Translations under genes and position numbers: made by a program
Notes under the pieces: generated by a model
Seen by the model: the letters and a program-made list of their open reading frames with translations, nothing else
Database searches by the model: none
Told to the model about the DNA's origin: nothing
Shown: piece by piece, positions 1-64,000 of the stretch
How the letters are laid out: each line of letters opens with the position of its first letter
How positions within the stretch are numbered: the first letter of the stretch is position 1
Assembly: GCA_017562135.1 (NCBI GenBank)
Contig: QEYB01001456.1
Coordinates: 186,001 to 250,000, forward strand
Direction: 5' to 3'
DNA length: 64,000 nt
From: Dipylidium caninum
Lineage: Eukaryota > Platyhelminthes > Cestoda > Cyclophyllidea > Dipylidiidae

Positions 1-1101
1 CCGTCTTCCTCCAAGAAATCTCGTCCAGAGCCTTTTCAGACCACTAGTACAGGAGAAAAATTGTCTTCTTGTAAGAGTTTTTTTATCCATTCGCATTTTT
101 TCCCGGTTATCACTTTACGGGCGAATTGGTAATTTTTGTTTTTAGGCGCGTCTACCACATCATCTCGACTAATTTCCATTGCCTTAACTGGCAACACTTC
201 TGAATCGCGCGAATTCTCGTTCTCGGTCAAAGTATGTATTATCACGGAATTTTTTAAAAAAACACATTTGCTGATGGCACTTTTCTCCATTTTTGTAGCG
301 AGGTTCCCTTCTCAACCGTTCCGCTAACGCTGTCGCAATACTTCCGAGATCAAATTCAGTGAACTCGCGCGCCGCACTTCTCCATACAGATGGAATTGTA
401 GAGTCTGTGGATCTCGACTCATCTGACACACCACTCAATAGTGGGGAGAAACGATTCCGGGTCCCCAGTCTCGGTCTTCGTAATAAGTTGGATCTCTGCT
501 GTTTCAATATGAAAGCAAGTAGCAGTCCACCTTCCAAATTCGTGACCAACCCCACTAATTTCATCAAATCAAATGACCTCCGACCTCCATTAGTTCTCTC
601 GGTATGAAGGTGTCACTTGTTGTTGGTATTACGGATCATCTCACTTTTTGTGTAACTGTCGTCATTGTTATTTCATCGGTGCTGAAACGTAGCCTTCCAT
701 GGTGCTATCAGTAATTGGGTACTTTGCTAGTTTTCGGTTTGATAGTTTTGAAACATTTGGCTGGTATTGTTACTTATCTCTTTAGCCTGTAGTCCAGACT
801 GAAGTGTTCTTTCCTACTTTGTACCTTTTATGGGATTGTAAATACTCCATTCTGCAATGTTCTCGGAACACGTATCTTAGGTCTGATTGGTTGATTCCAT
901 TCATGAAGTTGAAGTGCCTTCCTCATGCACAACTTTTTATACCCTGTTAAATACGGTTGGTTGTCTTATGCACCTACATTTTGTGCTGTTTTTTCAATGT
1001 ATTTACTTTGTTTTCAGAGTCCAAACAATCGATCCAAAAGCTCGCCCCCCATAAGTGATGCAACTTCGAAGTTCACGAGTATTTTTAAGGCCCTTATTTG
1101 A
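1..1101 (+). CDS. 3' end of an unrecognised serine-rich protein gene (partial, 4 exons visible)
   Basis: Four exons join in one open frame: 1-70, 146-228, 299-601 and 1018-1101 (TGA at 1099-1101). Reading starts in frame 1 at base 1, so the gene enters from the left. Phases agree at each junction: exon 1 ends with one base over, exon 2 supplies two, and the later junctions are phase 0. Donors are GTAAGA, GTCAAA (weak) and GTATGA; acceptors are TTTTTAG, TTTTGTAG and TTTTCAG. The visible tail (about 180 residues) is rich in Ser, Asn, Pro and Arg, with no membrane segment and no domain I recognise, so it looks like a disordered C-terminus. It ends in the residues SIFKALI. I assign no function. 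The frame is well supported by phase consistency; the identity is unknown. Confidence 0.6.
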
Positions 1102-1181
1102 CGATAGTCTTACTCTTTCTATGTTTGTTTGCCGGATTTTGTCCGAAACTAGTGGTCTTTAAAGATGTGTTTTCATTGTAT

Positions 1182-1187
1182 ATTAAA
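1182..1187 (+). terminator. candidate poly(A) signal ATTAAA for the left-edge gene
   Basis: ATTAAA lies about 80 bases after the TGA of the serine-rich gene. It is a common variant of the polyadenylation hexamer. No downstream GU-rich element was verified, so support is modest. Confidence 0.3.
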
Positions 1188-1622
1188 ATGTCTTCCTGGC
1201 CTCCTGTTACTTTTATCTGGTCGCTTATTTCGGAATTATGGTTTGGCAATTTTTTTTCTGATTAAAAACATCGCTGCAATTAGTGAGAGCGTCTGTGCTG
1301 CCCGTGCGGCGATCGCATGCTCTTGGCTATCACTTTGTGTCAGGCGATGGTTACCACTGTTGACTGCCTCTCCTTTGTCCCTTTCGTGTTGCTGGGGTAG
1401 TGTCCGACACGGGTACGATTAGGTAGAGGGGCTGTTGAATTGTCCCATCAACTATTTCTGTCGAGTTCAAGTGGTGGAGAGCGCGGGGGTGCGGCTCTGT
1501 GTTCTGTCGCCCTGTTAACCGGGCGTGGTCGTCAAGTTCGAGCGGCCGCCTGGCCGGTGCCGCTACCCGAGGACGTGACTCATTGTCTGGCGCCTTCTCT
1601 CGCGCACGTCGGCTTTGCGCTG

Positions 1623-1679
1623 CCATTGGTCGGATCGGGGAAGCGTTCGGAGCGCCATTGGCTGTGCGCAGTCATATAA
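1623..1679 (+). promoter_or_regulatory. core promoter of the SLC1 gene: two CCAAT boxes and a TATA-like box
   Basis: Two copies of CCATTGG (CCAAT on the other strand) at 1623-1629 and 1655-1661 are 32 bases apart, about three helical turns, the kind of spacing seen for paired NF-Y sites. A CATATAA element follows at 1673-1679, and the ATG of the SLC1 gene is at 1750. The surrounding 1440-1670 stretch is GC-rich. Order, spacing and position fit a TATA-containing promoter with a 5' leader of about 40-50 bases. The factor name is inferred from the motif. Confidence 0.55.
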
Positions 1680-1749
1680 CCACACCACCGTGGAATGTTC
1701 TATCCAAAGCCGAGGAGTGTTTCTCGTGGTGTCGTTGGTCCCACTTTCG

Positions 1750-4700
1750 ATGGCGCGAAGTTTTAGGCGACTACTAAAAAACCACCTCATGGTGCTTCTG
1801 ACTATCCTCTCAGTAGCCGTCGGTGTTGCCTTGGGGATGGTTCTGCAAATCACCAAGCCTAGTGACGAGGTCGTGTTATGGATTGGTATGCCTCTCTTCG
1901 TTGTATGCTTTGTTATAAAGTTCTTTTTACTAACAGTGGGGTGAAATAACTAATAGTGGCTCCTTTTTTTCAATCGCTATCCGAGTTATTCGGAAAAGTG
2001 ATGTTTTGGTCAAGCATGCACGCTCATGTCGGGCCCTGTGATGCTTCCGATTTTTTTGGCAGGATGAGTGCGAAAATTTCACTTGCGATTGAAGTAATTA
2101 TCAACTTTCAGAAGGGGTCATTCTGCTCCCTAGCTGTACCCTCTCGCAACCTCGGTATGAAGATGCTCACTTAGTCGTCCTGAGCCGTCAGTTGGCAGCG
2201 ACTGCCTCCGCTAAGGCGTACCTTTCGACAAACTCGCCTTTGTTTTTGGCCCACTAATGTTTCATCTGCCCACCAACGGTTTCGCGTTTCGTTATTATTT
2301 ACGCCTTGCCTTACTTAATTGGGCTGAGGTTTTACTACATAACCTCTATCATCCGTGTTTATCGTCAATACGATTCCTGTTTTATAGGCTTACCAGGCGA
2401 GATCTTCATCCGCCTTCTTAAACTCATTATTATCCCGCTGATCGCGGCGACTCTCATCATCGGTACGTGCTTCTTTCCTCTGTTCATCGACTTATACAAA
2501 TCGCTTAAATTCGTCTACTTGAGCTGAGCTTTGTGCACAATTTAATCTAGTTCATTGTCCTCGGTGGGCCAAACTACTATGCATATCAATAAGTCGCACC
2601 GAGTGTTGTTGCTTTAGGCCCCCAAGTAGAGATTGGTGGTCAACTGCTGAGACGCGTAAAATTTCTTCCTGGTGATAGCAACGCTGAACACATGTAGGAC
2701 GTGCACTTGTTGCACAAACATACGGTTTATTTTTGTAATATTAACAAGTTAAGTCTAGCGTCACTTCGTAGCTGTTTGTTCTGTCGCCGAAGGCGTCAAA
2801 TGTTGGACACATTTGGGCGGATGGCCGCCGTTCCTTTGCAGAAGCAAGGAAGACCGTTCATTGTGCTGGAGTCCTGCATTCAAACAGCCTCAATCCCTAA
2901 TAGTAGTCCGTTATTTTTCTAGATCATGCAACCGCTGTTGAATACAGTATGATTTCAAGACAATACCCACTCAGCCATTGGCTCATTCATCTATGTAATT
3001 TATTTAGTGATTGCAACGCTGGATCCGAAAGAAAACGGGAAAATGACCGCCGTTACGTTGGCGTTCATCACCACTTCCAATGTGACTGCAGCAATTTGTG
3101 GCACGATTACAAGTCTCTTGCTCAGACCAGGTTTGCACTCGACTTATTTTCCTTCTTGCGCTGATAAAAGATAGTGTGTTTCGTTGCGTCTTGACAATTT
3201 CATACCACACCTTCTTCCCGCACCCATGGGACGCGCATTTCGGTCACCTCGTAGGCTGACGATTATGGGGAGGTGATCGTGCGCTTTTTACCCCCACAAA
3301 CGATGCGCCCATAGGGGAGCGCAGAGAATTTGCCACCCCTTGCTCCAGCTTGGTCCAATCTTAGCAGAGTACTGGACTAATGCTCGCCAAGCTATAGACT
3401 AGGATTAATTTTATCTAAATGCATAAAATATTGTTTCCCTCAGGAAATATGAACCCTGCGAGTGTCTCAACCCCGAATCGTACGCTGACATCGGGAACCC
3501 CACCCAGGACATCAGATATCTTCGTCGATCTGCTATAGTAAGTAATCATCCCCCATGCTACGCACAGTGAGGATTTTGTGACCGCTTATGTCAACGGAAG
3601 TGGCTGCTCACGCAAATGTATGACGGTGGTAGTGTGAATAAGTGTTGAAGTTTTGCAGGCTTTACACTGGGAGAGATGGGTGGAGAAATGAAGAAGTTGG
3701 GGAGCAGGCCTTGTGTGCCTCATTCCCACGTAAATTGTACTGCGTTGGCCGCCTTCTCGAAGGAACTGTTTGCTGAGACGGGCCCACGTGTCTCACTCAG
3801 CCCACGGCGCAACACTACCCACTACAAGGAGGCCGCTGGGCACTTGGTGCTTCCACGCAGTAGCAGTGGTCAAAGGTTTTCGTTTGCGCAGACTCGCGCA
3901 CCGTCCCTTTTGTTCCGGCATTCTTCGCTGGTGTCTGATATTTCGTGTTACCCGAAAGACCTTTTGAAGGATTTGAGTCGTTAATTAACCGATACGAAAA
4001 AGGGCGATCTAGGTCTCCTTCCAGCTTACCTCTGCTATCTGTATTTCTTATCATGGTCACTTTGATGTACCGAAGTGCCTCACTTCTCATTTCCGCCTCC
4101 GGCATTCATTCGATACTTTAACCGGCCCCTTCTTCTGCATCCTTAACGTGGCGTTTGCATCAGCTCCCCCGAATTCATCCTCTCTCACTGTCGTTACCTT
4201 CTTTCAGCAACCTCTTCCCGGAGAGTCTCATTGGCGTTGCACTATTTCAGGTAAGTGTCCTCACTATTCCAAGGTTATTTCTAAAGGTTAACCTAATCAC
4301 ATCTTTGACAGCGTGAAATTATTTTGCTGTTAATTCTCGACGCCTATTTATGCATTGTTGGCACCTCAAATGTCGACTTGACAACAGCACGTGTGAGGGT
4401 GACCACCATTGTGCTAACACTAGCGGTCGCCATCTCCCCTTCCTTGCGTGAGCGCACAGGCCCAGGACTGCCTGCTCGCACCGTAGATTGTAGTCGTTGA
4501 CGAACCCGGTTGGCCGCAAGTGAAGGACCAAGACTATTGTAGCCATGACGCCATTCAGATAGATATTTGGTTGGAAACTATGAAACGGGCGGTGAATGTA
4601 AGTATTAAAGAAAACGTGCAATTTTTTACATTACTTGTTGCGTTAAGTCTAAATAATTCCCGTTTGCATCTACCACTTTCCGCCAGCTGTTGGGCAGATC

Positions 4701-7700
4701 ATATATGCCTTTTTGAGAAAAACTTCGTTTTTATTTAATAAATCATTCAAAGTCCTTTAAACGGTGGGTTCCCGGTGGCCGTGCCCTTATCCTCCCATTT
4801 GCTTGCTCCTTCCGCGTTACTATACAAAGGCTGCTTTTCATCGTAAGTGAAGATTTGGTGCAAAAACGGCGGCAATCGTGCATCGCGAGGGAGGCAACGA
4901 AGACGTGCGCCTGCTCTCGAAGCGGTCGCGTCAGTTCGTACAGCAGACACACAGGAGTCCAATTTCTCACTTCCCACGTTTAGTGTACGTAGATGTTGTT
5001 TGATCACAGCCGTATGCATGGCCAGTTGCGAGTTGAGACCCAAGTTGACGAATAGTTCCGTGTGTGGGCTGGTGGTCTTCCTCGGGATGCCTTGACGACA
5101 CTCGCATTGCCAGAACGAAGTTTGTGGAACGATCGTTGGGCGTTTTTGTGTCATTGGTGGATCCATCTCCGAATGCCTCATTGACGGTTCTCGAGGCTTA
5201 AGGTGTGTTGTGGTTCGATTTGAACTCGTAGAAGAAAAGTAGGTGTAAATCGCGTGTTGTTTACGCGTGGTTTCGGCGAAAAATAAGACAGCGGCGGGAC
5301 ACAAACACGGACAAATGTTGCGAAATGGGTAAGAAGAATGTACTTAAAGTTGATAAATAAAAATGTCGAGCTCGCGTTGCAATGCGTCCTTCTCAGTCGC
5401 GGCTCAACGTGGAATATGTAAAAAAAACTTTTTAATTGTTTCCTATCTATTAACTATTTTTGGTCCGCGCTGCATCCCAGTAATTGTGCTGTCCCCTAAC
5501 TTCAACGACTGTTGGGATTTTAACCGTTTCAGTCTCGGACCTCATACATCACTGCGAACGCGGGGACTGCGGACGAAAGGGTCGAGCGGGTGGTGGGGAC
5601 TGTCGAGTCAGTGAACATGCTGGGTAAGTGGTCGCTTGTCTCGCCTGGTGTTTGGGTTGTCAATGCCCTTGTTATGATCGCTGTTGCTGCTGCCTGCTCT
5701 CATCCGCATAAATTCCCACAATCAGAACCTCTAGTGTCCAAAAATCTTAGGGTGCGAAAACTTCTTTCGCCTGGACGAGTGGTAGATGCGTTGAGATGAC
5801 GGTGCTGACTGGCAGGCGCCCGTGTCCGGCCATAACGAGTAGAGGCAATGTTTGTGATTTAGCCAACTGATATCACTTGCCAATGCGCCTTATCTGCATT
5901 AGGGAATTTAACACATAAGCACCGACTTTACTTTCAGTCTAAACTCACTCCGATACCATCTTTTTCTTTCACATCTGATACGCGTTAGATATGTAGTCTT
6001 GTTCTCTCCCTTAGGCCTGCTTTTCTGTTCCTTCGTTTTTGGCACTGCGGCAAGAAGCGCTGGCGAACAGGGGAAACCGTTTTTAGACTTTTTCAAGTCT
6101 CTTTCGTCCATCGTTTTTAAGATAATGAACATTTTCTTGCGGTAGGTCTTCATCTCCTATTCAGGGTATCACATAAATCTCGGCGACACACTCGCTTGCC
6201 TTGCTAAAGAATCAAATACTCCCCACTTTGAGTGACAATTTATTCCCCTGTTAGTTTTAGATTGATTTTGGGTCTGGACATTTGTTAGTCGAAATTAAAG
6301 TCACCCCTTCTCACTAAAGACTGTCTACAAACTCTTACCACTCCTACCCTACTGCGTTCAAGCATCACCCATACGAGTAAGCTACTGTCCTCCATTTCAA
6401 TCACAAACCGTCGGTTTGAAGTGTCCACAGTTCAGTTGGGTCTACGAATAAACAACTTACAGGGGTATTCTTCGTTGTGCTCCTGCTTCAGCCTTACTCC
6501 GCTCGGGGTGTGCTTCATGATAGCAGGTCCGATTGCCGGCGTGAGGGACTTGGGCAGCACTTTCAGCCAGTTAGGACTCTTCATGGTTACAGTTGTCGTG
6601 GCGCTCATTGTTCACATGATTATCATCTTCACGATCTACGCCATCTGCACTCGATCCAACCCCTTCCGGCTTCTCCCCTACTGCTTTCGCACGTGGCTCC
6701 TCTCCGTCACCACCCTCGCCCCGTGAGTCCCTTGGCCGTCGTCTGTCCCCACCGGGTGCTCTCGCGCCTTGTGATATGGCAGCTTAACGCAAGTCCGTGT
6801 GTCTTTCCACTAACTTAGGCCTTATTTTTCCTTCGTCAGTGTTGTCGCCATTCCTGAAATGTACAAGGCGAGTGACAAATTTGGCATAGACCCGCAAATC
6901 TCTCGTTTCGTCGTCCCACTCACAGCCACTCTGAAAGGCGATGGATCGGCTGTTTTTCTCGGCGCTTCAGCTATTTTCATCATACAACTCACCGATACAC
7001 CGATAACTGTCCCGATGGTTGTAATTGTCATGTAAGTTAAAAAGACTGATTACACATCCGGGGTCAGGATAGCGGAACCTGATCACGTATTCTACCCTCA
7101 GGAGAAGGAAAGTGGTTCTTAACGTGTCCTTCAGTCGGCAGTTAGGGGTGCCAATTTTACTACTTGTCCCTTTCGCATACAAATCGCCCGAGACTGCTGG
7201 GTCGCAAAATAGTTGTCTGTGAATTCTTACCATTCCTGTTCAGTTTGCAAGTGTGTGTTTATCTTTCCCTTTCAGTATACTGAGTGCCTCAGCGGTCTTT
7301 ACAATTCCCAACATTCCAAGTGCTAGTCTGGTCATTTTGGTGACAATTCTTGCATCACTCGGTGTGCCAGTCAATTATGTTGGTCTACTCTTCGCGGTTG
7401 ACTGGATTATGTGAGTCCCCCCTTTCCGTCAACTTAACAATTACGTACATTTTATCATCAGACATCCTGCTTCTTCACTCAATGCCTTTTTAAAGCCTTC
7501 ATATTCCAGCCTCGTTGGGGAATGAGGGTGCACCGCGACTACCGTTAAGCCATATGGGAGCACTTATAAGACCTTACAGTCGCCTCTAATGATTGAACAA
7601 CCTTTTTCGAGACAGATTGATGTTCGTCTCCTCAGTTATAATAAGCACTAAATAGGAGAATACGAACTAGAAAGTATGAAATGTCTTGGGGAATTTAAGT

Positions 7701-7973
7701 GGCGTGGGCCTTTGCCCTACTACAGATTAATGTATTCATTCGTTTATTCTTTTTTGCACTAGGGACCGGTGTCGATCTACGAATTTGGCTGTGCTACACA
7801 TCTACTGTGCGGCTTTCACTCATTTCATCTGCAAAGGAAAATCACAGTCCAACGCCAACAAAGTAGAAAGTTTGCCAAGCGAGGTGAAGGGCAGGACACA
7901 ACCATCAGTAGAGTTAGTTGATCTAAATGACGATGTTTCCATACCACTTAGAACATCGGAAAACATCGCATGA
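1750..7973 (+). CDS. divergent SLC1-family (excitatory amino acid transporter-like) membrane transporter
   Basis: Exons: 1750-1885, 2388-2462, 3008-3130, 3444-3537, 4208-4250, 5533-5623, 6015-6141, 6492-6722, 6840-7031, 7276-7410 and 7763-7973. All phases agree and the joined frame is 1458 bases, giving 485 residues, close to the family size. Family landmarks appear in order: TM1 near residue 12, GLPGEIFIRLLK, a GNMNP loop after TM4, NLFPESLIGVALFQ, then the transport core (TPLGVCFMIAGPI, ISRFVVP, IPSASLVILV, AVDWIMDRCRS). SLC1 proteins are trimeric plasma-membrane transporters that couple acidic or neutral amino acids to sodium. Here the hairpin-1 serines are replaced (TLAPVVAIP, residues 304-312), NMDGT reads KGDGS (339-343), and the TM8 Asn and Asp at the GltPh 401 and 405 positions are Leu424 and His428. 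The substrate-binding Asp417 and Arg420 remain. Family assignment is firm; substrate and coupling ion are open. Confidence 0.88.
4540..5304 (-). mobile_element. mariner-family transposon relic, internally deleted, in intron 5 of the SLC1 gene
   Basis: On the minus strand 5304-4747 an open stretch ends in a mariner catalytic-core signature, FLHQIFTYDEK, where the Asp corresponds to the first catalytic acidic residue, followed by LYSNAEGASKW. Immediately downstream (about 4745-4640) another frame gives the mariner C-terminus: GIYDLPNSWRKVV followed by DANGNYLD. The roughly 100-170 residues that normally lie between these parts, with the other two catalytic acids, are missing, and frames change, so the copy is dead. 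A related copy of the C-terminal part lies at 20890-21150. I could not identify terminal inverted repeats by eye. The insertion is wholly inside an intron. Confidence 0.7.
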
Positions 7974-9637
7974 AGGGTCGGAAATGAAGTAGTTAATTTT
8001 TTGTTATGATACATTACTCTATTGCGATGATTACTGCACTATTGGCTGTCGCGATGCTTCTGCTTTACCCTACGTGAGGAATATTTGCTGAAGGTTGGGT
8101 AGCCTACTGGTCAACGACGCCTTAGGCCACTGCTCTTTTAAAAGTATCCATTAGTGGTGTTTTATAAACGAGCTTACTTGGGTCCGTTTTGTTCTCACAA
8201 TTTTTGAGTGCAAGCGTCGGTTCCTTACTCATTGGCGAAATTTCATGCCGCTGCCTGGGCGAGGAGATGCCCGGTGCTTGCAATTTTCGAACTGCTCCCT
8301 CAAACAGCATGGCTTAGGTAGGCATTAGCCGCCTGATCAGCCAATAAGTAGGAGGCTAATCAACTTAAATTTACTTTGTGTGACGGGACCACATTTGAGA
8401 GCACGCAGATCATAATTTTTGTCGATCGCCTTTTGGATCTCCCTGAGGTGTTTGACTTCAACATGGCGCCTTCATTTTAACCCTTTGAACTTTGTGGTAC
8501 AAGTTGTCGGCGGCCTCACAGAGGATCATGTGGTCTAGTATAGATGAGGAAGGCGTTGTTTTGGGCGTTAAGTTGTGACGGAACTTCCTACAATGGGGCT
8601 CATTCGTAGAATTTTATAGATTGCTCGCCCATTTCTTCACTCACTAAAAACAGCGCTAAAGTCGAAAGAGTGCCTTTGATGTTTTGACTTCCTGCGCGAT
8701 GGTATATGGAACCATGAGCTGTTAATGGTTAATTATGATTTGTCAACCGGGGATTCAACTGTATCATTCAGATGTTAAGCTTGTTCTGTTGGTATTAGCT
8801 CTGATATCCACGTAATATGTAATCAAAATGTAGTTGTTGACACACAAAACAAGCTGAAAAACCACAGAACCATTTTTGCGTGCGTCAAAGCCATAATCGT
8901 GCCATAATGGGGTGAGGCGTTTGTTTGACAAGAATTGCGAAATCCATTGCTCAGTGTTAACCGGTACTGGAACATGCCTCACTGTAAAGCGGGATACATC
9001 TAGGCGTATTAACGGTAGCGAAGCTGCCGGAGCTAGGAGGATGATAGTTAAGGCGTTGGTGATGAGTGGGAGTTAATTTGAATTCGCAGCAATGTACGAT
9101 TTCTTGAATAGGCAGGTATTGCCCACAATACTCATTCGAATCTACCTATGCTAATGAAGTCAAATTTCATGCAACTGATTTAGATTAAAAACGGACAGAG
9201 GTACCACATAAATGCGCAAACACTTTCATATCTATCGCATGATCAGAAAATTATCAATCAATGTTATCCCCATGCCCAAATCATTTTAAGCAATTAAAAT
9301 AAATATGTCAGCGGCATCACAAGAACCCTCCTTGCACTGCTCAAACGGTACGCCATTCATGCAAATTTATTTCCAGATTTTCTTTTTTCACTAGATGTGA
9401 TATCATAAATCAACTATTATTTTACATTTTTTCTGAGGTGTAACCATGGTTCCGCGTAGAGCGCTATTGCGCTTCATTGATGTTTAACCCGGTAGGGCAC
9501 GGTCATCGGCAAGGTTCCTAATTGTCGTAGAGAACCTGAAGAGCTTTCTGTGAACGGAGTTATATACGTCATAATTTATTTTGGGTGGAACTTGGTTATG
9601 GAACATTCTAGTCTTAGTAAAGTCCAAAATAAACTAG
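7974..9637. other. intergenic between the SLC1 gene and IQUB; no gene seen
   Basis: Only short open stretches with no recognisable protein. AT-rich in its second half (9100-9450). A small 5' exon of IQUB should lie here, because the first visible IQUB exon starts mid-codon, but I could not pick it out. Confidence 0.5.
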
Positions 9638-12426
9638 GTACGTGCTCAAGCCAAAATTTGACGTCGTAGCTTTCAAGGCAGGGATTAGTCTAAAGCCGTG
9701 GTGCGTTGTAATACGTGTGATATTCCCGTACAACACAATAATGGACATTAGTGATTTTCCCGACGGCCTGCCATTTGATCTGTTACGTCGTGTAATCTCT
9801 GAGGAATGCTCTGACACTATCAAGAATTTGAGATTGTTCTACAATGGCAGTCTAATAAAAAGCGGAGCTACTCCGAAACGATTGTTTAAGGATTTAACCA
9901 ACGTTCCGGAGATTGAATGTCGCTTCAAGCATCCTTCCCAGACGACTAAAATTCATTTAGGGCGAAGAATGTGCCGACTCTCCCGCACAGACGACATTAC
10001 GGTGTATGTTCACAAGGGAGAAGACGTACATAAGGACAAAGGCCCAGATAACTTGGAAGTAAACCTTGGGGGCGCTAATAGCGGTGCTGGTCAATGTATT
10101 GTTCAAATTCATTGGGTTGCTGAGACACCAAAAAAACCATTTTTGGGTGGATACCGTCGAAAGGCTGACCAGATTCTCTTTCATCATGCTACCTCACAAA
10201 CGCTTCCGAAGCTCTCTGGAACATTTCAGACCCCTATTTTGTCGCGTGAAACGCAGACGTACATGGTCAAACATGTGGAGCAGGAGACTCTTAAAGAGTC
10301 TTCAACCGCAATGCCAAAACCGGGGTTTTGCGCAAACAATATCGATTACAAGGTGATAACACCTAGAGAGTATGAAACTTGGGAAGAATGTAGCAAAAAA
10401 GTCAACCAATGTGTGAGTCTGGAGTCTGTCTTGCAAAAACTTAACTTTATTTTTCAGAGCGTAATATGTTAGTTACCTTTTATTTGACCACTATTTCTGA
10501 ACACGAGTAGTCAAACATTAATTTCGTCTCTAATTCAAGTTTTACTTTTGGCATAATGTTTGATTCATTCTCTGTCTTATTATTTGCCGCTAGCATTGTT
10601 GATCCCTTCAGCACCCTTATCGCGTCGAATGTTTGCCGATGACAATACCAGTTTTATCACTCACATGTTTTATTTATACTGGCAAATCTTTATGTGCATT
10701 TTAGGCACTTATTATACAAAAATATGTGCGACGCTGGCTTGCCAAGCGTCGAGTTGCGCGCCTTCGTATACTTCGTGATGAATATGACAAATTTATTGTG
10801 GAGAAAGAACGAAGATACCTTTATGACAAGTCAAATAGGCTGAGTCATGACTATGACAGACGGGCTAATCCGAAGACCCGGTACGATATTGACAGACTGT
10901 TTAATTCTCTTGAAGTTTGGCGTATCAGCGAAGTGGATAACGTTTATAAAAACTCGGATACCCTAGTCAGTAGAAAGGCAAATATGGGTTCTCTTCTAGA
11001 CAAGGAGGTTGAATTCATAAAAAAAATTATTAAGAAGCAAATCGAGCTTTCAGACTATGGCAAAATGCGGAGGGAGGAGCTCTTCATTGAAAAAGCTGCA
11101 TCAACAATTCGCTGGACAGCTGCACACAACCTTGAACTTATTGAGATGGACACGCCAAATACCATCCGAGGGAAAAGTCTCCTAATTTTGTTCGAAAATT
11201 TGAAGTCTTATAATTTAAATAAAACTGAACGAATGGATTTGCTTCTTACAATCAAGAAATTAGTAGGGGAATGTCCGTCCTCTTTAAGTTGCGATATCGT
11301 GGCCCTTACGGAGAGAGAGACGGAATTGATGTTGAGAAACATTCCACCGCCCATATTAGCTGGTCTTCGACAGCGACTTCTCCATCACTTTGTGCAATTT
11401 TGCAAAAACCCTAAGCACAATCCTGCAGTTGCTCCTTTCCTACCTGTCTCCGACAAGAACGTCCCAACCTCTCGTGCGAAAATGTGGAATGATACGCATC
11501 GATGTATTTCCTGTGGGCGATATCTTCAAACCAAAGAGTTTAAGGTCAGCGCACGCTTAAAGCATTTGGACATATGTTTGTTTTGCTGGCGACAAGGAAA
11601 CCGTGGGCGAGATCGCCTCGACCTGGAGCCATATCGTGTAATTCTCGAAGATTTGCGGAAATCCGAAGCACAACTTATTCACAGAACTCATTATGCCAAA
11701 AGAGCCGAAATTCAAGGAAACATGCTTAGTGCGCTCGATGAAGCCGTCGAAGAACAAAAACGAAGAAGACTAGCCCTAGACTACACCCCAGTTAATACCG
11801 GTGCCATATATAAAATGGAAGATGAAGAGTCTCTGCCTAAAATTGAGAGTATATCCGATCACGTAGAATTGTTGGTCACTGTTCAGGATATTTACTTCCT
11901 TGTAAATAAGGTTTGGGATGGCAGGTCCGCCCTCTCTGGGTGTTCGGAGCTCGGAAATTTGACTCTCTGTCGATGGAAAGTCTCGGAGCCGTGGTCACCG
12001 TGGAACACGCTTCTGTTAACTAAGAAGGAGGCCGATTTGCACATGCAGCTGAAGGACATTCCTCTGATGTCACTGTACGCAGAGACTACGTTAACGCGTG
12101 TTCGTCAACGCCTCGTGATCGGCAGAAATGCCTTTGTACGACTCTGCGCGATAGGACGCAATCTGACCAGGGAGCAAATGAAATTGATTGCGAAATTTCA
12201 ACACCCTGAGGACAAAAATGAGTGCCGCCAGATGAGAAGGCAACCGCGCAGGGATGACGGTAAACCGTTGTATCTACTGTCCGCTGAACAGCGACACAGG
12301 CCAACAGTCCAACCTCCTCAACTACTAATTCCTGTGATTTCTGGTGAAAAAAGGATGTCGGATTTGGGAATCACCAGTTTTGACGAATTGCCTTCTTTAA
12401 GAGGGACCATAAAAGGGACCAAATGA
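9638..12426 (+). CDS. IQUB: IQ motif and ubiquitin-like domain-containing protein
   Basis: Two large exons, 9638-10412 and 10705-12426 (TGA 12424-12426), join in phase 0 (donor GTGAGT, acceptor TTTTAG). The first exon begins one base into a codon after a CTAG acceptor, with an in-frame TAA just upstream, so a small 5' exon is missing from my model. Order: a ubiquitin-like fold near the start (VIRVIFPYNTIMD, then LRLFYNGSLIKSG), an IQ motif (IQKYVRRWLAKRR) opening exon 2, then the conserved IQUB C-terminal half. That half has two CxxC pairs (CISCG and CLFC), a matching LQDIYFL-type helix and EPWSPWNTLLLTKKEA. Length is at least 831 residues against about 790 in human. IQUB is a radial-spoke RS1 component of motile cilia and binds calmodulin through its IQ motif. 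In a flatworm this points to flame cells, sperm or other ciliated cells. Identification is strong. Confidence 0.9.
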
Positions 12427-12682
12427 CGGAGTGCGTATTTAGAAAAATTTGTGATGATCCTATGGGAAAGAATAGAAGCCCCGAGAAAAATATTTTACTG
12501 AGTACACACATCCTACATTGTAGGGGAATGCTGTTTGTGTCTGGTCATAATTGTGTCAAATGGTGTTCTAACAATTTTGCTTTTAACTTTCGCATATTTT
12601 CTCACGAGGATCTTGTAACCTCGAGATTATCTTGTTGAAACGTGACGAGTTCGGACGACTAAGTATGCTGAAGTGAATCACT

Positions 12683-12692
12683 CCCCCCCCCC
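12683..12692 (+). repeat. run of ten C
   Basis: An uninterrupted ten-base C run in the 3' flank of IQUB. Similar runs occur at 21799-21810 and 52884-52895, and G runs at 51279-51288 and 54620-54629. Confidence 0.9.
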
Positions 12693-12766
12693 TCCTTGGC
12701 AGCCTTACTTAGGTGTTGTAAACTGGTTTCAATACCTCCTTTTGGTTAAGGCTTTTTTTCTATGCG

Positions 12767-12772
12767 AATAAA
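12767..12772 (+). terminator. poly(A) signal AATAAA for IQUB
   Basis: Canonical AATAAA about 340 bases after the IQUB stop codon, preceded by a T-rich stretch (GCTTTTTTTC). It is the first canonical hexamer I see downstream of the gene on this strand. Confidence 0.55.
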
Positions 12773-13066
12773 GCACATATCAGTAGACGGCGAATGGGCC
12801 AACGACAGAATGGAAGTGGTACAGTTCGAGACCTGGCGAAGAAGGGGAATGCTATCATGAAGACCACAGGACCGTAATTTATAATTTTCTTTAGGTCTCC
12901 GTGCTTTTAGTGCCAGCCTTTAACTTGGAAATTGAGCTCTCCAGGTTCCAGGGATTCGTTTCCATGCAGAGAGCATGAAGTAGAGTACTCCTCGGCCTCT
13001 CTGACGTTGCGGCTCGACAATTGACCCTACGATTTAAGGATATGACAGAGCATTAGAGGGCGGAAA

Positions 13067-13603
13067 CTACTTCTCCGTCGATGGGGCCGCGCAATCAGTG
13101 AGTCCCTCGACTCTTAGTGCACTTATTCTTCTAACATGGGGGCGACTAATGTTAAGTGGGCTGTTGGTTGCGCTGGCGCACGAAAGAGAGCTTTGTGGAG
13201 GGGGTTTAGCAGGGGGACATGGCAATAATGCACAACAATAACAACAGACCTTGAATATAGACGCCAGTCTGTTCGGCAAAGTGATTGACGAGGAATATCG
13301 CACACGGTCGTCGTCATTCTGGGTTATGTTGTCGTGCGGAGCTTTCAGCGTAGCGGTGAATTGTTGAACAAAGTCGGAGAGAGAAATCGGCTTGCCTCCA
13401 TGTCTGAGTTCCTCGTGTTTCCTGATCTCATTAAGTTTGCAAATTTTGTTGCGCAACGTGGATCTCGGGATGCCGTACACACTGGCCGCCCGCCGAGTGC
13501 CCAGTTGGCCACAGCAGATGGCCCTCACGGCGGAGGCCAACTCGGAGGCGGTGTAGGGCCTTCGTCGTGGCAGCGTCGCCCTCCCGCTCTGACCCGAACT
13601 CAT
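13067..13603 (-). CDS. pipsqueak-type (psq) HTH DNA-binding protein, single visible exon
   Basis: A minus-strand frame of 178 codons starting at ATG 13603. Residues about 14-58 form a psq helix-turn-helix: RRRPYTASELASAVRAICC, then QLGTRRAASVYGIPRSTLRNK. This matches the first psq domain of the Mblk-1/Eip93F/LCOR group, with the hallmark GTRRAA..YGIPRSTLRNK recognition part intact. These proteins are nuclear transcription factors or co-repressors. The remainder is basic, then low in complexity (Cys- and Pro-rich), and a donor-like AAG|GTCTGT occurs after residue 118, so the real exon may end there and join exons I did not find. Other family members are much larger. The psq domain is clear; the gene boundaries are not. 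Confidence 0.62.
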   Translation of the reverse strand: MSSGQSGRATLPRRRPYTASELASAVRAICCGQLGTRRAASVYGIPRSTLRNKICKLNEIRKHEELRHGGKPISLSDFVQQFTATLKAPHDNITQNDDDRVRYSSSITLPNRLASIFKVCCYCCALLPCPPAKPPPQSSLSCASATNSPLNISRPHVRRISALRVEGLTDCAAPSTEK

Positions 13604-16600
13604 ATCTCCTTTACTGTTTGGGTTATAGTAATATGTGTAAGAGGCAGTGTGTCTGCATTGACGAAGCCTCCCTCATGCCCCCTTAGATCGTGGGAGGTTT
13701 CGGTTTTCTCCAAGTGGTGAGGGACGAGGCTCTCTGATTTCGGTGAAACTTCTAAATCTATACTCTTGTGTCTACGTCATGGAAGTTAAATTTCTGCTCG
13801 ACGCCATAAGCTCTACCTACAGACCCTAATCCACCGTTGTGCCCATCACCTCGTATACATTAGGATTTATTTTCTCTTTACTGGTTGTAAGTGGGGTGGA
13901 AGAATCACTTGTCCACTGAGAGGTTGTGCTTCACTTTACAGAATTATTTTTCTGCTCTTGTTCTTCTCTCGGGTGGGACCACATTATTCAGACTTGAAGG
14001 CTATTGGGGCTCCTGAAAGACATCGCCTGAGGTCAAAAGGGGTGCCGAGCCGAGGGTAGAAATCATCGTCCCCAAGCTTAGGGCTACTCAGTAGACAACT
14101 GAGCCTTATTTTAGGCCATACACTGGCACGTTCTCATCCTTCTTTGAAGAAAAAGGTAAAATCCTTTAGTTTTAAAAGAGACATTTGCTAATGTCTTTAC
14201 CAGTCCAATAGTGGGAAATGTTGTAGGGAGAAGTGTCGGCGACGGACATGTTGCCATACGCACGGCATAAGCCACCCAAGGTGGCGCGGGCGGCCACTTT
14301 TGTCTGATATGTGGTGGCAAATATGCTCAGATGATGAGTTAAATAAAATGAATACTTTGTGAAATCACCTGTTTTTTCTGCGTTGAATGCACTGCGTGGA
14401 TAAAGAAGTATTTGCGAATCGCAGAAACAATTTGCCAATGATTCTCTTGGAAATGGACAGTTTCTAACGTCAGCGTCTCTAAGGCAGGCGAGTAACTTTC
14501 TTTTATAGGCCTACCGTACTATTTCAGCCTCATTCGGAATCAGTGTCGCTGCGGGACCCTTGCTCTCGGCCTGGGGAAAGCACTTAACTTCCGATAACTC
14601 ATCCGGACTGAAGCCTTTCCAAGCGACAAGACTCCTCTGTAGCTGGCGACGGCCTTCTTGAGACCGGTAGTCTGCAATAGAACCATTATTCCACGACTCA
14701 GTGACTTCCAGTCGGTGTCTACCATTGTAAATCCAAGAACGCAACATACCGTTTATTCGGAGGTAGCGAGAGAGTACCGCAGGAGGCGGTACCGGGACGT
14801 ACTTCGTGGAGCTGATGTGAGAGAACACACTCCCATCATTCGTTCCTTGTCGTAAGACCTCAAGTGAAATGCTGTCCTCCTTTGCGATGTCTAAATTGTT
14901 TGTTAATATTGGTAACGTGGGAGGTGAAAAAAAGCGAGTGATCTTTACACGCCACAGTGTCTGCTCCAACCCGTCTACCAGACCATCCTTCACACGATAT
15001 CCCTTCAGTACGATAGCCATGTTTGACGCATGATAGAGCGTTTTGGCAATGTGAATCATTTACTCTGATCTAACGGTCTGCGTTCATTAAAGTGTGACTC
15101 GTTCTCGCCTCGTTTATCCACCCTGCTGAAATTGGGTAATGGCGTTCTCATGAGGTCATTCGCTGAGCAGTCTAGTCCCTTCATCCCGCGGCCTAGGAGC
15201 CGGCCCCGACTTAATGGGATCTTTAACCCGACCCATTTTATGGCTTACAGAGAGTTCCTCTCCTAGTGCCTGCAGAGTATCAGCCTACACCCAGCCTAAT
15301 GTAATTCAAGTGCCCTAAGAGGCTTCCAACTGAGATGTAAAAGTGTGTACAGACGTTTTCGCAAGGATGTTATACGATTACGTATTCAATGCAAAATCAA
15401 AGTGGTGAGGCGTAACCACACTAGTACACTTCGACACGGGTCGAATTTCCTCTCCACCGCCTGCCTTATGTCGATCACCCAACGATTGCGCAAAGGGCTA
15501 ACGCTTCTGCGCTACGGCCTGAGTGTCCGGGACCCATCGCAAGCTCCACCTACCGGAATTGCCGAGGTGAAAGTGAATAAGGCGATGTCTCTAAGATCGT
15601 AGATTCCTAAATTCGGTTATTGGACGTGATGCCTTAGTGATAGTGAAGCCCTTCGAAAAGTGGAATCACGTCTTATTGGGCGAGGCCTATTTTCGTTCAA
15701 CTTGGATGGTTGCCAGCATATCGAAGGGTTAGACATTTCTAAACTTGTATCTTCGCTGAGGATGGAGGCCTACTGATGGATTAGGCACATGAGGCCATTT
15801 TGATTATTACAGCAACCACTCCCGAAGAGCTGGGTCCTAGAAGGCCTTAAGGGGAACAGATGTTGGTGGGCGATAACGAGCTCTCTCTGCCAGCAGCCCG
15901 GTCCCCACCAGTCGCGCAACTGGTGTTGGTGCTGTTGTTACAGCACAGGAGTCATGTGGAATTGCACACATGAAAATGCACACCGATTCAGCCTTGAGCG
16001 GAGAGGAGGGAGGAAGGGAGAAGGGGGCGGAGAGAGGGCGAGCACGCGTGCGCCAATTAACCGCTGTGGAAAGAATGCTACACCGGTGCAATATGCTCCG
16101 TTGTGTGTGGCCGTATTTCGCAACCTATGACAAACATCAGCCTTGGGAATCAAAGTGCGCTCTGGTTAATTTCGCACGCGCATCTTGAATCTTCTTTCGA
16201 AAGTTGGGCTACTATTTCCTCAAACATATGAATACAGTAGAGAGGCAGTATATTTCTACACTGCCGCCTGTGTCGCCCTCGAAAGAGATGTTATGTTTAC
16301 GCCGTGTCTACAGAGGCAAACTGTCACTGAAAGGTAGGAGCAGCCACAAATGAAATAAGACTAACTTTTGTAATAATCGCCGTCAGCGGAGGCAGTCAAG
16401 ATGGCTATGGTTTCTGCAGAAGCTGGCTGTCTGCCAGAGACCAGTGTCTTTGAACAGTCAGATCAGTGGTGTTTTAAGTTGTTACCAAGTCCTACTAAGG
16501 TCCACTCAAGCGCACTGAGGTCTCTTGTAGCAATGTCAGACGATATCAACCCTTATCTGTGGCATGTGATTCATTGAGTACGTTTGAAAACTACTTAAAT

Positions 16601-18648
16601 GCCTTTCTATCGGCTTGAAGATATTATTTTTACTAAGTTATACTGTACTTTCATACTCAATCACGTTGTCACGAAATTCAAAGATGGGTAATCACGCACG
16701 ACGTAAGCCAGTTGGCAAGCCCCTGGGCTACTCAGAGGAAAGTGTGGAACACCACCGGAGCAGCCCCCATTATGGCGCATTAACCAGTAGTAATCAAGGC
16801 AAACCGTCGTCAAACTTACCATGTTTTTCACAGAGGCAACGTGATAGCGTCATATAATCAACTAAGCTTCGATTGAACTGATCAGACAACACTCCGGGCA
16901 CCAATTTATTGGCATGCTCTGTCACCTCCAGCCTTGACGCCTCTTTCTCTATATCGCACACGATCGTATCCAGAGTAGGATCCATCACAACTGTCCCTGC
17001 AGAAGGACATCCACGAAGGAGGGTCATTTAGCGGGGCAATAGGGCAGGGAGAAGGGGGGTGAGGTCGGGTAAGGTGCCTGTCTTTACACCGCCCTGCCCC
17101 TGCTCTTCCTTGATTGGCCTATTGGGGAAGTAGTAAATACGCATATCTTCAGCTCCAACCAATGCTTTTCGAAGATTCTGGAAGGTGTGAACACCGGACT
17201 TCCAGCCTTATGAAGGTTGTTTTTCCATTAGCGCTGTTGATTATGAAACATACGAAGTCCAACTGATACAAACAAATGGACTTTCTAACAACAGGCAAGA
17301 TCCTTTCTTTTTTTCAGTATTGAACAGAGCAGCAAGAAGGTTTATTGCCGTAACAGGTCTCATCCCTGCACATACTTTGGTGAATAGCGTAATTGGGGTG
17401 TAATTTGGTAATTTCGTGATATTAACTTCAAAATGCAGTTACTGAGAAAATATGATCACGGGGCTACACTGCACCTCGTTACCACCGGACTGTATATATT
17501 GGTAAATAGAATTTGGCGTTAAGTCCTATGAAAAAATGTTCCATCCCTAATCCATCACCACAGTAATCCACTACATCTGACAATCCGAGAACCTGAGGCC
17601 ATATAAATTGAGGAGAACTAGTGACGTATAGTAAACCCTTCTGCTAAGTCAACGAAGCGGGTCCGGTATTATTTTAATTCATCGTACTAACAGATTTTCG
17701 TTTGTGGACAGCTACACTTTAGGTATTTGGGGGTTCTGAAGGGCTTTAGTTCCTCTATTGAAATACCCAATTGTTACACTAGTAATAAACTTAGTTTGGA
17801 GGAAGATATGGACAAAAGAGTAGTATCACCATTATTACCATACAGAAGAGCTGAGAAGGCCCCACTACCCACAGGACAGTCGTCCTAAAATGGTAATAGT
17901 AGTTCAGATGGTTAATAACATGGTAAAATTGCTGGCATTAATTTAGAAGCAAAAATACGTAGACTAGGTTGGCGTGAAAAAACACTTTGCTCTAACCTTT
18001 TTATTCTGTAGTTGGCGAAAATTTTAAAAAACTGATTAGGTATCATCTATTTTGAGAAGGTCAGAAACTTTTGTTGTATCCCCTTCCGTTTCATGGAGGT
18101 TACATACTAGCCTCAGAACCCAAATAACCATTTGGCAACTACTTGGTTCAATTTCTAAACTTGTAAGCATTTTTCTTCGGCTAGGCCGATTTCGTTTTTC
18201 ATAATGTATTGTTCGAAACTATATTATGATTAGTTCTACTCCCAAGTTGCCTATAAGCCCTAAGTTAGGTTTACAGCATGGATTTGGTTGATATGCCTAA
18301 GAGAAAGAGAGCTCATGGTCTTTATTTGGGTTTTTCAACTACATTAAACTTTTACTAAATATCATGTTTAAGGACTGAGACCGATCAAAATTCGTGCCAT
18401 GCTATTTTGCATTCGGATCGGATCTCCTCTGAAGATCCATTAAGAAACTGAATATACTTTGATTCGTCGTATTGAATAACTTCTGTATAATCGTAGTCAG
18501 GGTTATTTCTTGAACTAAAATACTGCGTCATTGTTAGAGCCCGTGTTTCCGATTTTTTAACCAGCTTTTGCTTCCTCGATTACTTCGCTTCTCAGTACCT
18601 CGTTACCACATTATGCCCCAGCTTTTGGGCTTCTCTAACATTTTTATT
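13604..18648. other. gene-poor interval between the psq exon and ZCRB1
   Basis: About 5 kb without a gene I can support. A minus-strand open stretch of 182 codons at 14511-15059 ends near a GTAGGC donor-like site but matches nothing I know and could be chance. 17050-18640 is AT-rich and has no open stretch over about 60 codons. If the psq gene has upstream exons they would lie in the left part of this interval. Confidence 0.5.
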
Positions 18649-20050
18649 ATGGAGAGTATCAAGCCCAAATTGGCTCCAAGCAGGAGTACTGTATATATCT
18701 CCAACATACCGTTTTTCACTTACAAACAATGATTTATACAAATTGTTGGAACCTCAAGGACAAATTGTGAAGTACGATGATGTCATTTTCTGAATTTTGA
18801 TGTGTTATGCTCCATTGATAAAACTGTGTTTTCATAGAATTTAATACGCGGTCTTTTCGGCTCTTCACCATATTCGCGTTGATGTGCGCCTTACTTATTT
18901 GTTAAATGAGTTACAACAAGTGTGGTACTTTCCTATTTGCTTTTATTTTTAATCATTTCCAACAGCATTATAAATAGTCAGTGTAATCTGGCGTGTTCGG
19001 GACTCGTCTATTCTTTCAATTCTTTTTAGAGTTACTATATTGAAAGATAAACTACGCGAAAGAGCAAGGGTGTTGCTTTCGTGCTGTTTCTGAGTGTGGA
19101 GGACGCCCAAAATTGTGTTCGATGTCTCAATGATTCAGAAGTAAATTTATTTTGTTGAATGATAACTTCCCTACTCAGTCACTGAGTGAGTATTTTGTAG
19201 ATCCTTGGTCGAACCGTAAAGGCGTCAATTGCTGTTGATAATGGTAGGGCGGCCGAATTTATTCGACGTCGGGAATATCCTGATAAATCCCGCTGTTATG
19301 AGTGTGGTGTAGGTTTATTACATACTTGCGATATTTGACACTCATACAATGAAACATGTTTATTCTATTGAGCGCAACTTAAACCGCAATTCTACCTAGC
19401 TTTTCTGGATTCGTCTTTCTCAGAAACAAGGCTTAAACTTTTCGTATTTTGTGCAATTTTTAGTCCGATGAAATTTTGTTTAATTCATAGCTCAAGATGG
19501 ATCCTCTATTCTTCAGGAAAGCGGTCACCTGAGTTATGCCTGTCCAAATAACCTTCTAGGCGTACGTGTACGTTGCAGGAAAAAGAAATCGGAAATGAAA
19601 ACCCAAAGAATGCCGCACAAAATTGGCTTTCGGTACGTTGTTCACGTCCTCGCATTTAAACATTGCTTCCTCTTTTCCCTATCGTAAATCATTGTTTGGC
19701 AACGCGTTAGATCCCTTTCTATAAATCGGCATGTGCGCATTTTTTTAAGTTTGTTGATGCCTACCCTAAGTCTGTAAACAGTTGTGTAATGGATTTCGGC
19801 AGTCCATTGTACTTGCAAGCTAGCGCATGGTTTATTTTATTCCTCTCTCTATCGTAGTGACCAACGCGAGACCCTAGAACATGATGTGGATGAAGTGAGC
19901 AAGGAGGTAGACGTGGATACCTGGAGTGCTGCTGTTAACTTCAGTCGGTCACTCTGCGACTCTACTACTAGTGGCACGCCTCCTCGTAAATCCCGAAAAA
20001 TCCACAGAGATTCCTACTTCTCCGATGAAGAGCATTTCGATGACCCTTAG
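18649..20050 (+). CDS. ZCRB1: zinc finger CCHC-type and RNA-binding motif protein 1 (U11/U12 snRNP 31 kDa), frame interrupted by two single-base shifts
   Basis: Five exons: 18649-18771, 19030-19140, 19201-19308, 19517-19632 and 19858-20050 (TAG). The product is a small nuclear protein of the minor (U12-type) spliceosome. Visible in order: RRM with RNP2 [10 protein letters not shown] and RNP1 KSKGVAFV; the diagnostic [20 protein letters not shown]; a CCHC knuckle split over an intron (CYECG, then [10 protein letters not shown]); a basic stretch; and the terminal [13 protein letters not shown]. Exon 1 has one T too many at 18712-18716, giving an early TGA; exon 2 lacks one base near the A run 19049-19051. 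The two shifts cancel in length, and with them corrected all splice phases agree. Introns are present, so this is not a retrocopy. I favour sequence error over a pseudogene. Confidence 0.85.
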
Positions 20051-20299
20051 ATACCTTCACTAATTTACTCTTGTGCATAGTTACTGAAGTTCATATTAGC
20101 TTTGCTAAGCTAAATTTTGTATAATATTTGCTCCCACGATTTGCGACTGCCTATTTGTTTAAATACTGGTCTCCCTATCCACCGTCTATGTAAATGCTCC
20201 AGGTCTTGTTTTACCTTTATTTTAATTGTCGCTGCATACTTAAGCTTTGTTCAAACATTAACTTAGCGGAACGTTCCAACCACTGGGTGGCCGAGGGTG

Positions 20300-20880
20300 A
20301 CTAGTTAACTAATGGCGATTCTTTTGGGTATTTTGAGTCTGGCGATCGGTGAGTATCGCTCTCCCAGCTCTGCAGTTTGTTTTCTCTGGCCAATACTTTT
20401 AAGGTTGATGGGGATGAGAGGTGGTTGGGAGAGACGGGTGTTTGACCCTGTTCCGAGTTCCGTTCGCGAAGCTCTCCCCAAATCCCTGTCAATGTTGTCG
20501 TGAGGGCGAGCTCCCTGAAGGTGAGAGCAGTTTGTGTTGGCTCGATGGTTGGGTGGGGACGTCAGCCTGCCGACGGCTGAGTCAGCCGGGGGGGGGTGCG
20601 GGTCCGCGGCGCGCCTCGTGCGTGAGTTCGAGTCGGAGTGGTGCAGGTTTGCGCGTACGCACTTTTCCGTGCATAGGGTGACTCATCGCGCCTCGGCCCC
20701 GAGGCCGTGGAGCGTTTCCGCCGGTATCGAGGGCCCCGCGGGTGCGGGATGCCGGCTAGAGCCTGGGTGGACCCTCTTCACCACCCCCAATTGAAAGCAG
20801 GTTGGCAGACCAACGCCTCTACAACATGACAACTTGCCGCATCCTCTGTGCTCACGCGGTATTTCTTCGACCGGTTTTTT
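20300..20880. other. GC-rich island
   Basis: Strongly GC-rich, especially 20540-20790, in an AT-leaning neighbourhood. It carries many CpG, an eight-G run at 20590 and TGACTCAT near 20680. Open frames run through it on both strands, as expected from base composition, and none looks like a known protein. It could be a promoter-type island or a GC-rich interspersed repeat. Confidence 0.35.
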
Positions 20881-20889
20881 TAAGGAGAA

Positions 20890-21150
20890 AATTGCAATAA
20901 TCAAGGAAATGTTATAAAGAACTTTGATTCATTTATTAACTAAAGACAAAGACTTTCTCCAAAAGGCATATATTGCCTGCCCAACAGTTGGCAGAAAGTC
21001 GCAGATGCCAACGGGAATTCTTTCGACTGAACGCAACGGATAATGTGAAGAATTGCGTTTTTTGTTTTCTGCTTACATTCGTCGCCGGCTTAATAGTTTC
21101 AAACCTAATGCCTAAATTGAAGGATTCGTTATTAGTGGACTCGTTGTGTA
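20890..21150 (+). mobile_element. mariner transposase 3'-end relic
   Basis: On the plus strand the C-terminal mariner motif CLPNSWQKVADANGNSFD ends in TGA near 21030. The DNA from about 20920 through at least 21110 is clearly similar to the reverse complement of 4745-4560, including the AT-rich lead-in (ACTTTGA..CATTTATTAA) and about 80 bases past the stop. The catalytic part of the transposase is absent. It is an old 3' fragment of the same family as the copy in the SLC1 intron. Confidence 0.65.
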
Positions 21151-22971
21151 GTTTCATCGCGAAAGCTTACATCTCATTTCGGACTACTGGTGAAACTAAC
21201 CACTGAAAAGTCATAATAACTAGTTCCTTTAAAGTACATCGAAGTTGGGTGTCGCCAACACAGTAAAGTTGACCTTTTCAAGAGCCTATATCCTTTTCCA
21301 CCACGGCCAGGCATAGTAACCCTCTGTTAATCGCCGACCGGCACGACGCAAGGTCCTTCACGGCCTCGCTCACGGGCGGCAACCCGGCAGATGTGTGAGG
21401 TTGTAGTTGCACTGGATTTCCTTCCGCTGTCACGCAGTTTCATAGGCGTTTTGTCACCTGCAAAAGCTATTCTGAAAATCCGCCCAAAATATAGTCTATG
21501 CTGCCCTGATTTTGTTAATTCGTTTCGCCGCTGGGGAAGGACGTGGCGCTCGTCTCGTCCCTTACTAGCAAAACGCACATCTGCCTCAGATAGCTTTCTC
21601 TCGACTTCAGGTGTTAGTAAAGGAACGATAAGCAATAAAACTACCGCTTATCCACTTCACAAGTGTGGTTTCTGGAGCTAAGCAGGAGTCCCTGTCCTCG
21701 GCAATAGGTAGCCTGGCACCAGCCGTGCTTTACGGCAATGGTGCTCGGCATAAAGAACCCTTCTCACACTTGTTACATTTCCGACTTCGCCCGAATGTCC
21801 CCCCCCCCCCGAAACTCCTTCCCCTCCCTGAGCCGTATACCTGCCTTTTGTTGTCGCAGCGTAAAGATAGGAATTGGAAGAAGTGGAAGATATCTAGTCT
21901 TGGGATTATCTAAAGCATGCTGAAATCAGATGGGCACCTCTTAAGGGAAAAGGAAGCATTTCTAGTAGCGAAAAAATGACAGGAATTTTAAGTTAGCTTT
22001 TAAGATCGGTGTAGAATGACCCTCTTACGTCCATCACTGGTAGGTCACGTCACCAACCTACAAATTTTAATAGGAAATTGAAAAGATGAAGGCTTAGCAT
22101 TCAACTCTATGAAGTAGAAGTCATTCGGGTATGGAGAAGTACTCCTTGTTCTTAACTATTTTACTATGGAAGTAAAGCTTTAGCTTCCCGCCCCCGGACC
22201 ACCTCTGAGTAATATAAAGGTAGCCGGCCAGACAGAAGAGCTGGTAGACTAGGGAATAAAATGTTTGCATTAATCTACTGTCGCCGGATAGAGAATCGAG
22301 AAGATTCGCAGAGGACTACTACTACAGAGGCAGAGACAACAGTCTCAATGGGTTGGAAATTCGACTAAGCTTGCCTGACACGAGGGACAAGGGCACAGGA
22401 GCACGTCGAGGAGTACAATGCATTCCTATTGCGTGCAGCTAGCCCAGTCCTTCGTTAGTCGCGTTGGTTTACCGAGCCAGCTATTCGCGTGGAAAGGCAA
22501 GTGCTGCGTAGTGTATCCTGTGCGCACGTCGAAGCGGCACCACACCCTGGGTGACGTGGCCGCTCAGGGAATCGCCTTAGTCTCTTCCATTCAAATCGCG
22601 CTCCAATGACACCTTCTGGCTATAAACACCGGAACCTCTCGTGTCATCGTTCCAACCTTTGACCAAATCGACCTCTCATAAGCTGGAAATAGCGGCAAAC
22701 TTTGACCACGAACTTCCTCCCAAGCGTTCTCCATTGTCCCACTTTAAATCATGTTAGACGTATTTACAGCAAACTCCATCTTTCTTGTTAATCCACAACA
22801 AACTCTGGCAAAGTGTCAATAATTTTGAGTTGAAGATCATGCTGTTGGCTGAGGGTTGTGATTGTATATCTCAGAGATGTGTGTGCATCCTTGCTCAACA
22901 CACAGTTAAAGGCATCCGGTGCGAATTAGGCAATATTTACAGACAAGAAAAAGGGGGACAGTATGAGTTCC
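21151..22971. other. intergenic; no gene seen
   Basis: Only short frames on both strands, none recognisable. A run of twelve C lies at 21799-21810. The 22200-22610 part is less AT-rich and repeat-like but unidentified. The 3' end of the tincar-like gene lies just beyond it on the minus strand. Confidence 0.4.
21799..21810 (+). repeat. run of twelve C
   Basis: Uninterrupted C homopolymer in intergenic DNA. Confidence 0.9.
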
Positions 22972-25900
22972 TTAAACCTGGCTGCAAAGCCTCTCATCAC
23001 TCTCTACTCTGACCGGCCCGCGCCCTGTGCTAACTCCACTCGGAGTCAAGAAGCCCTGCGAACTTCCGGCGCGATCGTGGGTCACACCAGCGGCTCCAAC
23101 AAAAAGGGGGTGGTTGCCTAAAATCACCTTCCCACCGAGCCGACTTCCACTTCCGTTAGTGCAAACACCACTGTCGCTGCTTGCATTGTTGCCATCTACG
23201 GCGGCGCCATCGTCGTCCGACTTGAAGGTCACCCGAGCGCCAAGGCCACCCCTGCGTGATCCGGTCTGCGAGGAGCGTTGCGGACTTCCCGTTCGACTCA
23301 ACGATGCTAGGCTTACATAGGCAGGGTCATTTGCATTCCTCTTGTATGGTTGATAGGACTTTCTGACATCTTGTCGCCATTGCAAATCGTCACCAGTCCT
23401 GCACCCTTTTGCAAGTAAGCATAATTTGTCGGTCTATCGTATTCCATTTGTATCACGTTTTCCGATTCGTCCGACAAGGTGGGAGGACCCTCGCGGAGCA
23501 GTCCCCCGGCGTTGGCTGGCCGCGCGTCGGTGATGCACCCGTACAAGGAATTCATGCCAGAAGTCCCCTTGTCACCGTAGTTGCCATCATAGGGAGCCAC
23601 CGAGGCGCCAAAGGCTATGCTTCCATTGTGCGCGGGAACAAAGCCGTTTTGGTAGTGCAGCCAGGGCCAAAAGTAGCTCGCGCCCAGATGGGCCGCCGCT
23701 GGATTGCTCATGAGCGGCCAAGGGGCGAACTGGGAGATGCCCAGTCCCAGTTTTTCTGGGTTGGATCGGTACTTGGGCGACGCAAAGTGGCACCTGCTGC
23801 TGGATGGAGCGGGCATATGAAGGAGGCGAAATCTCCACGATGTCTTAACCGTTACGCCAAACCATAGAACTAGCCAGAGAATCAAATAGATTATCGAGAA
23901 GACCACGTAAACAAGTGGGATTTTGACTTGTGCATGCCAGTAGCACTGCAACATTGGGCTGAACAGGCAGCTCCGGGTTATCGCAAGGCAAATAAAAGAT
24001 AAGGCGGAGACGAGCGAAGGCCAAAATGCGATAGACGACTTAATAGTGTCGGATTTCCCGATAATTTTAGGATGGATCCCAAGCATGCTGGCCGTTTTGG
24101 ACCGAAGGGTGTCACTGCTGGCTGAGAGACCAGATGGAGTTGTAGCCCTCGATGTTGTGTGCCCAGTAGCTACTGAGCTTTTGCGAGTCGGTCGCCACAC
24201 CTTTGTAGTGACTGCAATGACACTCGGCCCAAAGAGATCATCTTCCTCCAAAACAACGTCCGCAAGCATTGGAGAGCCTCTTTCTTCTCTCAAGAGGGTT
24301 TCCCTTTGGGTTGAGCGGTCGAATTCTCCCGCCATTATTAAATTAGCATAATTGGTTACAGACCGTTGAAACAGTTGTTCTCCAAAAGTATAGAACGCCA
24401 TCAAGCCAGCAAGAAGTGCCAAAAATCCGGCAGCACTCATTATGACGCAGACCCAGGGTTCTATCAATCCTGATCCATGCGGAATAATGTCTATCCGCTC
24501 GCCATCTTGGTTCCGGGTGCCCGCTATGTTTATTTTTAACAGCAGTTCCATTGCGGCGGTTTCCAAGAAAACGTAGCATCCAGTTATGGCGGTGTATGAA
24601 GAGAGAAGGGAAGAAAACGGTCGACTAGTGAACCAAAAGGGAGATGCGAAGCGAACCGTCAGCACCGTCCATGCTATCGTTAATAGAACAAACTCGGGAC
24701 CAAGTTCAGGTGGAATTGTTGGATACGGGTGAGCTGTAAAATGATTTCTTCCTTCCTTTTTGGTATTTTTAATATCGAAACGATGAACGAATTGCCTTTC
24801 TTTGTTAGAAGTACTTGAATAGTTCAGATTTGCTTTCGTCGTATCTACCGATCCAAGGAAGCCCTTTAGCAACCAGTCCAAATTTGAACGCCAGACGTAA
24901 TCTACAAAGGGAACAATTACAAATGAGTTTTTCAGTTATTTTTTAAGGTAATTTTTTAGTGGGACGAAGCTCCAGTACAAACATACCTCATCACATGTTG
25001 TTTAATGAGTGAACGTTCGTGCTTTCCACCCAAACATGATTGATGCCCCCTCAACTGCAGTTACAACCCCAGTCAGTACGCCCGACACCTTCGAAAACAA
25101 GGCAGGAAACGATCCATCTACACCGCGTGTGTGTTACCCAAGTACAGGGTCAAGGGCGGGGCCTGGTGAAAACTGCAAAAAGGCGGCAGTGTGGCGGCAC
25201 CCGGATCGGTGGCTGTCGCGATGTCCGGTCGCCTGCCTGGCGGTGTAGTCGCCCCGCCTCTCGTCTCCTGCGCCGGCCTGTTGCGTGGGCTCAGCGACCG
25301 AACGAGGCGTCGGCGTCGGCGTCGGAGGTGCCTCGCGCGGCGAGGGCGTCAGGCTTACATGGCAACAGCATGACTCATCCGCCCTGCGCCGACGACGCCC
25401 ACTGCGGCCAGACGCGCGTGGTGCGGACCTTCGCCTCCTCGGCCCGCGCCTCTCCCCTTCCACCCGCCTTGTGGGCGGGGTCGGCAATCGCCGCGCGGTA
25501 GAGGCGCATTGACATTCAGAGGGCAGCGCGCAAGCAAGCGCAATACTCCTGTTGCCTTATCAACCAACCACTTATGTGAGGGTGGACCAGCCCATATGAA
25601 GTGGCTTAACACGCTAGATACTGCCGGAGTGACCTGTCCCAGTGAGGCCTTACCTGTGTAAGATGAGCAGAGGGCTGTAGTACTTTGAATAAGGTAGCCA
25701 TTGGCATACTGGACCTACGGGCCTTTGTCTCGTTGATCCACCATTTCCATTAGTCAAATGGATAGCGTACCTCTGAAATAACTGGCAACGGGCTTCCAAG
25801 GGGAAAGGATTTGGCGAACAAAACTATAGAATCAGTGCCGCCATGTTTCAACACTTCCTTACTTAGTCTCACGAGGCCTGGACGAGCGTGACAGCGCAGA

Positions 25901-28817
25901 ATGACAGCTTACCGCACAGCCCCGTGTCCTCCCCGGACAACAAAGTTTGGTGTAGACCAGAGGAGAGATAGTAAGACGCGGGCTTACTGACCCACTCGTT
26001 AAGCGAGGATGCTGTAATTTAATCAAGGCGCACGAAGTAGGGCTTGAGCATTTTTCAAAAGACTTTTCATGCATTGGTGTCTAAACCGGTCGCAACTGTA
26101 GGCGTCCCTAAATAAAGGTAACTCAGTAAAAAGGCGTTACTACAGTAACCCGGAATTCATCATATTGTCTGTAACCTAAGCAACTGGTTCTCTTGCCTAC
26201 CATAGCCTGCGACAGCGCTTAAATCATCAATTATTATCAAGCCTTCCCCGCCCAAAAGTTACAATCCACAAATAACAATAAGGTGTGAATCTATCCTTAC
26301 TTTTGCGATTTACACTTGTAATTGGGAGGACGCGTGTTTTAAAAAGGCAACAGAGTTAGCGGGACAAACAGGATCTTCATTTTTTGGCCTCGTATGTTAA
26401 GTTAACCTTTTTGTTTGTAGACGTTGCCGAGTCATCATCAAGCGAGGTTGTAAAAAAAGAACGAAGATAGAGCTTTGAAAAAATTTCACGTCCCTCTTGC
26501 CGCTGTGTTTTCACTGGCCGTTACACCTTGGCAGAACCTATGTTTACTTGCTACCACGAAAAAACCAGACTTAACCGTCCATTAGGCTGTGACGTGGATT
26601 AGATGCCGTGGAACAAAATCTCATCACATTGCGTTGCATGTAACAGAGGAATCGAGTGTTATTCGTTACCCTAAATTATTTCAGGGACCTCGTTACCTCA
26701 AATAGGAAGGCTTTTGGAATAAGGGAACGAAGATAGGTTGGCAGATGGTACCTGCTTCAGCACACTATTCTAAACCAGTATTTCTAATAACAATTTTCGA
26801 AATAACATCCGAACTTCTATAAAGGGAGAATATTTGCAGAGTCAATACAAGGCTGCTAAGAAAATCTCTGGTCAGTCTTCCTCCTCTGCCCACAACCGCA
26901 CTTTGTGCTAGCGTCCCGCAAAGGGGAAAGCACGTTTGTGTTGCTTGCACTTGCAAGTTCCCGTATATTATCACATGACTGGACTGCGGCGTGTCCACGG
27001 CGTGGAAGTGCCTTCGTAGAGGAGTTTACTTGAAGTGGCAAGAGAGAGAGAGAGAGAGAGAGAGAGTTGGTGCTCTGACGCTAAGGGAGGACAAGTAACG
27101 CCCCCGGCTTGTAGCTAATTTGGGAGTAGGCGCATAAAAGTCTACTGACAAGGGAAAGATAATGGGCAGAGCGCCCAGCACGAAGTCCACTTTTTGCTCA
27201 TAGCCGCGCTCTAATGTTAGACTGAAGGTGAAATCAGTAACCACATCCTTGTATAGCACCAACTTATCGTCGATGGCTGATGGGCTATTTACCAGATAAC
27301 CACGAGACGCACTACTAGCCAAGTCAAAGGTGGTAGCCGCTGTAAGTGTGGGTCAAATTAATTGCAAATGAAATCAGTGCACTGCCGGGCCTATTCAAGC
27401 ACTTGTCTACTGAATCAGCATGGGAACTCATTAATTCCGTTGTCTGGATCTCTACCACAAGCCGCCTCTCACCTTCGATAAGGCTTATCAAGGCCACAGA
27501 TCCATGGTAAGCAGACACTCAGTCAGCCCTCCTACGTGGACCTTTTACTCGTTCCCTGATCCATCTACCCAATAAACGGGAAAATCGCCTTCACAGCGAA
27601 CACACCGGGACCGCTTTTTTGGGCTAGTGCTCAACTTCGCCTATATCCGAATGTGCCTCCCCAAGGACCGGGCACTGAATCCAGTACTTCTTACTTTTTT
27701 TTGACAGACGACCGAAGAGGTCTCCATTAGATTTTTAGCATTATATGCATACAAAGACTCATGGAGATACTCTACAGCTGTAGCCTTAGTTCTCTACCGG
27801 CATAATAACAAAAAAATAATGTATTCTATTCGGCTCTAGTGATGCATGCATGTGGAGGAGGGCGCTTTCAGGTGTCATAGAATCTGGTAATAACCTTTGA
27901 ACACTAACAAAGAAAGATAGGAGGCATTGTTGGACACGAACTAAGTGGGTCGCGATACCAGCAGACAAGATGTGTATTCGGAAATGCTGGAAAGTGAGCG
28001 TGAACATCAGACAAGTGGGGCTGACAAAATTCAATTTACACTGAAGAGGAACTCTATGAAAGATCCAATGAAAGGTGTCCTACCTACCAGATGGTATGGC
28101 CTCATTTTTGATTTGCTCCGCCTGGAAAACGTAGACAGGCTGGAGAAGAGCGAAGGCGATGAGTACATGGATAAGGCAGGCGAAGGGACGCAGTTGTCGC
28201 CTTGTCGCAACGCACCAGGTGGCATGCTCGAGGGCTTCCACTTTGTCTTGGATGATAAAGGACTCGAAATCAGGAGAGTGGGTGGCCTCGTTTAACGACT
28301 GAGTGGAATGGGCGATGCGCGACCTCAGACGCTCTGCTGCCTCGGGGTCAGCCGACCGTTGTGCCAGTCGGAAACAGGGCAGTTGGGCCAGCATGGCATG
28401 CAAGTGGAGACAATCTCTACCGAGACTTATGCCATCATTGGCCGAGTGTCCCACCCTTGAAACTGTAGCGTAAATTAGCAAAGGAAAGAGGGATACTACA
28501 ACAACTAAAGAGACTACTTGAAGATTCAGTGGGAAGTTCCAGTCCCACTCAAAGCCGAACCGCGGATGAAATGATTGAGCTTTAAATTCTTGGTAGCGCA
28601 CAATCGCTAACCAAAAGAGTAGGCAGGTTGATAGAACTACGAACAAGGAGTACCAAAACTTCCACAAGCTGTCGAACCCGCCAACACAGAAGGCGCTCAC
28701 ATTAGTCAGCCAAGTCGGTTTGCTTGAATTTGAGTGAGGTGAGGTAATTGGAAAGTCCCAAATGCGCTTTTTCGAGTGATAGAAGGCTGGGTGAGATTCG
28801 GTATCTGAGATGGACAT
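22972..28817 (-). CDS. tincar-like multipass membrane protein (minus strand, at least 3 exons, one frameshift)
   Basis: Exon 1, 28817 down to 28088, starts at ATG and has TM segments around SLWKFWYSLFVVL and LQVVSLVVVVSLFPLLIYA, followed by VGHSANDGISLG, which matches the NLANDG-type motif of tincar. A likely exon 2 starts at 27339 in matching phase (acceptor CTTACAG); its end is uncertain and further small exons may be missing. The last exon runs from 24901 (VWRSNLDWLLKG) through PEFVLLTIAWTVL, SPFWFTSRPF, a TM near VCVIMSAAGFLALLAGLMAF, and a final pair near FWPSLVSALSFICLA and VVFSIIYLILWLVLW. A long Ser/Gly-rich cytoplasmic-type tail follows. The frame breaks at a CC run 23393-23394: uncorrected it stops at 23313, corrected it continues to TAA at 22972. 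Tincar is an eight-pass protein needed in fly heart and eye development; its biochemistry is unknown. Similarity is moderate. Confidence 0.6.
25170..25510. other. GC-rich island in a tincar-like intron
   Basis: A very GC-rich block with many CpG, including GTCGGCGTCGGCGTCGGAGG near 25311, lies between coding exons of the minus-strand gene. Long frames on both strands are compositional (Arg-, Pro- and Ser-rich in all frames). It shares short words with the GC-rich block at 46620-46860 (AGGCTTA..ATGGCAA) and TGACTCAT with those at 1577 and 20680. A shared repeat family is possible but unproven. Confidence 0.35.
27041..27066 (+). repeat. (AG)13 microsatellite
   Basis: Thirteen uninterrupted AG units in an intron of the minus-strand tincar-like gene, just downstream of its candidate second exon. 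Confidence 0.95.
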
Positions 28818-30927
28818 ATTGCTCACATATATCGCGAAAACGGCGTTGTTTCAAGTGGCATAGGCGCACATATTCTGACGCATGGTTCCCGTAGTCCAAA
28901 TGCATGTCTGAACGGAGTAGATTTGTACCAATTAGAAAATACTGTGTGCACGTCTTGCTGATTGGTCGCTCACCACATGCGGAGGCGGGCAATGAATTTC
29001 TCATTGCATGAGGTAGCAACGCTTACGACACTTAAAGTTTAACCTTGTCATGCGCGGTTGAATTTCTCCATAACTCCGAACCTCTTTGGCTATATACCAC
29101 ATGTGAACATTTGTCGGTTTCGACAGGCTCACATTGAAGACTTAAACTTCATCCAAAATAATAGTGAAGTGTTATATCAGGTCAAGAAAGCTATTTCTCA
29201 ATACCTTCCCACTTCCCCGTTTGTCCCCCTTGACTCACGTCACTTCTGCACCCTCCACTCTCCTCCCCCTCCCGACTAGCTTCGCACTCGCCCCGCATGC
29301 GGTCAAGCAGCGAAATTTGCGTCAAAACTTGACCACTCGTACATTTGTAGAGCCATTAGAATTAAAGGATCAGAACGAAGGCACATTGTGACGGAGGACA
29401 CGTCCATGAGCGGTTAGCCGGACAACTAACCCAAAAACCCTCAATTAAGTCAGACGCTGCTGTGGCGCTTTGTTCGACATTTTTCATTTAGGGCAATAAT
29501 TTTCTCACCGATGTATGGGTCAGGGAGCTTTTGCGTCAAAACGAAAACAACCTGGACAACTCACCTACTTCTCCGCAGGATAGGGAGGATAGGTATGCAC
29601 ATAACTAAATGTATCTATATGTTTTTTCTTTTACCCTTTAATCACTGAGATTCTAGTGCACATTGGTAGCGGGTAAGCTATTGTGTATTTTCCTCGTAAA
29701 TCGCAGAATACAAACCAGTAATCAGTAATAGACAGCGAAACAAATATTTAAATAATTTTGAATGGTCAATAAACATGAATACTCATAGTAGAGTATATTC
29801 CACTGAGAGAGCAGTGGTCGGTAAATGTGGAAGTGCATCCTTAGGTCTAAATTTCTCCAAAGTCTGTCCTAAAAGGTAATGAAATAAACTCGAAATTAAC
29901 AGAGTACGTATCATAAATTGTTGATAGTCACGAGCACACTAACAGATTTGACTGTTATTAAACATAACTTTTGAAGTTATTTGCTTTCACATAACATGAA
30001 AATGTATTGTGTTGTCTTAAGACAGAGTCGGAAGGCCTCGATCGTTGAACGGCCACGAGTCGGCCGCGGTCAAATTCAAAACAGACACAAACGTAGAGAC
30101 TGTGTAAAGGAAATTTGCTAATTAGATAAGTATTTTGAGGCATTTTCACAAGTAAGAACAAGAAGAGCGGGAACGAAACGGGCTGGAATTCCAGTACATA
30201 GACAGTAGACAGCTCCGAAAGTATCATTGTTGAAAACTCTTCGAACATTTCCAAGAGGAGCGTACTGAAACAGCTCCCCTAATTGTTACAGAATATAGAT
30301 TCGACAGCGAATTTCTGGCAACAAAAAAGAGGTTAGTAAATGCTTAAGTATTTTAGAGGTGAAAGAAACTTTTCCCACAAGATAATTCCATAAGCAAATA
30401 TATTGCCAAAGTCTAGGCCCAAATTGATTTATCTGGCTGGTCTAAATTTAAAAATCTGTATTTTTTTCTAATCTCTTTAACCTTGTGAAAGCATATTAGG
30501 TGGATAAACACCAGTGGTAGTGTAATGGAGCCAGAAACTGCGGGGCGCTTCGAGGGACCAAATCTAATACCTAAAAAAGTCAGAGATTGGTTTAGTCAGG
30601 ATACATGCATAAAAAACTTGTAGAACGTCAATGCAAGTAATTTTAAAAATATTTTCTAATTGAACATTTTTGGGAAAGGTGATTTTCACTTCGCCTTGGT
30701 ACAGAGCCAAAACGCAAGCGACTAGTCGGGCACCTGATCAGCTGTCAGCATTTTTTACCGTTGAACTATTTATTTCTCTGTGTCTGGACTCCATCTTGGG
30801 CATTTTGGTACGGTAGACAATGCAAATTTTTTGTTAAACTTTTCAATACTCTGAGTTTTGTGCTTACAACAAAACCAAGATTCCTTAATGTATTGGAATC
30901 TTTTACCATTTAGTTATATTTACTTCA
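28818..30927. other. divergent intergenic region between the tincar-like gene and TRMT10
   Basis: Both flanking genes are transcribed away from this 2.1 kb, so it should hold two promoters. It is AT-rich from 29700 to 30900. I found no clear TATA or CCAAT pair and no coding exon; the minus-strand frame 28702-29019 is probably 5' flank. Confidence 0.4.
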
Positions 30928-32251
30928 ATGTCCGCAGCCCGTCCTGTGATCCTCACTTCACAGAATCTCCGTAAAGAACAACGCATGCGTCGACGAAAAC
31001 GCATTGCTGAGTCAATTAGACGTAATATAGAAGCTGGTGGAAAATACGTTTCTAAGCGTGAGAAAAACTGCTTTGCCAAGAAAGAGCTTCAGCGAAAGTT
31101 GGCTTCCGGAATTCGGTTTTGTATTGATTGTTCCTTTGAGTTCGATATGTCCGCGAAGGTCAACTTCCTTTTTCTATTCTTAATTGCCATATCTAACACA
31201 GCATAAAATTAATTTAATACTTTATCAACCGTAATTTTGACATTCAAATATTTTTTTCTTTCAAAGTTGTCATTCTTGCCTTACTGTAGACGTTTCCGAG
31301 TTTTTTTCTCTACATTGAATCTTGCAATTCTTTCGTTTCGATTACTTGATTGGTAGATGCTACTAGTTAGATTCTTAAGACCTTTTAATCATCTTTAAAG
31401 AGCCCAAATTTTTTGTTTAGGAGCATTCCAAATTTGCTCAACAGTTGTGCCGAGCCTATGGTGCTATTAAAAAAGCTGTTAGTCCTTTAAGTTTGCATTT
31501 AATTAATTTCAACTCACTTGGCCCATTGGCCGAATGCTGTAGAAGGAAATGCTGTGGATTTGACAAATACCAGGTTTGTATTTTTATTTAATGAATAAGC
31601 ATCACAAAATTGGCCTTAAGTTGCTTGTTATTCCCCCTAGATAGGATTTCACGCCGGTTTTCCCAGCGATCTATTCAAATCTCAACGCATCATCTATCTG
31701 TCCCCAGACGCACCGGACCCCCTGCTCGATATCGATAAAACTTCCGTTTACGTAGCCGGCGGACTTATTGACGGCAATATTGCCAAGGTTTGCCTATTTT
31801 TATCTATATTTTCCCATTACATCTTGTCTTTATCTGCCTTGTTCGAAACCTTTGAGTTTAATTCTGAGGCGGATACATTTCGCGTTTGTGTAACCTCTTC
31901 AAGTAATATTTTTTATCGAAAGTAGTAATTTCACTTATGTTTGGTGCACTGGTCTACCCACTGAATTTTAGGAAAATGGACGTGGTATTTATCTCTTTGT
32001 GTCTAATTACTTGCCTTTAAGGGCAAAAGCCTAGCCACTGCAACGAAAATGGGTTTGCGTCTGCACGACTACCAATCCAAGAATTCGCTCCTGCTGACTG
32101 GTTCCCCCAAAACCCAGTTAAGTCCTCAGCGCTCCCTCTAAACATTGTGGTAGAAATCATTCTCAACTTTCTCGATAATGGCGATTGGCGGACAGCCTTC
32201 GATCAGTGTCTCCCCCGCCGTTTTCGTACTCAAAGAACCCCCATTACCTAA
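30928..32251 (+). CDS. tRNA (guanine-9-N1)-methyltransferase, TRMT10 family (one frameshift in the last exon)
   Basis: Exons 30928-31158, 31421-31573, 31641-31787 and about 32021-32251 (TAA), all phase 0. TRMT10 enzymes methylate N1 of G9 in tRNA using S-adenosylmethionine through a SPOUT-fold domain. The order is typical: a basic Lys/Arg-rich N-terminus with a coiled-coil look, FCIDCSFEFD (the usual IDCSFD start of the catalytic domain), IIYLSPDAPDPLL, VYVAGGLIDGN with the conserved catalytic-region Asp, then ARLPIQEF and NIVVEIILNFLDNGDW of the C-terminal half. In the last exon the frame shifts by one base at a T run, 32054-32056; with one more T the residues before and after align perfectly with the family. 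The donor of exon 1 (GTCAAC) is weak. TRMT10A and TRMT10B cannot be told apart here. Confidence 0.88.
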
Positions 32252-32649
32252 TGCACTGCACCTTTTTTTACACTCAACAGAACCACCTAAACCGCAGTTA
32301 CAATGTGCTGCCAGCGCATTTGTCCATGAATACTAGCAAATACCTCACGGAATAAGTCCCCGTTGTTTTTTCCAGTATTAACTGGAGATGGTCCGCATTC
32401 AGGCATGCTGACAAGGTCTCAGCAACCCTTAATCCTCGCAATGATACCCAGATGAAAATTTATGACGCTTGGCCGGCCACCATCAATAACATCCCAAATC
32501 ACGAAGAAGACTACTTCCCATTACCAATATGCCTTAATAATCAGAATTTTTGACGAAAAATAAGATAAAAGAAGCTTTAATATGACAAAATTCTTAGTGG
32601 TAGCGCTTGTGGTCATCGATGTTCAGAAGAGGGAGCCGGTGAGTAGCTA

Positions 32650-35600
32650 TTAAGACTGCTGGGGGAAAGGGATGTCGGGCGGCGTGAGGTCATCATGTAA
32701 TGAGAGGCAGAACTTTGGGAAAGAACTGGATGGGCTAAACGTCGCCGAAGGGCAGTACGAAGTACCGTAGCTTGTGCCCGTCAAACCGAGACCACTGATG
32801 CTTGAACTTCCCCCAGTAACAGTTGCACCTCCGTGAGAGGACAGCGGGTAGTTAGGAGTGGCGGGATAGGAAGGCGGAGAGTGGCTAGGCCCGCTTAATC
32901 CTCCCGAGGCACCGCCAATGGGGGAGCTTGGGGGCCCCAATTGGGGTGAGTAAGACAACATTGAAGAGCCACCAAATGATGGTTGTGGACTGTAGCGAGG
33001 GGCCGAAGGGGAGCCATAGTACATGTGAGGAGGACTAGGATGGCTTGAATTAAAGTTTGACAAGCTATTCCCTAGAGAAGAACCTGAGTCTATACTTGGG
33101 GAGAAGCCGCTGGGTGTGTCAGAACCGCCTGTAATCCAACTGGAAGCTGACCGTCCGGATGAACTCATGCCAGCTCCGGGCATTGCAGGACTTCCAGGAC
33201 TGTAGGAATCAAGGCTGTTGGGAGATGACCCCGATGGGGACACAGACGAACCAAAACCGAAACCAGATATATTACGTTGTGGGGAGCGCGGCTGATAACC
33301 TACGGAGGCTGGGGAGTAGAACTGCTGTCCTGAGTAGCTCGGTGAACTGCTGTCGGCTCCAAGACTGAAACTTGATGAACTCCCGGTACCGCCATAGGTT
33401 GGCTTGGACAAAGGTGAGTAGCTGGCATCAGCACCTAAGCTCAGACGGCTGGCATATCCGAATGAGCTGCCACTTGCGCTTCCAGAATGGCCGGGACTAG
33501 ACCCCGGTGAACCAATTTCAGTTTGAGGAGTTCCAGCATAAGACAATGGGCTGGCAAATCCCGACATTGCCGCCGGTGAAAATAGCACATCAGGTGTTCG
33601 CGGGCTGTCAAGCTGAGGGCTCCGACCTGGGGAGTAAGAGAGATCATGTCTATGCGTTTGAGGCGAGAACATTGCTTCATGGGGAGTTGTCATGCCGCCC
33701 AAGCGGCTAACATAAGGTGAGGCCTCAATAAGAGATCCAGCTGGGGAAGCAGCAGTATCCCATGGTGTGCTACCGCCGGGACCGCTGGTTAGACCGGGGA
33801 GGCCATCCCCAGGTGTTGCCAAACAAAAACGAGGACTTGCCCACGCTCCGGTAGAAACATCGAAAATACCTCCATTGAATAGTCCAACAGTACCAGCAAT
33901 GGGGATGGGCTGAGCTTCTTGACATTTGACCGAGTTAAGAAGAAGATCAAATGAACCAGTACCGATCCTGGCAAGCTGACCAAGCATTATATTCTCTGAC
34001 ACACCCAGTAGAGGGTCGTATTCAGCGTGGCTCGCTGCCTCCATCAGAATGTCAACTGTTTCCTCAAAGCTGCAACGGGCCAAGGCACCGGTGTCAAGAC
34101 GATTTATTCCATGACGAGTAATAGCCATCAGGTGGCCTTTCACCGTCATGACGTCGCAAAGGAGAGCCAAGTGGCGATAATTGACATAAGAACCATCAAA
34201 AGATATAACATCGTGCATCTCTATCTCAATTGCCTTACGAACGGCTTCAATTCCGAGGGCCTCGAAAATTTCCACTATGTCATTACTTACTGTTCGAGAT
34301 GAATCAACATCCCGCTGGGCAAGTACTTTCATTAGGCATGTTCCATCCGTCTCCAGGATCCATTCTGTAACACAATTGAAACTACCGTCTTTACGGATAA
34401 CAACACGCTGTTTGTCAGTAGTCTTAGGCTGATGCATGTAAACCTTGGATATTTGTGGAATGCCTTGTAAAGTAATATCTGTAAGTAAATTGGCCTCAAT
34501 AAAACGCAAGAATGTATCATCTTCCATTTTATCTGTAGTTATATCTGCGTCTTTCATGTTTTGTTCAAAGTCACTGTTCATGATCCGTATCCGCATCGCC
34601 AATTTCAGGTTATCGTCAGGAATGTGGCAAATTAGATCATTGCCGAACGACTTTGTGATTTTGTCTGCGATTTGTTCCATGGTCAACTTTTTACCCGTCA
34701 TTTGCTTACGTGCAAATTCAATTCTGAGCATCCATGAACTTATAGCATCCATGTTGAAATCAGGCAATTCGTAATAGGTGGAAACCCAGTCCCGATCTTC
34801 TTTCACAACGGTATTCTTTGGATTTGGATCATAGAAGATTGATGTAGAATTCACCAACTTACGCAGAGTCGTGTGCTCCAGACGGGCAACTACATCTTTT
34901 GCATGTTCAGCATCTCTTGCCGCTTGCCCAGTTAGATAAATGGTCATAGAGGGTGTTTTGGGACGTTTACTAACATTGATAATTTCCTTTAACCTCGGAA
35001 CACCCAGAGTTACATTCTTGGAAGAAACACCGGCATAGTGGAAGGTGTTAAGCGTCATCTGTGTAGCGGGTTCACCGAGAGACTGCGCAGCCAAAGCGCC
35101 AACCATTTCACCAGGATGAATCTGTGCCTGTTGGAAACGATTTCGGATTTCTCCAAGAACCCAATCCAAAGCATCATAAGTTAAGCGATGTTCCTGAATT
35201 ATTTTCTTAGCGCAAAGCATTGACCGAACAAGGCAACTCATAAGCAAGACAGCGTTAGAATTAGCTTCTTTGCTAAGTGCATCATCACCGGGCACCACTA
35301 TTAAGCGTTTACATGTATCTCGAACCTGCTCCACCGCCTGCCGTGGGTGAAGAGTTGTCTTAGAGAGAGGGTCGATTTCAAATAGTTTCTGGGCGTTCCA
35401 GATGAGACGTGCAATGTTACAAGGCAACACAACGCGATCTTCAGGTTTTGTGATAATTGACCGTAGCAACTTGCGGTCATTACATAATTCCTCCCATTCA
35501 GCATCTAGTTCGGCCTGAGTTTCAGGGTCGGTTGCCAAACTTCTCACCAGGTCATCTGGCATACAACGTCGAAGCGCACGTTCATTGTTCAGGTCAAAAC

Positions 35601-38600
35601 GGAAGTTATGTTCAAATGCCTCGTCCGATGGCTTGAAGGTTGGTAGCCTCTGGAACTCAACATGAGCAGCGTCCAATCCATCCTCACCGTACCGCAATTG
35701 AATAAGTTGATTTATCTGATTACGCACTGTGCCGTCATACTTGACCATCACAGATTCCATGGCTTTGATCAGACGGCGTTGTATGTAACCAGTTTCGGCG
35801 GTCTTGACAGCTGTATCAATCAAACCCTCACGTCCACCCATTGCGTGGAAGAAAAATTCAGTTGGTGTAAGACCTGCTAGGTAAGAATTCTCGACAAAGC
35901 CTCTCGATTCAGGTCCATAGTCGTCTTGAATAAAGTGCGGAAGAGTGCGATGCCTGAAGCCGAAAGGTATTCGTTTGCCCTCTACGTTCTGCTGACCAAC
36001 ACAAGCGATAACTTGAGAGATGTTAATCCTTGAACCCTTCGAACCAGCAACAACCATTATGTTGAAATTATTGTATTTGGAGAGCGACTTTTGCGCACAA
36101 CTTCCGGTCTTATCCCGAGCCTCATTAAGAATCTTATTGACGTGATTTTCGAAAGTTTGTCGCAATGTATTACCGGGTAAAGGCTGAAAGTCATAATTGT
36201 GGGCCTGATCTATGATATCAAACACAGCATCCTTGGCCTTTGTAATCGTCTCTCCGATTTGCCTGCGGGTTGCCTGATCATAAAGAGTATCTGCGATACC
36301 GATCGTGTGACCCTCGATCAACAACCAGTTATTTATTACGGTCTGTATGTTGTTGAAAAACATTCCCACCACTTCAAAGCTGTTCTCCAAGGCCACTAAA
36401 TGAATGAGAGAACCTGAAGCCGAACCGAGTGTCTTTTTGCAAAGAATCCCAGCCACAAGATCACCATCATCAATTAAGACCTTTGTGTCACCTGGAGAAA
36501 TCCAACGATACGGTCCGTCGTCTTCACCTTCTGGGTGAGTACTATGAGTACGAATACAATTTATCCGACGAGGTATAATCAAACTGAAAAGCTGTTTACC
36601 AGTCCACAATCGTTGCGGCTTGTAAATGGCTGGTTTGGGCATGCGACCGTTCCAGGTTGGAAGATACATTAAAAGATTCATCATTTCAGCCCGACTGATA
36701 AAAACATCACGTTGGGTCATTTTGTAAGCTGCGGTAAGAGTATCTTGGACAATACTCATGACGGGTTTATTAGCCTGGGGCGTTATAACAAGTCTAGGAA
36801 CTCGAGCAAGCTGGCTAATTTCGGCCTTAGTTTCCACGGATTGAGGCAAATGAAGGTTCATCTCATCACCGTCAAAATCGGCATTGTATGGCGAAGTGAC
36901 AGATAAATTCAGACGGAATGTTGACCAAGGCAATACGCGCACTCTATGGCACATCATAGACATCTTGTGTAAAGTGGGCTGACGATTAAAAATGACAAAA
37001 TCATCGTTCAACATGTGACGCTCCACTATGTATCCAACTTGGAGAGTCAAATCAGCTACCTTTGGATGATATCGAAGATCGATTCTATCTCCATTCTCTC
37101 TAACGATAAATTTGGCGCCAGGATACATGGTACCATTCTGAACCAATTTCTGAAGGAATTCAATGTTAGATTGTGTAACACGCTCTGGGTAAGTGAGGTT
37201 CTGGGCAATCGTTCGAGGAACTCCAACTTGATCAAGACACAAATTTGGGTCGGCAGTAATAACGGTTCTAGCAGAGAAATCAACACGTTTGCCCATCAAG
37301 TTTCCTCTGATACGGCCAGCTTTACCTTTCAGGCGCTGTTTGATCGATTTGAGAGGTCGTCCGGACTTTTGGATGGCTTTAGGTAAACCAGGAATGTCAT
37401 TATCTACCAAAGTTGCCACGTGATATTGCAAAATCCTCACATCTTCAGATAAAATGTGTGCCGCAGCTCCATTTTGTTCATCCCGACGCAGTTGATTATT
37501 GGCCTTAATTATATCAGCTAACTTATGGGTTAAGTCGTCCTGATTTCTTGCCGCGCCGTACATCACGATGGCTGGGCGAACTGCAAGAGGAGGAACAGGA
37601 AGGACGGTGCAAATCATCCAATCTGGGCGTGCATACTGTGGATTTAAACCAAGAGCTAGGCAATCTTCATCAGATATTCTTTTGAACACCTCCAGAACAC
37701 ATTCAGCTGTTAAACTTATTTTCTTCTCCTGAGATATTTCATTTTGAACTTTCCATTCTGCAGTCATTTCCAAACCAATTCGTCGGAAATTTGGTTGGTA
37801 TCGTCCACAACCAGTGCGCGTAGTCTAACGAGCTTATTGATTAAAAGATGAAGCAAAAAAGAATACAAGAAAAAGCATGCTTACCTTGGTCTCCAGTTTT
37901 ATATCCTGCTCTCCATTTGTTAATTCTTCAGGTGGGAGACAAGCAGCCCGAGATTTACATTCTTCATACATAAAAGCAAGACGGCGACGGGGATCACTCC
38001 TTGTTTTCCGCTGAATGTCAGCTATCCTCGGACCTTGAATATCCACAAGGAGTTTTGAACAGTAGAAACACACACACCGAAGTATTTTTAGTGTTTTTTT
38101 CAAAAAACCGATATGGAACACAGGTTTGGCGAGTTCTATATGAGCAAAGTGACCGGGACATGAAGCCGTATTCCCACTACACGTCTGGCAAATTGAGGCA
38201 CGATCAACACATCCTTGACGAGGGTCCATAAGACCCCCAAGTTTGGGTTTTCCACCGTCCATCGTCTCTGCATACTTGATTCCCCCATCGGGAACTACAG
38301 ACATTTGTTTCTATATAGTACACAAGACAGGAATAAGAGTAAATGATACGTAATTTATGGAGAACACATATCGAGTTTCTTCCGAGATTTTAATAGCAGT
38401 ATACACACAACAGGCCAAAAACGGAAGCAGAAAATCTGAGAAGAGCATTTACAGGCGCTCAAATGGAAAATTAAACCATCTTGCAAGATGGAGATAAGAA
38501 AGAAATTATAGGCTGGAAAAAGATAGTAAGCGTAAAATGGGTACTGTGAAGCGCAATCCATTTTCAGGAATGAGAAGGGGATCACATTATTAAACAAAAG

Positions 38601-38690
38601 CAAAAGTTCGTAGCTTACAATCTCATCAGGACTGAGAATGCCAAATTGGAGAACCTTAACATTTCTCTCTGGCACCAGCAAACCGTCCAT
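32650..38690 (-). CDS. POLR2A: DNA-directed RNA polymerase II subunit RPB1, with a degenerate, heptad-less C-terminal domain
   Basis: Minus-strand exons 38690-38619, 38310-37885 and 37824-32650, phase 0 throughout, coding 1890 residues (human has about 1970). It is the catalytic largest subunit of nuclear RNA polymerase II. Landmarks in order: [10 protein letters not shown] at the N-terminus, the clamp zinc site (CQTC...CPGHF), the rudder and lid region, the catalytic loop [16 protein letters not shown], the bridge helix ([16 protein letters not shown]) and the trigger loop ([17 protein letters not shown]). All are intact, and the 5.2 kb third exon has no frame error. From about 33780 downward the roughly 380-residue tail is Ser/Pro/Gly-rich, with scattered SP and about six YSP but no YSPTSPS heptad. 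The tail ends in [10 protein letters not shown]. Identity is certain. Confidence 0.97.
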
Positions 38691-39842
38691 GGGGAAATGT
38701 CCTACTTGTTATTAACTACAAGGGCGTGAGCTCATTTAAAACAAACTATACGCCCCCCTCCGGATGTGAGGATATTAATATCACAAGAATTAAGTTTTTG
38801 ATATCAAAAGATTTGGGTTTTTACTGAGCTATAGGCCATTCATCAAGAATGAATGCCGCTAAAAGAGGTATATATAGGAAAGAAGTCATATTGTGAGCCA
38901 ACCGAATCACGTGTTCATATTCAATAATTAATCTCCTATCGACTACAACTCTGAAATGTAATTGCTTGGCCCATTTATACCCAGACGAGTTATTACGTAT
39001 TTCAGTGGGACAAAGACCCCTCAGTGTGTGCTTAAGTGCCTATTTCCGGCCTAGGTTCTTTGCTATTTGGTTTTGCGAGTGCACAAACCCTTTTTTCCCT
39101 GCGTGTAGAGTATTTAGTCTTTACCTGGCCGATACTGGGCTATCAACCTGGGATACTTGTACTTAATGAATGCAACAGACAAAGTATCTTTATTTCTGTC
39201 GACGTACTGGCAAATGGGGAATGAGGGAATTACACGTTATAGGCGCTTGGTCACATAGGTAATTGCTACCAAATTATACCGCAAAAACCCACATCTTGCG
39301 CTACCGCAATTAAAAATGGTGCAATACATGACAAGAGACTTAAATGCGGCGCCTCCAGTTTATTGGCTTCAGTGTTGCGGAAAAATCTCTAATTTGTAAC
39401 AAACCCATACAAGATATTTTCGGTGCAACGACCCACTAAGGGCATCGATTTTGGAGGCTAATATACAAACCACCCACACCAAAAAGAACAAAAACTTCTG
39501 CCTACAGCTAGCCAAACCCAACATTAATACCCCGCCCTGTGAACTGAGCCCAATAGAGTGCCAAGTTGAAGATAGAGGAAATTGCCTAGACTCAATATTT
39601 CGAAAAATACAACCAGTTCTCTAGCTTGGCCCATTCATAAATAACGACCACATCAATGGCAAAGCGTATATTCAGTACGGCAAAATAGCAACGACGAATC
39701 GGACACTTAAAAGCCAGTCAAAATATACTACCTACTCATAAGACATACATTGAGGTAGAAATGTGTCACAGTCAAAGAATTGTAAAGGTCTCTCTGTGTT
39801 TGTTGGACTAAAGACATTCATTAAATCGCCGAATGAGAAGCT
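38691..39842. other. intergenic between RPB1 and the kinase gene; RPB1 promoter region
   Basis: About 1.15 kb, AT-rich. RPB1 transcription should begin close to 38700-38900 on the minus strand. I see no convincing TATA or CCAAT pair and no coding exon. Confidence 0.4.
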
Positions 39843-41052
39843 TCAAGAACGTTTCCCTGGCATTCTAGGAGACTTGTCGACATCAGATGCCAGGGGCAAA
39901 TTACCCACACTGACTCGTGACAAATCAGAAGCATAATTAGGGTGGACAAAATCAAAATCCGCAAAAAGCTTTTCCAGTCTTTCAGAGGTCAACTCAGCCC
40001 TTGCAAAAAGGCAAGCGCTCGGTCCAAACTTGCATATACGAGTGGCGCCAGGAGAATCGCAAGTAGGCCTTGGAATTCTTAACGAATGCAGGCATACATT
40101 CATCGAATGCAGCCTGTAAGAACACAGAATTGTTTGGATCGACAGAATTATTACGTGAAGAACATCTTAAGTGAGAAAGATAACGAGGCGGTTCAGTTCT
40201 GAGGGAAACGACATCGTCCCAATTGACGTATTTGTAAAATCGCAGTTTTTTGACTCCATAAATACAAGGGCGTTCCTTAGGGTTAAGTTTCAGGCATGCG
40301 TTAAAAAAAGCTCGAAGAGCCTTCGAAAGTTTGTGAAAGTTTTTGATTTTCCATTGACCCGCTTTTGCCCGTTCAATGTCTTTACTCAAATTGCCGGTGA
40401 CTCGTCGAACAGGACCAAAAACAATTTCTGCCATCAAAATGGCTAGGCCCCATATGTCAGCCTTGGTGGAAATTTCTACTTCGGCTGCCACCTCAGGGGC
40501 CATGAAGAGAGGAGTTCCACAAAAATCATCATGTCCGGGAGTACTCAAGTTATGAGTAATATCGTAGGACCGGTCAAAATCCGTGATAAGTACATGACCT
40601 GAATGAGAGATAAGTATATTTTCTGGCTTAAGATCCAGATGAACGATTTGCATATCATGAAGATGTTCCAGCCCACATATAACTTCAGAAGTGTAAAAAC
40701 GTGCATCACTCTCCTTGAGAGGGCCATATTGAGAGAGCAGATCAAATAGATCGAAGCCACTTCCTTTTTCGAGTATCAAAATTGGGAACCCATGTATCCG
40801 ATAGCTACAGAACAGTGTAGACAAAAAAGGCGACTGGCACGCCCGCGTAGCGAGGCGCACAAGGATGCGGTGTTCACGAAGTGCACAAATGACTGCTGAG
40901 GGAGTATGCAGGAAGATTCTTTTGAGTGCGTACGATTTGTTCTCGTTGTCCTCTTTCACAGGAACCGCCTCATATACCAGGGAGTAACGACCGCTCCCAA
41001 TGAATTGTTTCACATCAAATCGCACGAAAACAGTCTCGCGAGAGCACCCCAT
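39843..41052 (-). CDS. AGC-type serine/threonine kinase with HLD and DFD motifs (one frameshift near the C-terminus)
   Basis: Intronless. Starts at ATG 41052. Visible parts: glycine loop IGSGRYSLVYEA, beta-3 Lys in YALKRI, alpha-C Glu in REHRIL, catalytic loop HLDLKPEN (Arg of HRD is Leu), metal-binding DFD in ITDFDRS instead of DFG, activation-segment end FCGTPLFMAPEV, and the AGC C-tail sign VNWDDVVSLRTEPP. An AGC hydrophobic motif FADFDF, with Asp at the phospho-acceptor position, appears in the next frame. It joins if one base is removed from the A run 40005-40009; uncorrected the frame stops at 39994, corrected it runs to about 39843. DFD is typical of plant AGCVIII and fungal flippase-type AGC kinases and unusual in animals. 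All catalytic Lys, Glu and Asp residues are present, so activity is plausible. Substrate unknown; gene subfamily not assigned. Confidence 0.8.
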
Positions 41053-44000
41053 GCCTAGGCATCAAACGGCCACTATGTTCTGCCACGTTGCAGATAATTT
41101 GCGCTCGAGTCATAGTGGCTTTAACTTTTTTTGCACACTTAAACAATTTTCCGAAAATTTCGCATGTATTAACCTTCGCACACTTCCACTAACTCGTCTG
41201 TATCATCAATTTACCGGTCAGCTTTTTGTTTAAATTACAACAACTTAAGAAAGTTAACTTGCGAAATTTCCTTCTTCCTTAGTTATCTCTTACGAAATAT
41301 TTCTCGAGCTCAAGAAATTATTATGTCGTATAAGCGCTTATTTCCAACTTTAATTTCACATAATCGGAATACCCATGAAACAATTGCTGCAAGTCAGATG
41401 AGCCTTTTCTTAATTGGAAATATTATACAAACCGGAAAATTATTGAAACTGTAGGAATAAGAATTCCCTACTTGGTTTGGTCCTGGACCATACGCCGGAG
41501 CATCAAAGGAAAAGAAATCAAGGGAATCGGACACTAATTACATTGGAAGAGTTATCCAAAAATTATGTTATGTATTTCACCTATCACGTGGAAATGGTCA
41601 GAGTAATAAAATTTTGTCTCAGAGACGGTATTCTTCCTAATTCAATTTTATGCACCACTTTGTTGTTTACAATCCTTAACGGCCTTACCCAAGGATCAGC
41701 CCTCTGTCGATTTCACTTACGTCTCTACCTTTTCAGCTGCTGTTCTTCCCTTATTTATAATGTTTTTTTCTTATAGAAACGGTTAGCATAGTAGACAAAT
41801 GTGAGCAGTAATAGATGCCAAATGACAGTAAAGAAAATGTGTCTGCTTAGATAAAAACCCCACTAAGCCGAGAGGGGGACCAAAATTTCCTAACTTCGAA
41901 AATAATCCGCAAGATAAATACTTTGGCGGTGCACTGAGCACCTTATAAATTAGTCCTCTTATCTGTAGAGTGTAGTATTCAAGCAATTGCAGTCACAAAA
42001 CCATATTTTCCACAAGCTTGTAATTGAATAATCTTTAGACCCTTTGCCCGTTCTTTATTATGTTTATTCTATGAAGAAAAATAACAATAAACAATTTCCA
42101 AAGTTCACTTTGTTATTTACTGAACGTTTTCTCTTAACTGAACCATCAGGAACTAGTAAGTTACTCTTCTATCTTACCTGTTTAGTTTTTGTTGAGGCCA
42201 TTGAATTAGCAACCTCATCTTTCACCCTAACTTCTAAAGTAAGGTTACTTTTTCTTAGACCACATAACAGGCGTACTAACATTCGGGCAAAGTGGTTAAC
42301 CTTGTCGTTTTATATAAACTCGGCAGGGATATACATTTCATCTACCAATCAGTCTGTTACCTCTACCGGATAAGATAATTTACGTATCACTAGGAATAAG
42401 GCAAGATGAGAATTCGGGAGAATAGGTTGATGTCAACGACACCAACGATTACAAAAACTTTGATAGGCATTATTAACACACCCACAGCCCCTTCTAAAAG
42501 TGCCTTCGTCAGCCGAGCGCCTCATGACTCGAAAATTTCATCATATGAGATGACGGAGTGCATTTGTTTCGACACACCGGTGGTATCTTAACGTAGAAGA
42601 TTATTTTTTTTCCTGTTGAGAAGGCTGTGAGCATCACCATCGTAGGGCTTGGCTAGTAGAAGGAACAGATCGATGCCCTTGCATGAGGAATTGCTAGTTA
42701 GAGTTTCCACGTAGCATTCATAACTGTCGAGTAGTAACAAACACCTGCAATTTGAAAAACTTGAATTTACCTACTTCTTCAATTCACCTAAGCTAAATCA
42801 GAAGCTATCTGAAACACTCGAAGCTCTGATGCTCATTTTCTCTCTCCACCAATTAGCAGTCAATTTAAAGAGGAAATATGTTATTTTTTTTCGATTGCCA
42901 AAATTGGCTTTAAAATGGCTGATTTGTCTCATATCTGTCTTCGAGCACTTCCTACCGAAACTAGACCTAGCCATCAGAACCATTCATAATTATCCCAAGT
43001 TCATAAAAATGCACTCAGCAAGCGGTTGTACTCGCACAACTAGTCTACACACCCTAAATTCACATGTGCTCGACATCAACACTGACAGTCGGTGGAGCCC
43101 ACTCACGAGCACGAGAGGGTGTGATAACCCTTGAGGTGTGTCGATCCATGTCGAGACCTGATCACGAGCCTAGTTGTTGACGGATACTCCGTCTTATCCA
43201 CTTGAGATGATTACTCTCCTAAGCTAAATAAGCTAAAAACCAACACCTTATTTTAAGACATTTGACCATATCAAATTTTGGTGGTTTCGGGTATCATTCC
43301 CTAAAGGGTTGCACTCCTCTAAAACAAATGGCGCTTGACGGAGTTGCGTGAATGAAGTCTTGAGAAGTGTTGATGCAGATGCTTTAATTCTTACTTTAAC
43401 CACCTCGCAAACAAACTAGACCTTTGACGAGCAATAATTTGGTGGGCAAAATTGAATCATATCGCAAAGGAAGTCCGACAGCAAGGCAGTGCTTCATTCT
43501 CATATGTGTAAAAAGATTGGAAGCATACGAACAACATTCCACAAAGTGCTCAGCGTCGGCACTCCGAAAACGGCCTCCATAAATGGGCGTAAAGTCGTAA
43601 TCGGACTTAACTTGGTTCAAGTTTCATTTTTTTCTCCGAAAAACTAGAGGTTTCATTGCATGATTACAAATTTCAATTATTATTTGAAATTATATCAAAG
43701 GGGTTGTGTTATCAAAATATATGAATTTTAAGCCAAACTCTTACGATTTATGAAATAGTCAGGAAACATGTGGGTTGGAAAAACATCCACCCGGAATAAA
43801 TTGGTTTTGAATGAAATATAAGCATTTTGCACAAGTTTCCATGACATTCGATGTTCAGAAATGCCGAAGGAAAGAGGAAGACGATAAAATCATGGTTCTC
43901 GGACAGACGCGGTAGAAACATTCCTCCAACTACGTCATAAAGACTCTCGAAGAACATTTTCGGGCATCGTCAGTGACTACACACAATCCAATGCGAAAAT

Positions 44001-45194
44001 GATTTTGAAGTGAATATGGAAGGCGCTTCTATTGCGGCAGAATAGTCAGAGGGTGTTGTGCCATAAGAGGTGGCCTTATGAGGTGCATAAGGGACGGACC
44101 AAGTTAGAGTAAATAACGGAGCAGTGGGAGGTAATCCATTGTACTGGGAATACTGTCGAGATGGTGGGATGGGAGGGCATAAAAGGCATGGGAACAAGGT
44201 GACCGGCATGGATGAGGAGATAGAGCTGTTGATAGACGAACATAGCCATCATTGTTATGGGGGGAGTGTGTCTGCGTTGAAGGTAAACAATACCGCAGTA
44301 CGCTATAGAATGCAGACAGGCGTATGCAAAGAGGACATGAGTGCTACCGGACTTAAGGTTAAGAACAAGAGAACACCTTGTCAGACTACCACAATGGCTC
44401 ATGAGGCACGAGATTGTCCGTTAAGTGTTCTTCTTGTCAAAACGACAAATATCATTTTAGCTTCAGTCGATAAGGCCTGTCGGTAACGCGTCAAAATGTC
44501 ATAGAGACAAAAGTCGTATTATGAGACCCAAAATCACTTGCCAACGAAGAGCACAAGTCGGCCGTTTGCGTTTCATAAAGGCTCCCGAGATGCACTCAAC
44601 TAAAGTGTCGGGAGGCATCCTCTATAACTGAGTAGGGGCGCTGCACGCTAAGCGAGGCCATTACATCGTGGAGGTGGTAGTCGTTCCAAATGTGAACTTT
44701 TCGGTTCTTCCAGGGTATGTGTGTGTATGTGTGTGCCTCTGCAGTTTAGCTTACGTGCGGCACCAAATTTGAGTACGTCAAGCCCCTCTCCGCCTATAAG
44801 TTTGGCTTGTTTGCATATGACAATTGGCAGGATGTCGGCGATTTCGACGAGAAGGCAGATTCACCAACCCCCCACATGTGGAACGTCAGGGCGCGTACAC
44901 GTGCCCGCCCTGGAGAGGCACAAGTGCATCGGACCATACGTCACAGTACCTTTTTGGCCCGCCCCCCACTTCACTCTTACATTGCTCTTATTCCCCCCTC
45001 GCCCCCCCCGTTCATTCAACAGGAAGAACATGATCGCAATGCGACTGATACCGAGTTCTGGCCTTTTTAAAATACCCGCAATTGCATTGAATTACCAACA
45101 AGCCTCTAGCAAATGCACCCATTATAGGTGAAAAGGGGGAAGGAAGGATACTTTATTGAAAAAGAGCCAAAATGAAAGAATGAGGGGGAGAAAA
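41053..45194. other. gene-poor interval between the kinase and the universal stress protein
   Basis: Just over 4 kb, AT-rich on the left. Short frames occur on both strands without recognisable products. The most protein-like is minus strand 44209-43970 (IPPSRQYSQYNGLPPTAPLF), Pro/Tyr-rich, which could be a stray exon, but no splice partners are evident. Nothing else supported. Confidence 0.4.
45152..45157 (-). terminator. poly(A) signal for the universal stress protein gene
   Basis: TTTATT on the plus strand, AATAAA on the minus strand, 38 bases beyond the stop codon of the stress protein gene. Position and canonical sequence make it a good candidate. Confidence 0.6.
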
Positions 45195-45719
45195 TTACTC
45201 TTTTTCCGCTTGTTCGACCTCGGATACGAATGAGGCAGAACTCCGTTTGGCGGGCGGCACCACAAGAACGGGTATGCCGGAATGGTGAACAACATAGTGG
45301 CTGACGCTACCCAAGATAGTTCTTCTCGCTTTGCTCATTCCCCGACATGCGATTACAATGAGGTTGGCGAAGTACTCATCCGCCACACTGATTAGGAGGT
45401 GGCCCACGTTTGCGTCAGCTCGCAATGTCGCCTCATATATGAAGCTCGCCTTCTTGCACTTCTGCGCATACTTCTCGAGCACCCGCTTGCCCTCTTCAAC
45501 GCCCTCGTTCATGTAGGCGGAGACGTCGACGACGGCGTGTTCGATGGCTATCCCATGTGGAGGCGAGATGTAGCGCGGTGCGATAACATGAACGAGGATG
45601 AGTTTGTCCTCAGCCCTGTGTGCTCGTTTGAGGTACCAGTTGAAGGCTCTCTCGCAATGAGGACTATCGTCAACAGGGAGGATGATGATGCGAGTCGGAG
45701 CAGAAGAAGCAGAACTCAT
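45195..45719 (-). CDS. universal stress protein (UspA domain)
   Basis: Single exon of 174 codons from ATG 45719 to TAA 45195. One UspA domain fills the protein. It starts with RIIILPVDDSPHCERAFNWY (beta-1 and the ATP-site Asp), then LILVHVIAPRY, LRADANVGHLLISVADE, LIVIACRGMSK and the C-terminal LGSVSHYVVHHSGIPVLVV. The usual nucleotide-binding pattern G-x2-G-x9-G-S is here A-x2-G-x9-G-S: the first glycine is alanine. USPs are small cytosolic ATP-binding or regulatory proteins known from bacteria and plants and also expanded in cnidarians and flatworms; vertebrates lack them. Absence of introns is common for them. The nearby CCAAT elements and poly(A) signal support a complete compact gene. 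Confidence 0.92.
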   Translation of the reverse strand: MSSASSAPTRIIILPVDDSPHCERAFNWYLKRAHRAEDKLILVHVIAPRYISPPHGIAIEHAVVDVSAYMNEGVEEGKRVLEKYAQKCKKASFIYEATLRADANVGHLLISVADEYFANLIVIACRGMSKARRTILGSVSHYVVHHSGIPVLVVPPAKRSSASFVSEVEQAEKE

Positions 45720-45750
45720 GCTGTGAGAAATGTGGAATATAAGCGGTCCG

Positions 45751-45856
45751 TATATTTATTCTACCACAAATCACTGCACAAGTCAAGTATTTCAAGGTCA
45801 AGTAAAGGCGCTGCCAATGGGGCAGACAGCATGTAATCGCGAGAATATCCTATTGG
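45751..45856 (-). promoter_or_regulatory. candidate promoter of the universal stress protein gene
   Basis: On the minus strand, upstream of ATG 45719, an AATAAATATA element (45751-45760) lies about 35 bases before the start. CCAAT-type motifs follow at 45814-45818 and 45852-45856, in opposite orientations and about 38 bases apart. The layout resembles the SLC1 promoter but the match is weaker. Confidence 0.35.
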
Positions 45857-45860
45857 TTAA

Positions 45861-48800
45861 TGCCAAAAACTGCATTGTCGCAACCCAGTTGATAATCGGT
45901 TGCACTGTATCCAACCTATTTAGAGGGTAACGGAGTCATTCGAGCACTCCAATTGCCCTTTTATGTCCTCTGTATTAATCGCTAAATCGCCCATATAGTC
46001 ACGAGATTCAACACAAAACCAGCATCCTTCCGCCTAAGAGCTAAGAGCTAGCTGCGTCTGGTCTGCAAGACTCTGGCCCGGTTGAAAAAGTTGATAAACA
46101 GTTTCGGTGACCCACCGTGCAAAGTTTACCCCTTCCCAATGATGCACTTTATCCCGGCCCTGCAATGGTCAAAATGTCCCTGTGAGTCTACTTCCTGAAT
46201 GATACAAATTTTTCGCGAAAGACGTGAATTACCGAGAACAAGTGGCTAAACCAACTTTTAATTGTCTGCAAAAAGCGGGAACGTCAGGTGTCTGGGACGA
46301 GTAGTCATCCGCTTCGCCTCTTGCAATGGATGAGCAACAGCAGAGCACCATGAACGACTTACCAGAAAGTTTTCTCTGTCAAAGTGAGTAGTTCTCACGT
46401 CCCTCAAAGGTTCACGACGAGACCAGTGGCCTCCCCAAGGCCAAGGGGGCATGCGTTGACCTCAGCGGCGGCGAAGTGTGAGCGTGCGACGCACTCCTCA
46501 ACTGATCGAACAGCATTCCCCATCTCAACACCCACGTGAATAGGCGGATGAGGAGCGTGTCTCGGGATAGTCGGACAACTTGATTTTAAGCTGATGAATA
46601 AGAAACTGTAAGAGCACACGTGCCTGACTTAACACGGTTGAGGGAGAGGAAGTTCGCATTAGCCGTGGAGAGCGGAGTGGAGAGTGGAGTCACGAAAGCG
46701 CCGACAACGACACCCTCCGAACGACCGCTTAATGCGACTTTCACCGAGAGCAACCGAAGTTGGCGGGCTCCGAGGCCAAAAAGGCTCGAGTGCGTACGGC
46801 GCAAGTGGTGGCAAGGCGTCCATTCACCTACGCGTCTCAGGCTTATAATGGCAAGCGTCCTCACCAAATTTACAAGAATAATTTAAAAATATTTAGGTGC
46901 TACTGCTCAAAAAGCAGTGGTAATTTACTTTCTCCCCGGCTTTGTGGAAATTTCGCAGGGTTTATTGCATCAAAACGCACGGTTGCCGGAACACCGCAAA
47001 AGACACAAGAAGGACGTCTCAAAATGGAGGCGGGCGATCGCAGTGCCGGTCCTTCGGCAACCGGTGCAGGATAAGACTCGTTATTAATTACAAAACAGAT
47101 ACGTCGGCCCCGAGGTTTGTGTGTTTAGGCACAAAGTGAGAAGCAACTTTTGTTTTGGAAAAGGAATTGCTGTCGAAATATGGGAAGCGATGACGCTTCA
47201 TTTCGTCCGGGTTCGATTTTTGCTGAAGCCTATGCAACACCCACTTCGGCAACGTCCACGCCGTCCCCCATGTTATCTCGTAGTTGAACGAAGCTTCCAC
47301 TTTTCCATACACAAGAAGTGGTGCCGAAAACCACTATGTTGCTAAAGTTGAGTCGGTATGCTCACCACCTTTTCCTCTGAGGCCACTCTCAACGCGTCAA
47401 CGCAAAGGACAGGAGGAAAGAAGTACATTCTTAACCTATCCGCTAGTGTACGTGAATGTGGTCCAAAATAGGCCCATTAACGCCTTTACAGGGAGGAGTG
47501 CCTCTGTCAAGGCTCCTTCGAGTGGTGAAAGTCATCCTCACGCCGTACCTGACGGAAGCTAAATATGAAGTTCAAACTTAAACTGATGGACCGGAAAACC
47601 CCGGCCGTGGTCGCTTGTAGTTCCAAATGACTAAAATTTCTCAGGAAGTGTGGAGACTTCACAGAAATACCACAGAAATGATTTTTTGTCTCTATTACAG
47701 CGTGTCTGTACACGGAGAGTTGAGGAATTTAGGGAAGAGAGTGTTCACTCACCATCCTTACCAGATGATACAATCTCCCAAGCTGAGGTGGCGTAAATAG
47801 GGCATGACAGTATTGAATGGAAAGAAAGCATAATTGACCGCTAAGGGGTGTTTAGAAAAACACTTCAGACATGGGAGCCTTGCAAAAGGCGGCGCCGTTG
47901 ACGCGTTGGGAGAGGAATTCGAGCCCTCGTGGGTGGTTCATCGGGCTGCACAGGAGATTCTGTTAGCATTTCCAGTTGTTCTGCGTTTTGTCGCAGTTTT
48001 GTGTGGTGTGCTGAAACCCGTAGCTCTCGCGGTCTCTTCTTAGCACTGTCCGAAAAAGAGGAGCAAGTGACTACAGGGCTGCACAGCATCTTCTGTAATT
48101 CAGGCTGCACCGTCAGGCACTTTATCGGGCGGTTCACCTTGCTCCACAATATATTTTGCGCAATTTTAGTTGCTATATTCTTGCCTTTTCAAAACGCAAG
48201 TGAGACAACCTCGGTTGGAATGAGGTAGAAAACAATTTCAGGTGGCAAATACCTCAGTTAAATCCGATCTGCTCACATCTTCCCTCTAAGGGAAGGCATA
48301 CTCACTGAAATGATCTCGTTAACTGACAGTGATGGGTTTTTCTACGCACAACCTCGGCTTTAAATGTTTCCTACCTTTACTTAAAAAGTAGGTTGCATTT
48401 TGTTCTCTCTGCTCTCCCTGAACTGCGCCCTCTCCAAGGCAGCTGTTGGGCTCTCTCGCCTTCCCCCTGCTTTGACTTGGTGGCGACATTGCCGCCCGAT
48501 GTCGTCTAACTGTCAAAATATAATAGTAGCTGCAAAACAAGATACTTCCGGTTGTTACCTGATAATCATTGATCTGGAAGGCAGACCTTTTTTTGGTATG
48601 CCGGTTGTCCCATCGGTTGGAAATTTTCACTTATGACAAGTTTATAGACAACTCGTCAACAGATTCATAAGCGCAGTCACCGTAATATATCCTACGACTA
48701 CCTTAAAAGTGGTCCCAACATAAGTGGGAGCGGGAGTACCTCGGAATCATGGACCGTCTGGTCACCAACAAAAACAGGGATTCAAATTAACGCATTTTGA

Positions 48801-49954
48801 CAACGGGTAGTCAACAGTATGTGTCTTATTTTCCTTGCCGGTTCGACGTTCAAGATTTTATCAAGAGGTATAAATGACGACTGTGAAGGATTCAAGCCTC
48901 TCCGCCAGCCACAGCTGCAGGTTCTCGGCTCATGACGTGAAGACGGGAGCCAGCAACCGTTTCTGTTCTGAAATAAGGTAGAAAGGGTCTTTCGGCGCAT
49001 TTTATGAGGCAATAGAATCTGTACTCAGTTTTAAGCTTCATTGCAAGCCTCAACTTGTGGAAGAGAAGGAGGGGGAGGCTTCCTTAACCAATTCTTAACA
49101 CAAGTAGACAGAATACGTGTGACCTGTGAGGTTTATTAAACAAAACCACTATGATGTACAAGTTACGCGTTCCTGTGAAGGTGCTTTCATGAAATGTATC
49201 ATTTCAAACGAAATGTTTCCCATCGTGTCTACCAAAACCTCCTCTTCTTATGGGCAAAATCCTAACGTTGATAATGCCACATCCTGCCCAGAAGAGGTTT
49301 AGGAACAACAAAACTCTTAGTTAAGGGGTGTGGGCTAGATCAAACTGAAAAAAGGCGTACATATTGCCTGTCAGGGAGGCGACGATCAACGGGACGACAG
49401 AACATAATCGGGCGAAAATTTTATCGTATTTCGTATACATTTCAAAAGAGAATGATGGTAGCCAGTCGGGAGTATTTGGCTAGCTGTATTTTCAGGTTAA
49501 CATTGTGTCTTCTTGCGCAGTGGTTTTTAACTTCAGGCGCTACAACAATGAGAAGCTGTCACAAGCGCTCAAACGGTAGTGTGAAAAGTTACGACTGAAA
49601 GAGAGGAAGGTGATAGTGGTGACTTCAACGGCGCCACTGCTAAATGTGGTCACACACTTAGGGCGGCGCAGTGATCGCGTGGCAATGGAGTGCAGACTCC
49701 GAAGCCGATTCTCTCCTGAAACACAGGCTGAGCTCAGTGACTAATGCCTGTGCCAGCAACGAGGGCTACTCTGATGTCAGACAGCGCAAAGCCCGTGAGA
49801 GCCCCAGCGAAGACGTTTGATGCGGTGAGTTGTAAGAGGTTTCTATTTGTCGGAGTCCATTTAACCAATCAGAGTGAGGAGCACTCATAGTTCCACTTGG
49901 CAAGACCTAAGCATTTTTATCAGAACTGTCATGAGTATCTCGCAGAGTTAGAAC
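45861..49954. other. gene-poor interval; GC-rich block at 46620-46860
   Basis: About 4 kb with only short, unrecognised frames. The GC-rich block at 46620-46860 shares short words with the island at 25170-25510. Head-to-head placement of flanking genes means promoters for both should lie at the ends of this interval. Confidence 0.4.
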
Positions 49955-52900
49955 ATGGATACCGATATTTACGTATTGCGTGCCTTCTATTGCGGATTTT
50001 GTAGCATCCGGCACCAGCCACTCGATCAAAACGACGTGCCCGGCTACTTAGCCCGAAGAGTGCAAATGAAGCCGAGGGTGGAGTGCACCATCCACGGAGA
50101 CATTTGTGGTTTTGTCGTGACGACCGCAAAGGCAAGGGCCTTTCCCGCAGCAGTCATAAATGGGTATATCTCCTTGAACAATGCCACACACACAGTCGCA
50201 GTAAGGCACTGTGAGACGGACCATTTCTTGGCCGGATATCGGTTCTTCTCCTTCAACACCACACAGGAGCAAGATTACTTCGTACAGTACCTGGATACCA
50301 TCCTGGATAGTCATGTCAACATGTTCAAGAGGAATAGCGCCCTCTACTACGATTATCCCCTGCGAGGAGGTACGACAGAGACCAAGAAGCCGTTTGGTGC
50401 CTACGGGATGACGCCGAGACAGATGCAGTACATGGCTCCGCCTATGTCGAGGAAGGTGCAGAAAGGACAAATACGAGTGAGCGATTCTTCTAAAATACCT
50501 AAAATCTCGCGATGTAATCGGTTTAATTATAGATTGAAAGTTCGCAAAAAGAGACATGTCGTTTATTTAGCCCAGCACATTGGAAAAATCCTCCTTTTCC
50601 AGAAATGCGTGGCAGATTTAAGTACCCGTGATTAGTCGATTGGCGTTACTTATGCACCAAACCGCAGCTAAAGCAGGATCAACTGTCGACCTTGGCGACG
50701 CTCAAATTCACATATTCACAGCATTAAAGGTGCATTTATAAACCCTACGGGTGCGTGTGGCAGTCCGAAGTACACCGACACATGGTCAGTAGTGGTGCAT
50801 TGTACTGTCACAAACTAATTGGGCGACATGACGTTGACTGCGAGTCATTAGAAAGACACAGTAACGTGAGATAGTCTACGTAGTCATTCCGCGCGCCCTG
50901 TTCGGTGAGACCTCAGGAAGGAAATCTAGCCAGCAGAAATGTTGCTCGCTTGGGAAGATTTTGACGACTCCGCGCCTGTTTGGCAGAATGGGTGATGATG
51001 ATTCGACACTCTGGCTGTCGTCGAGTGGTCACGAAACACCATTTAGGCGGAATGAAAGCCGAATGAGTAGACAGTTGGGCGTGCAAAGGCATCGCCGCTA
51101 ATCTCGTTAATATCGATAAGGTGAACTGCTGACGAAACGGCACATAATAAAATTATTCAACGCAACAGGGTGGGAAGTAGCCAATCAGCGACGGGAGAGA
51201 AGAGTGCAATCATGAGGTGTTAGGCGCTCTCGAAGGGATTCTCAGGACTCCCTTTGAGCTGCCTCGACGTTGCCGGGAGGGGGGGGGGAAGGGCGGGGAG
51301 AGGGATGGCGACTAGCAGATACTTCCCGACCCATTTGACGCCACTAAGATGTTCGAGGCGCTCGTGGAGTCGTCCAGGTGGGCGCTGGTAGCGCGTGGTC
51401 GTTTCAAGTATGGCTAGGGCGCCCATGGACAGAGAGGGACTCTTGGCCCTTTGCTCGCGCGCTCCGTGCTCCTCTATACTTCTCGTCTCTTCGAGGCGAT
51501 CGTATCCGGCACCGGGTTTGTGAAGTGTAGGGACTGTTCACTTCACTCTCCCCTAATCCGTGCGAAACAGGCAACAGCACCCGTCTGTGCAGTTGACAGC
51601 CCCGAATGACGAGATTAAAGAGGCAATGCGCAGAGCAGGGGATGAATTTCGCTTGGCGGGTCGCGCACACACTTGCACATGATGCTGCTCAAAGGGGCAC
51701 GGACAAATGGTCTTCGTCTTTCACTTCCTCCTCACCCATACACGGCGCAGAAGCGACAAATCGTATCGTATTGCGTCCACATCGTGTGGACTCGGTAATC
51801 ACCGTGAGCATCGCTGGGTGGGTATAAACCGAAGGCAGCCTTGGGCAACGCCTGCTTAGGCCAGCGTCATTGCCTCCCACATCGTCCGGCTTTCGAGTCA
51901 ACCACGGGTGTTGGCATTGCTCGCCTCTCATCGGAGCTACTTGATTGAAATGCGGCTCCACCCTTTGAAGCCTTAACACTGACCCGCACTCTCTTTCCCG
52001 TGAAGAGGGCTCCATTTTTATTTGCTCCTAAAGCACGTACGGAAGGGCATAAGACAAATTAATTTGTGTGGGTGCGATGATCAGCCAACCTCCCCTCGCC
52101 TAGCCTCTGGCCTCTTATCTGTTGCGATCCTCGACCGCTACTGCCAAGCGTGGAATGACCGAAGACAAATCGAGCGCCCACCAATTTGACTGAAGAGAAA
52201 AGCATCTGCATGCAGTTGGCAGGAGGCATGCTGACTATTATGTACACTCTGAAATATCCGCGATGCCGATGAGATTGTATTGTTCACAGTCTCCACACGA
52301 CTTAACTAATGCGGAAGCAGAAGAAGGGCGGAGGGGGCGGGGATGAAGATTGCGTCTTACCCAAAGTATCCTCTGCGACGAGCATGAGATAGTCCTCCGA
52401 GGTATAATGGTTCACCGTTTGTGTGGACGTGTGCGTATGTGTGTGTGTGGAGAAGTTGTGGCTGTGGGAGGCTATAGGCATTGTCACAAGGCTCGGTTGC
52501 CAAGGCTGCAGAGTCCACGATGTTGAAGATGCATCCAAGTGACAGGCACTTGGGCGTCTTCTGTGTTGTACGAAAAGCCGAAATGTCACTTGGGTGTTCG
52601 AATTCGTCGGCACAAGCGGGTGAAGGTGTGTCGCACCGTTGAACACTCACCTGCCGCTCGGCGCCAGATAATGGGATGGGGAATCGGACCTATGCTGCCG
52701 GACGCAAATTATTGCAAGGTAAGGCTGCAACTGGCATATCTTGTTACCTTGAACCGCGGCCCAGGTTATGCGAGAAGCCCTGGATCTCGGGAGAGAGGCA
52801 GCCCGCGCTCTCCACGCTGATTGCTGGATGGGTGGGGGCAGGCGACTAGGTGCCGCTCTCGCTGATCATGCAGCGGCATTGATCCCCCCCCCCCCTATCC

Positions 52901-54456
52901 TCGCCCTTAGCGCGGGTGTCATTTCCCTCTCTCGCCACCCAGATCTTCGAAATGCACAATTTCGCACTTCGGGCGCCCTTAATTCTCCAACCCGGCTTGG
53001 CGTTGCCCAGTAACAACGATGCATTGAGGGCGAGGACCCTCTTGAGGCCTTGAATCCGTGGATAGCGACAAATGGTCATCAATGCGTCCAGGCCAATGGA
53101 TGCAGGCGCCGAGAAATAGGGCCACATAGATGTCCTGGTCACTTCCCCTTCTTCCACATAGGCAACCGCAACCAACTCTCTGGTACCCTTTGCGCCACTC
53201 TTGTTCATATCCACAAGTAGTTTATTTCACTCCACACAAGAACGTGAGACGACAACTAGCTTTTTGTAGTTGCTGATGATGGTAATGGTACTGCTGTTAG
53301 CGTCCTCCCTGGAAAACTTCGACAGTTGAGTGTAATCGGCCAGAACTGACAAAGTACTGAAATCCCACCGAAAGGACCCAATTCAATTTGACATCAATGT
53401 ATTTTGCACTGGTCATTGATCTCGTCCCAATCCTTCCATCTATGATCACATGCTCAGTGTTCATTACCTCGAGGAGAGGAAGAGTGGTTGAATTTGCTGT
53501 GGAGGCGCCGGCAACTGTACGCCCTCCCATATACGCTTCCCCTGGCTTGGTGGAATTGGTCACCCCGTAATCTCACCCCTCGTGCACGAGACACCCGGAC
53601 GAAGGGTCTGACGACTCGCGCAAATTCCGAGGGTAGTACACGACTATCTCTGGCCCAGTCTCTAGTGAAAGGCATCTTCACACTCTCTTCATCCCTCCTG
53701 AAAGGACTGCAGTAGATACGCGGAACATCCACTCTATCTAACACGCTCCCATTGTTAAGCTCACAACTATAACGTAACCCAAGTCGCCGTGCTCTTATGC
53801 TTAGCTGCCCAGGCAGGTATGAACCCACGCTTGTGCATGCACGCATATACTTAGCATCCCGAGCTAACGTCGTACCTAGATGAAGAGAGGAAAGATGAGG
53901 ACGAAGGGTGCAGAATCTACCTGATACGTGGACATGGGTATGTAGGGAGTGGGTTGAGGAGAAAGCATCACACATGCCGTGGTACTTCGAGTATGCGCAT
54001 GGTAAGAATCACCGTAATAATAGGCGCTCTCATGGTTTTCGGCAGGGTGAATAAGACGACGTGCCTCCGCGGGGCTAAGTCAAGGACCTCCCAGTAACCG
54101 TGTTTTCGCTCCGATCACTAATGTTTCCTGCCTTTCAGCAAGCCTATTATTATCTCGCAGGGATAATCGCTGTGATTTGGTGTTGCCGCCACAGATATAC
54201 GGCAGCATCCCGCAAGCAGGCTAATGCTCCCGAGTGGCTCAACAATGGCCTCTTTGTGAAGCCTGACATTAGGATACTAGAACAACACCATTGAATCAAA
54301 TGGAGTAAGGTGTTGGCGTTCAATACTCAGAGAAGTTTAATTTTGTTCTTTCAGAAAAAGGTGCGTAAAAGTTCTCAACGGCCGGAGATTGTGGACCGCT
54401 ACGCTATAGACAGGCTTCGGCGAATGGCGCATATCAGGAACCTCCAAAACGAATGG
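49955..54456 (+). CDS. probable single-pass membrane protein of unknown function (exon model tentative)
   Basis: Exon 1, 49955-50476, is a clean 174-codon frame from ATG (in-frame TAG just upstream) to donor GTGAGC. It is Cys-, Tyr- and His-containing with two potential N-glycosylation sites (NNAT, NTTQ). A 51-base phase-0 exon follows at 52668-52718 (IMGWGIGPMLPDANYCK, donor GTAAGG). An exon from 54139 carries a hydrophobic segment YYYLAGIIAVIWCC and a basic flank, then APEWLNNGLF. It may read to TGA at 54292-54294, or splice at GTGAAG after GLF to a phase-0 exon at 54355-54456 (KKVRKSSQRPEIVDRYAIDR, donor GTACAT). Phases agree across all joins, which supports one gene. I recognise no domain. 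Layout suggests an extracellular or lumenal N-terminal part, one membrane pass and a basic cytoplasmic tail. Confidence 0.45.
51279..51288 (+). repeat. run of ten G
   Basis: Homopolymer inside a G-rich stretch (51275-51305), in an intron of the tentative membrane-protein gene. Confidence 0.9.
52884..52895 (+). repeat. run of twelve C
   Basis: Uninterrupted C homopolymer in an intron of the tentative membrane-protein gene. Confidence 0.9.
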
Positions 54457-55738
54457 GTACATCTAATTTACAACTCCACGTGATTTTTCACATCTCACGT
54501 GCCCTATCGTTTAAAATGCAAATAAATTGTCGTAGCAAGACGAATCGCTTTGACTCAAAACTGACGAAAGAAGATAGGGAGGAAGGGCGGAAGGGCGGAA
54601 GGGGGGAGGAGAGGAAGGAGGGGGGGGGGAAGCAAATAGACGTTCCCATGGGTCATGATCGGAGCAAGACAACTTATGATGGCAAGTTTGGGCGACAAGT
54701 TAACTAAGTTTTGTGGGTTTCACCGACTCACACTAGTTCGTGACCCGTCACTAGACACTATCCACACCAATGGCCGAGGCAGTACATTTGCCAACGTCAG
54801 ACCGTAGCTGAGGCCGATTTAGCCTCGAGATGTGGCCCAGGTAGGCGGCAAATACACCGACTCTTCCACGTCGAGCAATTGATTTGAACAGCAGATAACC
54901 TGAAAATGAGGAAAGAAGCAGGTAACTCAGGAATAAACAAGGACGAGTTGAAAATTGCGTCCAACGATGAACTTGTTCTTCCCTCCAATGCATACCGGTT
55001 CGAAGGCAAATCCTAAGGCGACCTGGTTGAATAGACGAGTAAGCGCGTTGAGAGGGGGAGTAGATTATTTGGAATATCATAGTTTGACCTCGCGGGTCTG
55101 TCTGAAACACTTCTTTGTTGGAGAAGGCTAGATTACTGCGTGGCAATAATATATTTGTATAGATTTGTACACCTCAATTTAGTGCCCTGTACTGAATTGA
55201 CCGCTCGACGAAATCTCGGCACCCACATTGAGGACAACCGGCAATTTCAGTGGTTGAATGGCTCAATGGGTGTAAGGAAATGAAGGAGCTTCTAACAAGC
55301 AACTACTATCCATAGACGTAAGCACACTGCGGAGAACTTGAAAATTTTGAGCCATCATAAAAGAGTTGCTTATCAGGCAACCAGCTTGGGCACCTCTTCT
55401 CCATAGGCGTGTGTTAAAACGGGCATACCTTAATGTAGGATAGAGACAGTCTTAGTTGGTATCGAGTGGTCACCTCAAACGCTTGCTGGGGCTAGTCAAA
55501 TCCATGTGCGCGATTACAGAATTAACAGTTGGCGATGACACAACAATGGCGTAAAGAAGGCAGCGAGTAATGGCAAAATATTCAGCTGTGCGGAGACGTA
55601 TACGACATGGAGGATGATTGTACTCCTATACTCTCAATGCTCTTCGACTATTTCTTTAAATTACCTGAAAAAGCACCTCGTCGAACGGTACATCTGGGTG
55701 GCTGCTCGGTTGTACGGTGTGGTTGACCAAATTTGCTT
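54457..55738. other. interval before extended synaptotagmin; purine-rich tract
   Basis: No supported coding exon. A purine-rich strand from about 54570 to 54632 ends in ten G (54620-54629) and could form triplex or G-quadruplex structure. The minus-strand frame 54751-55146 matches nothing known. The promoter of the synaptotagmin gene should lie near 55600. Confidence 0.4.
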
Positions 55739-58700
55739 ATGGATAAAAGTGAAGCAGACATCCCAAGTGGGAAACGTGGAGCAAAGCTTGATATTTTGTC
55801 AGTGGCGCGTACCTATGCCAAAATAATAGGCTGCTGGGTAGCCGTATGGAGCCTTGGCTACTACAGGTTCAGTCCGAGTTGGGTGGTGCTTGGGACCCTG
55901 GCGTACATGGCCTATTCTCGGGCTTATGAAAGACGGCGACTTGTGGGCTCAATCATGAGAACTATCAGCGAAGACGAGAAAGCTTCGATCATAAGAAATA
56001 TCGGATGCCATGAGTTGCCCACCTGGGTACGCTTTGCTTTTCAACCCCTGACAATTAGGTGTACTTTCCGGACGTTTGAACGTGCTGAGTGGCTTAACAA
56101 AGTGAGATGTTATGGTTACACTAGCCCCTAGATTATTCAACGAATGTGGTCGTACATAACCGAGTACGTCAACAAGGTTCTAGTTGAGACCGTGCAGCCG
56201 GCCGTGAATGCTAACCTACCCTCATCTTTGCAGCCCTTTATTTTTTGCGCACGGATCTCGGAGATGCGGTTTGACCAATTACTCTTATCATTTAGAAGTT
56301 TAGCCACCTCGTATTGGTGGTGTGAAGGTGTATACGGAGGAAGGTATTCGCCGGGATGAAATTGTTATGGATGTTGACCTGATGTAACAGAGATCAGTCA
56401 CGCTCGATTTCTGTAGGTTGTACAGTGACGCTAGAATCAAAGTTTCAGTGGGCAAGATAATAGCCGGTGTCAAGGATTTTGAGGTAGGGTATGTTGCTGA
56501 TAAGTTGCCTGTCTGCGTTCTCATACACAGGAGCCGTGGATTACATCAGCTCTTCTACTTTGATAGCTCCGTGGAACGCTGCGAATTTCGATAAAGCCTC
56601 TTGTTCCGCAAATCCCGTTTGTTGGAGCGGTAACTGTGTGCTTCCTCGATAATCCGGTAACCGGGCTTTATTTTTATCGATAATCGCAATAGTACATCAA
56701 CTTCCTCCTTACGCATCTGGGTAATATCTTGACCATGCCTGGACTTCAGTATGTTACCTCCTTTTCATGAATTAGATTTTTAATTTTTATCGTTGTTTTT
56801 TAAGCCCATCCTATTTGTTATAAGGCAAACTCTGTACCGCACAGTTCAGGACGCAGTTGGTGCGCTTTGTGTTCTTCCGAATCGGATTTCGGTCCCCCTC
56901 GTAAATGATGTCATTCTGGGACAGATCAAATTCCCTTCTGCACAGGTTAGCTCGTGACGTAATTTACGAATTTGGGTGGAAAAGGCTTTATTTCTTTATA
57001 CCCAGTGGTATTGCATGATTATTCTTCGTAGCCGGCATGATGGTAGTAATGTGAGGGAGGCGATAAGCCGAGGTGATTATGCAACTGCTTACTCCCCAGC
57101 CTTTTTGGTTTTGTTTCGTTTTTTTATTTGAGGATTAATATGAAGCCCCATCGTCATTCGTCTGGCTCTTGTCACACATTTCTTGCGATTGCAAATTTTA
57201 TAGTAGACTCACGGAAATCGTACTAGCAGACTAGTAAGGAATATTATATATGATTTAGTCCATATGGCTTACGCAATAGGTTTAGTTGAGTCCTTTTGTG
57301 TGTGAACAAAAAATACGCCCCCTTATGTAGCTTACAAGTATTTCATCTTGCATCTTTCAATGCTTACGCATACGTGGAAACATCGATAGCACGCCTTCAT
57401 AACTAGTCCTCATCGACTCAGACGTTTCCGTTTTACCTCTCCGTACATTCGACGGTCGCATCATTGGTGCACAAAGTTGACCTTCCCTTTGGGGTGTTGT
57501 TCCCATGATATTTAGGTGATTTTTCAGAAAAGTTCCCTCACGTGTTTGGTGGGAGGCATTATTGTCAAAAAATCCTCTAGCCTTCTCAGGTAGTTTCGTT
57601 TTAGTCTCTACAATGGCTGCCTTTAGCAGCAAGATGAAATATACTTGCGCTTCACTCAATAATCTATTGATCCCATAGTGTCGTACCTATGTCATACATT
57701 ATCTGAATCAGAATAGTCAACTTTGGTACTCCGTCAATAGCGCAACCCTATGTCAATATGAGGTACTGTCTCATCTTTCATGCCTGTTGGACAGTGTTCT
57801 CAGTATGCCCCTTGTCTGAATTCCTCGATCCGCAATGTCTGACATTGTTGGCTAATTCCGCGAAAGTGGGAGAAATTCATAGACTCCACAAATGTCCGCA
57901 TTTTACAGCCTCTAGTTGAAAGTGGAAATTATTTCCTAACTGTTTGTCTCAGGAGGGATGGTGGGCGGTTTTTTTCCTCCACGAGTTATTTTCCAATTTC
58001 GTCTAACTTGACATTGTTAAGATCGCGGGTGTAGACGATTTGTTTACAGCCTACAACTAAATCGCTTACCTTTTACGCTCTCCTTTCTATCCAATTACCG
58101 CCTTAATCGTATTTTAGGGTGCTGTTCGTATTGAGGTCGTTTCCGCTAGCGATCTCGTAGCTGCCGATGCAAACCTTGTTGGGAAGCCGTCTTCTGATCC
58201 CTACTGTGTCGTTCGAGGTACCTCACTTTGCTTTACGTGGGTTGGTTCCCTAGTCCGCCTTACTCCCCGGCGAATGACAGTACTCGAGACATTGAACAGC
58301 ATGTTGAGGTTTGAGATACTCGGGACGCCCTGTCGATCACAACTTTTTTTTACTTTGTGGATGATACGGATCAGAAATGGGTAATTGGCAGGGTCCTGCT
58401 GGTCAAGATTCCTTTGAGTCAGTTTTTTTATTATCTGGTTGACCCGTACAAGACACGCATCTTTGACGTCATAACTTCCTTTTTCACTGCGCATTTATCT
58501 GGTACCTTAATAGGTGGGTCAAACAATAGGACTGTCCCACTTACTTTTTGACCCAAATATTTGGTAATTTGTGAAGCGGTTTTATTCTCAGTCTGATTGA
58601 AGTTGAAATATTTTTGTGGTATGCGCACTGTTGACGGAATTGAGTATTATCTAGTGTAGGCTGAATCGAACGTGTCCCAGTAATATAAAGCACAATGTCA

Positions 58701-61700
58701 CCTTTTCAAGTGAGTACTCCAAAATGTTTCGACGAAGTAGGTTGAAACCATATGTGAGGCAATGGTAAACACTCCTCGAGTATTCTTTCTTCCGTTGAAT
58801 AACGGTTAGGGGACTCCTCTGAGGAAAACGGTGAATGTGATGTTACTTTCTAATTAGCCAAGACCTTATCCTTTCGTTTTCCTAGTTTCAAGGTACCTTC
58901 TCGGCAGCGATTCCTATTTGCATCCTTTATTTCGAATTATTGCTCTTATCGCTTGTCCATCTTCGCTGTCGCATATTCATTCATTGGCCACTTGTACGAG
59001 GCGTCTTAGTTTTCTTGATTCAGGCCCCATCCTTTCATCCGTTTTTTTTCTGCACCTTCAGGAAGTGGAAGAGAGCGACTTGAACATAACATTTGTATAA
59101 TTTGCTACTTCTAGGGAGAAATAATTTCAATTGTCTGTGTGGTAGGACGTATATTCTTCATTTCGATTAATTGGCAAAACTCGCGTGATCGTCAATTAAT
59201 GAAAGCCGGGCCAGGCCCACATTTGTCGCTGTAGCAAGTGGATCTGATCATAACCTCTTTGTTAACCACGTTCCGGCTTTTTCTGAGTAATTGGCCTCAC
59301 TTAAGGTCTCGTCTATTTACTGTCTTTTTTGTTACTTGGTGACATAGTAACTGGCGTATGAATTTCTTTTCCAGTTGGGGCCGCAAAGTTCACCACAAAG
59401 GTGATAAATCATACGGTCAACCCAACATGGAATGAATGCTTCCAGGTGGGTGTACAAGTCGATGTTCACCACTTATCATTATTGAACATATAAATAACCG
59501 AAGTACAAGTAGCCGTTGTTAGCGTTCAAAACTACTTAATTAACTAAAGCAAACCTATCCTTTCAGCAAAACGCTGTAGTTAACATCCATCTTGGGGTTT
59601 GTGCTCGCGCTACGCTGAAATGTGTATAAAAGGGGCTCCTAATACAAGTTCTCCCGGTAGATTTTCCATCAGAAATTGTACTCCCCGTGGGTTAACATTA
59701 CCCCTCCGTCGTCGTCGTTGTTGTCAAATAGACACCCCGATCGCTCCCATTCTCTACATATCAGGGGTTATGGCGGAAGGTTATCAGACATTATATGCAC
59801 GAATTACATTGTTATTTGATGCCAGTTCTTCCCCACGTTAAACACTTTCAGACCATTGTTGATCAGAGGATGGGTCAATCGGTGATCATCGAGGTGTGGG
59901 ACAAAGATGCTAGCAGCAAGGACGACGAATTGGGCCTGTGAGTCGTCGGTATTTTGGTGAATTAGACACGACAATAACGCAGTGACAGCAGACGATTAAT
60001 TGTCAATGCCATTGATGTGGATAGGTTCACGCCGAGGAGGATGTTTCCAGCGCCCTTGGGCAAAAACCTGAAATTCACAATGTTTTCGTTGAGTACACGA
60101 GTGTTGACCTAATGAGTTGCTCGCTGTCAATTTATGAATGTCTTTCACTCAAGGATTACATATTCATCATTTCAGAACTACACTGCCAATAGAAGAAGTT
60201 TACTTACGTGGACAAATAAATTCGGTAAGGTATTGGCCACTTCGATCCTGCTAAATTGTGCACGCCGAGGGTGTATTGCCGTCCCAACGGGTGTGCGTCG
60301 ATGCGTTCGAAGGTTTTTGCGTCACTGCACCATGTGTATTTGCCACAACAATGCAGCCTAGAAGAAGGTGTTTTTATGTTAAGTGTGTAATTTGCAAACG
60401 CATCTGGCTTGCTCTTGTCACTTACCTTGCCCTCTTTGGCGTATGGAGACTGGTCTGAAATGCAACTCGAGAACTTCCCCATCCCTAATGCCAGTCTCCG
60501 TGGGAGCCTCACGACTTGCTGTTCATGCGGTGTGATAAGATGCTCATCGGTACATTCCTTGAGGTGTGATAATTAAAGTGACCCCTTTGCGGAAGGCCCG
60601 ACACACCTCTTAGGTCGCACAAGATCAGGACAATAGAGTCATTCATTGCATGTACGTTGGTATAAGTAGTCGTGGCAGTGAATCGTGGAACTCTCCTCTC
60701 AGTCACCGATGTCTTCTTCCGGACTCCGACCCATTTCATCGTTAATTGAACGCTGAACTTTTCCCTTTCCACCATAATTTCACGTGGCTGTCAGTGGTAA
60801 CACAGAGTTCTTGGCGTAAATTATGGTGCTGCCTTGCACTGTTGCACCGAATTACGATTCTCTATTCCTATGCTCGTTAATTGAACATTTCTCCCGTGCT
60901 CCTGGTTAGGCATCCCACTCGAGGTGGTTGTACCTTTGCCCACCATTGAGACACAAGAGATATCCGGGAGACACTCGTGTCTGCACCGTAACTCTGAAAA
61001 CTGCATTCTGTCACCCAAACTCGAGTGTATTGGAGCCGAGTTCGACTTCGGCTGTGCGGACCGGGGCATTTCTTTGGTGGAGGTCGTGTTAGCAACGGAT
61101 AGATAGTTTATTTTTCGTTTTTCCTCGTGCTGTTAACTGTGGTCTGTTTCATTCCTGTCTAATTGGTGGAAAGGTGGTGTGCTACCTCTTAATGGGATGC
61201 TTAATCAAGTGGCGTCCGGAATGCGTTCGTATACTTCAGGTGAAGATGCTGGAGGGCGTGAAAAAAGGCAAAGTCCACGTGAAAGGTGACATGGCTGGAC
61301 CTTTCACCGATCCATCGGATTTTATAGAGGTGTGTTTGCATTGTCTTCGCTTCAGTGCGTATTTACTAACTGGAAGTTATATTCGCAATAGCTTCACAAG
61401 AGTGTTGGTTGATGTCGCTGATTGATACACAATTCATACGTGGATAGGCATGGCCAAACGTAATGATTACCACAATGATGAAAAGTGGCAACTCTTGCTA
61501 TTTCGATAATTACTGGAATGTTTGTATGTGGGTTGGAGCACCTCCTCGCCATATGACATATTTCTTCCGCCTAGATGGAACAAACTCGTAAGGCTTCTTC
61601 CACTGAGAGAGTCATTTTTAACACCTACCTCTTCGTTCGCGTGGAACAGGCCAAAAATCTTCATGGTAACTTGTGTGTTGTTTAAACTGTCCGAATCCTA

Positions 61701-63641
61701 TGTCCGGTACATGACGACTAATCTTGAGCTGGAAAATTCCACACAGAAACTTTGTCCCCAATACACTATTTCCTTTTAAAATTCGCTTTGAGATACGGTG
61801 AAGAGGTACCCAGATTTAAGACCGTTCATTGAAAAAGGTATGCTAAACTTTTTCGGGCGATATGTAAGCACATGTGTGTGGATGTATGTGACACGCGTCT
61901 TGGACGTGGTTTTGTGGGGACAGATCTGTTGTTAACAGTAGTATCTCATTGAAGTCTTGATGTTGGGATTGCGCCGATTATTCTTATGGGAATCGCAGGA
62001 CCGCAACACTAAGGGGGGCTATCATCCTACTAGCCTTGATTTTGTCATAATAGAAGTGGCGACTAACGATGAATCAAGGCTACTTCGACCCAAGCTTACA
62101 TCTTCACTAAAGGTGTTCCCTTTTGTTGGTTTTTATGCTTAACAGTAGTATAGCGTAGCTGGGATCGCCATCTCTGAGTACATATAACAGATAAACAACA
62201 AAGACTACTCCTAGTAGTGCTGAGCGGTATCCATGCGTGTGTATTTGTTTTTATTTGTTCCAGCGCCTGAAGTTTTTACAGGAGCCATCGCCTTACTGCG
62301 TTCTGCAAATAGGAATGTAACACAGAACACGGCAGTGCGTGAAAAAACGCAAAACCCGATTTGGGAGTCTCCACACCACTTTCTCTTCTCCAATCCGGAT
62401 ATACAAATTCTCAATATCGAGGCACGTGAGCGTTCTTGCCCTTCTTCGCATTCACCGCCCTAATGCACGTGGTGGGAGTTAAGACTGCCAGTCTATAGAC
62501 AGCCATAAGTTGCCTTTTGTCGCGCTATCAACAAGTAAGGCCTGTGTCGGACCAATCGTCTAATCAGCTAAGATAAAAGAAATTTATGTGATCTTAAAAA
62601 GTGTGCGACATTAGTATCGTGTTTCTGGCCCGTTACTCGTGAATAGAGTGTTTGTCACACTTACCCTACTTATGATATGCCTCCAGATCCGTGACAGCAA
62701 GTCTGAGGTCGTTTTGGGTGCACTGGCGATCCCATTAAAGCACTTGAAGGCTGAGAAACAGATGACGGTGACCCAGCCCTATGTTCTTCAGGCAGCAGGT
62801 CCCGACAACGCCATTCTCTACCTTCATCTCGAACTACGGGTAGGTACAATTCTTTCCCAGTGTGTTGGAGATCCACCATTTTATGAACTTCTTGACTAAT
62901 TCATCAAGTCTCCAGAAAAGCCTACAAGTCTTTACTGTCAAGGAGAATGTACTTCTGCACAGATGCGAATGAGGTGGCAGACGTCCCTCAAGTTGGACTT
63001 TCTCTTCAATTTATGTCGACTAGAAAGTGCGGCTGCCATAGACGTTTCGAGGCCATGTCATTTTATTTCCATCCATTCGGCTACTTTGCTGGAGTAAATA
63101 GCATGGTTTATTTATAAATCATTATTGGTCACCACGAAAAGTCCCTTTCTCTTATAAGCTATTCCTCTACTTCTCGGCTTCCGTAAATCTAGCATATGTG
63201 TAATTTTTGAAGTCACACGAATATGTGAACTTCCAGGACCCATGATTAATTCAAGCCTGAATTCAGTGAGAGCTGGAGTTGGTAATAACAACTTCATGCA
63301 ATTATGAAGTGGCATCGGCAACAAGATGCTTCGATGGCCCACTATCCCACGGAGTTGAGGCGATTTAGTTATGGGTGAAGGTAGTGTTTAGTCGGTGAGT
63401 GAGCACCCTTCTTGTTCATTTTCAGGCGCTGGTACCGGGACCGGATCGGCGGTCACAGAAAGAGCACGAGCCTCTCGACCTTGGTATCAACGCAGAGGTC
63501 CCTGCTTTTCCTCGAGCAGCCGTCAACTCCGAGGACTCAGGACAACCTTTGGCGCGAGTCTCTTCTGGCTCCAAGTTTCCGCCTTCACCAACCTCACTCC
63601 TGCGCCAAGATGTCGTCCGTCACCGTTGCGGTAACTTGAAG
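55739..63641 (+). CDS. ESYT: extended synaptotagmin (SMP domain and C2 domains), 3' end beyond the window
   Basis: Exons: 55739-56026, 56059-56101, 56132-56268, 56304-56383, 56417-56483, 56567-56656, 56693-56748, 56825-56945, 58118-58217, 59375-59445, 59852-59937, 60176-60224, 61240-61329, 61575-61665, about 62264-62421, 62687-62839 and 63426-63641. An ER membrane hairpin (IIGCWVAVWSLGYY, SWVVLGTLAYMAYS) is followed by the lipid-transfer SMP domain (ERAEWLNK, PPRIGGVKVY, DARIKVSVGKIIAG, HLGNILTMPGL, CVLPNRISVPLV). Then C2A (RIEVVSASDLVAAD, SSDPYCVV, NPTWNECF, VWDKDA), C2B (FVRVEQAKNLHG, PSPYCVLQIG, QNPIWE, DSKSEVVLGALAIPL) and a Pro/Ser linker. E-Syts tether ER to plasma membrane and move lipids, controlled by calcium. 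Phases agree except three one-base shifts at 56075-56077 (extra T), 56241-56246 (missing T) and 62314-62315 (missing A). A small exon before 62264 is probably missing from my model. Confidence 0.9.
56946..58117 (+). other. longest early intron of extended synaptotagmin; no second gene seen
   Basis: The intron separates the SMP domain from C2A (donor GTTAGC, acceptor ATTTTAG). A minus-strand frame of 100 codons at 57357-57659 is unrecognised and probably chance. Confidence 0.5.
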
Positions 63642-64000
63642 GTATTCCCTTCCACCTGTGTATGTTTACACTAGCTTCTTCTCGCCATCGCCCTTACTTA
63701 ATGGTCGCAACCACTTTCCCTTTTTCTGAACGTTCACTTGTTCGACAGCATAAGTGCATATTATCGCTGTTGGTTACTTTAGTAAGGTGATCACGTGGAG
63801 CTGTAATAGGAGAACTGAGTGGTGTAAACGTGAAAACCGGAGCACTTCTATCCAAAGTGTCGGTGGAAAAAATTGACGAATTACTTTGTCCAAATGTCAC
63901 GGTAGGTGGTCATCTGACCGTTGTGCCAGATGTGGATTTTATGTTGAGGATGTGTGCCAGCCATTAGGGAACCCAGCAGATAGTCTCCAGCGAGTGAGGA

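What the first reader, a model, noticed from the sequence alone, without database searches (positions are those of the whole stretch)
6492..7973. SLC1 transporter that keeps the substrate residues but loses most sodium-site motifs
Seen: hairpin 1 reads TLAPVVAIP where the family has a serine-rich tip (SSSATLP-type); NMDGT reads KGDGS (residues 339-343); in TM8 the Asp and Arg matching GltPh D394 and R397 remain (417, 420), but the positions of N401 and D405 are Leu and His. Known: NMDGT, N401 and D405 coordinate sodium, and the hairpin-1 serines help bind substrate. Inference: a transporter with altered or absent sodium coupling, where the Lys at the N310 position might stand in for a cation, or a non-transporting or channel-like relative. 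The full 485-residue frame is open through 11 phase-matched exons, so it is not a decayed gene.
Basis: partly seen in the sequence, partly recalled or inferred. Interest (0 to 1): 0.75.

Follow-up and report, generated by a model that had tools for sequence, protein, structure and literature searches.

The report
Tapeworm glutamate-transporter relative lacking sodium sites
This intact tapeworm gene belongs to an old, little-studied branch of the glutamate-transporter family, also seen in molluscs, ribbon worms and acorn worms, that has lost most of the side chains that hold sodium and in flatworms carries a lysine where one of them should be, so it may move its cargo without the usual sodium drive.

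Summary
Window 1750-7973 holds an intact 11-exon gene for a 485-residue SLC1-fold protein. Of six published side-chain Na+ ligands only D312 is unchanged: T92→S, S93→N, N310→K (K339), M311→G, D405→H (H428). D394 and R397 are kept; hairpin-1 serines and N401 are not. K310 and D312 are in 11 of 11 cestode orthologue rows; H405 in 8 of 8 with a residue there. It is not flatworm-only: a 69-row clade with molluscs, nemerteans, an annelid and hemichordates has 100/100 support with motif columns masked; 405 is His in 103 of 149 animal rows. The genome keeps one canonical NMDGT gene plus divergent copies on six other contigs, some partial or broken. Lys310 always comes with Asp312 (45 of 45 rows), Ser/Gly310 never (0 of 39), but independent contrasts are few. 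Best reading: a Na+-independent or weakly coupled carrier, probably for acidic amino acids, with Lys and His in two sodium sites. Sequence and clade are well supported; transport, substrate and ion dependence are untested. New variant of a known kind.

The parts
1750..1885 (+). exon 1 with start codon
2388..2462 (+). exon 2
3008..3130 (+). exon 3; Ser94 and Asn95 (GltPh 92 and 93, Na3 site in TM3) are codons 3076-3081
3444..3537 (+). exon 4
4208..4250 (+). exon 5
5533..5623 (+). exon 6
6015..6141 (+). exon 7
6492..6722 (+). exon 8; first part of hairpin 1
6840..7031 (+). exon 9; rest of hairpin 1 (TLAPVVAIP runs 6712-6722 plus 6840-6855) and the TM7 break
6934..6948 (+). KGDGS (residues 339-343) in place of NMDGT; Lys339 codon AAA 6934-6936, Asp341 codon GAT 6940-6942
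7276..7410 (+). exon 10; hairpin 2 region
7763..7973 (+). exon 11; TM8, C-terminus and stop
7764..7775 (+). Asp417 and Arg420 (GltPh D394 and R397), kept
7785..7799 (+). Leu424 (N401 column) and His428 (D405 column)

Best explanation
The gene encodes an SLC1-fold membrane carrier of an old bilaterian subfamily that has given up canonical three-sodium coupling. Shown here: family and fold; loss of the side-chain ligands at Na1 (D405 to His) and partly at Na3 (N310 to Lys, S93 to Asn) and of the Na2 methionine; conservation of these states in cestode orthologues and related clades; retention of D394 and R397. Inferred: Lys339 pairs with Asp341 in the former Na3 site as a fixed cation that holds the TM7 break in its binding-competent shape, so substrate binding no longer needs Na3; His428 sits in the Na1 site and at most makes transport pH-sensitive. 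The protein then works as a Na+-independent exchanger or facilitator, probably of acidic amino acids, with direction set by the substrate gradient.
For: Published ligand sets against the window: 1 of 6 side-chain ligands identical, 1 similar. Conservation in 11 orthologue rows. Clade support 100/100 with motif columns masked. D394 and R397 in 125 of 126 rows that are neither Asp nor gap at 405; the one exception, P0198, is a canonical goat protein whose C-terminus does not align. Lys310 with Asp312 in 45 of 45 rows, Ser or Gly310 with Asp312 in 0 of 39. Sodium on the N310-equivalent stabilises the substrate-bound NMDGT shape (passage), and a reconstructed prokaryotic relative binds and moves aspartate uncoupled from Na+. 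SLC1 fold kept in the model of orthologue P0001.
Against: No transport, substrate or expression data. N401 and the hairpin-1 serines, which help hold the substrate (recalled), are gone, so the substrate may differ or transport may be lost. The Na2 backbone site may survive. Uncoupling can arise with all sodium sites intact, so site residues alone do not fix coupling in either direction. The 310/312 contrast rests on about 4 independent comparisons (p 0.125), its grouping was chosen after seeing the table, and it tests Lys/Asn/His/Gln against Ser/Gly, not Lys alone. At 405 the own-genome relatives C244, C3 and C452 have Met, Val and Thr, so His is not needed throughout. The Lys-Asp contact was not measured.
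Confidence: 0.45

Rival explanations
1. H+-coupled symporter: His428 in the former Na1 site carries the proton that replaces sodium energetically.
For: 405 is His in 103 of 149 animal rows. Characterised bacterial H+-coupled relatives also lose D405 (to Asn), as do E. coli GltP and DctA, annotated as H+ symporters.
Against: The bacterial signature is not met: position 92 stays Ser, 311 is Gly not Leu, 405 is His not Asn, and the putative protonation Glu at 279 is Val308 here. Three own-genome relatives have no titratable residue at 405.
Confidence: 0.25
2. Still Na+-coupled, but through the backbone Na2 site alone, one sodium per substrate.
For: Na2 is built mainly from backbone carbonyls, and replacing its Met did not change the 3:1 stoichiometry of GltTk, so residue identity says little about Na2.
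Against: M311 is Gly and the hairpin-2 sequence differs strongly from canonical (IPNIPSAS); binding of the sodium ions is described as cooperative in canonical members.
Confidence: 0.15
3. Non-transporting relative: an anion channel, amino-acid sensor or regulator that keeps the fold and part of the binding site.
For: Loss of N401 and the hairpin-1 serines in flatworms could abolish turnover; EAATs have an anion-channel mode (recalled).
Against: D394 and R397 are kept in every alignable row, and the model shows both hairpins and the TM7 break.
Confidence: 0.13
4. Artefact or pseudogene: misjoined exons or a decayed copy.
For: Some paralogues in this genome look broken or partial (C577 copy a, C668, C3).
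Against: Open 11-exon frame and orthologues at 53-70% identity with the same motifs in records of eight named cestode genera.
Confidence: 0.02

Closest known systems
Human EAAT2 (SLC1A2) and other EAATs
   Different: NMDGT is KGDGS, D405 is His, TM3 T92/T93 are Ser/Asn, hairpin-1 Ser tip is TLAPVVAIP, E at 318 is Leu.
Human ASCT2 (SLC1A5)
   Different: Same sodium-site differences; Arg at 397 is kept here, whereas neutral-amino-acid ASCTs lack it (recalled).
E. coli GltP and DctA and the bacterial H+-coupled group
   Same: D405 lost: Asn there, His here.
   Different: They keep N310 and have M311L and a hairpin-1 Glu; the window has K310, G311 and Val308.
AncInt, reconstructed uncoupled prokaryotic aspartate transporter (PMC12668577)
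   Different: AncInt is reported uncoupled without changes to its ion-binding sites; here the site residues themselves have changed.
Mollusc, nemertean, annelid and hemichordate proteins named 'excitatory amino acid transporter-like'
   Same: One clade at 100/100; His at 405 in most; similar hairpins.
   Different: Mollusc-type rows mostly have N310/D312 or S310/N312 and keep N401; Lys310 was seen only in flatworm and hemichordate rows and one unnamed record, P0024.

Membership tests
SLC1 / Pfam SDF superfamily | profile match above the curated cut-off | tested here: met
   238 bits, cut-off 27.9
SLC1 / Pfam SDF superfamily | SLC1 fold with two hairpins and broken TM7 | tested here: met
   Orthologue P0001 model, pLDDT 86.9, pTM 0.83; EAAT2 and ASCT2 matches. 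The window's own protein was not modelled.
SLC1 / Pfam SDF superfamily | D394 and R397 substrate contacts | tested here: met
   D417 and R420
Na+-coupled EAAT/ASCT/GltPh group | NMDGT in TM7 | tested here: not met
   KGDGS
Na+-coupled EAAT/ASCT/GltPh group | Na1 aspartate D405 | tested here: not met
   His428
Na+-coupled EAAT/ASCT/GltPh group | Na3 side chains T92, S93, N310, D312 | tested here: not met
   Ser, Asn, Lys, Asp
Na+-coupled EAAT/ASCT/GltPh group | serine-rich hairpin-1 tip | tested here: not met
   TLAPVVAIP
Na+-coupled EAAT/ASCT/GltPh group | Na+-dependent uptake | not testable with these tools
   needs an uptake assay
Bacterial H+-coupled group (signature in PMC12668577) | hydrophobic 92, M311L, D405N, putative S279E | tested here: not met
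   Ser, Gly, His, Val
Bilaterian His405 clade (defined here) | inside the 69-row clade with motif columns masked | tested here: met
   100/100; a clade of the flatworm divergents plus the own canonical gene is rejected, p-AU 1e-14

The most novel reading that the evidence does not exclude
An ancient bilaterian SLC1 subfamily runs without sodium: a lysine tethered in TM7 fills Na3 and a histidine fills Na1, so built-in charges replace two co-transported ions. In this tapeworm it sits beside one canonical Na+-type gene and has multiplied to about nine copies on seven contigs (some partial or broken), where it could serve amino-acid uptake across a gutless body surface that classical work reports to be partly sodium-independent (physiology recalled, not found in the library).
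Probability: 0.3. Interest if true: 0.86.

Novelty: new variant of a known kind. Interest (0 to 1): 0.68.

Why it matters
How glutamate transporters tie substrate to sodium is a central problem of transport biophysics, and Na+ coupling in this family is described as conserved from archaea to humans (PMC12668577). This subfamily is a natural set of changes in animals at exactly the ion sites, with several intermediate combinations (N310/D312/H405, S310/N312/H405, K310/D312/H405), so each step can be tested. It also means that proteins named 'excitatory amino acid transporter' in flatworm, mollusc and hemichordate records should not be assumed to be sodium-driven. In tapeworms, which feed through the body surface, it would change the expected energetics of amino-acid uptake.

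Tried and rejected
A one-residue gap in TM8 that would rescue N401: rejected, because mollusc rows with N401 and H405 show the gapless register. Origin of the flatworm divergents from the worm's own canonical gene: rejected (the alternative was named after the tree was seen). An alternative canonical TM7 exon in the contig: none matched. Bacterial H+ signature: not met. Loss of the 318 glutamate as a mark of the clade: not distinctive, since insect rows with NMDGT and D405 also lack it (P0149, P0152, P0190, P0191). Literature for this subfamily: none of the listings or passages I saw describes it; lists were cut to 8-20 rows, subscription papers are missing, and an EAAT tree in the planarian paper PMC5055395 (passages) is in a figure I could not see, so this is a weak negative. 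Cestode uptake physiology: nothing usable. Taenia pisiformis RNA (PMC6678355, passages) lists an 'Excitatory amino acid transporter' at log2FC 5.97 between stages; which paralogue, and the direction, I did not establish. No trematode, planarian or cnidarian protein came up and vertebrates only as canonical rows, but each protein search scored only about 8,000 candidates, so absence is not shown. The tool gave no coordinates for the model, so no Lys-Asp distance was measured.

Full report
What is there. Eleven exons with GT-AG borders and matching phases give 485 residues and one terminal stop. A spliced alignment guided by the Echinococcus granulosus protein P0001 recovers the same exons, the last cut short at 7889. 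The protein matches Pfam SDF at 238 bits against a cut-off of 27.9. Its best PDB sequence hits are human EAAT2, EAAT1 constructs and EAAT3 (with a partial query). The window lies in a 106-megabase genome of 920 contigs. In the gene tree the window row is sister to the E. granulosus and Taenia solium rows, with Anoplocephala, Mesocestoides and Sparganum rows outside, so the worm is a cyclophyllidean tapeworm by inference.

What is changed. Two papers give the ligands (passages read). In GltPh numbering, Na1 uses the D405 side chain and backbone of 306, 310 and 401; Na2 uses M311 and backbone atoms of TM7 and HP2; Na3 uses the T92, S93, N310 and D312 side chains and Tyr89 (GltPh numbers for 306, 401 and 405 converted from GltTk numbering by me). 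The window reads Ser, Asn, Lys, Gly, Asp and His at 92, 93, 310, 311, 312 and 405: one of six side-chain ligands identical, one similar. D394 and R397 are kept; their roles as amine and side-chain carboxylate contacts are recalled. N401 is Leu, T314 is Ser, the hairpin-1 tip is TLAPVVAIP, and residue 318, Glu in canonical animal EAATs, is Leu.

It is conserved, not decayed. The orthologue group is the window plus ten cestode records (P0001-P0007, P0009, P0014, P0018). Over 471 scored columns the mean identity to the window is 63%, with 36% of columns invariant. K310, G311, D312, G313 and S314 are in 11 of 11 rows, S92 and N93 in 10 of 10, and H405 in 8 of 8 rows that have a residue there. P0018 is a broken record that does not align in TM8, and P0004 and P0009 end before it.

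It is one of many in this genome. SDF matches lie on eight contigs. The C755 gene is canonical (NMDGT, DRIRTAINVTGD). The other seven contigs carry divergent copies, all with Lys at 310: the window's gene (KGDGS), C235 (KGDGS), C244 and C3 (KGDGP), C452 (KSDGP), C668 (KSDGS, partial) and tandem copies on C577 (KTDAS or KSDAS in copies b, c and d; copy a looks decayed and its TM7 motif could not be read). At 405 the window, C235 and C577 read His, C244 Met, C3 Val and C452 Thr.

It is an old animal clade. A scallop query and an alignment query brought in molluscs, two nemerteans, the annelid Owenia and acorn worms, with many unnamed records. Of 149 animal and own-genome rows aligned, 405 is His in 103, Asp in 13, a gap in 10, Gln in 8 and something else in 15. 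These rows were gathered by similarity to the divergent type, so the share is not a census of animal SLC1. Lys310 is in 45 rows: 7 own-genome, 24 other flatworm, 13 hemichordate (of 14) and one unnamed (P0024); Asn310 is in 56 and Ser310 in 33. With motif columns masked, an 85-row tree puts 69 rows (flatworm divergents, mollusc, nemertean, annelid and hemichordate rows, some unnamed) in one clade at 100/100, and the 20 flatworm rows in one clade at 100/100, apart from the worm's own canonical gene and from a canonical land-snail protein, P0193. Holding the flatworm divergents together with the own canonical gene is rejected, p-AU 1e-14. So the changes are not a recent flatworm accident. Caveats: the C577 row is a mixed model and the C3 row an imperfect one; C452, P0155, P0156, P0189 and EcDctA sit on long branches; one row inside the clade, P0124, has Asp at 405.

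A charge pattern. Lys310 goes with Asp312 in 45 of 45 rows; Asn310 with Asp312 in 53 of 56; His or Gln310 in 4 of 4; Ser or Gly310 in 0 of 39, where 312 is Asn, Ser, Cys or Ala. The negative charge at 312 is kept where Asn310 could help hold a sodium or where a lysine stands, and is removed where position 310 is Ser or Gly. A lysine standing in for sodium predicts this. Relatedness weakens it: about four independent contrasts exist on the tree, almost all in the same direction and none opposed, median sign-test p 0.125; the contrast compares Lys, Asn, His and Gln with Ser and Gly, and was set up after the table was seen.

How it probably works. Without ligand the GltPh NMD loop is flipped out (PMC12668577 passage), and sodium on the GltTk N313 (GltPh N310) stabilises the repositioned NMDGT region (PMC5110648 passage). 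A lysine at 310 paired with D312 could hold the loop without an ion; that step is inference. Reddy and colleagues reconstructed a prokaryotic SLC1 ancestor uncoupled from Na+, with its ion sites unaltered, and list changes at 92, 311 and 405 as the mark of characterised H+-coupled relatives. E. coli GltP and DctA, annotated as H+ symporters, have Asn at 405. The animal clade changed the same positions 311 and 405, with different residues. I favour Na+-independent exchange or facilitation of acidic amino acids (0.45), with H+ coupling through His (0.25), Na2-only coupling (0.15) and a non-transport role (0.13) as rivals. The weak point is the loss of N401 and the hairpin-1 serines, which may have changed the substrate or ended transport.

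Novelty. It is a member of the SLC1 superfamily by profile and, through its orthologue, by fold. It is not filed in the Na+-coupled EAAT/ASCT/GltPh group, because NMDGT, D405, the Na3 set and the hairpin-1 serines were tested and not met, nor in the bacterial H+ group. I saw no description of this clade in the listings and passages; most subscription papers are not in that library. Papers and what I saw: PMC12668577 (abstract, passages, discussion section); PMC5110648, PMC8431971, PMC5055395, PMC10133484, PMC2873418, PMC6678355, PMC10873960 and PMC10396302 (passages only); PMC3964345 is not held.

Noticed in passing
window 32650-37824, minus strand: A 1724-codon frame is RNA polymerase II subunit RPB1 (Pfam Rpb1 domains 1-7; domain 1 is entered midway, so the gene continues upstream), but its Ser-rich tail has no YSPTSPS heptad at all and only six YSP. 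Whether further exons encode heptads was not checked.
   Followed up: partly
L013-L015 (C577:1-29700): Tandem array of at least four divergent SLC1 copies; two (b, c) look intact, one (d) fits with small gaps and one (a) looks decayed.
   Followed up: partly
P0011-P0013, P0016, P0017, P0020, P0022, P0025 and L010 (C235): In this second cestode group the Na3 position S93 is Asp, beside Lys310 and Asp312 (9 rows): an extra acid next to the lysine.
   Followed up: no
P0112, P0115, P0121, P0126, P0136: Bivalve and unnamed rows read GRCGS or GRAGS at NMDGT, with Gln at 405: another strong departure in the same clade, with an Arg beside position 310.
   Followed up: no
window 9633-12426, plus strand: The 573-codon frame at 10705-12426 has an IQUB-like domain; the 279-codon frame before it matched no Pfam family but may be the same gene.
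   Followed up: no
window 39994-41061, minus strand: Single 355-codon frame with a protein kinase domain.
   Followed up: no
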